From the NCBI GenBank assembly GCA_008704415.1, contig VXIS01000104.1, forward strand, positions 1 to 64,000: 64,000 bases of DNA. Direction: 5' to 3'. The position numbers and the translations under genes were made by a program. A model generated the notes under the pieces. It worked only from the letters and a program-made list of their open reading frames with translations. It was not told the DNA's origin and ran no database searches. Positions 1 to 64,000 of the stretch are shown one piece after another. Numbering within the stretch: the first letter of the stretch is position 1; the number at the start of each line of letters is the position of its first letter. This stretch comes from Sphaerosporella brunnea (Eukaryota; Ascomycota; Pezizomycetes; Pezizales; Pyronemataceae).

Positions 1-1122
1 ATGTATCAACAAAGCCCCAGGCCCTCGACGATCCTGTTCCAACTTTAGCTGGACGTTAATTAAAATAAATACTTAGACTTAGGTAACTGGATTAGTATTC
101 TGGACGTTTACTTTACAGATTTGTTTACTGGAGGCCTGGGAATGGGGGTTATTGTGCTTTGGGTTCGAAAGGACCGCAAAAAATGTTTCGATGTTCAAGT
201 CCGCGGCAACAAGCGCCCCCAGGCGAGATCGCTTAAAACGCCAAGTGGACCCCCGGACGACAAAAAAAAAAAAAAACCATTTCGTCCAATCTATCCGCAG
301 TCCGATGCCGGCACACTATTTGTAGATCCTAATCATGGGTCGACCCTTGCGTCGGTTATTTTATGGGTAGAATTCATTTTCTAAAACGTGCATAGAGCCC
401 TAACGTGGATGATGCGGGACAACTTCGTTGTGAAGGGCCTGTTTCGCATCCTAGGGCGACGATGTTTGGAATGGGAGCTAGGAAGAGAGAAGCGGTTATG
501 GGCCATTGAGAGAGAAGCCATCGAAGAAGGAACGCAGAGAAGGAAATGCCTAGCATATTCCGAAGCACATAAGGCTTCCCACTTGTCAATGGAAGAACCG
601 CGGGAGGGGCGGAAGCCAACCGCATGGTAACGATGCATACGAACTACTCACATGCCATGCAACCTTGGTATGGCAAGCGTCAAACAGACCTGCGGGCAGG
701 GGCGAGGAGATGTACATACCTTCACATTCAACATGGTATATAGCAAGCCAGGCACCCCTCACCTCCTTCTTTTTCGAGAATTTCTTCAGCATTTTTCGTT
801 TCTGATCTGGGCTACGCTCTGTCCCTTTTTCTTCTCTTCTCTGTTCCTTCCTCTTTACGATGCCTCACTACCTAATCGTAACCGCTCCATTCACGCTGCG
901 CAGGACGATTCCAACTTGAGAGGTTTCCGTTCTTTTTTTTTATTCTATATTCTTTTGCACCGCGAGCATCGAGAATGCTCCCGTTTAGTCTCTTATGTAT
1001 GTTATTCTTTCAACGACAACAGGACGGGGCCCGCCCAAAGCAGCAGCAGCAGAAGGAAGAAATACTCAAGGCGTGGTCGATCAGACATGTTTACGAGCTG
1101 CTACATTGTGGACTTGTCCCAA
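1..1122 (+). repeat. Left arm of a giant imperfect inverted repeat
   Basis: The segment pairs as reverse complement with 2930-4048: base 1 matches base 4048, and the inner ends both lie at TGTCCCAA/TTGGGACA. Matching is continuous over about 1.1 kb with roughly one difference every 15 bases in the stretches I compared, mostly one-base indels. The match is already running at base 1, so the outer edge may lie left of the window. No transposase, reverse transcriptase or other known protein is encoded; open frames here do not resemble any protein. It may be a terminal inverted repeat of a non-autonomous element or a read-through or assembly artefact. Confidence 0.85.
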
Positions 1123-1519
1123 CCCCGACCAGCATGCGGATGTGCTCGGTCGAAGGGGGGGGGTTGGGGACATTTTTTTGGTTTGTTTTGTTTTTGGCGT
1201 TTTGTTTTTGGTTGTCTTTGGGACATTTTTTGGTCCTATTTTTGCTTGTCGTTCTGGTTGGTTGCTTGTGTTGGATTGGTTGTTTTTTTTTTTTGGTTCT
1301 ATTTTGGTTTTGTTTGGTTTTATATTTTTTGCGTGGGAGGTTGTTGTTTTTTGTTGTGGCTTTTGGTTTCTCTTTTTTTGGTTTTTGTTTTTTGTTTGGG
1401 TTTGGGTTTTGTAATTTTCTTGGCCGTGGTTTTTTTTTTTTGGTTCCTTTTGTGTTGGTTTTTTGTTTTTTGTTGGTCTGGTCTGAGTATGTCTTTTTTT
1501 TGGGGGGGGGGGGTGTTTC

Positions 1520-1550
<31 letters not shown>

Positions 1551-2787
1551 TTTTTTCTTTTTTTTTGTTTTTTTTGTTTGGGGGCGTTTTTCATTTTGTA
1601 GTTTTTGCTTTTGGTTGTTGGGAGTTTTTTTTGGTTGTTAGGGTTTTAGTTCTTTTGTTTGATATGTCGTTTTTTGGTTTGCACTTATGGTTTTTGTTTT
1701 GGTTTCTTGGAATTTTTTTCTCTTTTTTGGGCATTTTGGTTGGTTGTTTTTTTTTTTTATTGTTTTTTTCTTTTTTTCGTTTTTTTGTTTTGCTTTTTTT
1801 CTTTTTTTTTATTTGGTTTGGTTTTGTTTTTTTTTGGTATTTCTTTTTCGTTTGTGGACAAGTTTGGTTTGTTTAGTTTTTCTTTGTTGTTTGTATGGTC
1901 TGTTTTTATTGTTTTACCTGTTTTTTTTGTGGGTTTTTTTTATTTTTTTCTTGGGTTTTATTTTTTGGGGACTTTGTCTTATTTGGGACTTCGGTTTTTT
2001 TTTTGTTAATTTTTGTTTTTTGTTTTTTTTTTGTTTGTTGGGGGGACGTTTTTTGTTTTTGGATTTTGGGGGGGTTGTTTTGGGGATTTTTTTGTGGTTC
2101 TTTTGTTTGGGACTTTGGGGTCTGTGTTGTTTTATTTTTTTTTTGGTTTTTTCTTCTTTTTTTTGATTTTCTTTTTTTTTTGTTTGTGTTTTGGTTTTAT
2201 TCTGTTTGGGTTTTTTTGGTCTATTGTTTGTTTTTGTAGTTTGTTTGTTTTTTCTTTTTTGTTTTTGGTGTTGCTTCTTTTTTTGGGGACTGTTTGGTTT
2301 GGTTTGTTTTTTTTTTGGGTTTGTTTTTCTTTTTTCTTTGTTTTTTAGCGTTTGGGATTTTTTCGGGGGTTATTATGTTGTCTTTTTTTTGTTTTTGTTT
2401 GATTTTTTTGGTTTTTTTGTTTTTTTGTTTTTTTTTTGTTTCTTTTTTTTTTTTTTTTTTTTTTTTTGGTTGTTTGGACAGTTGTTGTTTGTATTTGGTT
2501 TATTTTTTTTTTTTTTGGATTTTTTTTTTTTTGTTGGTCATTGTTGTGGTTGGTATTGTTGTTGTGTTAGGATTTTTTTTTCTTTTTTTCTTTGTTTGGT
2601 TTTTGTTGGGGTTTTGTTGGGTTTTTTGTTTTTTGCGGTTGGGTGATTTTTTGTGTGTTTTTGTTTCTTGTTTTGCTGGTTTTCTCTTGTTTTGCTTTTT
2701 CTTTTTTTTTTATTTTTTTTTTTTTTGGTTTTTTTTTTTTTATTATTTGATGTTTTTTTTTTCTTTTTTTTTTTGTGGTTTTTTTCC

Positions 2788-2818
<31 letters not shown>

Positions 2819-2929
2819 ATTGTTTGTTGGTTTTTTTTTTTTTTCGTTGTTTTTTGGGACGGGTTTTTTGTTTTTTGTTTTGGTTCCTAGTTGGGATTGG
2901 GTTTTGTTTTTTGTTGTATTGTTTTTTGT
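1123..2929. other. 1.8 kb T/G-only low-complexity loop between the inverted arms
   Basis: From about 1160 onward the + strand consists almost entirely of T and G, with long T runs broken by G clusters and very few A or C. GGGAC recurs at about 1167, 1220, 1968, 1985, 2042, 2109, 2286, 2856 and 2932. Long open frames cross it on both strands, but they encode only Phe/Gly/Leu/Val/Trp or Lys/Asn/Pro/Thr runs and are composition artefacts. It could be low-quality consensus at the turn of a fold-back read, or a truly keto-skewed satellite. I see no gene. Confidence 0.8.
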
Positions 2930-4048
2930 TTGGGACAGTCCACAATGTAGCAGCTCTGTAAACATGTCTGATCGACCAGCGCCTTGAGTATTCTTCCTTG
3001 CTGCTGCTGCTGCTGGGCGGCCACCGTCTGTTGTCGTTGAAAGAATAACATAACAAGTAAGAGACTAAACGGGAGCATCTCTGATGCTCGCGGTGCAAAA
3101 GAATATAGGAAGAACGGAAACCTCTCAAAGGTTGGAATCGTCCTGCGCCAGGCGTGAAGGACGGTTACGATTAGGTAGTGAGCATCGTAAAGAGGAAGGA
3201 AACAGAGAAGAGAAGAAAAAGGGACAGAGCGTAAGCCCAGATCAGAAACGAAAAATGCAGAAGAAAATTCTCGGAAAAAGAAGGAGGTGAGGGGGTGCCT
3301 GGCTTGCTATATACCACTTGTTGAATGTGAAGGTATGTACATATCCTCGCCCCTTGCCCGCAGGTCTGTTTGACGCTTGCCATACCAAGGTTGCATGGCA
3401 TGTATGAAGTAGTTCTGTATGCATCGTTACCATGCGGTTGCTTCCGCCCCTCCCGTCGGTTCTTCCATTGACAAGTGAAGCCTTATGTGCTTCGGAATAT
3501 AGCTAGGCATGTCCTTCTCTGCGTTCTTCTTCGATGGACTTCTCTCTCAGTGTCCATAACCGCTTCTCTCTTCCTAGCTCCCATTCCAACATCGTCGCCC
3601 TAGGATGCGAAACAGGCCCTTCACACGAAGTTGTCGCATCATCCACGTTAGGGCGCTATGCACGTTTTAGAAATGAATTCTACCCAGAAAATAACCGAGC
3701 AAGGGTCGACCCATGGATATGATCTACAAATATTGTGCCGGCATCGGACTGCGGATAGAATTGGACGAAATGGTTTTTTTTTTTTTTGTCGCCGGGGGTC
3801 CGACTTGGCGTTTTACGATCTCGCCTGGGGGCGCTTGTTGCCGAGGACTTGAAACATCGGAGAACATTTTTTGCGGTCCCTTTCGAACCCCAAAGCACAA
3901 TAAACACCATCCCAGGCCTCCAGTAAACAAATCTGTAGAGTAAACGCCAAATACTAACGCCAGTTACCTAAGTCTAAGTATTAATTAATTAACGTCCAGC
4001 TAAAGTTGGCAACAGGATCGTCGAGGGCCTGGGGCTTTGTTGATACAT
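2930..4048 (-). repeat. Right arm of the giant imperfect inverted repeat
   Basis: Reverse complement of 1-1122, ending at 4048 against base 1 of the window. It shares the CAG/CTG tract near 3000, the pyrimidine-rich stretch around 3180-3290 and the A/T run near 3775. The arms differ mainly by single-base insertions and deletions, many in homopolymers. Sequence to the right (AAAAGCCGAACGG) has no counterpart visible in the window. Confidence 0.85.
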
Positions 4049-4847
4049 AAAAGCCGAACGGCAACCACGCGGCTCTGCCAAAGGTACATGCATATGTAGG
4101 TACCTAGGTACGTACCCAGAATGCCCGCTTCTCCACGGATCCAACGCGCGCGTGGTTGCACTCCTTCAGGGCAATTCCAGATCTTCCCCTATGCATTCCA
4201 AGCTTCAGCCTGCCTCCCTCCAAGCCTCAACGGCCGTGCCAGTCAGCGTTGAACACAACATCCCTCCCTCCCTCTTTCTCTCTCTCTCTCTCGCGAAGCA
4301 CAGCGGCATTTTCTACCAGCGCGGCTCAAATTCCGATTTGCCAATGTTGTGAAAACGCGGCTCTTTCTTACTTCGGTCATTCGGCTTGCATAGTAGTACA
4401 GACCTAACTCCCATGTGGGGTGCGATTCGTGCTACCGTATTAATCCGGACAGGCGAACAAGCACGTGCACTATCTACCGTATTTTCTGGCGAACAAGGTT
4501 GGAAACCGCAGATTTTTAATGCAGTGGGTGGGCTTGGGGTGAACAGAATCGAGATGGTGGATGGGTGCACCAGTCGAGGGAGCTGGTATGCGCCACATAC
4601 GCACAATGTCTGCTCTCCGTTTATTCGTGTGACCGGCGTCCTTTTACAATTTTTGTTAAAGGCAAGCTGCAGCGCTTTCGGAACTTGAAGCCTCCCGCTT
4701 TGCTCCAAATGACAGGTTCCTCTTTTGCAGGCGAGTGGTTGAAGTGCCCATTTTTTGGTCTCTCCTACACACCACAACTACTTTTGCTGCTAGAAAAAGA
4801 TTGACTTTCGCGCCGTCATTTCCCCTGTTCGCGAGAAAATACGGTAT

Positions 4848-4872
4848 TCATCATCATCATCATCACCATCAT
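4848..4872 (+). repeat. (ATC)n microsatellite
   Basis: Tandem TCA/ATC units with one interruption, in non-coding sequence. Confidence 0.9.
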
Positions 4873-6254
4873 CTGCCTCATCTCCGATACCGCCACACCT
4901 CCTAGCTGCCGCTTTCACTTCCACTTCCACTTTCGCCCACTCTTCCGATGCAGGATTTCTAGTCCATAAAGCTCAGTTGCCACACCCTTCACCCGAGAGT
5001 TGGATATTGGAAGTACGCCACAACTCGGAGCGACATCTTGCTGTTGGTTGTGGTGTTTTGGCGGGCGAAAACCCCTAACCTGTCTCATTGACGACCTTTG
5101 AAGAAGGCCAGCGGCGGCGTCGAGAACTTGGCGCACCCGCACCCGAGCCTTGCACGCACAACCAAATCCCCGTCACAACAACCGAATGAAGAAGGGGCCT
5201 TGGCTTTCATTGGCCTGCCTCGCGCGGAGCTGTGATGGTTACATACAACTCAACTGAGCTAAAATCAATTGCAAAAGCCGTGAGGGGAAAATAGGTACCT
5301 AACTTCAACTTCAACCAAGGTCTGCAAATGACAAACCAGGTAGAGCCCGTCACATACCGTAGAATCCCGGTTGCGCGGCCCTCCAAAAGTTTGCTGTATA
5401 GTGCAGGCGAGTTCTGAACAAACCTTAAACAGACGGAGATAGCGGGGAGGCGGTGACAGGAACGGCCCAACGTGAGCCAAGCCGTCTCTCTCAGCCCGGT
5501 GATTTTTTTGCTTTCGTGGCGGTATAGACTTCGATTTTCTTCCAAAAGCAGGCACTTCGATCTATCTATTCATAGCACACTTACCAGGCCGCGCAACTGC
5601 GTTATTACCGGGATAATATGGTAACAGTTGATTTATATAGGAATTCCAACTACATACTTAAAGTAGGTATATGGGCCGCAGCCTTCCCCACTACTGAGTA
5701 AACCCACTTCCAGCCCAGACAACCCCGAAACAGCCTGCCTGCATCATGATAACGATACACTCGTTTTTTGATGATGGAGCCTCTTCGCTTTTTTTTTTTT
5801 GCTTTTTTTTGTTTTTTTTTTTGTGATCCGAACATTGTAATGGTTTGCCAAAGAGGGTTTTGCACATCCAGCTTTCCCACTGGCACCGGACCCCTGGCCC
5901 CATAGATCCATCACCTCCTCCCAGCTGCCTCTCCCCGGCTCCATACCACGCCTCTATCCTCTATCCAGGGCTGTCGATAGCTGCCAGAGGTGAATTAACC
6001 AAGGACTCAGCAAACGCGCCCCAAAGCACCGAGTAGCAATGGATATACGGCCCCCACCCCCAAGCCATTTCTGTCAATAGCACCAAACAAAAGGGCACAC
6101 ATCGCCAGCGCAACCATTCGGAGTTGGGGGCCGTTTTGTATCTTGTTGCTGGAAAAATGATCACAGCATCATCGCCATCACCATCACCAACACCACCAAG
6201 CTGTCCATTGCGTTGAGATTTTTTTTTTTTTTTTTTTCACACAAGCACCGTGCG

Positions 6255-6276
6255 GTGTGTGTGTGTGTGTGTGTGT
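6255..6276 (+). repeat. (GT)n microsatellite
   Basis: An uninterrupted GT dinucleotide tract of about 22 bases in the gene-poor spacer, just after a poly-T run. Confidence 0.95.
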
Positions 6277-7612
6277 TCAAGACTGCACACGAGATCACCC
6301 GCGCGACGCAGGGCTACCGACAACTCTATCCAACACCGAACGCGCACCCGCACCCAGCAACCAAGGCGGGCCCGGCAGCCCGCAGCACCGCCTTATGTCA
6401 TACCTGAGTAGGTAACCAAAGCCGTACCCGCGGGGCATCTTCATCTGGTGTACACACACCCACCACACTCTACTAGTTACATAGCTATATACCTCGGTAT
6501 TTATGCATGTATGTGTGTATGTATGTACACACCTCATAGCATCAGAGAGCAGTACACACGAAGAGGAAACGATCTAGGTAGATGGCAAACGCAATCCCCA
6601 CCTGCCCCCCCCCCCCCCAAGCCTGCGTGTGATACAATGTACCACCCACCCAGCCAGCCGTCAGCCATATGTCTGATATATGTTCCGAAGGAAATCACTT
6701 AGTCGAGAGCAGCCAGCGCCCTTAGCAAGGGGGGGCGGCGGCCACCCACCTGGTCCAGCCAAAAGTGCGCTCCACGGTCACAAGGACTGAACCACAATGC
6801 GGGAGCCGCCTCTCCGCCCCAAACTCTGCGGCCGAGGGGGGGGCATCAAAGATGCTGCTCAAAGCAATCGTTCTCTTGGCGCCGCCAGAAAAGTGATCTT
6901 TTCAAAAAGCGAACTTGTCAGTTGGTCCCATGTACCGCCGGCAGTCTTGTTAACTGGACTTCTTTGCCCAACCCATTGATCAAGTTGATGGCCTCGTCGT
7001 CGTAAAGTTTACTCTTGGTGACGGGCCGCCGGAACATATATGTACAGACCCGTCCCGTTAAAGTTCCCATTGACCACCAACCCGTCTTATATCCATTTAT
7101 ACTTGCCGATCAGCGGCGTTTCAAGACACAACCAACCAGCCCACATTGCTCTGGTACCATTTCGTCCCTGTTCTATCCTGCCGAGCAAACATCCCAGCGA
7201 CCAACTGGCCGAGCAAAACAATCGACCAAAACACCAACACAGCCACGTACCCGATTGGCTCAAAATGTTGAATCTACCGTAGGTACTCCTCTCGGATGTG
7301 TTCCCAAATTTTTAGAAAAAAAAATTTAAAAAATTTAAAAATTTAAAAAATCGGAGGCCATTAAGAACCCGTATGGGCGGGCCTCTTCACCATGGTTGCA
7401 GGGGGGGGTCCACATCTCGAAGCTGTGGATATATAACAACCCGCCCCAAAATTCCGCGCAGAGGTGGACCTTCTGTGATGAAATTTCTTGTTCGGGGTGG
7501 GGGGGGGGATTTGTACGCTTCTACGGGGCGGAGGCACACAGCATCGCCAGAAACAAAAGCATTCGCTCACTCCGCAAAAAAAGCAACATCTATTCACAAG
7601 CACCGATACCGC

Positions 7613-8386
7613 TCAAAAGTCCCTCCTCGCAACACCTCTATACCCGCCGCCGGAGGCGACTCCCACGCCCAAATCCTTATACTCCACCCCAGGCACCGTG
7701 GCCGGCGCAAAGAACTCATCGCCAATCCTTTCGTCCCTCCTCTCCTTCTTCCTCCTCCGCCGCTCCCTCCCGGCCGCCTTGCAGCACAGAAAATACGCGC
7801 CCATGCACACGGCTGCCAGCACCCCCGTGCCGCCGAGCGACGCGGCGACGATGACGATTTTCGGGATCGGTTTGGCTGTGGAGGTGGGCGACGACGACGC
7901 GAGGTTGCTGGGGATTAGGCTTGTGTAGTCGGTCGTCCGGCTGGCGGTGGCCGTGGCCGTGGGCCGCAGCGTGGAGGTTGTGAGGGTTGTGAGGGTTGTG
8001 GGTGTGTGGGTGCTTGTGGCAGTAGCAGGGGTGGTGCTTGTAGGGGTGCTAGCTGTGATCTTCGGCCGGGTTGTGCTTGTGGTCGGAGGAGGAGTAGTGC
8101 TTGTTGTCGGAGTAGTAGTTGTTGGAGTAGTAGTAGTTGTAGGGACGCTTGTTGCCGCAGTAGTGCTTGTTGTGGCCGCCGCCTGCGTTGAAGTCTTCGG
8201 CTGCGTCTCCGTGGTGCTTGTAGTCCCCGTCTCCTTCCCGGTCGTGGTCCCCGTCTCCTTCCCGGTCGCTGTCGTCCCCGACCCCGTCCCTGTCGCAGTC
8301 CCACTCCCACTCCCACTCCCACTCTCCTGCGCCGCAACCAACGCGACCAGCAACACAAACAAGAGCATCATCTTGATCACCATCAT
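7613..8386 (-). CDS. Ser/Thr-rich single-pass membrane protein (cell-wall sensor-like)
   Basis: A single uninterrupted frame of 257 residues. An N-terminal hydrophobic signal (about residues 4-19, ending VAAQ) is followed by about 145 residues made almost only of Thr, Ser, Gly, Pro and Ala, as expected for a heavily O-mannosylated stalk. A hydrophobic helix follows at about residues 170-197 (IVIVAASLGG...AYFLCC), then a strongly basic cytoplasmic tail with RERRRRKKERR. This is the outline of fungal wall-stress sensors (Wsc/Mid2 style), but there is no cysteine-rich WSC domain, so the family is unassigned. The start is a double ATG before the signal. The next gene upstream, the multicopper oxidase, is on the same strand 630 bases away. 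Function as a sensor or plasma-membrane anchor is inferred from layout only. Confidence 0.75.
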   Translation of the reverse strand: MMVIKMMLLFVLLVALVAAQESGSGSGSGTATGTGSGTTATGKETGTTTGKETGTTSTTETQPKTSTQAAATTSTTAATSVPTTTTTPTTTTPTTSTTPPPTTSTTRPKITASTPTSTTPATATSTHTPTTLTTLTTSTLRPTATATASRTTDYTSLIPSNLASSSPTSTAKPIPKIVIVAASLGGTGVLAAVCMGAYFLCCKAAGRERRRRKKERRDERIGDEFFAPATVPGVEYKDLGVGVASGGGYRGVARRDF

Positions 8387-9014
8387 CTTCTCCTATTCCA
8401 AGAGTCAACACCAACTCGCGAGCGAAAAACCAGTTCACTCCAAAGAAAAGGTGAAAGAAGAAAGAAAGAAAGAAAGAAAGAAAGAAGGTGGTAGGTGAGG
8501 GTAACAAAGAATTCAAAGCGCTCCGCGCACAACTTTTCAAAATTCCAGGGAACTTCTCTTCCATTTATCCCCCCCCTCCCCACTTCCCATCGCCCCTGCC
8601 TACGACGGTCATACATATCCAGCAACAGTTTGAGGAAAAAAAATAAGCAGCAGCAGCCCCTCATAAACGCCTGCGTCCAATTGCAACCACAGACGCCAGC
8701 TACCCGTCGGTATGAAACAAGGAGAACGGACGCAATTGGACAGCTGAAACACACCTGAGCTGTGTGGCATGTCTTGGGAGGCTCTAATTATGCACGCGCC
8801 GCTGTGGCGCATAGACACATAAAACCGCCACGTCGGCGCGCGCGGACATCGATGCATCCGAGCCCTGTAGAGTAGGGCATCAGCCCCCATTGCGCACCCG
8901 CCGACAAATCTCACCAAATATATTCCCAGAGTGCTCAAGATACAAACCCGTAGCAGCAAAAAAAAAACGGAATATAAAAGCACTACTATCTCAAGCAAAC
9001 AAAAGCACGCCCGA
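8387..9014. other. Intergenic: promoter of the membrane protein, 3' side of the multicopper oxidase
   Basis: No gene seen. It contains an (AAAG)n tract at 8459-8487 close to the start of the minus-strand membrane protein, and mixed-composition sequence otherwise. Confidence 0.6.
8459..8487 (+). repeat. (GAAA)n microsatellite
   Basis: A run of GAAA/AAAG units about 75-100 bases upstream of the membrane-protein start, so it lies in that gene's 5' leader or promoter. Confidence 0.9.
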
Positions 9015-11402
9015 TCAGACCTTCAAGCACGGTCCCAATTGACACCCATTTCCGCACCAAATACTTCCAACCCCACACCAGCCCCACTCACTGCAGCAAT
9101 ATTCGTCTCCGAACACCTCACAAGTCCTGTTGCCATAGCCAGCTCCACATCTGTATTCCAGCACAGGACCAACCGCTGTGGTTGAAGAGGACGTTGAGTT
9201 GGTCGTATATGTCGCAGTCACCACGAGCGTGGTCGTAAATGTGCTTGTCTCAGTTTCAGTTGTCGTCGAGTCCGGAGTCGATGCTGTCTTAGTCGTGGAT
9301 GGCGTGTAAGGCGTCCAAGTCTTGCTTTTCTTGGTGACCCATTCAAAGCTCCGAGTAGCGGTGATACTAGCTTCCTGAGCTTTAAGCGTGATGCTCCACG
9401 GCGGGCGACTACCGTCATCGGAAGTAACCTGGGCAAAAGATCTCGTCAAAGGAGTGCCCGACGAGCTCGTAGACACAGCCGCCGACGCGGACGACGTCGG
9501 AGACGGCCCTTTGTATGTCAGCCAATGCTCGTCAATCCGTGCTTCCAGAAAAGCCGGGTCCGGGTACGCGTTCAGCCACGCATAATACGGCAAAACTTCC
9601 GACTTGATCTGTTGGAGGTTTGTCGCAGAGTACGTCTTGGCTTTGAACCGCTTATCCAACGGGTCTTCTAGACCGCCGGTAAGATTCCCATAGCCGAAAT
9701 CCTGCAGGGCAGTGATGTTGAATGCCGCCATCTACCGGTGGGCACAAGTCAGTAAACACCATCCGAGTGCGACCGTGTGAGGGAACTACCATCGAGACGT
9801 CTTCATGCACAACATTGTGGCAGTGGAACATCTACACCGTTAGCTTTCCACTTGCAACAGCTTGGGTTCTCAACTCACATAAACCCCCTCGTAAGGCACA
9901 AACTTCGCCAACACAGTGACCTGCTCATTGTCCCCCAGCAACGCAATATCCTTGAGCGCGCCTTTCTCATACTCCTCCAGATACATCCTCCCCGCTTTCT
10001 GGTTGGGATTGCCAACCGTTCTGGAGAGAAGTTGCATATCCACCAGATGCAGATGCACCGGATGACTCCAGCCTCCGGTGCCACGGAGGTTATATTTCTC
10101 CACAGTTCCCAACGGCGGTTTCATCTGCACTCTCGACATGGGGTCCGACCACGGCTTCCCATTGATGGTCCATGGCTGCCCAATATTTCTCACGAAATTG
10201 AACGTGCGTTCAACCACCGGAGAATTTTTCGGCAACTTTAACTCCACCAGCTTCTTCGGAATGGGTCCATTGTTACTCCAATCCGTAACGACTTTGCCAA
10301 CGTTGAACTGCATAACCTTATCACTGCCAACATAGTCGGTATCCGCAAATATCGTGGTATGCGCCAGCGTCAGGTTCTTTCCCACAAACGGAGCAAAGTC
10401 GATCACAATCTATCACCATCAGCGCCATCCGCGATCAAGTGTCATTCGCACGCACCTCCCACCTCTCAGCCATAGCAATCACCAAGCTCTTAGTCTCCAC
10501 GGGCGTCTCTCTGAACCCGGCATCACTTGCCACAACCACAAACGGCACGGAGGTGTTCTTATCCATCAGCGTGAGATTAAACGTCCTCGAAACGGCCGCA
10601 TCCAGCAGGCGAAAGCGATACTTCCTCGGCTCGACCTTGAGGTACGGCAAGATCTGGCCGTTGACGGTAAACGTATCTCCATACGTACTCGTCACCTCCT
10701 TCGACTCATCCGAGATGTTCCCCGCGGCCGTAAAAAAGTGCGAATCGAGTAGCAACGGGATGTCGTGCGCTCTCTGTGGAAGACCTAGCCTGCTTTCAAC
10801 CGCGCTGTCGGTGATCAGGTACATCCCCACCTGACCGGCGTAGGTATTAAGCGTGGTCAACCCAGCGGTATGATCCTTCACATCTCATCAGCCTTGCTTC
10901 CCAACCCTGACCTAAAAGGCAAACAAACATGATACCACAGCGTCCTAGCGGCCGCCTGGTTAGGATAATAATAATCCTTAAACTCTCCAGGCAAGAGTAG
11001 ATCCTCAGCCCAGCCATCCCAAGGCGCCCTCGTAAAGCTTCCGTGCAAATGCACGCTGGCAGGTCTGTGCCCGCCATTAACAAACCTGACCAGCGTCTCC
11101 CTTCCCCTCTCAACCTTGAAAACCGGGCCGGGAAACAGCCCGTCGTACCCGACCAGGTCCGCGTCCTGCAGCCCCGGAAAAAACCCCTTCTTGAATGGGC
11201 GGATGTGCACTTCGTAGAAGTCGATTGGAACGCCCGTGGTCGGGTTTTTGTAGCTTGCGATGGGCACTTTGGTCGGCGGGATAGGTAAGGCGTATTGAAA
11301 GGCGTATGGGTAAGGCGGGCTGCGCCGTGGGAGCTGCTGTGCGGATACCCCCGCCGCCCAGAGGAGGGAGGCGGCAAACAACGCAATCGGGGAGATAAGC
11401 AT
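9015..11402 (-). CDS. Secreted multicopper oxidase with C-terminal hevein-type chitin-binding domain
   Basis: Five exons: 11402-10929, 10875-10456, 10409-9879, 9831-9790 and 9731-9015. All junctions are in phase 0, giving 727 residues. A signal peptide (MLISPIALFAA..SAQ) is followed by three cupredoxin-like domains with all four copper motifs: HLHG (118-121), WYHDH (156-160), HPVHLH (414-419) and MFHCHNVVHEDVSM (476-489). The HCHxxxHED form resembles bilirubin oxidase/CotA-type enzymes more than classical laccases. After a Ser/Thr-rich linker (about 565-680) comes an eight-cysteine hevein-like CBM18 module at about 682-727 (RCGAGYGN...EYCCSEWGWCG). Expected reaction: one-electron oxidation of phenols, pyrroles or metal with reduction of O2 to water, outside the cell and probably bound to chitin. 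The start was chosen at the ATG immediately before the signal peptide; open frame continues upstream without a signal. The linker-CBM18 tail is the odd feature. Confidence 0.93.
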
Positions 11403-12220
11403 ACTGTAAGGGATGGTGGTAAATCTGCGGGTATTGTTGAAAATGAGTGTATTGAGGTGTGGGTTGATGTAGAATGATAACGGGCTGCACCCGGCTGCCA
11501 GCGGCTGTTTCTCAGAACGAGTGATACCATGTGCTACGACCGGCTGCGCGCAGCACGATTCACAGTCCAACGACCGAGTGACGCCCCGCGCAGGGCAGCC
11601 TACTTTTCCTGCCCATGCACATACCCAAAATCACAAGGCTATCCCGGTATGCGAAGCCAGCACAGCACCAGCAGACAAATTATGGGTCATAATCAGCAAA
11701 AAAAAAGCGCTCAACCGCGTTAATTGATTTCCAACTTTTCAGCCTTCTCCCGCCCAACTTTCATCACAAAATGGGCAAAAAGGGACAGACAATGGGCCTC
11801 CACAAATACAAGTTTTTTTTTAGGAATAAACAAGGGATATCATGTCACAAAATACCTCCACCCTACCCAAAAATCATCCATCACTAAAGATACCAAAACG
11901 ATAAAACAAAACCCGCCCAAAAGGTCCGGTCGTCACAAAAATCTTCCGCACAAACATGAAGGAATGCCGCAACTCCTCTTTGCCAGTCCACACCACTCCT
12001 CATCCTATAAACAATCCCCCAAACTCCCCATCATGTCGCTCCGTTTATAGGAATCGTAATATGAGCCCGGCACCAATGATGTTCACATCACATAGTCATC
12101 ATCATCAACATAATAACTTCATCGCGTCATGACGTCATTAACCCTCTTATTCCCTCCCATTTCCATCTCAAACAGCATAAAGCAACCAAAAAAATGAAAC
12201 GACAAAAACGCGCGGGGCGA
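11403..12220. other. Intergenic: promoter of the multicopper oxidase, 3' side of the DUF7514 gene
   Basis: No gene seen. The sequence is mildly A-rich near 11690-11950, with short A/T runs. No clear TATA or regulator site was recognised. Confidence 0.6.
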
Positions 12221-14678
12221 CTATGCATACCTCCATTGGCCCTTCCTGCTCGAGCTGGGCAGGTGCGCATCACTTCCTCTGTGACGCCGGCTGGTAGCCG
12301 AGACCGTAGGCGCGTAGTCCTTCTCGTACTGTTCCTGGTAGGTGTAATCTCTGATGTCCTTGTCGGCTTTTCTTGACGAAGGGCCACGGCTTGGTTCCCG
12401 ATGGGTGTGATAGGAAGGGTGATGGGGAGTGGTGGTCCGAGTCGGAGGACTAGGGTCTTCATATCTGCTCAACGCCCACATATTAGTCTCTTGCAGCTTT
12501 TCGGTGGCTCCGTATCCAATAACGTGTAGTGACTCATACAATCCATCACCCTCGTATCTCTTGCTGTAGCTGTCGTATTTCCCCTGGTCGTAGTCTTCTT
12601 CGTCGCTATAGCGCTCGGGGCTTTCACCTCGTCGGCGGTGGGTGCTTCTACCGCGCTTGGTGGTAGTGGCGGTGGCGGGGCGGCGACTGCTACCAGTAGG
12701 TTCCTTGGTGGTGGTGGTGGTGGTGGACGGTCCCTTCGGCTTGACGCTGCGGCTGCGATTGGGCGGACGAGGAGGCTCCTCGCCAAGAGTAGGGCGCGGG
12801 TTGATTTCTTCCCGCCTGCCGTCCTCTCGCCAACTGGGTGCAGGTGCAGGTGTAGCAGGGTCACCATAGGGGTGAGGGAAGCGCGGTTGCTCGGGTGAGC
12901 CGCTCTTTTCCTCGGGGGTCAGGAACTCATGGGGATCAGGCACGGCGCTGGTGGGCGGGTACGGCTTCGACACCGAGTATGGCCTGTTTGTTCGCTTTCT
13001 TGTCAGAGAAGGTGTAGCTGCAGGCGGGGAATCCTTGGGATCATCTTCAGTGGCAGGAGCCTCGTGCGCGATGTCTCCGTCACGGATAGAATATCGCCTT
13101 CGTCTGCCCGGCGCTGGCTTCTCTGGGGCAGGCAATCCCAACGGAACTTTGTGTTCGTCATCCGAGGCCACAGAGTCGTCAGCTGGGAAGTCCTCCTGGA
13201 CTGCCTGCCACCAGCCCGTGAAGATCTGGCGATCCTCTGTAGGAGGGAAACATTCCCTCGGGATGAGTTTGGGCATCTCAACCCTCCCTTGGTCGAAAAG
13301 CGTCCACTGGTCCAAAACTTTCGAAAGACGGATCCATTCACGGTGTGGTGCCGTCATAAGCTGGGTGAACATCCACACCTCGAATCCACGCGGGGTCAGA
13401 CCAGGTACAGTGGGAACTAGGCTTGTTTTGGTGGGCACGAGGTGGTGCTCCACATTGAGAGCACAGAAAAGCTCAGACAAGACTCTGGGGTTGCGCGTGT
13501 TGAAGAACCCTGTGAAATCGATGAGCGATGAAACAAGACGAAGTTAGGGAACACAAACTGAGCCAATAGTCTTGATCGTGTTTCTCCTCCTCTGGTCCGG
13601 CTGGGAAAGTCATATAAAACTGCATGAGCTTGTCCAACGTCACCACACAGCTGTTGGTGGGCTCCAAAAGAGCAATCTATCACGGGATCAGCCCTTCGTC
13701 CATTCAAATGGGGAGGGTTGCGCTCACCATGTAACCAGCGATTCCTTTGAATAACGAAACGAGCTTCGGTTTTGGGCGAGGCTCGCGGCCAGGCGCGACC
13801 TCAACCAACTGTCCGCCCCACTGCTCCCAAGCATGAGCCATGTCATGCGACTTGCTGCTAGCGTAAGATATCTCAGAAGCCTGCTCGGATGGCTTCCTTG
13901 CAGGCTCCGGTCGTCCCAAAGGCGCTGGCGTCTTGGAAGGTGGGGGCGGGGCTGGCGCCTCTGGAGCGCCAAACGAACCCGGCATGGGAGCTGGAGTTTT
14001 TGACGGAGCAGGGGGGGCAGGAGAGGGCGCAGCCTTTGGCGGCGGGGCCGGGGCGGGTGGATGCGGCGCCTCCCCAGCATGGGACGGAGGGCCTGGTCGG
14101 CTATAGTAACCATACGGCGGGTAAGCGTAATGCATGTGTGGTTGCCTAGCAGACGGTGGGACATCGTGAGGGAAGTGGGGCGGCATCGAAGTATCGATGC
14201 GCGACACAGGAGGGGAGTCAGGAGCTGCAGCCGGCGCTGGAGCTGCGGGAGCTGGAGCAGGCGAAGTCTTCGATGTCTTCAGGTTGTTAAGCTGATTGAT
14301 CATGTCCTGAAGCTGTTCAGGCGACATGCTGCTGAAAGCTCCTCCTGCAGACAACGGCGTTGCTGCTGCGGGCGCTGGCGCTGGCGCTGGAGGCGCCGGA
14401 ACAGGATACACAGTGGCTGGCGGGGGGCCTCCTGCTGGTGTTTGCGGGGCGGTGGCTGGCGGCGGGGGCATGCCATAGTAGAGCGCTTGAGCGGGCGGCG
14501 GATACTGCGACGGGGCTGGATACGGAGCGGTCGTATGCGGCCGCGCGGGAGGCGGCGAACTGGGCGACTGCGGCGGTGCAGGTGCGTGGGGATATCCGTT
14601 GGGATGAGGGTAGCCGGCAGGCGGCGGGCCATAGTAGCGAGGGTCGTAGGGGCCGGACGGATAGGCGTAGGTGCTCAT
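12221..14678 (-). CDS. Proline-rich DUF7514-domain protein
   Basis: Three exons: 14678-13728, 13676-13559 and 13509-12221, giving 785 residues. The start is in a strong context (GCCGCC ATG AGC). The first 290 residues are Pro/Ala/Tyr low complexity (PYDPRYYGPPPAGYPHP...). The conserved core spans the two junctions: LFKGIAGYM, then EPTNSCVVTLDKLMQFYMTF, then LRFFNTRNPRVLSELFCALN, VEHHLVPTKTSLVPTVPGLT and PRGFEVWMFTQLM. This matches my memory of the fungal DUF7514 domain. The last 350 residues are charged, Ser/Arg-rich and disordered. The domain's function is unknown; the protein is presumably cytosolic or nuclear, with no signal or membrane segment. A further intron inside the last exon (near 12465-12520, AG before ATATGAAGAC) cannot be excluded because the frame stays open either way. 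Confidence 0.85.
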
Positions 14679-15277
14679 GGCGGCGGTAAACACTGGCCGC
14701 TACTCGAATATAAAGGCTGTAGCCTTCGCAAAAGAAGCGGACTGCTTTTTTTTTTTTTTTTTTTGTTCTGGCGATGATTTTTTGGCGGGAGATGACGTTC
14801 TCAGCTGGGAGGGCTTTTTCTGGGGGGGGCGGGGTGTTGTTAAAAGGCCGCAAAGAGGGGCAAGCACCGGGACGACCACCACCACCACACACACTTTGGT
14901 TTTTGGCAGTCGCGGCGGGGGGGGGGGGGGAGAAGTCGGGATGGAGGTGGGTGATGTGCCTCCGGCGGAAGAGGCAGGGCTGCTAGAGACTTCTTATGTA
15001 GATATCTGGAAGCGGCGGGAGCGAATAAACAATGTACGATACGCTTTTGGCGGCGTCGGCTGGCGATGAGGGCAGGCAGGCAGGAATGAAATGAAATGAA
15101 ATGCGCGAAGACAGACAGCGAGGCAGATGGCGAAGCTGGGGAAGACAGCGAAGAAGCTGGGGAAGAAAGCGAGCAGGCTGGGGAAGCAAGCGTTCGTCTC
15201 TTTTTGTTCTTTTTCCTCCACACACACCACACCCCCCCGTATAAACAGCCACCATCGCCAACCACTGGATCGTCCTG

Positions 15278-15306
15278 CAGCCAGCCAGCCAGCCAGCCAG
15301 CCAGCC
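15278..15306 (+). repeat. (CCAG)n microsatellite
   Basis: About seven CCAG units in a row upstream of the DUF7514 gene. Confidence 0.95.
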
Positions 15307-15550
15307 AATCGCGAGCGCAGCGGGGGCCCGACCTGCCCCTCCTCCGCCCAGCAAACGAGCTCAAAACTACAGCAAACAACCGCAAAAAGTAAACAAAAAT
15401 AAAAAAAACAAAAATAATCCAAGTTAATTCCGGCGGTGCAATCGCCTCAGCGTAGGATTCTGTACCGGTGTTAGCGTCGCCTCTTTCCGACCACGAGATT
15501 CAAAAATGACCATATTCGCCTTCCGGTGAGCCTGAAACTATCGCAGACAG

Positions 15551-15581
<31 letters not shown>

Positions 15582-16299
15582 TGGGCAGCTGAAATTTATT
15601 TCACCACACCAGGCAGCAGCAGCAGCTAGAGTAGAATAGAGTACCCAGCTAGCAGAGCAAGCAGCACCCTGCAGATATCCACAGCTGCGCAAGATGGCCT
15701 CTTCTCTTCTCTCAGGAGAGGGGGAGGATCCGGAGCGAAGAGAATCGCATCGTCAAATCCCGACTATTTTTGTCACCATTCGCTTACCCCCGACGACGTC
15801 AAGTCGTCAACGGCCGGGATTCTCCTCCCCTCAGCAAACCGCAGACAAAACAAAAAGAAGCCATTTGCCAGGCTCGTCAAATGAAAGGGATGTTTTGGAT
15901 TATGCATGCCGCGATATCAAAAGCTGCTGGTTTATCTATCCTATGCAAGCCTATTGGCTGCTGCGCATGGCAGGGGGGTGGTGCATCGGCTCGTTACACG
16001 ACTACTGTTGCATAGAGCATCACTCGGCTCGAGCTTCGAGAGTCAGTCAAACTTCAATGTGCAGAGCCCCCCCGCGCTATCTCAAAACCAGCAACCATTA
16101 CAAACCAGAAGGCATTTTGCGAATACGTACCTTACCGTAGCGAACGCTCCGATCATCACGGCCGTTGCTTCATGCAAACAGGAATCCTCAGCACCAAACT
16201 CTCCTCCATCTCACGCCAAGCAAAACCCAAAACCCTTCGTTCTCGAGCTCATGCTCACCCAAGCAAGGTGGCAGACACGATTCGGTCAAGAGACCGGCT

Positions 16300-16321
16300 G
16301 CTGCTGCTGCTGCTGCTGCTG
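16300..16321 (+). repeat. (CTG)n microsatellite
   Basis: Seven uninterrupted CTG units in non-coding sequence. Confidence 0.95.
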
Positions 16322-17278
16322 TGGTGGCACCTATCACGGGCGTTGGAACGCAATGGCTGCAGAACGACCACTCACCTCCTTCCCTTCCTTCCTTCCTCCT
16401 CGTTTCCTGGTTTCCTTTTCGGGGGGGGGAGGGGGGGGGATATGACATGACATGACATGGCATGATAAGCGGGTGGTGAAGCTTAGCTTAGGGGGGGGCA
16501 TCAGCAGTCACCATTCCAAACTTACGGAGAATGTATGTGTGTGGTGGGAAGCCACCAAACCAAACCAAACCAAACCAATCCTTTTTCCCGCGAAATCCTC
16601 CTTCCTCCCCTTTCCCTCTCCCCCTTTTCTCCATTATCCTCGCTCCCAGGTAGGGAAGCTGGAAGTTGGCCGCAGTTGATCCCCGCCGCCTTGTTGCGGG
16701 TGGTGGTGTGCCACAACCCCACACACGCCGCACACAGTCGAAAAAACCAGCTTACATACACATACACACACACACGGTGATTCGGCATAGATAGGTAGAG
16801 CGGCAGTAGCAGTGGCACACCAGCTGCTCGGCCGGCCGGCAAAGCTCGATGCCCCCCTCTCCCGCATTCCGCATGCCGCAAATCGAAATTGCGACACATA
16901 CAGTCCGCCATCTTCGCGCGAGAAAACAGCGTAACACAGATACCTACGCGGCTGGGTGGCGGCTGGATACGGCATAGTGGGGGGTGTGGGCAGGAGGAAT
17001 GTGGATGTAGATGTGGAGGATGTATAACCGAGTGAGCAATCGTGATGCAGATTCGAGAACGATATATATATAGAGCTCGAGTAAGAAAAAGGCCACAATA
17101 CATAACAAGAACAAGAAAGGCCACAGTACATAGCAAGAAACCCCGAAAGTATTCCTCATACACAGCTCCGGTGTCGTAGTACGCCGAGGTAAATATACAG
17201 TGATCATCTGTGATCCAGGGTATCAACCTCAAACTTTTTTCCCAGCTCCATATACAAACAACTCCCTCTCTCTCTCGC

Positions 17279-19180
17279 TCACTGATACCTCGCATCCCAA
17301 TACAAGCCCACATCCGCCGCCTCCTCGCCACTCCAAACACGAGCGGCATCATTAGCCGCGGCCACAGCGCTCCTCAAGTCCCGCCCCATACCCTGGGGCC
17401 CACTGGCCAGCACCTGGGATCTGCCGGTGCCCGCAGTACTGTGTACCCACTCAGCAACAACATCAGCGCATGCGGGCCTCGCAAACACCGCGTGCTTCCA
17501 CACCACAGCGTCGTCGTCGTCGTCGTCGTCGACGGCGGCCTTCTCGATCTCCTTTCCCTTGACCGTGTCCCTCGTGACGTAAAGCACAAGCTCAAACCTG
17601 ACATTTCGGTGCTTCGCCGCCTCGACCAGCTGGACTAGCTCCTGGTGGATCCACGCAACGTTCCGTTCGCGGCGGACGATCCACACAAACCGCAGGTTGG
17701 TGGTAGAGGTGGCGGTGGTGATTAATGCCGCGACCAAGGGTAGCGTGAACGACACCCCTGTGCCGCCTGCGACGAGGAGGTAGTTCTCTGCGCCGGGATC
17801 GATGACGGGGCAGCCGTAAGCTCCACACAAAACCACGGGCAGGGTCTTTTCGGGCTGCGTCTGCACCGCCGCAGCAAGCCTTGCCGTCTCTCCGCTCATG
17901 GCCACGATGACATAGACCTGTTCCTCGGCCCTAACAACCGCGGGCGTAAACGGATGCGACTGCCAGAGCGTGATACTCGGGAACGTGAGGAAGAAGTGTT
18001 GGCCGGGTTTATAGCCAAACGGGGTAGTCTTGACCCTAAGCGTAACGACGACGACTCCATCGTCATCCGAAAACACCTGCGGCACCGCCTCAGCCGGCTT
18101 GAAGCCAACGCCTCGCCCCTCCTTCTTGAGGCCATAATGGAGCAGCGCCATTCTGAGCAGCCGGAGGCCGCGATCGAAGAGGATCACGGCAATGGAGGCA
18201 ACGAGCCAATGGAACGTCTGCGGCCAATGCGCCCAACAAGCGCCACAGAATAGTAGTGCGAGGATGTAATGGCTCTTCCGGAACGCCTCATATCCCATCC
18301 ACCTAACCACCGAGCTCAAGCTCCCCACCCACAGGAACGCAATCATCATCATGGCGATGAAGCCCCACTGGTAATACCGTTCCTGCCACTGGCCCTTCAG
18401 GTATGCAGGCTGCGTGGCCGGGTTGTAGAAGTGGCCCTGAACGATTGTCCATGCGATTGTGTGGATCAGGCTCTGTGCGAAGATGATCTGGCCGAGGGCG
18501 CGGTGCATGAAGTTGAAATGTTGATACGGGATGCCGGTGATGAGCGAGAAGAGGTTGTCTCTGGCGGACAACACCACTGTCAGCGGCGTCAGCGCGTACG
18601 CAATGGATCCTATGCGGTCCGACCACCAGCCGAGCGCGGTGCGTTTCTTGGTGCCGTCTTGCCAGACTTTATTATAAGTCCCGCCGACAAATCTATTCCC
18701 ATCAGCACCCTGCACACCACCACCACAGAAAGGGGAAACAAACGTGAAAATGGTAAGGTAAACACAAACCAACCCCAACACAGTGATCTGGACCCTCGAC
18801 ACGCCCCTAAGCATCCCAAAAACATTTCCGTGCGGCAATAACCTGCGGCGAAGGAACGCAATGGTGGTCCTAAGCATCCTTGCGCCTCCTCCTCCAGCCC
18901 GTCGTGCTCCCTCCACATCCACGCTCCCCGCGGCGTTCTTCCTGCGCACCCAAAACCTGCACACGCCAACAGCAATGAGTAGGCAGCCAATGACCCACCA
19001 AAGTATAAACGTGTACCACATAGTGCGGTCATGCATCTGCCAGTACATGACCATGTACTCACAATACGGCTTGCCGCCAACACATGGGATCGTCTCGTAC
19101 CCGTAGCCCCAGTGGAAGCGGTAGGTTTTTGGGTTTGCTCCCGCCGAAGGAGGGTCCAGTTCGTCCATGCCTTGCATCAT
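17279..19180 (-). CDS. Ferric/cupric reductase (FRE family) transmembrane protein
   Basis: One exon. From the ATG at 19180 the protein is about 633 residues. The frame stays open to another ATG at 19387, which would add 69 residues, but that extension is C/T-rich at the DNA level and ends in a Glu run, so I prefer the inner start (context GCCACG ATG). Positions below use the long form. Six to seven membrane helices lie between about 122 and 410, with haem-ligand histidines H295/H309 and H373/H387 in the ferric-reductase domain. The FAD site is HPFTPA (478-483), the NADPH site LLVAGGTGVSFTLP (537-550), and the C-terminal motif ASGPQG (661-666). It should pass electrons from NADPH through FAD and two haems to extracellular Fe(III) or Cu(II) for uptake at the plasma membrane. 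A run of seven Asp (620-626), from a (GTC)n tract, interrupts a loop of the NADPH-binding part. Confidence 0.93.
   Translation of the reverse strand: MMQGMDELDPPSAGANPKTYRFHWGYGYETIPCVGGKPYCEYMVMYWQMHDRTMWYTFILWWVIGCLLIAVGVCRFWVRRKNAAGSVDVEGARRAGGGGARMLRTTIAFLRRRLLPHGNVFGMLRGVSRVQITVLGLVCVYLTIFTFVSPFCGGGVQGADGNRFVGGTYNKVWQDGTKKRTALGWWSDRIGSIAYALTPLTVVLSARDNLFSLITGIPYQHFNFMHRALGQIIFAQSLIHTIAWTIVQGHFYNPATQPAYLKGQWQERYYQWGFIAMMMIAFLWVGSLSSVVRWMGYEAFRKSHYILALLFCGACWAHWPQTFHWLVASIAVILFDRGLRLLRMALLHYGLKKEGRGVGFKPAEAVPQVFSDDDGVVVVTLRVKTTPFGYKPGQHFFLTFPSITLWQSHPFTPAVVRAEEQVYVIVAMSGETARLAAAVQTQPEKTLPVVLCGAYGCPVIDPGAENYLLVAGGTGVSFTLPLVAALITTATSTTNLRFVWIVRRERNVAWIHQELVQLVEAAKHRNVRFELVLYVTRDTVKGKEIEKAAVDDDDDDDAVVWKHAVFARPACADVVAEWVHSTAGTGRSQVLASGPQGMGRDLRSAVAAANDAARVWSGEEAADVGLYWDARYQ
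17506..17532 (+). repeat. Coding (GTC)n microsatellite giving poly-Asp
   Basis: A CGT/GTC trinucleotide tract inside the ferric reductase. On the coding strand it reads GAC repeats and encodes seven consecutive Asp. Confidence 0.95.
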
Positions 19181-20131
19181 CGTGGCTTCTTCTTCTTCTT
19201 CTTCGTGGGCGTGCCGGTAGGTATCTCCTTTGTCTGTGTCTGAATCTGTATCTTCCTCCGTTATGCCTGAGGTCCGGATGGGCGAGGAAGAAAAGGAGAG
19301 GGAGAAGAGGAGAGGAGGGCAGTTTAAAGACCGTCCGAGCGAGCGAGATCCTAACCTGCGTCCCTCTAATCCATCAAGTACGATCATATCCCCCGTACAC
19401 AGTAAAACCAGCTCACGGCGGCCATCCCCATCAGATCACATCACCACCTTCCCGCTCGCTAAAACCTGCTCGGGCTTCTTCGCGAGAAGACCGTGGGTAT
19501 AAACGTGCTCAAAAGCCCGCTTCTTGGCTTTTTGGTGCAGGGATTGGTTGGTGGTTTTAAAACTCATGTCTACATGTATGTACGGAAAACATGCTCACAA
19601 CGCTAGAAGAAAGAGAAGGTTTTTTTCTTGTGACGAGACGAGATGAGATGGACTGGCATACATACCGGGTTGCCAGAATTCTGCCGAGAGAGAATACAGA
19701 ATATCATTTCCCTTTTCAGTTCCGTGAGCTGGTTTTTTCTGTGCCTGCAAGAGGACAAAAAGAGAGAGAGATCTTGAGAGAGGATCCGGATCGGGCTATA
19801 GCTACCAACCCACGTTGTGTTGATATTTCTTCACTCGTCGAGCCATTAATCATGATTCCTCCCCCACCTATGCAAACATACTTCTTACATAATGTATAAA
19901 CCAGCGCAATGAAGAAGTGAAAGCCCCATCCATATCTACAGCATGCATAACTCACCCCTTCGCCATGGTGTCCCTACAATATATGCAACCAAGAAAAAAA
20001 AGAAAAAAAAAACTTCTCTTATCCCCTCAAAAATCCCAAGCCAAAAAAAGGAGAAATTCCCCAGGGTATCAACCGAAAAGAAAAAAGAGATAAAATCAAA
20101 GAGAATCAAAAAAAACACTTTCCCAACCTGG
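19181..20131. other. Intergenic: ferric reductase promoter and 3' side of the Dal5-type carrier
   Basis: No separate gene seen. It includes the upstream extension of the ferric reductase frame (to 19387), A-rich blocks near 19990-20070 and otherwise plain sequence. I did not find a clear iron-responsive ATCWGATAA site. Confidence 0.5.
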
Positions 20132-22521
20132 TCACAGCGCCCAAAGCGGTTTTTCAATTCCTTCCTTTCGAATTTTAGCATTTTCCCGCATATACCACCA
20201 CCTCAACCCAAGGACGCAAATCACGCCAACCAAGAGCATGCCGACGTTGGCGAAATGCCCCGTCGGATAACCCTTAGCCTGTTCTTCGCTGCGGTAGATC
20301 CACACGCCAACAATCTGTCCTGGTCCTCCAAAACTCACGTTCAGAGCTATTGCCAATCCTGCCGCGCTAGTGGAGTGGAGGTTTCCACTGAGCCAACCGA
20401 GTAATGGTGCTATGCACGCAAAAGAGCCGGCGCAGGCCACGATCAAGCAGACGTAACGCGCGACGTAGCGGTCCGGGGTAACAATCCCAGAGACGAGGAA
20501 ACCGACGGCCCCCACGGCCATGCATGTCGCCGAGTGAAGGGCGCGTGCGTTGTAGCGGTCAGATGTAAAAGCGACTGCCACGGTGATGACATACGATACT
20601 GCCCAGGGGGGAATCGTCATCAGCTGAGCCTGCAGGGGAGAGTAACCAAGCCCGTCGACAATCGAGGGTGTAAATAGAGAGAGTGAGGAGAAGGAAACTG
20701 AGACAGCAAAATAAATCTTGTGGTGCATCAGCATTGAACAAACCCTGCGGAATCGAATATGTTCACATACCACATAATGAAAATACAGCCGCCAATCCAT
20801 AAGCGTTTCTTTGGCTTCCTTCCAGGTCATGGGCGGTGAGGCGCCTTTCGAGCCGTTGTAGGCCAAGCGCTGCCCCGCCAGCCGCGCTTCTTCAGTGCTG
20901 AGCCACATTGAGGTTTCGGGATAGTCAGGAAGGAACTTCCATACAGCTATAGCCGATAGGCAAGATGGTATTCCCTCTGTCAATCATGTCAGTAACTATT
21001 GCACACATGCGGCGATTGCTCGCAGCCACTCTGCAAAGCGCAAACCGATGGTCGATGGCCAATGGACTTTCCACATCTAGCAGCCCAACCATAACAAATA
21101 CTAGTCTATGCATGCTTTTATCCTCCCCAGTCCATGAAAATTTCTTAGTATTTGGACATGCAAGCCTGTGAATGCGATCCTCGGTCGGAATAAAGTAACG
21201 TGAAGCGTGTTGGCGAAAATAAGCAAAATCAAGAATCACTGCTTGTGTATGATGCGATGACTAATCCATGGGCGAATTGGAAAGCCGAGACATCTGTCTC
21301 CTTGGAGACAACAATGAATGTGCACGCCGGAGACAGCCGAATTCTCGGATAATATCCTTAGTGTTGACAGTATCTCGTGGGATCGGCTTGACCTCAGGCG
21401 AGTGAAAAGAACATTGATCCAATCGATGAAACTCAATCTGGGCTCTGCCGCGTATATCTTGGGAAACCTCGCTTTCTGCCATGAACATGGACTTGGATTG
21501 CGGGTGTCATGATGCGTCATGACCCATTGAACATCGACCATCGATTTGCATTTTGTAAAGTGGCCCAGCGGCCGTTATTCTCACTCGCAGGATGAACATA
21601 CCTAAGATAAAAAGCCAACGCCATGCTGCCAAGCCCCCAACCTTGTTCATGTAGGAGATGCCTAATCACAGTGGGTCAGTCATGCCATATCACTTGTAAA
21701 TAAAACCTGGTTACTCGCCATAAGCAATAGCGCCACCGAAGGCTCCCGCGAGTGTCGAGCTCGCCATGATAAGCGCGACGCGCAAACTCCGCTCATCCGA
21801 CCGGTACCAGAAGGTGAGATAATACACCAACCCGGGAAACAATCCAGCCTCGAAAAATCCCAAGAAGAATCGCGTGGCCATGAGCGACTGAAAGTTGTTC
21901 ACGCCGCCAGTGGCAGTTGTGACAGCACCCCAGCTCACCATCAAAAACGCAATCCATTTCTATTCCTGTCAGTCAGTGTCCAAAAACAACGCTGCAAAGC
22001 AAGGCTCCATACACTCGGCGTCACCAGTTTGAGGCAATAGTTCGACGGAACTTCGAAAAGCGCAAACGCAATCAAGAATAGCATCAGCGAGAGGATGTAC
22101 ATGTCGTCGCTAATCCCGAGCTCCGTTTCCAGATCATCACCCTCTTCCAGGTTCATGATGCGCGCGTTGCCGATATTCGAGCGATCAAGGTAGCAGAGAA
22201 GGTAGATGAACGCCGACAGCGGTATGATTCTCAAGTCCTGCCTCCAGAGAAGGTTTCGGTTTTCGGGAGTCTCGGAGTTAAACATGTCGTCCCCGAAAGC
22301 GCCAGCGGTGTATTTCGACAGCTATCGCAACAGCTTCGATTAGCTTTCCCAACAGCAAAAATGGGCATGGAGCTGTAGCTCACATCCACCATCTCCGTGG
22401 GGCCTTCTTCCAGAGACATTGGAGTTATCGCACCGTCAGTGATGGTGGGTGCTCGATCTCCCATGTTGTCGAGCGAGATCTTGCTATCTCTGCGCTCGTC
22501 GCGTTCCTCGAAAGCCGACAT
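20132..22521 (-). CDS. MFS transporter, Dal5/anion:cation symporter family
   Basis: Six exons: 22521-22384, 22321-22013, 21959-21719, 21661-21602, 20976-20771 and 20716-20132, giving 512 residues. The signature after the first helix is YLDRSNIGNARI. The other helices are readable (FLIAFALFEVPSNYCLK, WIAFLMVSWGAVTTATGG, FFLGFFEAGLFPGLVYYLTF, WRWLFILEGIPSCLSAIAVW and so on), with the long cytoplasmic loop at the fourth-fifth exon junction. Relatives import allantoate, nicotinate, pantothenate and other organic anions by proton symport; the substrate here is not determinable. Three introns are odd. Intron 3 (21662-21718) needs a GC donor (TATG|GCGAGT) to keep frame. Intron 4 (20977-21601) is 625 bases, about ten times the local norm. 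Intron 5 (20717-20770) is 54 bases and stop-free, so retention would leave the frame intact. The start codon opens a 46-codon hydrophilic first exon. Confidence 0.9.
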
Positions 22522-22994
22522 GGTTGAGGAGTGGGAAGCAGAAGCGGGTATCTACGGGTGGGGGGCCGGCGGGGGGGGGGGGGGGGTGATCTATGTATTG
22601 GGGGGGGACACTCAGGACCGCACGCAGTAATTGATGCGGGGCTATGATGAGGATGGGGGGAGCGGGTAGAAATTATTATGCGACTGGCATGCACACTGCC
22701 AGGCGCAGCAGCGGAGACAGGCAGGGGCGGGAAGTTCCTAGAACTTGGATGACTGGATTAATCAAATGCGGTCGAGATCACCGTGTGGGGTGGCTTTGGC
22801 GGGGGGTAGTGGTCACTTGGTGGACCTGTGTGGTGAGGCAGGCGACACTGTGCTGCTGCGTTGCTTTTTGCTTGCTTGCGTTAACTAGGTTGTGCTTGAT
22901 GGGAACGGGAAACCCCACGCAATTGCTGGCGGCGAAAGCGATGGATATGGACCACAAAATGGACCGTCGAAGGAGGTCATTGGAGGGAAGGAGG

Positions 22995-23027
<33 letters not shown>

Positions 23028-24984
23028 TTCAACGTAGCCGAAAGCGTGCAGAATCGCAGAAGGGTTAATCGGATGGCTAGGCGTCGAAATAAAGTACCGA
23101 GCACTGCCATGCCATTCTGCGGCCTGATAGCGAAATAGTGGCGGCGGCACTCCGAATCCGTTGCAGCAGGAGGTCGGGGACCCTTTGAGCTATCGTGCTC
23201 CCACACGCGAAGTCTTGGGAGGTGGGTCTCTGGCTTCCAGAATCTGCCTGCTTCGGGTGAGCAAAACGTGGTAGTAAGATGCGCGCATCGTGAGGCGCGA
23301 TAGAAAGCGTTGAGATGGAGTAGAGGAAGCAAATGGGAGGTATCGATGTGGACAACACCAAGGACAAAGGTCAACCCCATTCAACACCATCCTTCGTCCC
23401 ATCCGCGCAGCCCGCTAAGGCCCTACGTTGATATCCTTGGGTATTTTACGTCACTGCAAGTGTGACCTCCTTCCTGACCAGGAGATTCTGACTTCCTGAG
23501 AGCTTCGAAAACAACCGGTACCGTGGCTTCTCGGCTTGCATAAATATCGCCAGTTCCCGCCAAGCAACACTTGTATGTATACAACTCCATCGCTTGATAG
23601 GAATATACTCAGTCTTTGCGCTATTGATCGGTCAGGGATAGAATATATCGTCTTGTCCTACTCCGCATTCGCCATCAAAGCGAGAGCTCTTGGGGGCAAC
23701 AAGTTTCGTATCTACTCTAGACTGCAAACTCCCTAAGCGTTGTTCATTTTACTGACGCCAATCCAGATAAGCCAGCGATAGCCAGCGATAGCCAGCGATA
23801 TCTCGATGAATCAAACTGCATGTTTTTCCGAAACCTTAATGGTGAGCTGGCATGAAAACGCCCAACAAACAAACGATTCGGAGAATTTCCTGTCCTGAAC
23901 TTGATATCGGCATGCATAAGCTCAGGCAGGCTCTTTAGTCGCCGTCCCCAGCCTGCAGATATGAGGGGCAAAAAAAGCTTCTTCTGACTACATTGACGAC
24001 ATACCAACCATCGACTTTTTTTTTCCCCAGAGCTGCTGCACGGACGACCAATTGAATGCGGAGACGGGCGGGCCGTCAAGTGAGCCGCTGTACCCGCTTT
24101 CGAGTATTCACAGCCGGACAGCGGTTCTCCGCACTTACCTTACTGGACCCACGTATTTCCGAAGACGGGGAAGCTGGCCGTTTGGTCGATGGCGCATGAG
24201 AACGAACACGGCGACACAACTTGGTGGCAGACTTCGGCACGTTTACAGGAAGTCGTTATTGCGAACCTCGGCGACGAGGGCCTGATTGAACATCGTGGCT
24301 CCAGAGCTCGAAGAGAAATGACCTGAGCGGAGGCGGTCCCATAGCTGCAGACGGTCTGTGCGATCGGGAAGAAGTATGGTCCGTGTAGATATGTTGTCCA
24401 GATCGAAAGGCTTAGTTGTGAAGATAGCCGATAGCTTCAGCGGACCTACTCTATTGGTTGGGCTCGGGACCGTGAACGATGCTGAAGCGGTCAGGTCCGA
24501 ACGGAAGTTAACTCCGAACAGCTCTCGGTGACGACTTATGAAGCCATGATCCGAGCAGAAACTGACAAACCTGCTCTCATGAGAATTCGCTCTATCTGTC
24601 ATTTCAGATCTCGTGAATGCACGATCCTGACATTTAGCTCAGAGTTGATCACATCTATATAGATCTGCGAACGGGACCCCATGATAGCGTTGCGAGTGAC
24701 CGGTGATGCAAATTCATCGTGAGGCTCTCTCGAAGAATTATTCTGCATGCTCAATTCACCGAGCTCAAAGTCTTACCGTGACTCGATCTCCAAATGCAAT
24801 AATCTCCACGATTCCGCCGAAGATCCCATTCTTGGTTCTCTCCGGTTCCCAGTACGTAGTTCATGATCGGCTCGCGGAAGCTAGTCGCGCCGAGCTCGGG
24901 TTCAAGTGTCACCACGACAGGAGCTTTGTCATAACTAACGTGGCCGCATCCCATCTTCCTTCGCATCTTCTCACAACGCGCACC
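22522..24984. other. Divergent promoter region between the Dal5-type carrier and the RING-CH gene
   Basis: About 2.4 kb with no gene that I can support. It contains a G-run near 22570-22587, a (GA)n tract near 22991-23026 and three perfect copies of a 10-mer at 23771-23800. Open frames of about 110-200 codons lack motifs. The last 40 bases before 24985 are pyrimidine-rich, as in many fungal leaders. Confidence 0.55.
23771..23800 (+). repeat. Three tandem copies of GCCAGCGATA
   Basis: Three exact 10-base units in a row in the divergent intergenic region, followed by TCTCG. Too short to assign a role; it could be a tandem protein-binding site or simple slippage. Confidence 0.95.
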
Positions 24985-25995
24985 ATGGACTCACCACCGC
25001 CGTTAACCACTGGCTTCGCTCCTACGCAGGAGCAAGCTACATTCCGTTTCGCGTCATCACCCAGCTTGCAGGCAGCAGCAGAAAGCTCATCTCCCGTTGA
25101 ATCACCACCCAGCCCCACCGCCCGCTCCCCCACGCCCTCAAACTACCGCTCCCCATTCGTCGAAGACGTTCCCGAGCCACGGCGCGTGCGCACGCCGTCC
25201 CCGCCCCCGGCACCTGCACCGAATAACACCACCACCACCGACGACGATCACCTCCGCAAATGCCGGATCTGTTTTGAGACGTCCGCGCCTCCATACACAC
25301 CATCGTCCGAGCTCGGACGGCTAATCAGCCCGTGTGTCTGCCGCGGGAGCTCCCGCTACGTCCACCAAGGCTGCCTGCAAACCTGGCGCGAAACGTCGCG
25401 GGACGCATTCTACGTGTGTCCCACGTGCAAATACCCGTACCGCCTGCAGCGGCTGTCATATGCGGGTGCGCTGAGTAGCACCACCACCACGTTCTTTGCT
25501 ACCATGAGCATCATGGTGTTGGTCGTGTGGGTCCTGGGTTTCGCCTCTGGCCCTATTCTGGCGGCATATCTGGTGGATATACCGGATGATCTAGACCTCC
25601 CCGTTGCGCGCGGTGGGTGGGCGGAGCATTTCCTGCGCGGGTTGGCAAGCTTGGGTTTGCTGGGGTTCTTTAAGGTCATATACTTACTAGGACCCGGCAG
25701 CTGGTGGAATATCCGCAACTCGGGCCTGCTGGGTGGACGGGAAAGAGTAAGCCGTATCAGCTGGTTCGTGGTCGCGTTCGGCGTTGCAAACTTCTTTATT
25801 TGGCTGTGGAACAAGGTTGGTGCGGTGGTCAGAGAGAGGATGGACAAGATGGCGGGTGACGTATTGGAAGTTGGGGATGGAGGTGACGGGGAGGAAAGGG
25901 TGCAGCAGGTGCCGTGGGGGGCGTGGCTGGCGGGTGGTGCTGCGCAGGCTTGGGAAAAGACAAGGGACGCAGCGAGGAGAGTGGTCGGGGCTTAA
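24985..25995 (+). CDS. RING-CH (MARCH-type) membrane E3 ubiquitin ligase
   Basis: Single exon, 336 residues from the ATG at 24985 (context GCACC ATG G). The frame continues 94 codons upstream, but that part has no domain and lies in promoter-like DNA. A Pro/Ser/Thr-rich N-terminus is followed by a RING-CH zinc finger at about residues 93-148. Its ligands are visible as CRIC (93-96), CVC (117-119), H127, C130 and CPTC (145-148), with WRE after the His/Cys pair as usual. Three hydrophobic segments follow, about 167-187, 218-236 and 258-276, then a short acidic and amphipathic tail. RINGv proteins of this layout sit in the ER, Golgi or endosome membranes and ubiquitinate membrane proteins; the target is unknown. 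It converges with cytochrome c downstream. Confidence 0.88.
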   Translation: MDSPPPLTTGFAPTQEQATFRFASSPSLQAAAESSSPVESPPSPTARSPTPSNYRSPFVEDVPEPRRVRTPSPPPAPAPNNTTTTDDDHLRKCRICFETSAPPYTPSSELGRLISPCVCRGSSRYVHQGCLQTWRETSRDAFYVCPTCKYPYRLQRLSYAGALSSTTTTFFATMSIMVLVVWVLGFASGPILAAYLVDIPDDLDLPVARGGWAEHFLRGLASLGLLGFFKVIYLLGPGSWWNIRNSGLLGGRERVSRISWFVVAFGVANFFIWLWNKVGAVVRERMDKMAGDVLEVGDGGDGEERVQQVPWGAWLAGGAAQAWEKTRDAARRVVGA

Positions 25996-26792
25996 TGACT
26001 GTTGTCGTTTTTTTCCCTCTTTTTTTCTTTTGTGGAGTTTCTTGGGCGTCGGTTTGTTTAGTTGTAGGCTTTCGAAGGCTTTCGAATATCAACTAGCTGT
26101 AGCTATAGTGTTTTAGCTGCTTCTGGCAGAAGGTTTTTGCTATCATTCTTTCCCATGAATGAACTTTCACAGTTGGCTGGTGGAATCACTACCGATCACT
26201 CGAATCGCCCACAAACTTGAGCTTCTGTCCGTGGTAGAAACCCCAATTCTACCGTGATGCCGCGGAAGAGCAGATCGTCAGTGGCAGCAGCGGCCGGAAC
26301 GGACCGGTGACGTTTGTCAACAGAAAAGTTGAGTTGTGACTGGGTTTAAGCCGCAACGCAGCAAGGTTCTTCTTGCAAGCTGTGCAACCACTGGACAATC
26401 ACGATACATGCGATGGAAAAAAAAAATATCTCTCATAGATATTTCTATCCCTGCTATTCATACATCTCCAGATCTAACAACGTGCGCGCGCACAACTCTA
26501 CACAACACATAGACCAGTTTATATTCCGACAAAATCCCAGAGAAAAGGAAAAAGGATGAAAAGGCCAAAGAGAAGCGCAAACCGCCCCCGAGGCCCATCC
26601 GCCGCCACCGCCTTTCTATTTGATGTACACGATTTAAATTCGAGTGGAGTAGAAAGATCTAAGAGAACACGAAGGAAGATTAAAAAAACGCCGGACGGAA
26701 GGAGGTAGGTAGTATTCGGTCTAAAAGATGATACGAGAGGTTTGTGGTGAAGGGTGTTTTTATTTTTGTGCTACGATCGAGGATGGCGCCGC
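25996..26792. other. Convergent 3' region of RING-CH and cytochrome c genes
   Basis: No gene seen. Presumably the two 3' untranslated regions, with A/T-rich patches and T-runs just after the RING-CH stop and near 26419. Confidence 0.6.
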
Positions 26793-27321
26793 TTATTTGG
26801 TGGCCTCCTTGAGGTAGGAGATCAGGTCGTTACGGTCGCCGGGCTTCTTGAGACCTCCGAAAGCCATCTTGGTGCCGGGAATGAACTTCTTGGGGTTCTC
26901 GAGGTACTCGAACTGTAATCTTCCGTTAGTTTCTGCGCGGTACCGGACAGGGTTGGATGGATGCGCCACATACGAGAGTCTCCTCGTTCCACTCGACACC
27001 CTTCTGCTTGTTGGCGTCGGTGTAGGCGTAGCCCTCGACCTGACCGGACTTGCGTCCGAAAAGACCGTGGAGAGCGGGACCGGTCTTGGAGGATCCACCA
27101 GCCTCGACGGTGTGGCACTGCTCACAACGAGTCTTGAAGAGCTTGGCTCCCTTAGCAGTGTTACCTGCAATTGAATGTTAGCAACGAGATGCGACTGAGG
27201 CTGCGGCGATGCGGAGGCCGGAGGAATGGGACTGGCGTGGGGGTGTGTGTAGCACTGTCACCTCCGCGACCGGCAGCGCGGCCGTACAACAATCAGGAAA
27301 CATACCCTCGGAGAAACCCAT
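26793..27321 (-). CDS. cyc1: Cytochrome c
   Basis: Three exons: 27321-27306 (only 16 bases), 27164-26974 and 26912-26793, giving 108 residues, the usual fungal length. It begins [18 protein letters not shown]; the haem-binding motif is CEQCH (19-23) and the axial methionine is M85 in [10 protein letters not shown]. The C-terminus [11 protein letters not shown] is typical of filamentous fungi. It shuttles electrons from complex III to complex IV in the mitochondrial intermembrane space; haem is attached by cytochrome c haem lyase. Intron 1 is 141 bases and splits codon 6; intron 2 is 61 bases. A CCAAT box lies about 240 bases upstream, consistent with HAP-complex control of respiratory genes. 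Confidence 0.98.
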
Positions 27322-29345
27322 TGTGAATGAAGGAGGTGTGTCGTAAAGAGAGCTGTGGTAAAAGTAGTCGAGCGAGTGGGGTTGTTTGTTCGACTTGTGT
27401 CAAGCAACGATGGTGAGATGGTAAGAAAGAAGGGTTGGGAAACCAGCTGGGGCAAGCGACAATAAATATCGGATCAGGGCAGGAAGGAAATTTTTGCCTC
27501 CAACTTTGCCGATGATGCGCTTTGCCACACACACCTTGGAGTAATTCCATGGGCCGCTATTGGTCGGCCCCTTTAACCGCGCTGTGGCAGGCCGGCACAG
27601 CCACACTTGACTCCCGATCTTGGCCGATCGTCTTCCGGCGCACGCCCGGCCAACGTCAACGGAGAAGATGTTTTTCCGAGGGCCCGTTAACCAGATGCCG
27701 AGAGTCTTCAAAATCTTTTGCAGAAAAGAAACCACGAATGTCACTGGTGAATCATACACAAACTGGGGATCCCTTTTTCGCTGTTCAATGATAATGCGCA
27801 TCCGGCAACGGCAAATGCGATCTAGAACACAAAGAACACCAAGTGGCAATGCAGGCTGTTTCAACTTTGAACAACCGTCTGTCGACGTCACGAGTGCTCC
27901 ACCATGATACCGAATCAGCCCCCCGTACAAATATGCCAGACGGTCGGGGCAACGATGCAATCAGATGGGCTTGCTGTATATCTACATCACTCGAGACCTT
28001 GATGTCTCACAAGCGGCTTTATATTGAGTGATGTCCTATGAAGCTAGAAAACAATAGCGCCCTCCTACCATCGATATCCAAGTGTCTGCCTACTCCTCCT
28101 CCCATATGGCTGTTGGATTCTTTTTCCAATAATCGCTGATCAATCGGCACAACATAAGTTTGGTTCGGTTGTGTTCTCTTTCTCACCGTCCTGGGCGACA
28201 CAGTTTTGTGCATGCAGAATGCTATCCATGGGCTATTCCGCCTAACTACGCTCGAGGTCATGCTCGAGAAATTGCAAAGCGACCTTGCGCAATTCTGGGA
28301 AGGACACACGGAGCCTGCCGGCGGTGATGAGTCGGACATCAATCCTCACAACTGATCTAGTCAGGATGGTATATGTAGCGAGCCAGAAGTTAACGTTTTA
28401 TGCGTATGAGAAGTTATGGAGATGGGAGTCGGTGTAAGCTTAAAGGTCGCAGGTCGCAGTTTTGTTTTGTCATATGGGAGTAGGCAGTATCTGCACTGCG
28501 TATCTTCACTATGACTCCGTTGTGACATGCCATCATGTGCTGATACTACGTCTACTCGAGCTCGAGATGAAATTCCGTGAGCCGAAGCCGTTGCAGTAAC
28601 TTTCCCTCCCAAAGCACCACCCGTGGGCTCTTCTTCTCTATGTAGTTCGATGTGCTTGGCTATCAGCCATCAGGAAGGGTTTCCTCCAAGCCCATCCCAC
28701 CCGTATTCGTGCTCATCTTCCCGCTCCTGAGGCGTGGACCACCTATGCACAACTGCTCAACTGGACTTGGTAATCGCGAGAGCTCGAGCCGCGCGTATTG
28801 TGCAAACAATCTGCACCGACCTGGCTGCCACGTGTGACCAGATCACTGCACGCAGAGTCGAAGGAGGTAGAATGGCGTACCAGCCGCCGTTACCAGCCGC
28901 TGTTTCTGCGTACTCAACCAAAATGGATAAATCAGTACTTGCACCAAGGCGGGAAAGGGTAAATGTGGCGTCGATGCAGTCATTTCTGCCGAGTCAATGG
29001 GCACTTTTGAGAGAGCACAGCCAACGCAGCGCCGAGATTGCTTTGAATGCTTTCGTAGAAAACCAAGCTTTGTGAACCCAGAGTGGTATGTATGAATCCA
29101 AGCACCAAAATGGACCCGGCTATAGAAGCGTCTTGAAAGCTTATTTGCTTCGTTCTGGGGTAGGTTCAATCTGGTTGCACTATTTTCCGTTGCACGCCTT
29201 CAACGCCTTCACACGCTATGATTCGCTATTTCTAGCCACAACTGCACCCTCGATCTTCACTTTCTCCTCTGTGCCACGTAAGAACATCACTCGCCCACCC
29301 ACCAACTCTGTTAGCGGAGCTGCCCTCGCAACAACAAATACCACG
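27322..29345. other. Divergent region between cytochrome c and an unknown gene
   Basis: About 2 kb. Apart from the CCAAT box near 27560 I see no supported feature. Frames of 60-190 codons on both strands have no recognisable motif and no splice partners. Confidence 0.55.
27559..27563 (-). promoter_or_regulatory. CCAAT box upstream of cytochrome c
   Basis: ATTGG on the + strand within GCTATTGGTCGG reads CCAAT on the coding strand, about 238 bases before the cytochrome c ATG. The HAP/CBC complex binds CCAAT and commonly controls respiratory genes in fungi. Assignment rests on motif and position only. Confidence 0.5.
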
Positions 29346-30821
29346 ATGCCGCCGCGATTCCGCTCCTTCGTCGAAGACCCTTACTTCCTCTACCAGCTGA
29401 AGGCAGCCGGTAATCTTCCCTCTCTGCCCATTCAGCGTCCCGCCCCGGATCCCTTCCTCTACGGTGAACTCGTCAGCAAGTCGAAAATGTTTTTCGAGGC
29501 CGAACTTTTTCCGCGATTGCCGAGGCAGTGGATCGAGTACTGCATGCGGGTGCAGACTGCGTATGACCGCATCCACTGGGTGCTAGAGACCCGCTCGCAG
29601 GGAGGGTGGGACTCCGTCTACTATGGAGAGTGCGTCACGATTGAGAGGGGACTGGGAATCTTGAATCAGTTTGTCAGTCCCCTTTATCTGATGCAGTTGC
29701 CCGACCTGACACGGGTGCGTGACAGGTGAAGCGGCACACGGGATTGCTGAAGCTGGAGGTCTCTCAGCTTCAGAGCCGCGTTCACGAATGTCGTTTGGAA
29801 GACATCTTGGTGAAAGACCCAACTGTCAGCTTGCATCTCACGAACCCACCGGATCTGATTGTTCTTCTGCAACTCGACCACCTCCTCAAGTAGGCATCCT
29901 CGATCCTGGGAGTCGGGCACCACTAAGGATTCAGTAGATCTGTTGGCTTCGACGGAAAATATAGTCCCACACAGAAGCTTCTTTACCTTCAATATATGGG
30001 ATTGATCATCGAGGACTGGGAAGAGCTTCTTCAGGCCATGGACACCCCTGAGGGGTTTGAAGGCAGCCACGCTGAAGAAACGCTGATGCACCTCAAAGCC
30101 GCCATGTACGATGCCCAAAAGATGCGCCAGTATGTTGAGTGCTTGCAGCGTGTATGGCTCAGTCTCTCTGCCACGCACTACGCCATGATCAAGTACCTTC
30201 GACGACACCCCGCGAGGCCAATCATCCCTGACAGTCGCGAAGCTGTTCTACTCTCACAGCTGAAATCCATGCTCCAGATCCTAAAAGAGATCGAATACCC
30301 AGAAACCTTCCTAAGTTATTACGAAAACGGCGATTCGGGAATCGTTCTGGAGGACTTCTATCGCACGTTGAGAGAGCCGATGCGGCTGCTGAACCATTAC
30401 TGCGCGATATTTTCGGCGGAGATGGAAAGCGCTGAGTGGGATGGACGGGCGGTCCAGGATGATATCGATTTCGAAGTTGTTGCGCCATCGTTCTTGGAGG
30501 TACTAAGGTACACCGAAAATGTGGAGGATGACGTCCCAATGGTGGATATGGAGCGGTCTGCTGGCATGGGGCCCGGAGATATACCTGAGCAGCCAGAAAA
30601 GCCTGAGAAGGCTCATGTTGTGAGGGAGTGGGCACGGTTTGTCAAAAGCATCGACATGCACAGGGGTAAGTTTTTGCTCGTCGACACTCCTTCATGGTAG
30701 CTCACACAGACTGGATGCAGATACGATTCTCGACTGGGTCATTGCCCGTCGAGGAAGCGCACCTCTGCGACTTTACCCCCGCGTTGGAAAGGATGGCCCA
30801 ATATCAAATCTTTTGACATGA
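29346..30821 (+). CDS. Unrecognised protein of 440 residues
   Basis: Four exons: 29346-29672, 29726-29889, 29935-30665 and 30721-30821, giving 440 residues. Frame continuity across all three short introns (53, 45 and 55 bases) is the main evidence that it is real. It starts MPPRFRSFVEDPYFLYQLKA. The sequence is helical-looking, rich in Leu, Glu and aromatic residues (IEDWEELLQAMDTPEGFEG, LQILKEIEYPETFLSYYE, EVVAPSFLEVLRYTENVEDD), and ends ARRGSAPLRLYPRVGKDG. No signal peptide, membrane segment, zinc site or enzyme motif is visible. The layout of a mostly alpha-helical cytosolic protein is common among fungal lineage-restricted hypotheticals. I do not recognise the family. Confidence 0.8.
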
Positions 30822-31790
30822 TGTCAATCCCCCCTTTTTTTTTCTCGAGAACATCTCCACTATCTGAGGAACAGCTTTCCGTTTTGGTATTTCTTTTTTG
30901 GAATATGAATTTGTCTTTCTTTTCTCTATATACATTCTTTAATATTATTACGCCGTTAGGAGTTGGTTATGACGAATACTCAACAGAGGTTTCCCTCGTC
31001 AGGAAACATGCCCTGTTACTCACAGAAAAGCACTCGATCGGACTGACTGGAACACCAAGTTCGTTTTCATGTAAAAGCTTCCCTCAAATTCGTATTTTGG
31101 GATCTCTCCATAGTACCTTAGAAGTCTTCCGGCCTTTTGTAACATTTTGTGCATGCAGACAAAAAGCGTTGTGTGGTATAACCCTTGACCCTAGGTCTAG
31201 TGTGATGCACACTAACGATGCCTTTTTTTCCCTTCGCTCCGTCTTCAACCTGCAAGCCACTCAGCTACTTAGATCTACTTCTCCCCCTCCACCCTCCTTA
31301 TCAGGAATCACAACGACGTTTCGCTTTTTGATGACTGCTGCTGCTGCTGCTTTTGTACGTACCTCATAGTTCAAGATCACGCCGAATAAACTCCGCAGTT
31401 TCTTTCCTTCCTCCGGTTTCGAAATTTCTCGGTTTCCCCCCCACCACAGTTGCAATTTGATCCATCCTCCTCTACATCATTGGGGGGGGGGGGGGCTGCT
31501 TTACTACACACACGCGCAACTTTGAGTTGCCCTTCCACTCGATCTCCCTATCTGCCCGTCCCGGGATCCCCCAAGTCTTCGGATGCGGGCGAGCTGAGGC
31601 CGTGGCAGACACAGGACGAGCTAAGTTCAATGGAAGGCCAATCAGTCTCTGCGCGGAGAGCGAATGTTTCGCACCACCTCTGTGGTCTTCATTCTGAAGC
31701 AGAAACGATGCATCCCTCTCCCGGAAATCCTCGTGCCCAGGTAGCATATTCCTGTGTGGGCGGGAGGGGGCGAGGGATTCAGACATTCCA
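30822..31790. other. Convergent 3' region
   Basis: No gene seen between the unknown 440-residue protein and the AKAP7-like gene. It contains T-rich runs at 30830-30843, a short GCT repeat near 31335 and a G-run at 31481-31494. Confidence 0.55.
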
Positions 31791-32915
31791 TTACTTGATT
31801 ACTTGTAATTCGCTTTCCTTGCGAGCCATGATGAGAGCCGATGACGGCGATGGGGTAATAAATCTCCCCGCTACCTCCTCGTACCCTCCTGCGCCTTTGA
31901 CGCCGTCCACTTCCTTCGCGCCCATCAAACACAGTACTACCCGATCCGCCGCTAGCTCCTCCACAAATACTCGCTCCTCCCACTTCTCGAGCACACCGCG
32001 GAGATCGAGCTGGGTGGGCCGGCCGTTCCCTTTGCGGCCTTTACGCCTCGCGTAGACGGTGTTGAGGATTGTGGCATGTAACTTCAGGTCCCGCTTCTCG
32101 TCTACTATGAAACCGGCGTCCACGAAGTGTTGTCGTACTGCCTCTGCGAACCGGTGTAGTCGCGAGGTGTGGTCGACGGGGGATATGTATAGCACCGAAG
32201 CCTTCTTCGCGGAGCCCATCGTTTTGAGCCCTTGCAGTGAGATCCGGAGAGGTTCGAGTGCTTCTTCTTCCTCCACTCCCGTCATGGGCTCGTTGACTGG
32301 ATCTATTGGAACGCCACCATTCTCTCTATCCTCTTCCATCGCGGCGTCATTCCCGCCTGTAACGGCTTCCTTTTGCTCTAGCTCCTGCTTCTGCGTGTCC
32401 TCCTTCCCCGCGTTACGTAGCATCCGCTCCAGATCGAGATCTTCGAGTATTCGCACTGCTTTCTGCACCGCTTCCTCCTCCTCCTCCTCCTCCTCCTCTT
32501 CCCCTTTCTCCTCCACCGCTGGCGCCCTCCCCCCCTCACCTTCCGCCCTCGCTCCTGCCGACGCGTGCTCAAAAACTGTTTTCATCTCTTCGTCGCCCGC
32601 ATCCTTCCCCTCCTTCCTCCTAGACGGCAAACTCAGAACTCCCAACGTAAGATGCACACACTCAGCGGGGCGCATCGCATGCTTCGGGATTTTGAGGTCT
32701 GGAAAGTGCGTTGCGATGTCTGAAGAGAGCAGGTCGAGCGCGGGCTGGAGATGCGGCGAGTGATGCAGCGGAAGCGAAAGGAAGTGCGTTAGCGGCGGTT
32801 TCTTCGGCTTTGGAGGCGGCGGCGGAGCGGGGAGCAGGAGGAGCGGTGGGGGCGCGGCGGTTAGGGGGAGGAGATGTGTGGAGAGGAGACGGGGCGGGGG
32901 GTCGGTGGTTGTCAT
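31791..32915 (-). CDS. AKAP7/ASCC1-like 2H phosphoesterase-fold protein
   Basis: Single exon, 374 residues. Two H-x-T motifs of the 2H (2',5' RNA ligase-like) superfamily are visible: H88-L-T90 in VHLTLGVLSL and H280-A-T282 in LKLHATILNTVYARR. The flanking THFLSLPL and FPDLKIPKHAMRPAECVHLT resemble the AKAP7 NLS/ASCC1 domain. The stretch between the motifs carries a long Glu-rich acidic insertion (residues about 110-215), partly from a (CTC)n coding tract. Members bind or process RNA ends or 2'-5' linkages, or act with the ASCC helicase complex in alkylation repair and ribosome quality control; catalytic activity here is inferred from the two conserved motifs. The N-terminus is Pro/Leu low complexity, and nearby Met codons could be alternative starts. 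Probably nuclear or cytosolic. Confidence 0.85.
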   Translation of the reverse strand: MTTTDPPPRLLSTHLLPLTAAPPPLLLLPAPPPPPKPKKPPLTHFLSLPLHHSPHLQPALDLLSSDIATHFPDLKIPKHAMRPAECVHLTLGVLSLPSRRKEGKDAGDEEMKTVFEHASAGARAEGEGGRAPAVEEKGEEEEEEEEEEAVQKAVRILEDLDLERMLRNAGKEDTQKQELEQKEAVTGGNDAAMEEDRENGGVPIDPVNEPMTGVEEEEALEPLRISLQGLKTMGSAKKASVLYISPVDHTSRLHRFAEAVRQHFVDAGFIVDEKRDLKLHATILNTVYARRKGRKGNGRPTQLDLRGVLEKWEERVFVEELAADRVVLCLMGAKEVDGVKGAGGYEEVAGRFITPSPSSALIMARKESELQVIK

Positions 32916-33190
32916 TGTTGATGATATGATGTTGGATGTGAGCAGTGCGGTGACGTGATTGCAGAGGAAGCGGTGACACTAGAACGCTGCTATGTAGCTG
33001 TAGGCGGGCCGTGGCCGCCACCACAATGCTCAACTTTTGATAGCTACATCGAGAGCTGCCCTTTTCGATGAGGGTTGTAGAATGCTTACAATACTGGGTC
33101 TTGGGGAGAAGGATGATGGAGGGCTTATCACGATATCCCACTCGACCGAGGTCTCAACTCCCACATCGCTTTTCCCCACCGACGCCCAAT

Positions 33191-33367
33191 TCCGCTCTAC
33201 GCCGGCTCCAGGACGACATGTACAGGCCAGGTCCAGGACAATGGCTGCTCCCGAAGATAACCAGAGCTGAGGATACGCTCCACGATAGGGGTTGGACCAC
33301 TGAATATCATTGGGTTCCAGGACATGAGGATGTCCCAGGCAGCGAAATGGCCGACACCAGGGGCACT
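33191..33367 (+). mobile_element. Degenerate RNase H fragment of a non-LTR retrotransposon
   Basis: The plus-strand frame here reads ALRRLQDDMYRPGPGQW, then WTTEYHWVPGHEDVPGSEMA. The pattern RPGPGQ followed by WVPGHxxVxGxExAD is the end of the RNase H domain in Tad/I-type non-LTR retrotransposons of ascomycetes. Similarity stops abruptly on both sides: there is no reverse transcriptase, no continuation of RNase H upstream in frame, and unrelated low-complexity sequence downstream. It is therefore a short relic, perhaps truncated or captured during repair. Confidence 0.7.
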
Positions 33368-34978
33368 CACAAGCGAGTGTTCAGTGAGCAGTACAGGTTC
33401 GACGAACACAACTACACGCGTTACGCATTTCCACCACAACCACCATCCGATTATGACACATATTCAATCTATTCAGCGCGAAGAGGCCTAGAAGTCTATT
33501 GAGAACTCCGCCCCCAGGCGGCAATCGCAGTTCTCATGGGAAATTCTGGTTGGGAACACCTGTAGCCGGAGTACTTTACGACCCAACTTCACCACGCTCC
33601 ACCGCCACCACAACGCATTTGAAAACGAAAGGCTCGGTACAGATCGATAGAGAATCATTGAAAATACCATTCCATAGGCTCGGAAGAACAATAAAATGGT
33701 TGCGGAAGGCGGTGGAGCGGAGTGAAAGTGGGCCAAATTGGTTGATTTTGTATCGGAGCTATCGCCCCAAACTTACTAAATATAGTAAGGAATAGCTTAG
33801 TATCCGGTAACATGAGTGCAAGTCCATGAAGAAACCTCATTCACAATGCCGGCCGCAGAATTGCATTCGCACAGCCTGTGACCATTTGTAGAAGAGCGGA
33901 AGTCCCGACCATATCCAGTCTGTCAAGATACTGGCAAACTGCAAACTCTTGCTTCTCTGTAAGCTTTCTATATGCTGTCGGCTTAGAGTCCTGCCCGCTC
34001 TGAAGCGTCAAGATGGAAGATTGAACTCGTGAGCAGCAGCAGCTATATTAGGGTTTTCCTCGCCCCTCTCCACAACAATCTCAATTGCGGCCTAAATCCG
34101 GATCTCAACAGACTCATAGGGCTCGGGCTCTTCTTCTCTCTGAATCGGTACCGTAGAAATCCTGACATTGGGCGGGCGGGAATAAAAGGCGTTCCAGCGG
34201 GAAATACCCTGCCCTAACCTAACCCTTCGCCTTTGACATTGGAATAAGGCGGCCCGCCTTATGTCTGGAATTATACGGTAGCATAATTGGAGGGTGGTGG
34301 TGGTGGAAATGCGTGATTACTATACGACGCTCGAACCTGTACTCGTGCCAACCACCACCTCGGCACGAATATCATATCGCGTTCGGTCTCGGTCTGGCCC
34401 GTATTCAATGTTCCCACACGACTTGCATCGGAGAGGCTAGAGCGGTGCCACTCTAAAATATTTGGCTGCCATAATAGGGCATTAGGCGGAAAGCCGTTGG
34501 TCGATATGCCAGGGAACACGGCGGGGTTGGGGACCAAGCTTTGTTTACTGATATGTACTCTACATAGAGTACAAGTTACTATGCCTGACGTCGACCATAT
34601 AACCTAGTACTTGGTACCGATAGATATGTAGAGTACTCTGCTTATCGATGAGTATATGAGAAGCTAATAGTAGGCCTTAGGTGCCTGTCAAGAATACACA
34701 ACCAGAGATGAGGAGGTGCGGCGGACGTGGCCGGATCTTTATTTATCTCCGTGGCCGTTGCCAACCTGTCAACACCCACATTCGTATCTGGCGGAAGTGC
34801 AAGCGATTGCGCTACGCCCAAACGCGATAAATGCCCGATGCAGTGCAACCAGACCGGCGAATGAAAACGAGCACGAATATACCCAAACGCCCGGTGAAAG
34901 TGAGCACGAGGATTTACACTTCTTCCATTTTACCAGTGATCATGAGTTGGAGAGTCTGTCCGTTTAATTGGCAGTGCT

Positions 34979-35029
34979 GGCGGCGGCGGCGGCGGTGGTG
35001 GTGGTGGTGGTGGTGGTGGTGGTGGTGGT
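34979..35029 (+). repeat. (CGG)n-(TGG)n compound microsatellite
   Basis: About five CGG units run directly into about eleven TGG units, 230 bases upstream of the UNC93-like start codon. Confidence 0.95.
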
Positions 35030-35260
35030 ACATACCCTGCGGTGATGATTGTCGACTTTGTTAAGTAGGCGGCTGGCCGCGGCCGGGAGGTTGGTTGCAC
35101 GCCCAGACGATATATTCGGAGAACGACCACCTCTGGTTTGTGAGCGTGATCTGTTCCTCTCGATACTCCTCTCCCTGCCAAAGAACGACTGAAAGAGAAC
35201 GCCCTTGTACGTCTGCGCGCCCTTTTGAACGATAGCACCCCACCCCACAACAGCATCACG

Positions 35261-37128
35261 ATGGCCGGCGCAGAAGCTTCTGCGGTGGTGGATGATGGCG
35301 AAGTTATACAGCGAGGGAAGGGATACAAGATCGGGCCTGTCACGATCCCCCCGTGGCGCTCTCCGATCTCGCAGGGTCTGTCATTCCAATATCAAAGACC
35401 AACGTTCTGGATCTGAAGACACGACACTAAACGCTGTGTGTGTGTGTGTGTGTGTTTGCAGTCGTCTTGTTGGGATTTGTCTGTTTTTTATGTCCTGGTA
35501 TGTTGTTTCCGTAGCCATCACAACCAGCCATCGGAATCTGACAAACGGGCTCAGGAATGTACAACGCCTTGAGCGGGTATGTCGTCTCTGCTATGTCCCT
35601 TGAGCGCAGTGTTTCTGAGAATCCTCAGCATGGGAGGAGCAGGCCAGCTCGATTCCCACATCAGCGCAAAGGCCAACACCGCCTTGTACGCGACCTTCAG
35701 TGTCTTTGGATTCGCCGCCGGTACCTTCCTGAACTACCTCGGCGCAAAAGCCACGCTTGGGATCGGAGGGTTTGGCTATTCAGTGTTGTCGGCGTCGTAC
35801 CTGTGCTACAACCACACCCACAACCAAGGCTTCGTTATTTTTGCTGGTGCGCTGGTGGGCATGTGCGCTGCCTTCCTGTGGTGCGCGCAAGGCACGGTCA
35901 TGATGTCGTATCCCACCGAAGACGAAAAGGGGCGGTATATCGGGCTGTTTTGGGGTATCTTCAACTTAGGCGCTGTTATCGGATCTTGCAGTATGTTGGA
36001 GCCAGCGTTCCCCCCCCCCCACTATCACTCGCCTTGCTAAACTTTTTCCGCAGTCCCAATCGGGAATAACTGGCACTCGACGGAAAACAAGCCCGTCAAC
36101 GACGGCACCTACATCGGATTCCTCGTGTTGATGGTCACAGGCGGTATCTTAGCCTGGTTCCTCGTCCCGCCGCAAAAGATCATCCGCAAAGACGGCACTC
36201 GGGTGCAGCGAGTTCAACACCCCTCGATCCTTTCCGAGTTCAAGGGTCTGTACGAGACCGTCCTGTCCGATCCTTACATTCTCCTCTTGTTCCCGTTCTT
36301 CTGGGCAAGCAATTGGTTCTACACCTACCAGCAGAACGCGTACAACCTGTACATGTTCAACACGCGCACCCGCTCGTTCACGGGACTGTGGTACTGGCTG
36401 GCGCAGATCGTGGCTTCCATACTGTTCGGCTTGTTCCTGGACAACAAGAAGCTGTCTCGACGCAACCGAGCACTCGCCGGATGGATTGTGCTTTTCCTGA
36501 TTGTAAACTCGATCGTAGGTCCCCTCCCCCCCCCCCCCCCCCATATCCAATAATCATAGGACTGACGCTCCCGGATTTCCCAGTGGGGCGGAGGCCTGAA
36601 GCCGGAACTCCACATGTCGCGGCCTCCCAGCGAGGCCGTCGCCGCAACCTACTACCGCTCGATGGACGTGTACGACCGCGACTTCACGTGGTACTGTCTC
36701 CTGTACGTATTCTACGGGATGCTGGACGCAACCTGGCAGACGTACGCCTACTGGCTGATGGGAGCGCTTTCCAATGACCCGCGAAAACTCGCCTACTTCG
36801 CCGGCTACTACAAGGTAACCATATCTCCCCTCCCCTCCCCTTCCCCGAAAGACACCAACGCATTTAGGGTATCCAATCCGCCGGGGCCGCAGTCGTCTGG
36901 GGCCTCGACTCCGGCGGCGCCTCGTACCGCGTGCTCTTTGGCACCTCGTGGGGCCTTTGCGCCGCCGGCATGCTGTTCGCGCTGCCCGTCGTGTGGATGC
37001 GTGTGCACGACACCGAGATCACGGCGGAGGACTTTGTGGCGGAGAAGATGGAGCCAGAAACTACTGGTGCCCTGGCCCCAGCGGGCGAGAAGGCCGGGGC
37101 CATTGCTGCCGACCAGCCGGGAAAATAG
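35261..37128 (+). CDS. UNC93-like MFS membrane protein (DUF895 type)
   Basis: Seven exons: 35261-35375, 35462-35497, 35555-35576, 35629-35990, 36054-36514, 36584-36814 and 36868-37128, giving 495 residues. Exons 2 and 3 are only 36 and 22 bases. The joined sequence VVLLGFVCFLCPG-MYNALSG-MGGAG matches the first helix of fungal UNC93-like proteins. Later segments ANTALYATFSVFGFAAGTF, IGLFWGIFNLGAVIGSC, FWASNWFYTYQQNAYNLYMF and WQTYAYWLMGALSND give the expected 10-12 helices. The C-terminal 50 residues are acidic and cytosolic. The fungal branch is an orphan MFS family, possibly a regulatory subunit or ion carrier; the substrate is unknown. Intron 1 carries a GT microsatellite and introns 4 and 5 long C-runs (10 and about 17 bases). 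The ATG at 35261 (ATCACG ATG GCC) opens a hydrophilic 30-residue leader. Confidence 0.92.
35435..35455 (+). repeat. (GT)n microsatellite inside intron 1 of the UNC93-like gene
   Basis: About ten GT units between the CACTAAAC branch region and the TTTGCAG acceptor; it stands where the polypyrimidine tract should be. Confidence 0.95.
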
Positions 37129-37523
37129 GTGGCCGGAGATGGATGGGATCATGCGACACCAGCCGGCCAGGCTATATTGACGATTAGTTAAATTTTTCGT
37201 TCGAAACAGTGTTTCCATCTCGAGCAAAGTGCTTAGATGCCCGTCTTAGATCAGTAGGCCTCGATAGGAAAAATCCGAGTGAAACCCGATGAAGCTCAGC
37301 CACTAGAGTAAGATAGACCTATTGGCTGACAAAAGCCAAGTTCACATCTTAGATCAAGCCCTATGTTACAAAGTCTCTCCATGGCAGATCACCAAAAAAA
37401 AACATCACGCCCGAATAGCTAGTGCTGATCACACCAGTTCGAACGTCAATCCTCGGCAGGCCACGATCGTTTCTGCCGGGTTGATGTAAGGGTAGATACC
37501 CTTGCCGCAACATGTCACAATTG
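37129..37523. other. Convergent 3' region
   Basis: No gene seen between the UNC93-like gene and the four-helix membrane protein; probably their 3' untranslated regions. Confidence 0.6.
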
Positions 37524-38203
37524 CTACACCTCCCTCAACCCGACCCCCGAATCCGCCGTCTCCGCCGTCCCCACCCTCTCCTCCATCTGCGCCCCCTCCA
37601 CCTCTTTCCCTTTTGCCCCCCTCCCCCTGCGCCTCCCCGCAAACACAACCCACGCGGCCCACGCGACCACACCCGCATAGACCGCCACCAGCAGCACACT
37701 AACCGCCAGCACAGCCTGCGCCTGTCGACAGCTCGAATAATTGGCGCGATGAAACACGTGCTCACAGCTGTGTTTCAAAAACCAAGGAACAGAGCCCTGC
37801 GTCCCGACCTGGAACACCGCAATCACAGCGAGCCATACCCCGGCCAGCACCAGCGTTGCTGCGGCGGCGAGGAGCGGTGGGTACAGGGCGAGAATGTGAA
37901 GGATTGCTTGCAGCACTAGGAGGAGGAAGGTGCTGAGCGTTAGGTAGAGCGTTGTTGTTGTTGCTCTGCAAGTGGGATGTATGTAAGCGGGAGGAATTTG
38001 GGGGGGAGCTTAAGGGAGGGAAAGTACCGTGCAGTCCACACCACCGGAATTGGGGACGCTGACATTTCGAGCCCGGAGGCGAGACCATCTTCCAACAGCG
38101 CGGAGCGGTATGTATTCGGATTTGCGTAGCCGACCAGGCCGAAGAGGGTAGTGAGGCAGAGGAACTCGAGAATTAGAAATGTTGTTAGTATGCTGAGCTG
38201 CAT
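37524..38203 (-). CDS. Small four-helix membrane protein
   Basis: Two exons: 38203-38028 and 37965-37524, giving 205 residues. The first in-frame ATG is at 38203 (MQLSILTTFLILEFLCLTT). Four hydrophobic segments follow: about residues 3-25, 60-83, 86-110 and 130-152 (AVLAVSVLLVAVYAGVVAWA). A Cys pair (SCEHVF..YSSC) lies in the loop between the third and fourth helices. The cytosolic tail is basic (RRRGRGAKGK), then acidic. The intron (62 bases, GTACTT..TTGCAG) joins codons to give WTARATTTTLYLTLSTFLLL. The topology resembles MARVEL-type or other small fungal tetraspan proteins, but I see no diagnostic motif, so the family is open. Confidence 0.75.
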
Positions 38204-38866
38204 GAGTGATTGATCCCCGTCAAAAAACAAAAACAAGAGAGAGAGTGTGTGTAAGATTGTGGCGAAAAAAAAAAAACAGTGAGGATGAGGCCTTGTTTAT
38301 GGAGGATTTTTCCCCGCGTGTTGAGTTCGGGCTATATCCTGCAGAACTATGTTTAGGAGCGGTAGGGCGTGTGGTGCCAGAATCACCAGATGGATGGTGG
38401 CGCTCTTGCGTGCCGTGATGATCCAATAAGCGCCTGCGCTTGGCCTCGCGTCAGATTCCATGGCCAAAGCTATCCGCCTGGGCGGCTGCCAGGGGGATAA
38501 TTGCGCCCATATGTATGGTTGGGGACACCTAAACCCGGAGGGATACCCTGAGTTTGGACGAATTTACCACGCCCACAAAAGTCACCCCCCAAAAAGAACG
38601 CTGCAATTCGACAGTCTCCTTTTTTCGAAACTCCTCCTGTCCTGACAGTGAAGATCAATTACCGGCTTCCGGGGGAATAATGTCGCTAAGTGGTCAAAAT
38701 GGGAAGATTCACACTCGACCGTATGTATTGCTGACGGAGGCTCATTTGGAATTTTGGATAATCATCAAATTTTATTCACGGTATGGCATGGCATTCATTA
38801 TAAAAAGGGAACCAGAAAACTCCCCATATTGACGCAACACAAAAAAAATCAAAGGAAACCCTTTCG
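38204..38866. other. Intergenic
   Basis: Upstream of the four-helix protein and downstream of the sugar transporter (both minus strand). No gene recognised; short A-run at 38264-38277. Confidence 0.6.
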
Positions 38867-41117
38867 TCACACCCGTTGGTCGGGGATCGGCTCCTTCTCC
38901 TCCTTGAAAGTCATCTCATGGTACTCGACGTCGGCGACTCCAGGCAACCGCGGCTTCTCGACGTCCTGCCGGAGAATATGCCGCCGAATAAAATACGGGA
39001 TCTGGCTCAGGCCATATCTGGCATGAACGCGTGTCGGCACACTAAACACCTGATCCAGCTCCTCAAGTGTTTTACCTGCATGTCTATCAGCGCCTGGCTC
39101 AAACGAGAAGAATAACACCCATGAGATCTATCTCACCTTTCGTTTCTGGCATGATCAACAACGCGGCAAAGAAGCCAAATATGTTCCATGCCGCGTACCA
39201 CCCAAACGCTCCCTGTGTTGTAAACGCCTTTTCCAACGCGAACCATGTGATGGCGAGAATAAAGTTGAATCCCCAGGTCGTTGCGGTGGCGAGACTCATG
39301 CCGATGTCACGGATGTAGAGTGGATATGCCTCCGCGGAATAGGTAAACGGAACTGGACCTTCTCCTGGAGAATACACCATGGCGAAAAGGTAGATTCCAA
39401 GGGCCACGCAGGCAATCCTCGCGGTGGATGTTTCAGGTATCCAGAAGGAAAAGCCAGTAAATAGTAATGCCGCCGACATCAAAGGGAACGTCACAAGCCT
39501 ACCTCGATCATCAGTAATTGGGATAAACAAGCAATCCAGGGAAAATTGCGACTCACAAAAGGTTTCGGCGACCAAATGTGTCAATGGTGTAAACAGCTGG
39601 CAGTGCAAAGAGCCAGTTGATAACACCGAAGCCCAACGACGCCAGAAGCGCATCACGTTGGGTAAAGCCCGCATCGAGGAAAATGCTAGACGAGTAATAG
39701 GCGATGACGTTAACTGAGATAGGTCAGTGGTGTTTCTGATACCCATTTCAGGCACACATGGAAGGACATACTGCCGCAGAACTGCTGCATAAACATGACA
39801 AGCTCAGAGGCCTGCATAGCACGGCGGTTGCGGCCCACGGTGAACATCTCCTTAAGCTTAGTCAATCCAGTGGACATCTGGCCCTCTGCATCGAGAAGGG
39901 TCTTCATGTAAAAGAGGTCACGAGCTGCCTGAACCCTAGACCAACGAAGGCGAGCAAGAGAATTGAAGGCTCTCCTGTGGCGGCCCTTCGACAATTCAAA
40001 GCGCGGCGACTCAGGCTGTGACGGCCAAGTTAGCCACTAGGATCATGTTAAAGGTTGGGAATGCTGAACATACGCAGAAGTACACCTGTGCACAGACTAA
40101 TATGGGTGGCACCATCGCCGAAGCAAGCATCATTCGCCAATTGAGATCCGGCACGGCCTCGGTCTTGACATTCATGAACGCAACATCACAGACGTATCCT
40201 ATCATGATGCCGAAAGCTGTCCACATTTGCCACATCATGACAAGCGCGCCACGGATCTTCCAGCTGTCAGTCAGGCCCCTTTTTTAAAAAAAAAAAATTA
40301 AAAAATGTAGAACTTACTGCTGGAGGAGAACATTCTGCCGCATACACAGGAACGGTACTTGATTTCGGTCCAATACCCAAGCCGAGGAAAAACCGTGCAA
40401 TGAAAAGATGCCACCAACTGCCCGTGAAGGCCTGCCATAGGCAAGCTACAAAGGATATAAAGCATGTAATGAAGATTGTGTGACGACGACCAAACGCTTT
40501 ATTCAATGGATGCGTAAGCCTAGAACTCGGTTAGTAACAAACTTGAATGAGAAGGCAGACTTCCAACATACCAGCATCCAATAGTGAAACAGCATAGGTA
40601 TGGTGCGGCGTTAACAAGGCCCTTGATCCAAGGCCGGTCTTCGATGCCAAACTGAGAGAAAAAGTACAAATTCGCTAAAAACGAACACACACATCGTTAA
40701 TAATAACTTCTACAGGAAGGCTTGTAAACTCGCACCTCCATTGATAACGGACTCGTCCATTCCCTGAACTGCGGCAGCTATCGAACACATGACAACCATG
40801 TGGTATAGAGACATAGGATGGCTCCATCGGTGGGTAACTTCTCGTCTCAAGATATCCCTCTCCTCGTCCGTGAGTAAAGGTAGGGTCTCATACGCATCGC
40901 GGTCCTGTGCCAACATTGCACCCTTCCGGAAGTCGTCTTCGAACTCGGCCATGTCATGGTCCCTTGCGTACCGGGCGCCCATTTCCTGTAACTCCTCCCG
41001 GCTATAGCCGGCCAGAGGATGTGCGAGTCTGGCATTGATTTCGGATATCTCTTCCTCTTTCAGGGTGGGGGCAGGAGAAGAGGCCCTCTTATCGGCGTGT
41101 GGTATTGTGCCCGACAT
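38867..41117 (-). CDS. MFS sugar transporter (hexose/disaccharide permease type)
   Basis: Eight exons: 41117-40736, 40674-40572, 40519-40318, 40256-40074, 40015-39772, 39713-39557, 39498-39137 and 39075-38867, giving about 613 residues. Family signatures are in order: GMDESVINGA at the first helix, HPLNKAFGRRHTIF after helix 2, CSPPAIRGALVMMWQMW, the central PESPRFELSKG, FTGFSFWIPET, SAEAYPLYIRD and the terminal PETKGKTLEELDQVF. These are those of the fungal sugar porter family (PF00083), closest in feel to lactose/maltose/quinate-type permeases. A hydrophilic N-terminus of about 100 residues with LARLAHPLAGYS-like charged sequence precedes helix 1. It should be a plasma-membrane proton:sugar symporter; the substrate is not predictable. 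The ATG at 41117 is the first in-frame Met, and all seven introns are 52-61 bases. Confidence 0.93.
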
Positions 41118-43188
41118 TTTGGGGAGGACTGGTGGTGGTGTTGAGGATACTGTGCACGAGTTTGAGAGTGCGGATTGCTGTTTAAATATCTCCGAAACGT
41201 CGACCTCCGGGACCAACCCCGGGGACCCGCAAAGTCATGGAGGCTATGTACGGCTACGACTTTGCCAGGGTCAGTTTTCTGCGTCATGAACCAGGCAGAC
41301 CCGTCGGCTCAGGAAGTTTGTGCAACTTTGAACCAACGTGCTTAAAGGAACAATGGATCTTGTGCCAATCTTTTCTCATAACAAGCTACCCACAGTCCTA
41401 TGGTGATTTCGAAACCCCACAAGCCTGGGTAGGAATATGCTTGATATGAAATCTCCACGCAGAAGCTGAGCACATGCTCTTGACGTAACCTGGCCACAGG
41501 CCGAGGGCGAGATGTATCAATCTAAGTTACGCTTACCGGGTGACGGTCACCGGATTGAACAGCTCGCACTTCCAAAGGCTTGAATTTTTTTTTTTGGCGT
41601 TGAGCTTGGTTGATGTTGGTCTCGATCCAGGAATCTGCAAATGACGTCGACGTGCAGCTGACGCTCGTGGCGGCTCAGTGCACGCTGACCCCCGTGTTTT
41701 GTCAACCCCTCGTGCCGTCAAACGGCACGGATTATCCAGACGCCGATCCTGGAGGGGGACGGATCGGCAACACGAATGGTCGGATTCAGCCCGCGGCAGA
41801 GTCTCCGCCGGAACGATTGCCATTCCTAGCAGATCTACACCATGCAGGAAGAGACAAGAGGTGGTGATCGGCCAGCCAAGCTGCCTTAGACTTCGGCCGG
41901 ATAAATTTTATGTCGGATAAAAGGTAGCACCATGGTGAAACGCACCGGCCATATGGTGGTGGGTCGGAGCCCAATCCCCGCAAGTTGCGGGGCGCGGGGA
42001 GAATGCGGGGCAAGGTTTCTCCGGATGTCCGGATCCCGAACCTCTATTCCCTCAACAGGGTTAAAAATGACGCTACAATTCGAGAGCCCGGACGCTTTCC
42101 AGACCCCCGCATTTCCATACAGGCGCGAGACCCCGCAAAACTAAACGCCAACGACTCCTTTCTTTAGCGATTCAAACCCTCATCTGAGCTCGACGGCCTT
42201 CTGCAGGTCGTTTATCGACCTCCGCAAACGTATCAAATGTTAGCCGCTGTTGTCTTCCGTTCATTAATCCACATTGCCAAGCTCTGAACAGAGTGGGGTC
42301 TTGTGCTGTTTTGACGTAACAGCAGCCGATCTCTGCCATCTCTCACCGCTTATCACTCATGTCGATCCATAGTAGTCTGAGTAAGCCTGGATGCCGCTAT
42401 TTTTTCCTAGCAATACCTTTCGTGCATTGTGTGACTATTATTAAGGCGCATGCACTCGTACTTACTTTTGTGTTACTTAGTCCCATAAGTTCTGACCAGT
42501 ACGGAAGCGTAGATGTAAACATGAATTGCCGCTCAAGGTGAGAGTGAGAGATGATGAGTTAGAAACCGTTGCGAGACGAAGTGCCCACTGGCGTTCTTCT
42601 CGTAAACTAGCTGCATTTTTGTGGAAGATATATAAGAAACCCCAGATGCATTGGATGAGGAGCCGGAGACTAGTATTAATCAAAAACGAAACTTTCCAAA
42701 TGCACATAAACCTGTCCACTCGCATGAAGTTGAGGCGACAACGATTTTGTGGAAGCCAGTCCTCTAACAATCCATCGTGGGATGTGCCGTTGAGCGCAAT
42801 GAGTACCACTACTGGCGCAGATAAACTCGTAGACTCCGAAACACATCGGAGCGTTCTGGAAGCCTGTTTTTTCGCACATGGTGCGAATCGAGTGATGTGC
42901 AGTGCAGGACTGGTTAACCCCCTTTTAGAGAGCCATCTGGATAGACGTGCAGACTTTCAACATTCGACGACCTCAGCAACCCACTAAAAATCCCAAAGCT
43001 GTAGAGGTTGGCAACATCGTTCACTCACGGCTTCCCCAACGACATTTCGACGTTTCGCTGGCGCGGCTACCCTTCAACTACCTCAACCCACCGAAAACCC
43101 GCTCCTAACACGGTGTACTCGCTTTCGCTATCGTGCGTTCCTGCTAGCAACCTCACTGCCTCAGCTAAATCCCTCCCCAGTAGTCGAC
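41118..43188. other. Divergent region between sugar transporter and an unknown gene
   Basis: About 2 kb without a supported gene. A T-run at 41586-41596 and a shifting open frame pattern are present. Frames at 42359-42987 have no motif. Presumably promoters plus neutral sequence. Confidence 0.55.
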
Positions 43189-44182
43189 ATGCCCGCGGAC
43201 AGACGGAAGAACATCTCGCAGACGCCAAATGCCAGAATAAAGCGGAACCGCCCACGCGAATCGCTTGTGGTAAGCCCCTCCTCCCAGTCTATTGCTCTCA
43301 AGCCACTTTGTAACCTCCTTCGCCAACGATGATCAGTACAAGAAGAGCGCCCTCCGAAGCAAGTTCGCCAATCGCTTCACCCGGTGGCTAAAAACCCACT
43401 TCGATGCTACTGAGGAGGAACGTGCCGCCAAGAAGGCGGCCATCGAGAACCTGTACAACCTTGAGCTGGAGAAGTTAGTCGCCTGGAGTGCCGAAAACCA
43501 ACAAGAAGCAGAGCCTGATCCGGATCCGGAAGAGACGTTTCGTGTGAATGGATGGTCTGGTGTGCTGGCTCCACCTCCGCCAAGAGATGAGAACGGTCGC
43601 TTTCTAGCAATGAACGGACAATTCACCAAGGAAGCAAGGATGGCTAGGTGGGCTGCTCAGGCAGCTCTCGGAGAGGAACAAGACTCGGGACGTGAAGAAC
43701 CGGAGGCCCAAGAAGCTCATACTGCACTGCTCGATTCCTCGGGCGCCTCCAATGCTGCACTGGACATCGAGAGGCCTCCTGCCGTCAACGTCGGGAAGGC
43801 CATGATGGTAGATGCCTCCACAAGCACGGAAGATCTGCCTGTTTGCTGTGAGGGTTGTTGGAGCTCAATTTCTGGGACGCGGGAAGTGGTGATTGAGATT
43901 GAGAGCTCGCCGGAGCCGGAATCCCAGTCAGAGACCCAAGAATCAAGCCTATCTGATCCTCCTGGTGCTCTCGGCTTGAAATTATATGCCCCTTCCAGAA
44001 GCAAAAACATTGTTCGGCGGTTCATGCACTATGCAAGATTCATGGAGGACAGCGGCGGACAAAATTTCCAAGGCGTTGTCCCTGCAATTCAACAGAAACA
44101 TCACGGAACAATGGACAACCGAGAGGCCCAGGAAGTCGAGGAGGATGACTGGCTGCTGGAGGTTCTTGAAAGTGATGACTAA
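43189..44182 (+). CDS. Unrecognised acidic protein of 308 residues
   Basis: Two exons: 43189-43269 and 43337-44182. It starts MPADRRKNISQTPNARIKRN, a basic leader that could be a nuclear signal. It runs through the 67-base intron (CTTGTG|GTAAGC..GATCAG|TACAAG) into KSALRSKFANRFTRWLKTHF and a Lys/Glu-rich helical stretch. The rest is acidic and Ser-rich (EIESSPEPESQSETQES), with a CCEGC motif near residue 212, and ends EEDDWLLEVLESDD. No known domain or membrane segment. The intron is inferred from the in-frame join; an alternative upstream exon cannot be excluded. Nuclear localisation is only a guess from the basic N-terminus. Confidence 0.65.
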
Positions 44183-45101
44183 GCCAAATAGAGGCCCCCA
44201 CAACAACTACAATGAGGGTTAGCAGCTGCTGGCTATTTAGGGGTGGTGGGACACTTGAGGAATTTTTAGCATTTGCTTGTCACTGCTACACCTTTTTCTG
44301 GATTTAGTCGTCTTGTGCCAGAAGATGAGGGCGTGCAATACAACACAGATCGGAACAGCTGAAGAAAGGAAGCTGGATTTTTTTTTTTTGTAGCAAACCC
44401 TACGTGAATTGGAATAATTGGAATGTTAATTGCTATTCAAATGGTCGAGTCGATCCAACGTGAGATACGTGTGTCCACTGTTGGTGAATTGGTATCAGGT
44501 GTGCTGGACGGGGATGGCAATGGAAGATGGAAGGAAGAAAAGGAAGTGTGTGCATCACAACTTGTTTAGCTTCCGGCTAGCTTTAGCCTGCCTCTTCGAG
44601 CGCCAGTCAAAGCCCTCCGACAAACAGGGATATTCCTTTATCAGATTCCACGTAAAAGGCCAAAGAACATAGACGCCCCATTGCAGTTGTTTCAGCGGCC
44701 GTCTAAGCACCATGTATTTGCCACATCCTAGGCAGAGCAGATCATGGTAGAGCACTCGGCTGACCCCAACAAGCGTTCGCAGTTGAGGTGTCCGAAAACA
44801 ATTGCATATCGTTTTAAAAACACTATCAGGCAGAGCTTCCTGTTAAGGATCTCGCTGTACTATACGACCGATAAACCTCGCGCCGAGCCTTAAGCTTCTG
44901 GATAGGCCCTGGCCGTTTCCAGCAACCGGTTCACGAGACACACTTGTGCAACCTGCTCGGTATAAAGAGCTCTACCTAGATCTCCAGAGCGCACAAGAGC
45001 CACCACCTGCGCCCGTCCAAGCTGTTGGGGAAAAAAATCAGTATATATACCAGCTCCTCATGAAGCCGCAATTTCCCACCTTTATAAATCCGGATGTCAC
45101 T
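44183..45101. other. Intergenic
   Basis: No gene seen. It has a T-run at 44378-44390 and ends in the leader and TATA box of the methyltransferase gene. Confidence 0.6.
45039..45048 (+). promoter_or_regulatory. TATA-like box before the methyltransferase
   Basis: GTATATATAC lies about 60 bases before the ATG at 45102. Transcription starting 30 or so bases downstream would exclude the earlier ATG at 45060, which helps choose the start. Confidence 0.45.
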
Positions 45102-45962
45102 ATGGCCCCCTTAACGGTTCTGCCTCCCACCAACCGCTTCTCCGAGTATACCGCTCCCTTTATCTTGCTTCTGTCCTGCCTCACCTCACTTCCGGGCACG
45201 TTGTGGGATATTCTCACCACTCGTCCTCGCGACATTTTCTTTCCCTCTCGTTGGCTCGATGCCTTGTTTGCCCGGGTTTGGGGAAGCAGCACTTTTACAG
45301 CCTTCTCCAATCTAGAGGAGAAGAGACGGTTAGTGTCAGAGGCTAGCGGTGTCGTCATTGAGCTTGGGCCAGGCTACGGTCTCTCGCTTGAAGACTACGA
45401 TAAAGAAGCCGTGAGGCATGTGTACTTGGTTGAGCCGAACCTAGACATGCATGAGGGGCTGAAGAAAAATATAGAGAAGTTCGGGTGGGCTGACAAGGCG
45501 ACGGTGGTTGGCTGTGGGATTGAGGATGAGAAGGGCCTTGAGGCGAGTGGTGTTCCGCAACAGGTGGACATGATTGTGGCCATTCAGGTAGGTAATGAAC
45601 GGATACATTTGAGAGCACCAGACTTATTCAGGCTCTAGGTTTTTTGTACTGTTCCTACGCCGGAGAGAGTACTTCCCCAGGTTTTCCAAAGGCTGAACCG
45701 GGGCGGACAATTGAGGATCTTTGAGCACATCTTGTCACACGACAGCGCGGCCAGGAGGGTGCAACAGATGTATGACTGGTTCTGGTGGTTTCCGCTGGGA
45801 GGGTGCTCTCTTTGCAGGCCGACAGACAAGTGGCTGGTTGACCCCGAGTATATGGGCTTTGGGAACCAAGAGGGCTGGGGTGAAGTCGATCTGAACAAGA
45901 TTGTGGGCGAGTCCAGGCATTCTTGTCTTCCATGTGTCTGGGGGGCCTTGACCAAGGCATGA
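45102..45962 (+). CDS. METTL7-like SAM-dependent methyltransferase
   Basis: Two exons: 45102-45587 and 45639-45962, giving 269 residues. The hydrophobic N-terminal segment APFILLLSCLTSLPGTLW (about 18-35) looks like a membrane anchor, as in METTL7/TMT1 proteins. Class I methyltransferase motifs follow: VVIELGPGYG (84-93, SAM-binding motif I), VYLVEPN (107-113), VDMIVAIQVFCTVPTPERVL (motif IV region, across the intron), LNRGGQLRIFEHI (motif post-IV), and WFPLGGCSLCR near the C-terminus as in METTL7. The human relatives methylate small thiols at the ER or lipid droplet surface; the substrate in fungi is not known. An in-frame ATG at 45060 would add 14 residues, but TATA position favours 45102. 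The 51-base intron is GTAGGT..CTCTAG. Confidence 0.85.
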
Positions 45963-46280
45963 AAATAGCGCTGCTGCGAAAAGTATGTAATGTGTTGCGT
46001 TGTTACGGCTTTTAATCTTCAAATTATACTGTGCATGAAACTTGCATCACCATCGACTGTGAGTGCATTTGTTTCCTCGCCGATGTTTCCGTGCTTGCAT
46101 GTGCTCGCACTCGCGATGCACGGACCACCCTAAAACTACCCCGCGCAGATCCACCCCCGCAGTTAGCGCGCAGCCTTGCCTTTGACCCCCCCCCCCGCAA
46201 GCTCTCCCCGTTCCATAAAACCCGCCTCACATCACCATCTTCCCACTCATTGAATTGGCCTACTCTTGTCACTCACTATC
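45963..46280. other. Short intergenic spacer
   Basis: About 320 bases between the methyltransferase stop and the DPP III start. It contains a C-run near 46187-46197; otherwise nothing recognised. Confidence 0.6.
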
Positions 46281-48650
46281 ATGTCACATTCCGGGTCTCC
46301 TCCGAGCCACCGTAAGTGCATAGTAACCCCAGGGTCCTCCTCTCGGCGCTGATGAGTTTTGGGCGATTTAGTGCTGGCGGACTCTCCCCCAACCATCTGC
46401 AAGCTCGTGATTGCTCCCCATTTCGCAGCGCTCACAGATGAGGAGAAACTCTACGCGCACCACATCTCACGCGCCTCTTTCCTCGGTACGCGTATCGTGC
46501 TGCGTCAGGTTTCCCCAGAGAGTGAGGGTATCTACGACCTGATCATTGCCACCTACGAGGCAGTCAAGGGTAACTGGAAAAAGCTCTCCGAGGAAACGGG
46601 AGTCAACGAGCAGAATGTCAGGTACTGGGTTGAGTATGCGGCGCAGTTCCTGGGAAACCTGGGGAACTACAAGGTTGGTTTCTCGTTGCTCAGGGATCGC
46701 TGGGGATGGGGCGATGCTGATATAATGTGTGTTTGCAGTCCTTTGGAGACCAGAAATTCGTACCCCGTATCCCGCGCGAGGAGCTGGAGGCCATCATGCG
46801 CTACGAGCCCGGCCTAAACCAGAGATTCAACATGGTCGCCGACGCCATGTATAGCTACCTCCCCGAGAGCATCGCTCTTCTTGGATACCCCGAGCAGGGC
46901 CATATCTCGCAGTACTACCCCGCATCTCCGACTATCACGAAGGAGGAGATCGCAAAGGTGCACGAAGCCACCGCGTCTGAATTCTCGCCTGAGAACACGC
47001 GGTTGGTTAAATCCGGCACAATGGGATCCAACGGGCAGTTGAAGGAGACGTATACCCTGCTCGTGGCTTCGGCGGAAAAGAACCACTCTGGCAAGACATT
47101 CGAGTTGGATGGAAAGCCCGCAATACTGCAGACAAGCGGCGATCATTCCAATGAAATGGAGAAGATTGTGAAGGAGTGTGATGCTGCAGTCGAAACCGCG
47201 CTCAACGAGACCCAGAAGAATATGTTTCAGGAGTACTCAAAGTCGTTCCAGACTGGCTCTATCGAGGCCCACAGACAGGCGCAGAAACACTGGGTGCAGG
47301 ACAAGGGCCCTAAGGTGGAGTGTAACATCGGCTTCATCGAGACTTACCGTGATCCGCACGGTGTTCGTGCCGAGTGGGAGGGATTCGTGGCGATGGTGAA
47401 CCAAGACCAAACTAAGAAATTTGGAGAGTTGGTTGCACGTGCCGGCGAATTTATCCCCCGTTTGCCGTGGGGTAAGGAATTCGAGAAGGATGCGTTCCTG
47501 AAGCCGGACTTCACCAGTTTGGAAGTGCTGAGCTTTTGCACCAGCGGAATTCCTGCGGGTGTATGTGTTTCTGCGATACATAGCAATATTGGGGCTAATC
47601 ATGGTTAGATCAACATTCCCAACTACGACGACATCCGTCAAACCTTCGGCTTCAAGAACGTCTCTCTCGGTAACATCTTGAGCGCTAAAGCCCCCAACGA
47701 ACCAATCACCTTCATCAAAGAGTCAGACCTAAAGTTGTACGAGTCTCTGAAGGGCGCTGCGTTTGAGGTTCAAGTTGGAATCCACGAACTCCTTGGCCAT
47801 GGCACTGGGAAACTGCTTCAAGAAGTCGAGAAGGGCAAGTTCAACTTTGACACACAGAACCCACCTGTCTCTCCAGTCACCGGCGAAGAGGTGAAGACCT
47901 GGTATGGAGTTGGCGAAACCTGGGGTGGTGTCTTTGGAAGCATTGCTGCAAGTTACGAAGAGTGCAGAGCCGAGTGCGTAGCCATGTATTTGGGCGGTGA
48001 AAAGGATCTGCTGAAGATCTTCGGGTTTGGGGATGACACTGAAAAGAAGGCCGACGATGGTGAGCTCCCTTTGGCACTAAAACGTGATATCGTATTTCCT
48101 GACATGAGAAGTTCTGTATGTCGAGTACCTGCAGATGGCAAGAGCGGGTCTCCTTGCTCTCGAGTAAGTCTTCCAAAACATACTATCTTGCTCAGTGCTG
48201 ATATTCGGCAGATTCTGGGACCCGCGATACAAGAAGTGGGGTCAAGGCCATATGCAGGCCCGCTTCTCCATCCTGCAGACCATGCTCCAAGCCGGAGAAT
48301 CCTTTATCAAGCTCGAATCCAGCGGCGGCAACCACGACGACCTCGTGATCTCCCTCAACCGCGACCAGATCCGCTCACATGGAATCCCTGCCATTGGAAA
48401 ATACCTGCAGAAGCTACACGTCTTCAAATCTACAGCCGATTTTGCCGCAGGCAAAAAGCTGTACGATGAGATTTGCACGGTCAACGAGGATATGGCTAAG
48501 TACAGGGAGGCGGTGATGCGGAAGAAGCTGCCGAGAAAGCAGTTTGTCCAGGCTAACACTGTACTGACTCCGGAGGGGAAGGTGGAGCTCAAGGAGTATG
48601 AGCCTACGCTCGAGGGACTCATCCAGAGTTACGTTGAGAGGGATGTGTAA
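46281..48650 (+). CDS. dpp3: Dipeptidyl peptidase III
   Basis: Six exons: 46281-46311, 46372-46673, 46739-47560, 47609-48059, 48112-48163 and 48212-48650, giving 698 residues, the family's normal size (about 700). The zinc site is complete: HELLGH at 444-449 and EECRAE at 502-507 (zinc ligands H444, H449 and E503; E445 catalytic). Substrate-cleft sequences are also visible ([46 protein letters not shown]). It is the M49 metallopeptidase that removes dipeptides from the N-terminus of short peptides, mainly in the cytosol; there is no signal peptide. The first exon has only ten codons plus one base, with a good start (CTATC ATG TCA). Introns are 48-65 bases and split codons in agreement with homologous sequence. 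Confidence 0.96.
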
Positions 48651-48754
48651 GTGCGCACTTAACTAGGGATACCACATAGCAACATCTTTTTTATTACTAT
48701 TATTGTTATTATTATTGTATTGCGGAATTAAAAAGCTGTTCATTCTAGCTAAAA

Positions 48755-49117
48755 TTATGATTTCGTGCCTTCATCCTGCCCTGACTGTACCCGGTATTCA
48801 TCTGAGATTTCTTGTAATGTATGGATGAGATTTCCAAGCGGAGATCTGTACCCGGCCGCCTCTTGGGGGCTCACCCGGATGCCCCTCTCTGAGGCCGGAG
48901 GCACGCTGTGGCGGTAGATCTCGCCTGGTCCCAGCGGGCGCGAAGGGGCCGGCGGCGGTAGTCGCGGGGGTGATACACACCATGGCCTACTACCATCTTG
49001 ACAGGTGTGATGAGGGGAGTCTGGGGAGGGGTGATCTGCGTCTTGAGGGGCTTTGGCGGGTTTGTACCAGGGCGTTAGAGGGTGCAGTGAGTCGTTGTTG
49101 GGGGAGTTGAAAGACAT
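48755..49117 (-). CDS. Possible small protein of 120 residues
   Basis: One open frame with an ATG in a favourable context (GCCAACA ATG TCT). It is Pro/Ser-rich and ends DEYRVQSGQDEGTKS. It has no signal peptide, membrane segment or known motif. It would converge with DPP III, whose stop is about 100 bases away. The C-terminal half (EIYRHSVPPASERGIRVSPQ, NLIHTLQEISDEYRVQ) looks more protein-like than chance frames, but support is only length and composition. Confidence 0.4.
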   Translation of the reverse strand: MSFNSPNNDSLHPLTPWYKPAKAPQDADHPSPDSPHHTCQDGSRPWCVSPPRLPPPAPSRPLGPGEIYRHSVPPASERGIRVSPQEAAGYRSPLGNLIHTLQEISDEYRVQSGQDEGTKS

Positions 49118-50199
49118 TGTTGGCGTTGTTGTTGTGAGGTGTTTGGGGGATTGGGGAGCGGAGGCGGGTGGATATATACAGTGGGAGTAGGAGAGAAGTT
49201 TTCGAGATGCATTTCATGGCGACTTGAAGGTGAAGGTGCAGACCTCGAAAATGAGTCGAGTGACATTGTGTGAATTACTGTATTTCCATTTAAGGCTTCT
49301 TGCAAAAAGACTGTAAGTTGGTGCTGTACCTAGTGTGAAGATATAAAGCTTTGGCTTGTTTAAAATTTAAGAATTATATTTCCGAGTTCATCGTTGGGAC
49401 TCGAGCAATCAGTGCCCAGTAGTCTGGCAATTTGAACGATTTAAGATGTGAGATACTATTTAGACGATAGTATCGGCCGGTGTAAATTTCCAACCGGACT
49501 TTTGTGCTAAGGAAGGAGATGTGCTACATCGCCTATGCAGTGTTCCGGAAGCTTGCAAAATTCTTTATGTGCGGGGTGGGGTGTAAAATATATAGGTATT
49601 TGGCAAACACCCTCCGTTTGAAGCTTTACTATTTAATTTTCTATGTTAACAATGGCCAGCTTAAGCTACTCCCGCAATAATTTCTATGTAAATGCCACTA
49701 GAACAGTTAAATTGATGCCGCCAGCCACTTTGCAGTTGTATTTCGCCTTCTATTGATGATATTTTCGACCCCAGAATCTTAAAGATGGTAGCAAAAATGT
49801 ATTTCAAGGTCATCAATGTTCAAATTTGTGGGGCTATTGTACTGCTTTAAGCCACTGGGCTGTCCCGTTATAATATCTTCCTTTTACAGGTCATGCGTCA
49901 ACAATAGTAGATATTCCTAGAAAGACTTCGTAGAAGAAAGTATTCACTTGAAGAACTGCATTTAACATGGGACCCTAAGCCATCCGTGCATTCATTCCCC
50001 AGCCTTGAAACGTTAGTTGCTCTTCCAAGAATAATCAAACTGTGCGGGCAATGCCTCAAACGCGTTCATGCCCAATTTCTCACTACTTAACACCCTAGAA
50101 CAGCCAGCCATGCACCTTATCTCCTTTCCCTATAAACAGCTACCACCATTCCCACAAACGTTCTTTGTTCCTTCTTTTCACTCTTCTTATTTGCGCACA
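49118..50199. other. A/T-rich intergenic region and promoter of the amidoligase gene
   Basis: No gene seen. From about 49300 to 50050 the sequence is clearly more A/T-rich than its surroundings and its frames are riddled with stops. The last 70 bases contain a TATAAA box. Confidence 0.6.
50131..50136 (+). promoter_or_regulatory. TATA box of the amidoligase gene
   Basis: TATAAA 64 bases before the ATG at 50200. It lies inside the upstream extension of the open frame, which therefore is unlikely to be translated, and supports the start at 50200. Confidence 0.55.
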
Positions 50200-51375
50200 A
50201 TGGACCGCTCCTCTGACTCCCAGATTCTTAGTCGCCATGATCTTACCTTCGGAATTGAGCTGGAAATCGTGTCTTCCGTCAACTTTCACGGCGTGGTGCA
50301 CAACCCGCCAGCCGAATATGTCCGGGAGGCAGCCCTCGAGATGCTCCGAGAAAAGGCCAACGTCATGGCCCAGCTGATCGACACCGCGGATGAAAACAAG
50401 GACTACGTCGACGATGAAGAGGAGGCTGACTATACTGTGTGGGGCGTGGCATTCGATCACTCGATTGCGTACGAGCCCTCCCACATCAAGGAGCAACACC
50501 GCCCCGAGCATCCCTACCTCGAAGTCCTAGGCCAAGGCCTTCTTTTTTCGAAGCCAGAGCGGTTCTTCACCTGCCACTCCGGGATCGAGATCATCTCTCC
50601 CGTGTTGAAGTTGATTGAGAAAAGGAAATGGCGACCCGAGGTGGAACGGGTGCTGGGGGCTGTCACTTGCGATGCTTTGAGGAGCACCGTCGTCCCCTCC
50701 GCTGGCTTCCACGTGCACATCGGCCTTGGGGACAAGCGGTTCAGCCTGCTCCAGGTCAAGAAGATCGCCGCCGTCTGTATCCTGGCGGAAAGGTTGATTG
50801 ATTGCTTCCACGCGCCGCACCGACGGAACGACGCCTCAATGATCCAGCCGATGATCGCTCGGGAGGTCTTCGCGGATAAGACCCGCGCCGAGATCTTCGA
50901 CATGCTCATCGGCGCTGAGGATTTGGAAGCGCTGCGGACTATAGTCTGCAAGGAGGAGGTCGCACTGGGAGAGTCTGGCTCCCTCTGCCCGACCTTCTCC
51001 CGGTACTATAAGGTCAATTTCCAGAACGTCGATGAGGACAGCGAGAAGGGAACTATTGAGTTCCGCCAGCATGCCGGCACCCTCGACCCGGTCGAAGTCA
51101 AGATGTGGGTGCAGTTCACTGGCCTGCTGGTGTATCATGCGGCCAATCTCAACATTCCCTGGCTGCGCAAGGTCTTGGTGGGATCAGCCACACGGACGCA
51201 CATGATCCTTCCGACGACTTTTATGAGAGCATTCATTAGGAACGAGGAGGTGGAGCGATATTACCTGGCGAAGCTTGGCATAGAGCTGGCCATGCCGCGG
51301 CGGGAACAGCACATGGAGCAGGTGCCGCCTACAGCACCTTCAGTGAACCAGAATGTTCCTCTTCGCTCGCGATGA
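50200..51375 (+). CDS. Putative amidoligase (Amidoligase_2 family)
   Basis: Single exon, 391 residues from the ATG at 50200 (CGCACA ATG GAC). Conserved blocks of the family are present in order: LTFGIELEIVSS (15-26), a short FSKPERFFTCHSGIEIISP (116-134), PSAGFHVHIGLG (166-177), YYKVNFQNV and GTIEFRQHAGTLDPVEV. The fold belongs to the glutamine synthetase/gamma-glutamylcysteine ligase group of ATP-dependent C-N ligases; the Glu-rich first block and the HxH and EFRQH blocks would bind metal and ATP. Fungi often have several such genes, but substrates are not known to me. The frame extends 44 codons upstream across a TATA box, so I use the inner start. No intron and no signal peptide. Downstream are T-rich 3' sequences. 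Confidence 0.85.
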   Translation: MDRSSDSQILSRHDLTFGIELEIVSSVNFHGVVHNPPAEYVREAALEMLREKANVMAQLIDTADENKDYVDDEEEADYTVWGVAFDHSIAYEPSHIKEQHRPEHPYLEVLGQGLLFSKPERFFTCHSGIEIISPVLKLIEKRKWRPEVERVLGAVTCDALRSTVVPSAGFHVHIGLGDKRFSLLQVKKIAAVCILAERLIDCFHAPHRRNDASMIQPMIAREVFADKTRAEIFDMLIGAEDLEALRTIVCKEEVALGESGSLCPTFSRYYKVNFQNVDEDSEKGTIEFRQHAGTLDPVEVKMWVQFTGLLVYHAANLNIPWLRKVLVGSATRTHMILPTTFMRAFIRNEEVERYYLAKLGIELAMPRREQHMEQVPPTAPSVNQNVPLRSR

Positions 51376-52143
51376 GCTTGTGTGATCCTCTACCTGCAGT
51401 TTTGTTGAGATACCCTCTTGCTGAAAAATATTTGGAGTTTCTTTTTTTTTTGTTTCGGCCGTTTTTGTTAATATACCTAGATATTTGTTTGGTAGGGAAC
51501 TTTCGTTAAGCCCTTTCTTTACGGGCTGCTATCGATTTTTTTTTTTTTGGCAATATTATATCTTTATGCTAAATTGGAAAGAACCTCGGAAAGCAAAGAC
51601 AAAGCGCCGTATAACACAACCCAAGCATTTCTCAGCTCAAAGAACATTCTCCCTAAAGTAACAACTCTCCAAAGTACTCGTGGGATGCCTAAAATAGCTC
51701 TCCTCCGTCTCCTCGGTCCACGCAGAGCTAGTCTCGGCTTTTCTAGATTTTGGCGACTTGTTATGCTTCAACCTAGTTGCGGTCACTGAATTATTAGGAG
51801 AAAACGCTCTGCTTCCTGGTCTGCTAGGCCGCGGCGTGCACTGGAGACTCGCCGTAGCTGGCAGAGGACCAAAACGGAGGATCAGTGAGTCGATGGCGGA
51901 GACGATGGATGTGGTGGGAGATAACTGGGAGGGATTTGTGGGCGCGGGTGGAGGAACCAGTCTGCCGCTTCTGGGTGCGGCCGAGAACCGCGGCGTGCGC
52001 GGAGCATGCGGTGGAAGATGGTCTTTGGTGGCGGCGCGGGTGGGGATCAGCCCACAAATTCATGCATAGCTCGAGGTGTCCGCGGTGGGCGCTCGGGAAT
52101 CGAGGGTTGCGCAGTCCGTGGGCTGAGCACGAATATGACCCTG
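51376..52143. other. Intergenic
   Basis: 3' side of the amidoligase with T-runs at 51442-51451 and 51537-51548; no gene recognised. Open frames at 51758-52157 are overlapping, purine-skewed and lack motifs. Confidence 0.5.
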
Positions 52144-52840
52144 CTATTGAAGCCTAGGCGGCGGTGGAAAATAGGGGAGTGCTGGGAGGGAACTTGGAGC
52201 TAAGGGGACCAGAATTCGTGGGGAGAGTGCTAGGCTGGGTAGTAGGGACGTGAGGTGAAGGCTGGGAGTATGTATTGGAGCTGGGCTCGAGGTTGGAGTT
52301 GGAAGCTTTGATAGTGAGCCGGATGTGCTTGGTGGGTTGTGATTTTGGGATGGAAACAACGGCATTGGAGTTGGTGGCCGGTTCAATCTTGCCGGTGGAA
52401 GGGGGACGGGGCGCATTGGTACCAGAGTCGCCGCAGCTGCAGGCAGCTTTCTGCTGGCCGAGACGCAGGCCGTTTGCACACTGTACTCGCCCGGTGAGCC
52501 AGCCAGCTCTAAAGCTTTTTGTCTGACTGCCCGTGTACGCTTTCTGCGCCCAAGAAAGTAGGCAATTCCTCCGATGATGAGGAGGCCTAGGAAGGCCAAC
52601 TGCTAGCCAGAGCTTTTTGCTTGGGCTGCCGTTCACGGACCCATTCCTTGATCACGGATGGATAGATGGCCAGTTGGCGGCGGCGGCAAAGCGAGTGATT
52701 GCATCCGCATCCTGGGCCGTCGAAAGACGGTTGTTGCTGAGCTATTCGGGGTCAGTGGATGTCTCTGATCAAATCCCGGTGGTCTACACACCTATCAAAG
52801 CCAGCAGAACGAGTGTAACTGAGACACATCTGGAGGGCAT
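52144..52840 (-). CDS. Tentative small type I membrane protein
   Basis: A possible three-exon gene. An ATG at 52840 starts MPSRCVSVTLVLLALI, a good signal peptide. GT/AG introns (about 52741-52791 and 52591-52647) would join it to a short Cys-containing ectodomain, then LAFLGLLIIGGIAYFLGRRK, a convincing membrane helix with a basic stop-transfer, and a Pro/Ser-rich tail to the stop at 52144. Each junction keeps frame, but the ectodomain is unusually short and other splice choices exist. The helix plus basic flank is the solid part; the model is a guess. Confidence 0.35.
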
Positions 52841-53558
52841 GGCGACCAGCGTTATGAAGTTGAAAAGCAGGACCAGCACTCATTGTTCAACGTGGCGCTG
52901 GAGGCGAGAGGGGGAGACCTGCAAAATATGGCACATCAATTCTCGGCATTGATCTAGAAACACACATTGCTCTCCAGATTGATCAAATGAGCAAGAGGCA
53001 GGAAATACCACTTCTACCAATGCCGATTAGTTCCGGTTGGAGCCAACATGTGGATCAGAAGCATAACCTTTGGCATACTTATTCAATGCGAAGGGTCCCG
53101 ATGTGGAAACAAAGTCCACGGAGTGCATTGGGCGGCTATCAGTAGTACATGGTCTGATATGGCACATTCGTCTGCGGATGCAGCCCATCAACAAGCATGA
53201 ACAACGCGCTTAATCTGAGCTTCCAGCCGCGGCCCGGTTTTCTTTGGAGTTCGGAATGTTTCCATAAGAGGCGAAGATATTGCCAATTTCCCACCAGTTT
53301 AGATAGATTCTTGTTTAGAGTTGAGTTATGTCGTGATGTTTGGTGATGGTGGCTGGAAAGAGTGATGCGGCTCATTGTCGTTTCCTAGGGTAAACCCTCC
53401 AACGCACAAACCAATTGTCACTGCGCTTTCCTGTTTTAGGCGAGACCCAGTGTCGCGGCCCACGAACCCCAGACAGCGTTTGACCTCAACGAAATTACGA
53501 CAGCAGCCACGACGCCCTCCCCGACGACAACCACCGACAACCCCGCCTCCTCGCCACG
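52841..53558. other. Intergenic region and RPL9 promoter
   Basis: No gene seen. It carries a CCTAGGGTAAACCCT palindrome near 53384, an ACCAATTG (CCAAT) near 53410 and a C-rich leader before the RPL9 start. Confidence 0.6.
53384..53398 (+). promoter_or_regulatory. Telobox-like inverted pair in the RPL9 promoter
   Basis: CCTAGGGTAAACCCT contains AGGGT and ACCCT as an inverted pair, about 165 bases before the RPL9 ATG. Similar ACCCTAA-type elements bound by Tbf1-like proteins occur in ribosomal protein promoters of several yeasts; the assignment here is by analogy. Confidence 0.35.
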
Positions 53559-54529
53559 ATGAAGTACATCCACAGCAGCGAGACTCTGACGATCCCCGAG
53601 GGCGGTGAGTTTCCCCGACTTTCCACAGCACGGCGTTTTTCGAAAGAGACGGAAGATACGGTCGCTACGAAGTTTGGTGGTGGTTAGATTGGAAGAATGG
53701 AGGGGGCGACGGGATAGTTCGGCGACTGGAGGAGCTGGGGATGAAGGGAAATTTTGGTTATGTTTAGTGCGGGATCTGGGTGCTGATAGAATCTCGAATT
53801 GCAGTCTCTGTCACCATCAAGTCTCGTATCGTCACTGTTACCGGACCCCGTGGCAAGCTCGTCAAGGACCTCAAGCACCTCGCGGTCTCTTTCGTCCCCA
53901 AGGGTCCCAATACTATTAACATCGAGCTGCACCATGGTGTTCGCAAGAACGTTGCCGCTCTGCGGACCGTCCGCTCTCTCATTGAGAACATGATCACCGG
54001 TGTCACCCGCGGATACAAGTACAAGATGCGCTACGTCTACGCCCATTTCCCCATCAACGTCAACATTGAGGAGAACAAGGAGACTGGCACCCCTCTCGTG
54101 GAGATCCGGTGAGTGACTCGGAGAAGAAAAGGAAGCTTGTGCATGAGCTTGGGCCTTCACATGTCGGATCGCCGCGGCGATTTCCCGGAGCTTGTGCACA
54201 AGCTTCCACAAGTTTGAGGAGCTGGGGGCTGACTTCGATATAGCAACTTCTTGGGTGAGAAGATCGTCCGCCGCGTCACCATGTTGCCCGGTGTCGATAT
54301 CGAGATGTCCACCAACGTCAAGGACGAGCTTGTCCTCTCCGGTAACTCCCTTGAGAACGTTTCCCAGTCTGCCGCCGATATCCAGCAGATCTGCCGAGTG
54401 CGGAACAAGGATATCCGAAAGGTTTGTCGGAGTGCTTTCCACCGTTGTCAATCGCAATACTAACTCGTCTTGCAGTTCTTGGACGGTCTGTACGTGTCTG
54501 AGCGCGGCAACATCCTCGAGGCGGCTTAA
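53559..54529 (+). CDS. rpl9: 60S ribosomal protein L9 (uL6)
   Basis: Four exons: 53559-53604, 53805-54108, 54244-54421 and 54476-54529, giving 193 residues. It starts [15 protein letters not shown]. The body [52 protein letters not shown] and the end [17 protein letters not shown] match eukaryotic L9 throughout. It sits near the GTPase-associated and sarcin-ricin side of the large subunit. Introns are 200, 135 and 54 bases; the first two are longer than the local norm, as often in ribosomal protein genes. The start is fixed by the conserved N-terminus. Confidence 0.98.
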
Positions 54530-55199
54530 ATGGGTTTTTTTTGTTCTGGTGTTGTCATTTCCTGGGGCTTAAAAATAAAAATCGGGAATCTCAAGCAAAA
54601 ACGAACCGGATCGTCGCTTTTCCGTTGGGAGTGATTTTGTGTCGGTGTTTGGGAGTCAACTGGGAATAGTTAGTCCTCTCCAAAGCATATATGATCATTA
54701 CCTATTAGATGGCTCTGGCATACTTGAATGAGGCATTCATTCCCGGTTTGCTTTTGTTTTGCCTCAGTCTTTCAGTGTGTATAGCGCAAAAGTTTGATCA
54801 ATTCGACAAGCAATTGCTGTGTGACACGGAGATTTCTTGTTGATATTGTGTGATCGATTGCATTTGTGTTTGTCATGTGGAAATGAGACGAATATCATCC
54901 TCGGCTGTGGAATCTCGAAGCATCGTTCCGTCCGAACAACGAACGTCCCCACGCATGTCACGTTTGAGCAACTGAAAGCGTTTGTCCTCGCACTTCAGAA
55001 ATCAGGATATTGATCACAGTCTCTCACTGCATCAATCACTAGCTCCAACCAATCGGGGGTGGTGATGCCATTACATACCAGCAGGAGCCTCATCCAGCAA
55101 CCGATTTCTTGGCACTTTGCACCGTCATTCAACGCCGTCGCCGCCCCCTCTCACCACAACCGTTCGTCAACCCGCGCACACACACACACAAACCACAAA
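54530..55199. other. Intergenic, including ESSS promoter
   Basis: No gene seen between RPL9 and the ESSS gene; both are on the plus strand. A CCAAT box lies at 55049. Confidence 0.6.
55049..55053 (+). promoter_or_regulatory. CCAAT box upstream of the complex I ESSS gene
   Basis: CCAATCGG in CTCCAACCAATCGGGGG, about 150 bases before the ATG. As with cytochrome c, this is a plausible HAP/CBC site at a nuclear respiratory gene. Confidence 0.5.
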
Positions 55200-55649
55200 A
55201 TGCACAGCCGCCACCTACTGCGCCCGACGCTGCGAGCGGTCCGCAGCAGCAGCAGCAGCACGACCACGACCACCACCACGACCGCAAAGCTGGGCCGCCG
55301 CCACGGGCACGGCCTGCACTACGATCCCCCGAGCGGCTGGCTCTTTGGACAGGACCCGGCCACGGCGCCCAAGGGCCGGGAGTCGTGGGAAAACATCATG
55401 TACTACGGGTTCTTTGGGAGCTTCTTTGTCGCTGGCGTCGCGTACGCCTACAAGCCGGATACCAAGTGAGTCCCCTCCCTCCCTCCCCCTCTCTCTCTCC
55501 CTTCCTCCTGCTGACGATATGGTAGCATCGAGACTTGGGCGCTTGAGGAGGCTCGCAGGAGGCTCGAGACTGAGGGCGCTGTACCTGACTCTACCACGCC
55601 TGTCAAGATCACGGAGCAGCTGAAGACTGTTAGCGGCAAGGACTGTTAG
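55200..55649 (+). CDS. NADH:ubiquinone oxidoreductase ESSS subunit (NDUFB11-like)
   Basis: Two exons: 55200-55465 and 55526-55649, giving 129 residues. The N-terminus MHSRHLLRPTLRAVRSSSSS is a typical mitochondrial presequence (Arg/Ser, no acidic residue) with a Thr run from an ACC tract. The ESSS domain is clear: LHYDPPSGWLFGQDP, one membrane helix MYYGFFGSFFVAGVAYAY (about 67-84), KPDTN, then IETWALEEARRRLETEGA. It is an accessory subunit of the membrane arm of complex I in the inner mitochondrial membrane. The 60-base intron splits the Asn codon (AA|C). The start was chosen by the presequence and the CACAAA ATG context; the frame continues upstream without a domain. Confidence 0.93.
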
Positions 55650-57417
55650 TGCGGGGGCGGCGGGAGGCGGGTGTGATGCTGATGCTTGTGTGTGCGTGCT
55701 TTTGTGCTTTTCTCTTTTTTTTTCCCTTTGCGTTTGTTGGTATAGACATCGAGCGCGTCGACGGAGGATTGGGGGGGCGGGGAATGATGTTTTTTACTGG
55801 GCTACTGCTATTACTGTGTTGCTGCTGCTGCTGCGATTTGTGATGTCTGTGTGAGAGAGACGGAGAAAAGTACAAACCGCGCGCTCTGTACTCGTCCTTT
55901 CTCTGTCACTTCCAACGGAGGATAGCTACATAGCAGGCTGCTAGGGGTAGCTCAGGCTTCCGGTTTCGACATAGCTAAGTATATAAGAAACCTCGCGGGG
56001 GGGGGGGGATAAACGGTCCGGCACAGCGTTACTGCTATTTACCTCAAAAAAATTAAAAAAAAAATTCCAATGCAACAACGAAACACACAGAAAAAAAAAA
56101 AAACAGGCACAGCACGCCATGCTGTAAATAGTTCAAGTTTTTTTTTTTTTTTTTTTTTAATTTTTTTTACTCCCTAAAAATTGATAAAATATAATCCACA
56201 TTAACCACCAACCCCTCACCGCTCAACTCCGAACCCGTAGAGAATTTTTGGGGAATCAGTTGTTTTATTTTTTTTTTTTTATTTTTATTTTTTATTTTTT
56301 TTGTGCTTGTTTGTTGTCCGTGGTGGCTCTATTGCCTTATTGCATATCCAGAACACGAACGCAGCAGAATGCGCACAGGTAGGCGGCGGGGCGAGTTGAT
56401 TCAAAATACTAGTATAACCTGGTCTAGAAAGCGGCGCTGGATCGCTACGACGTGTGTGTCTCTGTTCCAGTTCACGGGAAGTCACTCGGATGCCTCCACT
56501 TCAGCCACAAGCCACAAACCACCCACCTCTCGTCCCAACTCTCGTGCGAGTGCGAAACACCCCCTCAACAACATATGCATGATAACATACATACTCGTGG
56601 CCGGCATCCCCCCCCCCAGAAAAAAAAAAAAACGCTGGTGGGGGTCTCTGAAGACAAGCATCGGAGGAGGCGTCATACTACATCGTCTACATCGACGACT
56701 TTACAACATACACGGAAGGATACTTCTTAGTCACGAAAGGAGCTGCCGAAATCGTCTCGAAATTCAAAAACCTCAAGGCAGCAGTCGAAAACAAGGGCTA
56801 TTTCATCAGACGTTTTCGCTGCGACATTTGAACCGTAATTGAGCAGCTCAATGATTTCTTCTCCTTCGAGCAAGTTTCAGCCCCACCAACACCACCACCA
56901 CCATCACCACCACCTGCTGCTGTTTTCTAAATGTCGGCTGGCCACAAGTAAAGTAGGTATGATAATCTGTGCGTTCCACTCATTCTATGTGAGTACTACC
57001 ACCACCTACGTACAAGCCCCTTGCGCCCGGCCCCCACCCAAGCCCCCACCAATCAATCCCCCCAAAACAAACACCAACTCATCTCATCCCATCCCAAAGA
57101 ATGTCATAAGCCATACCATATCATATCCCATCAAATTCGTCGCGTGTGTGTGCCAACATATCTACCATGAAAAGAAAAAAGAAAAAAGAAATCCAAAAAA
57201 ACGCAGAGATTCGAGATGGTATTACGCCGTTTGCAAAAAAAAAAAAAAAAAAAAAAAAGATGACAACAAATCAAAAACCATCGCTAGTTCCTTCTCCCCC
57301 TGACAACGGAGACCAAGAGAAAAAAGCAAGGCAACCTCCCACGCCCACCCACCTCCCTGCAACCCGCAGAGAGACATTTTGCACATTTTTGCTTTCGTTC
57401 CTGCATCCTTCACCGCG
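55650..57417. other. Long intergenic stretch with many homopolymers
   Basis: No gene supported. It contains a G-run at 56000-56010, several poly-A and poly-T tracts (56048-56160, 56262-56310, 57230-57260) and a C-run at 56609-56617. Frames of up to 179 codons are motif-free. Confidence 0.6.
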
Positions 57418-58541
57418 CTAACGGCGCCCATGGTGCGGGTGTCCGCTTTCCGAACTCGAAGAGCTCGAGCTAGAACTGGAACTCTCGGATGTGGAGGTAG
57501 TGTACGAAGTGCTATCAGTAATATCACTCGTGTAGTACCCGCTCGAGATGTCCGTAGTGCTGTACTTCTCCGAGTGCTGCGTCTTACGTCTGCTAGCAAA
57601 GATGCTAGTGAGGCCAGCGGCGGCACCGCCCAGCAACGCTGCCATTCCCGTTTTCTTCATCCCGGAGGATCCTTGGTGCTCGGTGCCGCCGGCAACGGCG
57701 TGGTGCGAGCCTCTCCTGCGTCCAAACAAGTACCCGAGCAGGCCCGCGCCGGCAGCTGCCTCGGCAACGTGGTGACCGCCGTGACCGCCGCCGCCGCCAC
57801 CAGTGTGGACAACTGTGGTCTCGTGGCCGTGGCCCCACGAGTTCATCCAGCCGAAGAAACTGTTGAAGCCGCGGCGCATGCAGCAGCAGAGGAGGACGAG
57901 CGCAATCAGGAAGAAGGCTCCAAGGATACCACCGACGATTCCGCCAATCTGCGCTGAGGTGAGGCCCTGCGGCGAGCTGTTCCCGCCGATGATGCCGCCC
58001 GAGTTGAAGTCGGTTGTATCACTCGCAGTGGGGACCGGGACGAGGAAGGTGTTGCTGCCTCTTGTGGTCACCGTCATAATAGGAGTCAGACTGTCATTGT
58101 CAGTGTCACGATAACTTCACCAAGTTGAGAGTCAACTCACGTCGGGTAAGATGTGAACCCGGAAGAAATGCCCGTCAGAGTCGGGTAGGATGGCAGCCCA
58201 GAGCTGACGCCGCCGCCGATGACCGTGGTTCCCACAAACACCGATGTTATAGTCTGGACGCCGGTTTGCGTGATGACAAGCGTACTGGTGAAAAACTGCG
58301 TAGCACCACCACCGCCACCGCTGTTGCCGGTATCGTTTATTCCTTGGCCCTCACCACACTGGCTGTTGGCGAATGAAGCGCAGTATTGACTCGTTTTGCA
58401 ACATATTTTGTTACATGCGATGGGGCACGCCTGCGGTTCTGCCAGAGCGAATGCCTCAGGGAGTGCCACGGGCTTCGCAGCGACATGCGAAATCAGCCCG
58501 AGCGATAGCAGCGACAAGCTGGAGACATGTGGTAACCGCAT
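57418..58541 (-). CDS. Six-cysteine secreted-domain single-pass membrane protein
   Basis: Two exons: 58541-58141 and 58090-57418, giving 357 residues. A signal peptide (MRLPHVSSLSLLSLGLISHVAA) is followed by a compact block with six Cys (ACPIAC, KICC, YC, SQC; about residues 38-62). A Gly/Thr/Ser-rich stalk leads to a membrane helix IGGIVGGILGAFFLIALVLL (about 175-197) with a CCCMRR border. The cytosolic part is Gly/His-rich (HTGGGGGGHGGHHVAEAAAG), then a Lys/Arg patch, and ends in a long Ser run before SGHPHHGRR. The cysteine block is not a standard eight-Cys CFEM or WSC domain. The arrangement suggests a surface sensor or adhesin-like receptor, with the His-rich tail possibly metal-binding. 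The 50-base intron (GTGAGT..GACAG) falls in the stalk. Confidence 0.82.
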
Positions 58542-60320
58542 GGCGATGTTTGTTGTGACGGGACGACGGGGAGGAGACGAGCGAGAAGCGAGACTACGTC
58601 TCTATGCAATTGGGAAAAGTTGAGATTTCACCGCCAGTAGAGCCGCGCGCGAGTGGGGGGGTATGAATTGACGGTTGGTTTGTGTGGATCAAAGCGAAAG
58701 TAGTAGTAGTTGTTGTTGTTGTCGTTGTTGTTGTTTTTGTTGATGTTGTTTGTTTCGTTCGAGTCGTAAACGTGACAAGTCGTTAGAAAGTCAAAAATCG
58801 GGAATTGAATAGTGCGGAGTACGGTATCGTGAGAGTAGAGTGGAAAGGGAGAAGAGCGGGAAGAGGAGGAACCGCCAGGTTGGACTGCAGGATGGCCCTC
58901 TAAAGTGCGCAGGCAGCTTTTTGGGGGGGGGGGGGGGGTGGTTTCTGCGTGGCTGGAAGCGGAGGGACAGGACAAGTCAAGAGGGCGAGAAAATGGAGAG
59001 GCGGGAGAGCACATCACACACCACACCAACACAACCACCACCACACACACCCCAACCTCCGTTTAAAGGCTGAACGAGTGACAAACTGGGGCTGATTCGA
59101 TCCATTCTGTCCTCCGCTAGACTGGAAGGGGGAACAGCCCAGGGAGGCAAGGAAGTGCACAGCTGGGAGGGCATGTGTATATTTTCGGCGCATTGCAATC
59201 GGCGGAAGGAGTGACGTCCAATCAGGCACCGCAAATCCCGCAAATCCAGCGTCGAAAAGCACCGAAAGCCTGCCTGGTTGGTGGGTGATGCACGCTGCTG
59301 CTGCCGCCGCTGCAAGGTTGTCCGTCCGACGCAAGTGCGGGCAGGCGGGCGGGACCACAACCCGCCCACTCGAGATGTTCTCTTGCATGGAAAGAACGAA
59401 AGGCGGCGGACATATATAACGAATATCGCCGATTGCTGCTGCTGAAGCTTAAGTTAAGGTGATAAAAAGACGTGCGATTCCCTTCCAATCCTCCTTCTCT
59501 GCCCACGTCCAGCTCGCCAACCAACCCCAGCCGGCGCCTCTTGCCTCGCCTCGCCTCGTTCCGCAAATCTCTGACAACGCATCCACACATCCACGCACAG
59601 GCCCAATCGCGAGTTCCGTACACAGAATGTCTTTCCTCTCTCTCTCTCTGCAGCCGTTGCCAATGATTCTATGTATCTGTTTTTTTTTTTTTGGTCGTGA
59701 AGGTGATGTGTGTGTGTGCCGTTCATCGCGCTTGCAGGGCTTGCAGGCGCGAGCTAAAATGTGCGTGCGCTAAATCGAGTAGACGTGGATGGAGTGATTT
59801 CTTGTGAGTCGATTGAATCAACGGCTTGAATCATTGCTCTCCAAGTTCTGGGGCCGTCGATTGCAGCTGCAACTCTCCCACACAAAAATACACTCGATTG
59901 TCACCCATGGCCATCTAAAGTTGACACCAGTGCGTTGCCCGTTACTTACATACTTACTCACCCTCTGCTCACAAGAGATCCGACTCCCAGCATCAACATG
60001 TCAAACCAAAAGACCACAGCCCATCCCTGCCCCCTTCAAGTATAAGGTGGTGTCCTTACAGAGCAGCAGGCATGCGGAAGAAGCGTAAGAACATCAGGGA
60101 AAACCGAGTTTGAGATGGGGTTTTGGAAGTATGATAGATGCTGAGATATTATGAATCAAATCATAAATTTAAAGAAGTTACTTGTATCTGCTGTTCGCCA
60201 GTGATGTGACCATCACGCGTTATCATTCGTCCTCAAGCGCCCCAAACACCAATAAAAATGCCCATCCTATATCAACCCCCCCCCCCCCTCCTCCTCCTCC
60301 TCCTCCGCCACACACATGCC
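58542..60320. other. Long intergenic stretch
   Basis: No gene supported. It contains a GTT-rich tract at 58700-58750, a G-run at 58921-58938, a T-run at 59681-59692 and a C-run joined to CTC repeats at 60277-60305. Confidence 0.55.
60277..60305 (+). repeat. Poly-C and (CTC)n tract
   Basis: About 13 C followed by CTC units, just beyond the stop side of the F-box/ankyrin gene. Confidence 0.9.
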
Positions 60321-61043
60321 CTAACCCAATCCCCACCCCCACTCCCTCAACACCTCCAACACCTCCCACTTCCCCTCCCTAACCGCAACCCCCCACGCCC
60401 CCTCCGCCCTCGCACCAGCCATCAACAACCGCCTCACCCTGACCGCACACCCGGTCCTAACCGCCATCTCCAACACCCCGACGCCCGCATCATCTCTCTC
60501 CGCCACGCCCGCTCCCGCCTGTAATAGTAAGTCCACACACTCTGCGGCGCCCCGCGCCGTAGCCATAGCCGCATGATGCAGCGCTCCCCTCCCCGCATCA
60601 GTAACCGCATCCACGTCTGCGCCGCTCTCCAACAAGAGCCTCACCAGCTCCGCATCCCCGCGTCTGGCGGCCCAATGCAGCGGCGTCCACCCAGCCGCAT
60701 CGACTTCGTGCACCTGCTGCGGCTGCGGGAGCAGCAGAAGGATCGGCCGCCACAGCCGCCGCGGGGAGGCGCAGATGCTGACGAGGAGCCCCGGCGGCAC
60801 GAAGCAGGGCGAGAAGAGCTGGTGGTTTAGGAGGAAGTGCAGCCGCGGGTGAGTGAGCGTTAGCGCGTGGATCGAGGCCCGCGGGAGCGGCGTGGTGATG
60901 CTGAAGATTAGCTCCGGAGGGAGCGTCAGGAGCGAGGCTTTTGGCGGAGAGGCGTCCGGGGAAGTTATTGTTGTTGAGACGGAGCTGGTAGAGCTGGTGG
61001 AACTGGTGGAGCTGGAGGCTGCGCGGCGGCGCGCGCGAGGCAT
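60321..61043 (-). CDS. F-box and ankyrin-repeat protein
   Basis: Single exon, 240 residues. After a Ser/Thr-rich leader comes an F-box-like segment (SLLTLPPELIFSITTPLPRA, then ALTLTHPRLHFLLN; about 37-73). Ankyrin repeats follow: DAAGWTPLHWAARRGDAELV, RLLLESGADVDAVTDAGRGA, LHHAAMATARGAAECVDLLL, and one or two weaker units to the C-terminus. Such proteins can be substrate adaptors of SCF ubiquitin ligases, with the ankyrin part binding the target. The DNA is very G/C-rich. Start at the ATG at 61043 (MPRARRRAASSS). Confidence 0.8.
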   Translation of the reverse strand: MPRARRRAASSSTSSTSSTSSVSTTITSPDASPPKASLLTLPPELIFSITTPLPRASIHALTLTHPRLHFLLNHQLFSPCFVPPGLLVSICASPRRLWRPILLLLPQPQQVHEVDAAGWTPLHWAARRGDAELVRLLLESGADVDAVTDAGRGALHHAAMATARGAAECVDLLLQAGAGVAERDDAGVGVLEMAVRTGCAVRVRRLLMAGARAEGAWGVAVREGKWEVLEVLREWGWGLG

Positions 61044-61658
61044 GGTACGTGGTTGGTTGCTAGGTAGCTGAGCTGTGCGGAGCTTCTTTATAGCTTGCTG
61101 AAGAAAATTCGCTTTTCTTTAAATATATATATATATAATATACATGTATATATATATGTATCTTTGCTTTTTTGTGTTCCTTTGTCCTGCGGGCACCTGC
61201 AAAGCTTAAGAAGAAGCGAGGAAAAAGCTCGAAGATACTTAGATGGCTGGTGACGCTGACGCACAGCGCGGCAGCGGGGAGCTTGATGAAGATCCCGATT
61301 CGTGTGTGACGGGTGGTCTCGCTGGGCGACGATCTGCAGCGCCGGATGCCCCTCGACAGCAACGACAACAATGACAACAACGACAACGACAACGACTCAT
61401 CCGCCAGCAGACTCAGAACGTGGTGCGAATGGGTTGGTTTTTTCTTCTTCGCAATATAACCTGTTCCCTATCCATCCCATCCATCTATAGAGAGAACCCG
61501 CCTCGGGAACCAACAGAAAAACCACACGCAGATGGTAACCAACTTTTTTCCTTCCCCAAAAATGCCAAACTCCCGCTAACACAATTTTAAAGTAAGAAAA
61601 ACACTAATCAGTATTCCTACATGAAAAAAAAAACAAGTCACACCGATAAGCACGGGTC
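61044..61658. other. Intergenic
   Basis: No gene seen. It carries a (TA)n tract near 61123-61163 and AAC/GAC repeats near 61362-61395 that match nothing coding. Confidence 0.6.
61123..61163 (+). repeat. (TA)n-rich microsatellite
   Basis: TA dinucleotide runs interrupted by CATG, upstream of the F-box/ankyrin gene. Confidence 0.85.
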
Positions 61659-64000
61659 TTATATCAGGCTCTCCCACGCATCCAGTCCCTGCTTCTGCTC
61701 TTCCGGCTTCTTCACACCAATACTGAAGCTGCCCGTGTTTGTTGCGAATGTGCTGGCCTGCAGCGTGGAAGTTGCCGGCTTGGGAACCAGCGGTGCGCCA
61801 AAGTTTGCAAGTTGAATACCGCCGCCCTTCTTGATGCCCCCGGTGCTGCTTCCTCCGAATGCAGGTGCAGATGCTGTGCCAAATCCAGAAGTCGAGGCCG
61901 CACTGCTGCCGCCAAAGTTGAGGTTTGACATCATCTGGTTCATGCTCGGCGTCATGGTGGGCGTAGGCGTGAGCGCGCTCCTTTGATTCATACTTAAAGT
62001 CGATCCCGAAACGTTACTGTTATTGGCTGGGAAAGAGGGTTTCGGTTTTGCAGCCGCAGTCCAGTCGATTCCGCCGCCTGTGTTGTATGAACTGGCCTGA
62101 GGCGTGGGGGATGTCGAGCGGAAGGCAGTAGTAGAACCAAACCCACCCGCGCTGGGCTGCAGCGGCGCAGACATTCTTCCCACCCCAGTAGGTTGCATAG
62201 CCGGGAATGCAGGTTGTGAAGGCGCTAGAACACTGCCCATGGAAGGCACGGTCGGCTGCGTCACCGTTGGGCTCGGAGTAGACCATGAAAACTTCTGCGC
62301 CCCGGTGGTGGTTATAGGCGGCTGCGGGCTCCTCACTCTTGCAGGCACGGAGGCAGTTGTTGATGTCGCGGGAGTGCTGAAGCCGTTACTGGATGCCGGA
62401 GTCGCACTGCTTTGCCAGGCGAAGCCGCCATCATTTGCAGGGACGTCCTTCTTGCCGAGGACGAGTCGTTCGAAGTCACTTTCGCTACCCACGCTGGGAG
62501 ATGCTCTGCCATTCATTGTATGGAGGCCAGGCGCCCCACCAAAGGAAAGGAACTCGCCTGCCGATTGGCCTGTTGTCCCGCTGGATGAGAGCTCTTGAAG
62601 CTTCCGGATTTGCTCAGCCTCGATTTTTTGGCTGAGCGACTTGATGCTGGACATGAAGGCTTTGAACTATTGGCGAGTCAGCGAGAACCAAATCGGGGTT
62701 ACTGAAAGAATGTGAACCTGCTCCAATCCCAATAGCGGCCCAAAACTCATCGTCCACAACGTCGGCAGGATATCCATAGCCACAACCTCTCGGTCGCAGG
62801 TCTTGCCAATTTCATCAAACACCGCCAACGCCTCCATCATCACTGCCGGTTCCTTCGTTTTAATGCCCTTGAGGAGTGGTATCACTTTCTCTTGGACGGT
62901 ATACTTATCCAACACAGGCGCATCCTCTCTCACCTTGCCTTTTTGCTGGATGGGGAGACCATCGAGCCCGTCGCTTGCGCTTAGACTGTCAGACACTTTA
63001 CCCCCGCACAGTACCTTGAACGCCTCGAGCCCGCGAATCTTGATACCCAAGCTGCTCGTCTTGGTGAACACGGCCGCAACCACCGGAAACAAGTCATTCT
63101 TCAACGTGGGGAAGTCAAGCTTTGGCATGATGACGGACAAGCTTCGCAGCGCTACGTCCTGGAGCGCATGAGTAGGCGACTCCAATGCCAGAAACACCAG
63201 TGGCAGAATATCTTCTTTAAATTCTTGCGCCGTCGTCTTCTCTTTGATGAGCGCCAGCCTGGATAGTATCACCGTCAATCCGCCCTCTTTGCCGGCCTCC
63301 CTATCACGCTCAGCAATCTTTGCAGCTGCAGATTTCGGTTCACTTGTCGTGGACGACGCTGGAGCGCCACCAGGAGGTATGAACACCTCTTTTAGTCTCT
63401 TCAAAACCTTCTCGGAAAAGAGGCGCGATGATGCGCTCTCTGCAATCTGGAAAATGTTGGGCAGAACTAGGGCTAATAGAGAGCCATCTCGCAATTCCTC
63501 CACAAGTCCAGGTAGAATTTTCTTCTCCAGAACGCTCTTCGGAAATTGCGGTAATATCTTCTGCAGCCCGCGCATAAACGCTGCCTTTTCCGACGGGGTT
63601 TTTGCAGGGAACTGGTCCAGGAAACGCAATGTAGAGACCAGAATATTGTCAAAGTATTCGCTCTCCTGAAATGCGCGGGCAGTCATGCGGCTGGCGGGCC
63701 GCCGAGTGATAAGCTGCGGCAGTACGCTGGAGGTCAACTGACGAGGTAGAGGGCGGGACGAAAGGAAGCTATTTCCAGCATTGGGCGTAGTTTGGGCCGA
63801 ATTCAACAAACGACGATACGTGGGAGCGGAGTTGTGGGTCTCGAGAGGCGAGTTGTGGGGATGGTTGTAGAGGGCGACGATGAGCATTCCTAGTGAGAAC
63901 AGATCGCACGAGGTCGTAAGGGTCTGATCAAGCATTAAGTCCGGCGCCGCATAATCTAGTTGCAACTGAACGTTCGCAGGCAATCTGGGGTCAAACTGCG
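61659..64000 (-). CDS. SCY1-like pseudokinase, 3' part (runs off the window)
   Basis: Two exons seen: 64000-62718 (continuing beyond the window) and 62666-61659, together about 762 residues of the C-terminal part. The start of the visible part, QFDPRLPANVQLQLDYAAPD, and TTSCDLFSLGMLIVALYNHP are the end of the protein-kinase-like fold of Scy1/SCYL proteins. HEAT-like helical repeats follow (FLDQFPAKTPSEKAAFMRG, LPQFPKSVLEKKILPGLVEE, ALQDVALRSLSVIMPKLDF, VMMEALAVFDEIGKTCD). The C-terminal 300 residues are Ser/Gly/Phe/Pro low complexity and end KKPEEQKQGLDAWESLI. SCY1 proteins act in COPI-dependent Golgi-ER traffic and tRNA export; the N-terminal pseudokinase core and start codon are outside the window. 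The 51-base intron is GTTCAC..CAATAG. Confidence 0.92.

What the first reader, a model, noticed from the sequence alone, without database searches (positions are those of the whole stretch)
9015..11402. Multicopper oxidase fused to a hevein-type chitin-binding domain
All four copper motifs are intact, and an eight-cysteine CBM18 module sits at the C-terminus after a Ser/Thr linker. Fungal laccases and bilirubin oxidases normally end at the third cupredoxin domain. A chitin tether would place an oxidase on its own or a rival's cell wall, for example for melanin, wall cross-linking or defence against chitinase.
Basis: partly seen in the sequence, partly recalled or inferred. Interest (0 to 1): 0.75.

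Follow-up and report, generated by a model that had tools for sequence, protein, structure and literature searches.

The report
Copper oxidase with a chitin-binding tail
A cup fungus encodes a secreted-looking, bilirubin-oxidase-like copper enzyme that carries a small chitin-binding module on a floppy tether; some related cup fungi share the design, and a pairing of this general kind had already been noted in print, so it is real but not a new kind of thing.

Summary
On the minus strand, 11402-9015, five exons encode a 727-residue multicopper oxidase ending in a hevein-type CBM18 module. My model equals the deposited Sphaerosporella brunnea protein (Pezizales) letter for letter. The end of the enzyme, the Ser/Thr linker and the CBM18 share the single last exon, so a separate CBM18 gene is very unlikely. 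The catalytic part is bilirubin-oxidase type; all twelve copper ligands are present. The same architecture occurs in Geopyxis, Tirmania, Kalaharituber, an unnamed relative and, cut short, Rhizina: 6 of 139 listed proteins, itself included. In a tree of 34 all six lie on one side of one branch (94/91). The CBM18 is nearly as conserved as the catalytic core, the linker is not. AA1 oxidases with CBM18 were noted by Levasseur et al. 2013, and a CBM20 laccase has been characterised. Most likely the enzyme is held on chitin, probably the fungus's own wall, and oxidises phenolic, pigment or metal substrates there. Chitin binding, substrate and location are inferred, not shown. New member of a known kind; modest interest.

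The parts
10929..11402 (-). Exon 1: start codon, likely signal peptide (about residues 1-21), first cupredoxin domain with HLHG and the WYH of WYHDH
   Evidence: Splice model; Pfam PF07732; identical to P0001. Signal peptide judged by eye.
10456..10875 (-). Exon 2: DH of WYHDH, second cupredoxin domain
9879..10409 (-). Exon 3: third cupredoxin domain with WSHPVHLH (Trp412, His414, His417, His419)
9790..9831 (-). Exon 4 (42 nt): MFHCHNVVHEDVSM, carrying His478, Cys479, His480, His484 and Met489
9732..9789 (-). Intron 4 (58 nt, GT-AG); retention would shift the frame
9015..9731 (-). Exon 5: end of the catalytic part (490-560), linker, CBM18 and stop, in one open frame
9153..9518 (-). Ser/Thr-rich linker, residues 561-682 (46% Ser+Thr, no Cys; pLDDT under 50 at residues 566-680)
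9027..9152 (-). CBM18 (Chitin_bind_1), residues 683-724, eight cysteines

Best explanation
It is a secreted bilirubin-oxidase-type multicopper oxidase anchored to chitin. The T1 copper takes single electrons from a small substrate (phenol, pigment precursor, or Mn(II)) and the trinuclear cluster reduces O2 to water. A disordered, probably O-glycosylated linker of about 120 residues ends in one CBM18 that holds the enzyme on chitin, most likely in the fungus's own hyphal or fruit-body wall, so that oxidation products are laid down where the enzyme sits. Shown by computation: gene structure, copper ligands, fold, module identity, conservation of the fusion in several Pezizales. Inferred: secretion (signal peptide by eye), chitin binding, substrate, wall location and benefit.
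For: One continuous last exon joins enzyme and CBM18; deposited model identical, 727 of 727. Best solved relatives are bilirubin oxidase by sequence (E 1.9e-145) and Myrothecium bilirubin oxidase by fold (45% identity, TM-score 0.91 by target length). All 12 copper ligands present; Trp412 of the W-x-H motif kept in 50 of 51 aligned proteins. The CBM18 matches wheat germ agglutinin. The CBM18 is 44-51% identical to the C-terminal CBM18 of three relatives, the core 51.5-54.5%, the linker 14-23%, as expected if the CBM18 is under selection. The six CBM18 bearers lie on one side of one branch in a tree of 34 (94/91, just under the program's star mark; 18 of 500 label shuffles cluster as tightly). 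The four other CBM18 loci that the genome search found sit beside three GH18 chitinases and one AA5 glyoxal oxidase.
Against: No binding or activity data. A single CBM18 may bind weakly. The Pfam score is only just over the cut-off (29.0 against 27.8), and the modelled CBM18 has low to moderate confidence. The closest relative, Trichophaea hybrida P0002 (70% identity), ends before the linker in its deposited model, P0047 has no CBM18, and a nested dothideomycete group has none, so the tail is dispensable in some lineages or some models are short. RNA-seq for this locus was not seen.
Confidence: 0.6

Rival explanations
1. The CBM18 directs the oxidase to foreign chitin (rival fungi, arthropods, dead hyphae in soil), for attack or for turnover of chitin-bound phenolics.
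For: S. brunnea is an ectomycorrhizal fungus with facultative saprophytic capacity that co-occurs on truffle seedlings. CBM18 in the same genome also sits beside GH18 chitinase domains.
Against: Bilirubin-oxidase-type enzymes are not known to cut chitin (own knowledge); nothing in the sequence separates own from foreign chitin.
Confidence: 0.2
2. The tail mainly shields or masks wall chitin (lectin-like role), the oxidase being incidental or secondary.
For: CBM18-only lectin-like proteins and CBM18-tyrosinase proteins exist in Batrachochytrium (passages).
Against: All copper ligands are kept and the core is conserved at least as strongly as the CBM18; one CBM18 on a 727-residue protein is a poor shield.
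Confidence: 0.08
3. The CBM18 tail is a decaying relic of an ancestral tandem, no longer functional.
For: The three Tirmania/Kalaharituber-type relatives carry two CBM18s, this gene one; some members of the group have none in the listed models.
Against: All eight Cys are kept and the sugar-site positions read Ser-Trp-Trp-Trp, more aromatic than the seven copies in the four other proteins with complete modules; 19-22 of 43 residues shared with three of them against a scrambled linker.
Confidence: 0.1
4. It is an iron or manganese oxidase working with the ferric-reductase-like gene about 6 kb away.
For: Ferric-reductase domains at 17282-19435; bilirubin oxidases are candidate or reported Mn(II) oxidases in ascomycetes (passages).
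Against: A more Fet3-like multicopper oxidase lies elsewhere in this genome (C351; likeness to Fet3 judged by eye); at least one other gene-like frame (DUF7514, 12224-13543) lies between; linkage was tested in no other genome.
Confidence: 0.12
5. Annotation artefact: oxidase and CBM18 are separate transcripts.
For: The closest relative's model (P0002) lacks the tail.
Against: Shared uninterrupted exon here, and the same order in four other deposited proteins, three of them from named species and one (P0015) from unnamed, probably metagenomic contigs.
Confidence: 0.02

Closest known systems
Myrothecium verrucaria bilirubin oxidase (PDB 6IQZ, 2XLL, 3ABG)
   Same: Three cupredoxin domains, same copper ligands, same W-x-H motif and MMAAFN junction; 45% identity, TM-score 0.91 by target length
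   Different: The solved chains are 534-538 residues and end about where the linker begins here; no CBM18
AA1 multicopper oxidases with CBM18 noted by Levasseur et al. 2013 (PMC3620520, section 16 and passages read)
   Same: Multicopper oxidase joined to CBM18
   Different: The section read names no organism or subfamily for them; whether those were of bilirubin-oxidase type is not stated there
ZtrLac1A, laccase with CBM20 from Zymoseptoria tritici (PMC6700816, passages read)
   Same: Ascomycete multicopper oxidase with an appended carbohydrate-binding module shown to bind a ligand
   Different: AA1_3 laccase and a starch module, not bilirubin oxidase and chitin
AA5 glyoxal oxidases with CBM18 (e.g. 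Botrytis P0173, Ascobolus P0156; Morchella importuna secretome, PMC8185036 passages)
   Same: Secreted copper oxidase with CBM18; in P0173 and P0155, P0157, P0158 (not P0156) tandem modules of the same two spacing types in the same order as in Tirmania and Kalaharituber
   Different: Different catalytic domain; the CBM18s lie in the N-terminal half
CBM18-tyrosinase proteins of Batrachochytrium (PMC3569864, passages read)
   Same: Copper phenol oxidase with CBM18
   Different: Tyrosinase, a two-copper enzyme of unrelated fold (own knowledge)

Membership tests
Multicopper oxidase (three-domain) | Ten His and one Cys copper ligands in four motifs (roles recalled) | tested here: met
Multicopper oxidase (three-domain) | Three cupredoxin domains (PF07732, PF00394, PF07731) | tested here: met
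   All three over the curated cut-off
Bilirubin oxidase (BOD/CotA type) | Closest solved relatives by sequence and by fold are bilirubin oxidases | tested here: met
   PDB sequence search, E 1.9e-145 (best 60 of 88 seen); top of the fold search (best 50 seen)
Bilirubin oxidase (BOD/CotA type) | Met axial T1 ligand and Trp two residues before the T1 His (recalled) | tested here: met
   Met489 in 51 of 51 and Trp412 in 50 of 51 aligned proteins
Bilirubin oxidase (BOD/CotA type) | Oxidises bilirubin to biliverdin | not testable with these tools
   Needs an enzyme assay
CBM18 / hevein-type chitin-binding domain | Eight cysteines in hevein order with CCS core | tested here: met
CBM18 / hevein-type chitin-binding domain | Score over the Pfam cut-off | tested here: met
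   29.0 against 27.8 bits, narrowly
CBM18 / hevein-type chitin-binding domain | Ser and three aromatic residues of the sugar site (hevein positions recalled) | tested here: met
   Ser703, Trp705, Trp707, Trp714
CBM18 / hevein-type chitin-binding domain | Binds chitin | not testable with these tools
   Needs a binding assay
Laccase in the strict sense (AA1_1) | Closer to fungal laccases than to bilirubin oxidases | tested here: inconclusive
   No direct comparison with a fungal AA1_1 set was run. NCBIfam's laccase model scores 44 bits against 558.9, but that model is not specific to fungal laccases; bilirubin oxidases lead

The most novel reading that the evidence does not exclude
Bilirubin-oxidase-type enzymes with C-terminal CBM18 are an old, distinct enzyme lineage of cup fungi that builds pigment or cross-links directly on wall chitin, its CBM18 cassette possibly shared with glyoxal oxidases, so that two unrelated secreted copper oxidases deliver their chemistry to the same chitin surface.
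Probability: 0.25. Interest if true: 0.5.

Novelty: new member of a known kind. Interest (0 to 1): 0.3.

Why it matters
The natural substrate of fungal bilirubin oxidases is, to my knowledge, not settled. A lineage whose enzyme is tethered to chitin would give a concrete place to look: wall-bound oxidation. The tail can be tested cheaply, and a chitin-binding bilirubin oxidase could be of practical use because chitin beads would immobilise it. The pairing itself is not new.

Tried and rejected
Separate-gene explanation: rejected, shared exon. Classical laccase: set aside because bilirubin oxidases lead the sequence and fold comparisons; a direct comparison with fungal laccases was not run. Ferroxidase partner of the neighbouring ferric-reductase-like gene: considered, weak. 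Origin of the CBM18 from a particular donor: pairwise scores on 45 residues put the Kalaharituber C-terminal module first (22 of 45 identical) but an AA5 module close behind (22 of 45), so it cannot be resolved. 'The six CBM18 bearers plus P0002 and P0047 form one clade without the dothideomycetes': rejected by AU test, p 1.6e-5, with the caveat that I named the group after seeing the tree. Paper searches for the exact combination gave, in what I saw, no description of a bilirubin-oxidase-type enzyme with CBM18 (13, 3 and 5 papers, each list complete; 15 of 34 and 10 of 63 papers listed; open-licence papers only; listings, and passages of seven papers).

Full report
The window lies in a 50.6 Mb fungal genome of 640 contigs. 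The protein search returned a deposited Sphaerosporella brunnea protein identical over all 727 residues to the spliced model that I built from the sequence. The genome paper (PMC6908789, part 1 of 2 of the text read) places the species in Pyronemataceae, Pezizales, and describes JGI annotation and transcriptome sequencing, but I did not see reads for this locus.

Gene. Minus strand, five exons 11402-10929, 10875-10456, 10409-9879, 9831-9790 and 9731-9015; four short GT-AG introns. Intron 4 is 58 nt, so its retention shifts the frame. The junction joins Met489 to Met490 and the alignment to bilirubin oxidase is ungapped through it. The last exon is one open frame that carries the end of the catalytic part (490-560), a linker of 122 residues with 46% Ser+Thr and no Cys, and the CBM18.

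Enzyme. Pfam finds three Cu-oxidase domains and Chitin_bind_1. Sequence search of solved structures gives bilirubin oxidase first (E 1.9e-145), then CotA. An AlphaFold model on 51 aligned proteins has mean pLDDT 76 and pTM 0.74: a core mostly over 75, with dips to 56-60 at residues 121-130 and 491-510; a linker under 50 at residues 566-680; and a CBM18 at 62-69 over residues 681-710, 53 over 711-720 and 35 after that. Its best fold matches are Myrothecium bilirubin oxidase structures, 45% identity, TM-score 0.91 by target length. The twelve copper ligands are all present in this protein. Across the 51 aligned proteins, itself included, each position is kept in 46 to 51. The exceptions are five proteins in which the HLHG segment is missing or unaligned (P0016, P0019, P0020, P0048, P0103), P0041 at His158, and P0003, which lacks the HCH segment; I take them for faulty gene models but did not check them. 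Trp412 is replaced in P0074 only.

CBM18. Eight cysteines. Against wheat germ agglutinin chains E is 5e-21 summed over four domains, about 2e-5 for the best single one shown. The positions that in hevein contact sugar (recalled) read Ser-Trp-Trp-Trp here, against Ser-(Tyr/His/Val)-Trp-His in the seven CBM18 copies of the other four proteins with complete modules. Identity to the three relatives with a matching C-terminal module (P0010, P0015, P0041): core 290 of 534, 291 of 534 and 271 of 526; linker 14 of 99, 15 of 93 and 27 of 117; CBM18 20, 19 and 22 of 43. The fourth, Geopyxis P0004, has 300 of 532 in the core, but its CBM18 did not align with ours.

Distribution. Two searches listed the best 120 of 1882 and of 1849 hits, together 139 different proteins, this one included. 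A loose cysteine pattern found CBM18 in 6 of 139: this one, Geopyxis (one module), Tirmania, Kalaharituber and the unnamed, probably metagenomic P0015 (two each), and Rhizina (module cut off at the end of the model). Pfam confirms 5 of the 51 that I aligned; Rhizina's cut module is not among them. A search with the Tirmania tail gave 85 proteins; 3 were multicopper oxidases, the query included, and 23 bore the glyoxal oxidase domain PF07250 by my count of the listing. Searches were word-based and listings capped, so absence elsewhere is not shown.

Tree. With 34 rows of catalytic core, chosen from the 139, the six CBM18 bearers fall on one side of one branch (94/91, just under the program's star mark), in a group of 12 that also holds P0002, P0047 and four dothideomycete proteins without CBM18. 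The label needs 4 changes (shuffled labels 5.7 on average, 18 of 500 shuffles as low), for instance one gain and three losses. Leaving the dothideomycetes out is rejected (AU p 1.6e-5, group named after seeing the tree). The root was midpoint only. P0002 ends just where the linker would start and has an insert of about 19 residues at the place of intron 4; P0047 comes from contigs of at most 2233 bases; so these two losses may be only apparent.

In the same genome the search found two more genes of this type, on C334 and C148, without CBM18 in the frames read. The four other CBM18 loci found, a lower bound, lie beside three GH18 domains and one glyoxal oxidase domain (Pfam).

Prior knowledge. 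Levasseur et al. [quoted passage not shown] ZtrLac1A is a characterised laccase with a working CBM20 (PMC6700816, passages). A CBM18 glyoxal oxidase is in the Morchella importuna secretome (PMC8185036, passages). Bilirubin oxidases are candidate Mn(II) oxidases in ascomycetes, though that study did not link the enzyme to the activity definitively; it cites another that assigns Mn(II) oxidation in Acremonium to a bilirubin oxidase (PMC7902709, passages). What I saw of my searches held no description of a bilirubin-oxidase-type enzyme with CBM18.

Mechanism. Shown by computation: an oxidase of bilirubin-oxidase type with all copper ligands, and a conserved chitin-binding-type module on a tether predicted to be disordered. 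Inferred: it is secreted, stays on chitin, most likely the fungus's own wall, and oxidises small phenolic, pigment or metal substrates there. The choice of own over foreign chitin rests on plausibility alone.

Verdict.

Noticed in passing
P0008, P0012, P0014, P0017 (relatives, no window coordinates): Dothideomycete proteins (Tothia, Microthyrium, two Venturia) nest inside the mainly Pezizales group, without CBM18; P0008 and P0017 have Met/His/Gly-rich inserts before the T1 His and at the C-terminus, reminiscent of the Met-rich insert of CueO (recalled). Possible gene transfer or old duplication.
   Followed up: partly
L005 (own genome, C144): A glyoxal oxidase (AA5) gene of the same genome also carries a CBM18, seemingly interrupted by an intron.
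   Followed up: partly
window 17282-19435 (-) and 20135-20983 (-): Ferric-reductase-like gene and an MFS transporter piece about 6-9 kb from the oxidase.
   Followed up: no
window 7616-8392 (-): Open frame for a Ser/Thr-rich protein with a signal-like start and what looks like one membrane span, just downstream of the oxidase (features by eye).
   Followed up: no
P0010, P0015, P0041 against P0155, P0157, P0158, P0173: These oxidases of bilirubin-oxidase type and AA5 glyoxal oxidases carry CBM18 tandems of the same two spacing types in the same order (not so in P0156), at opposite ends of the protein.
   Followed up: partly
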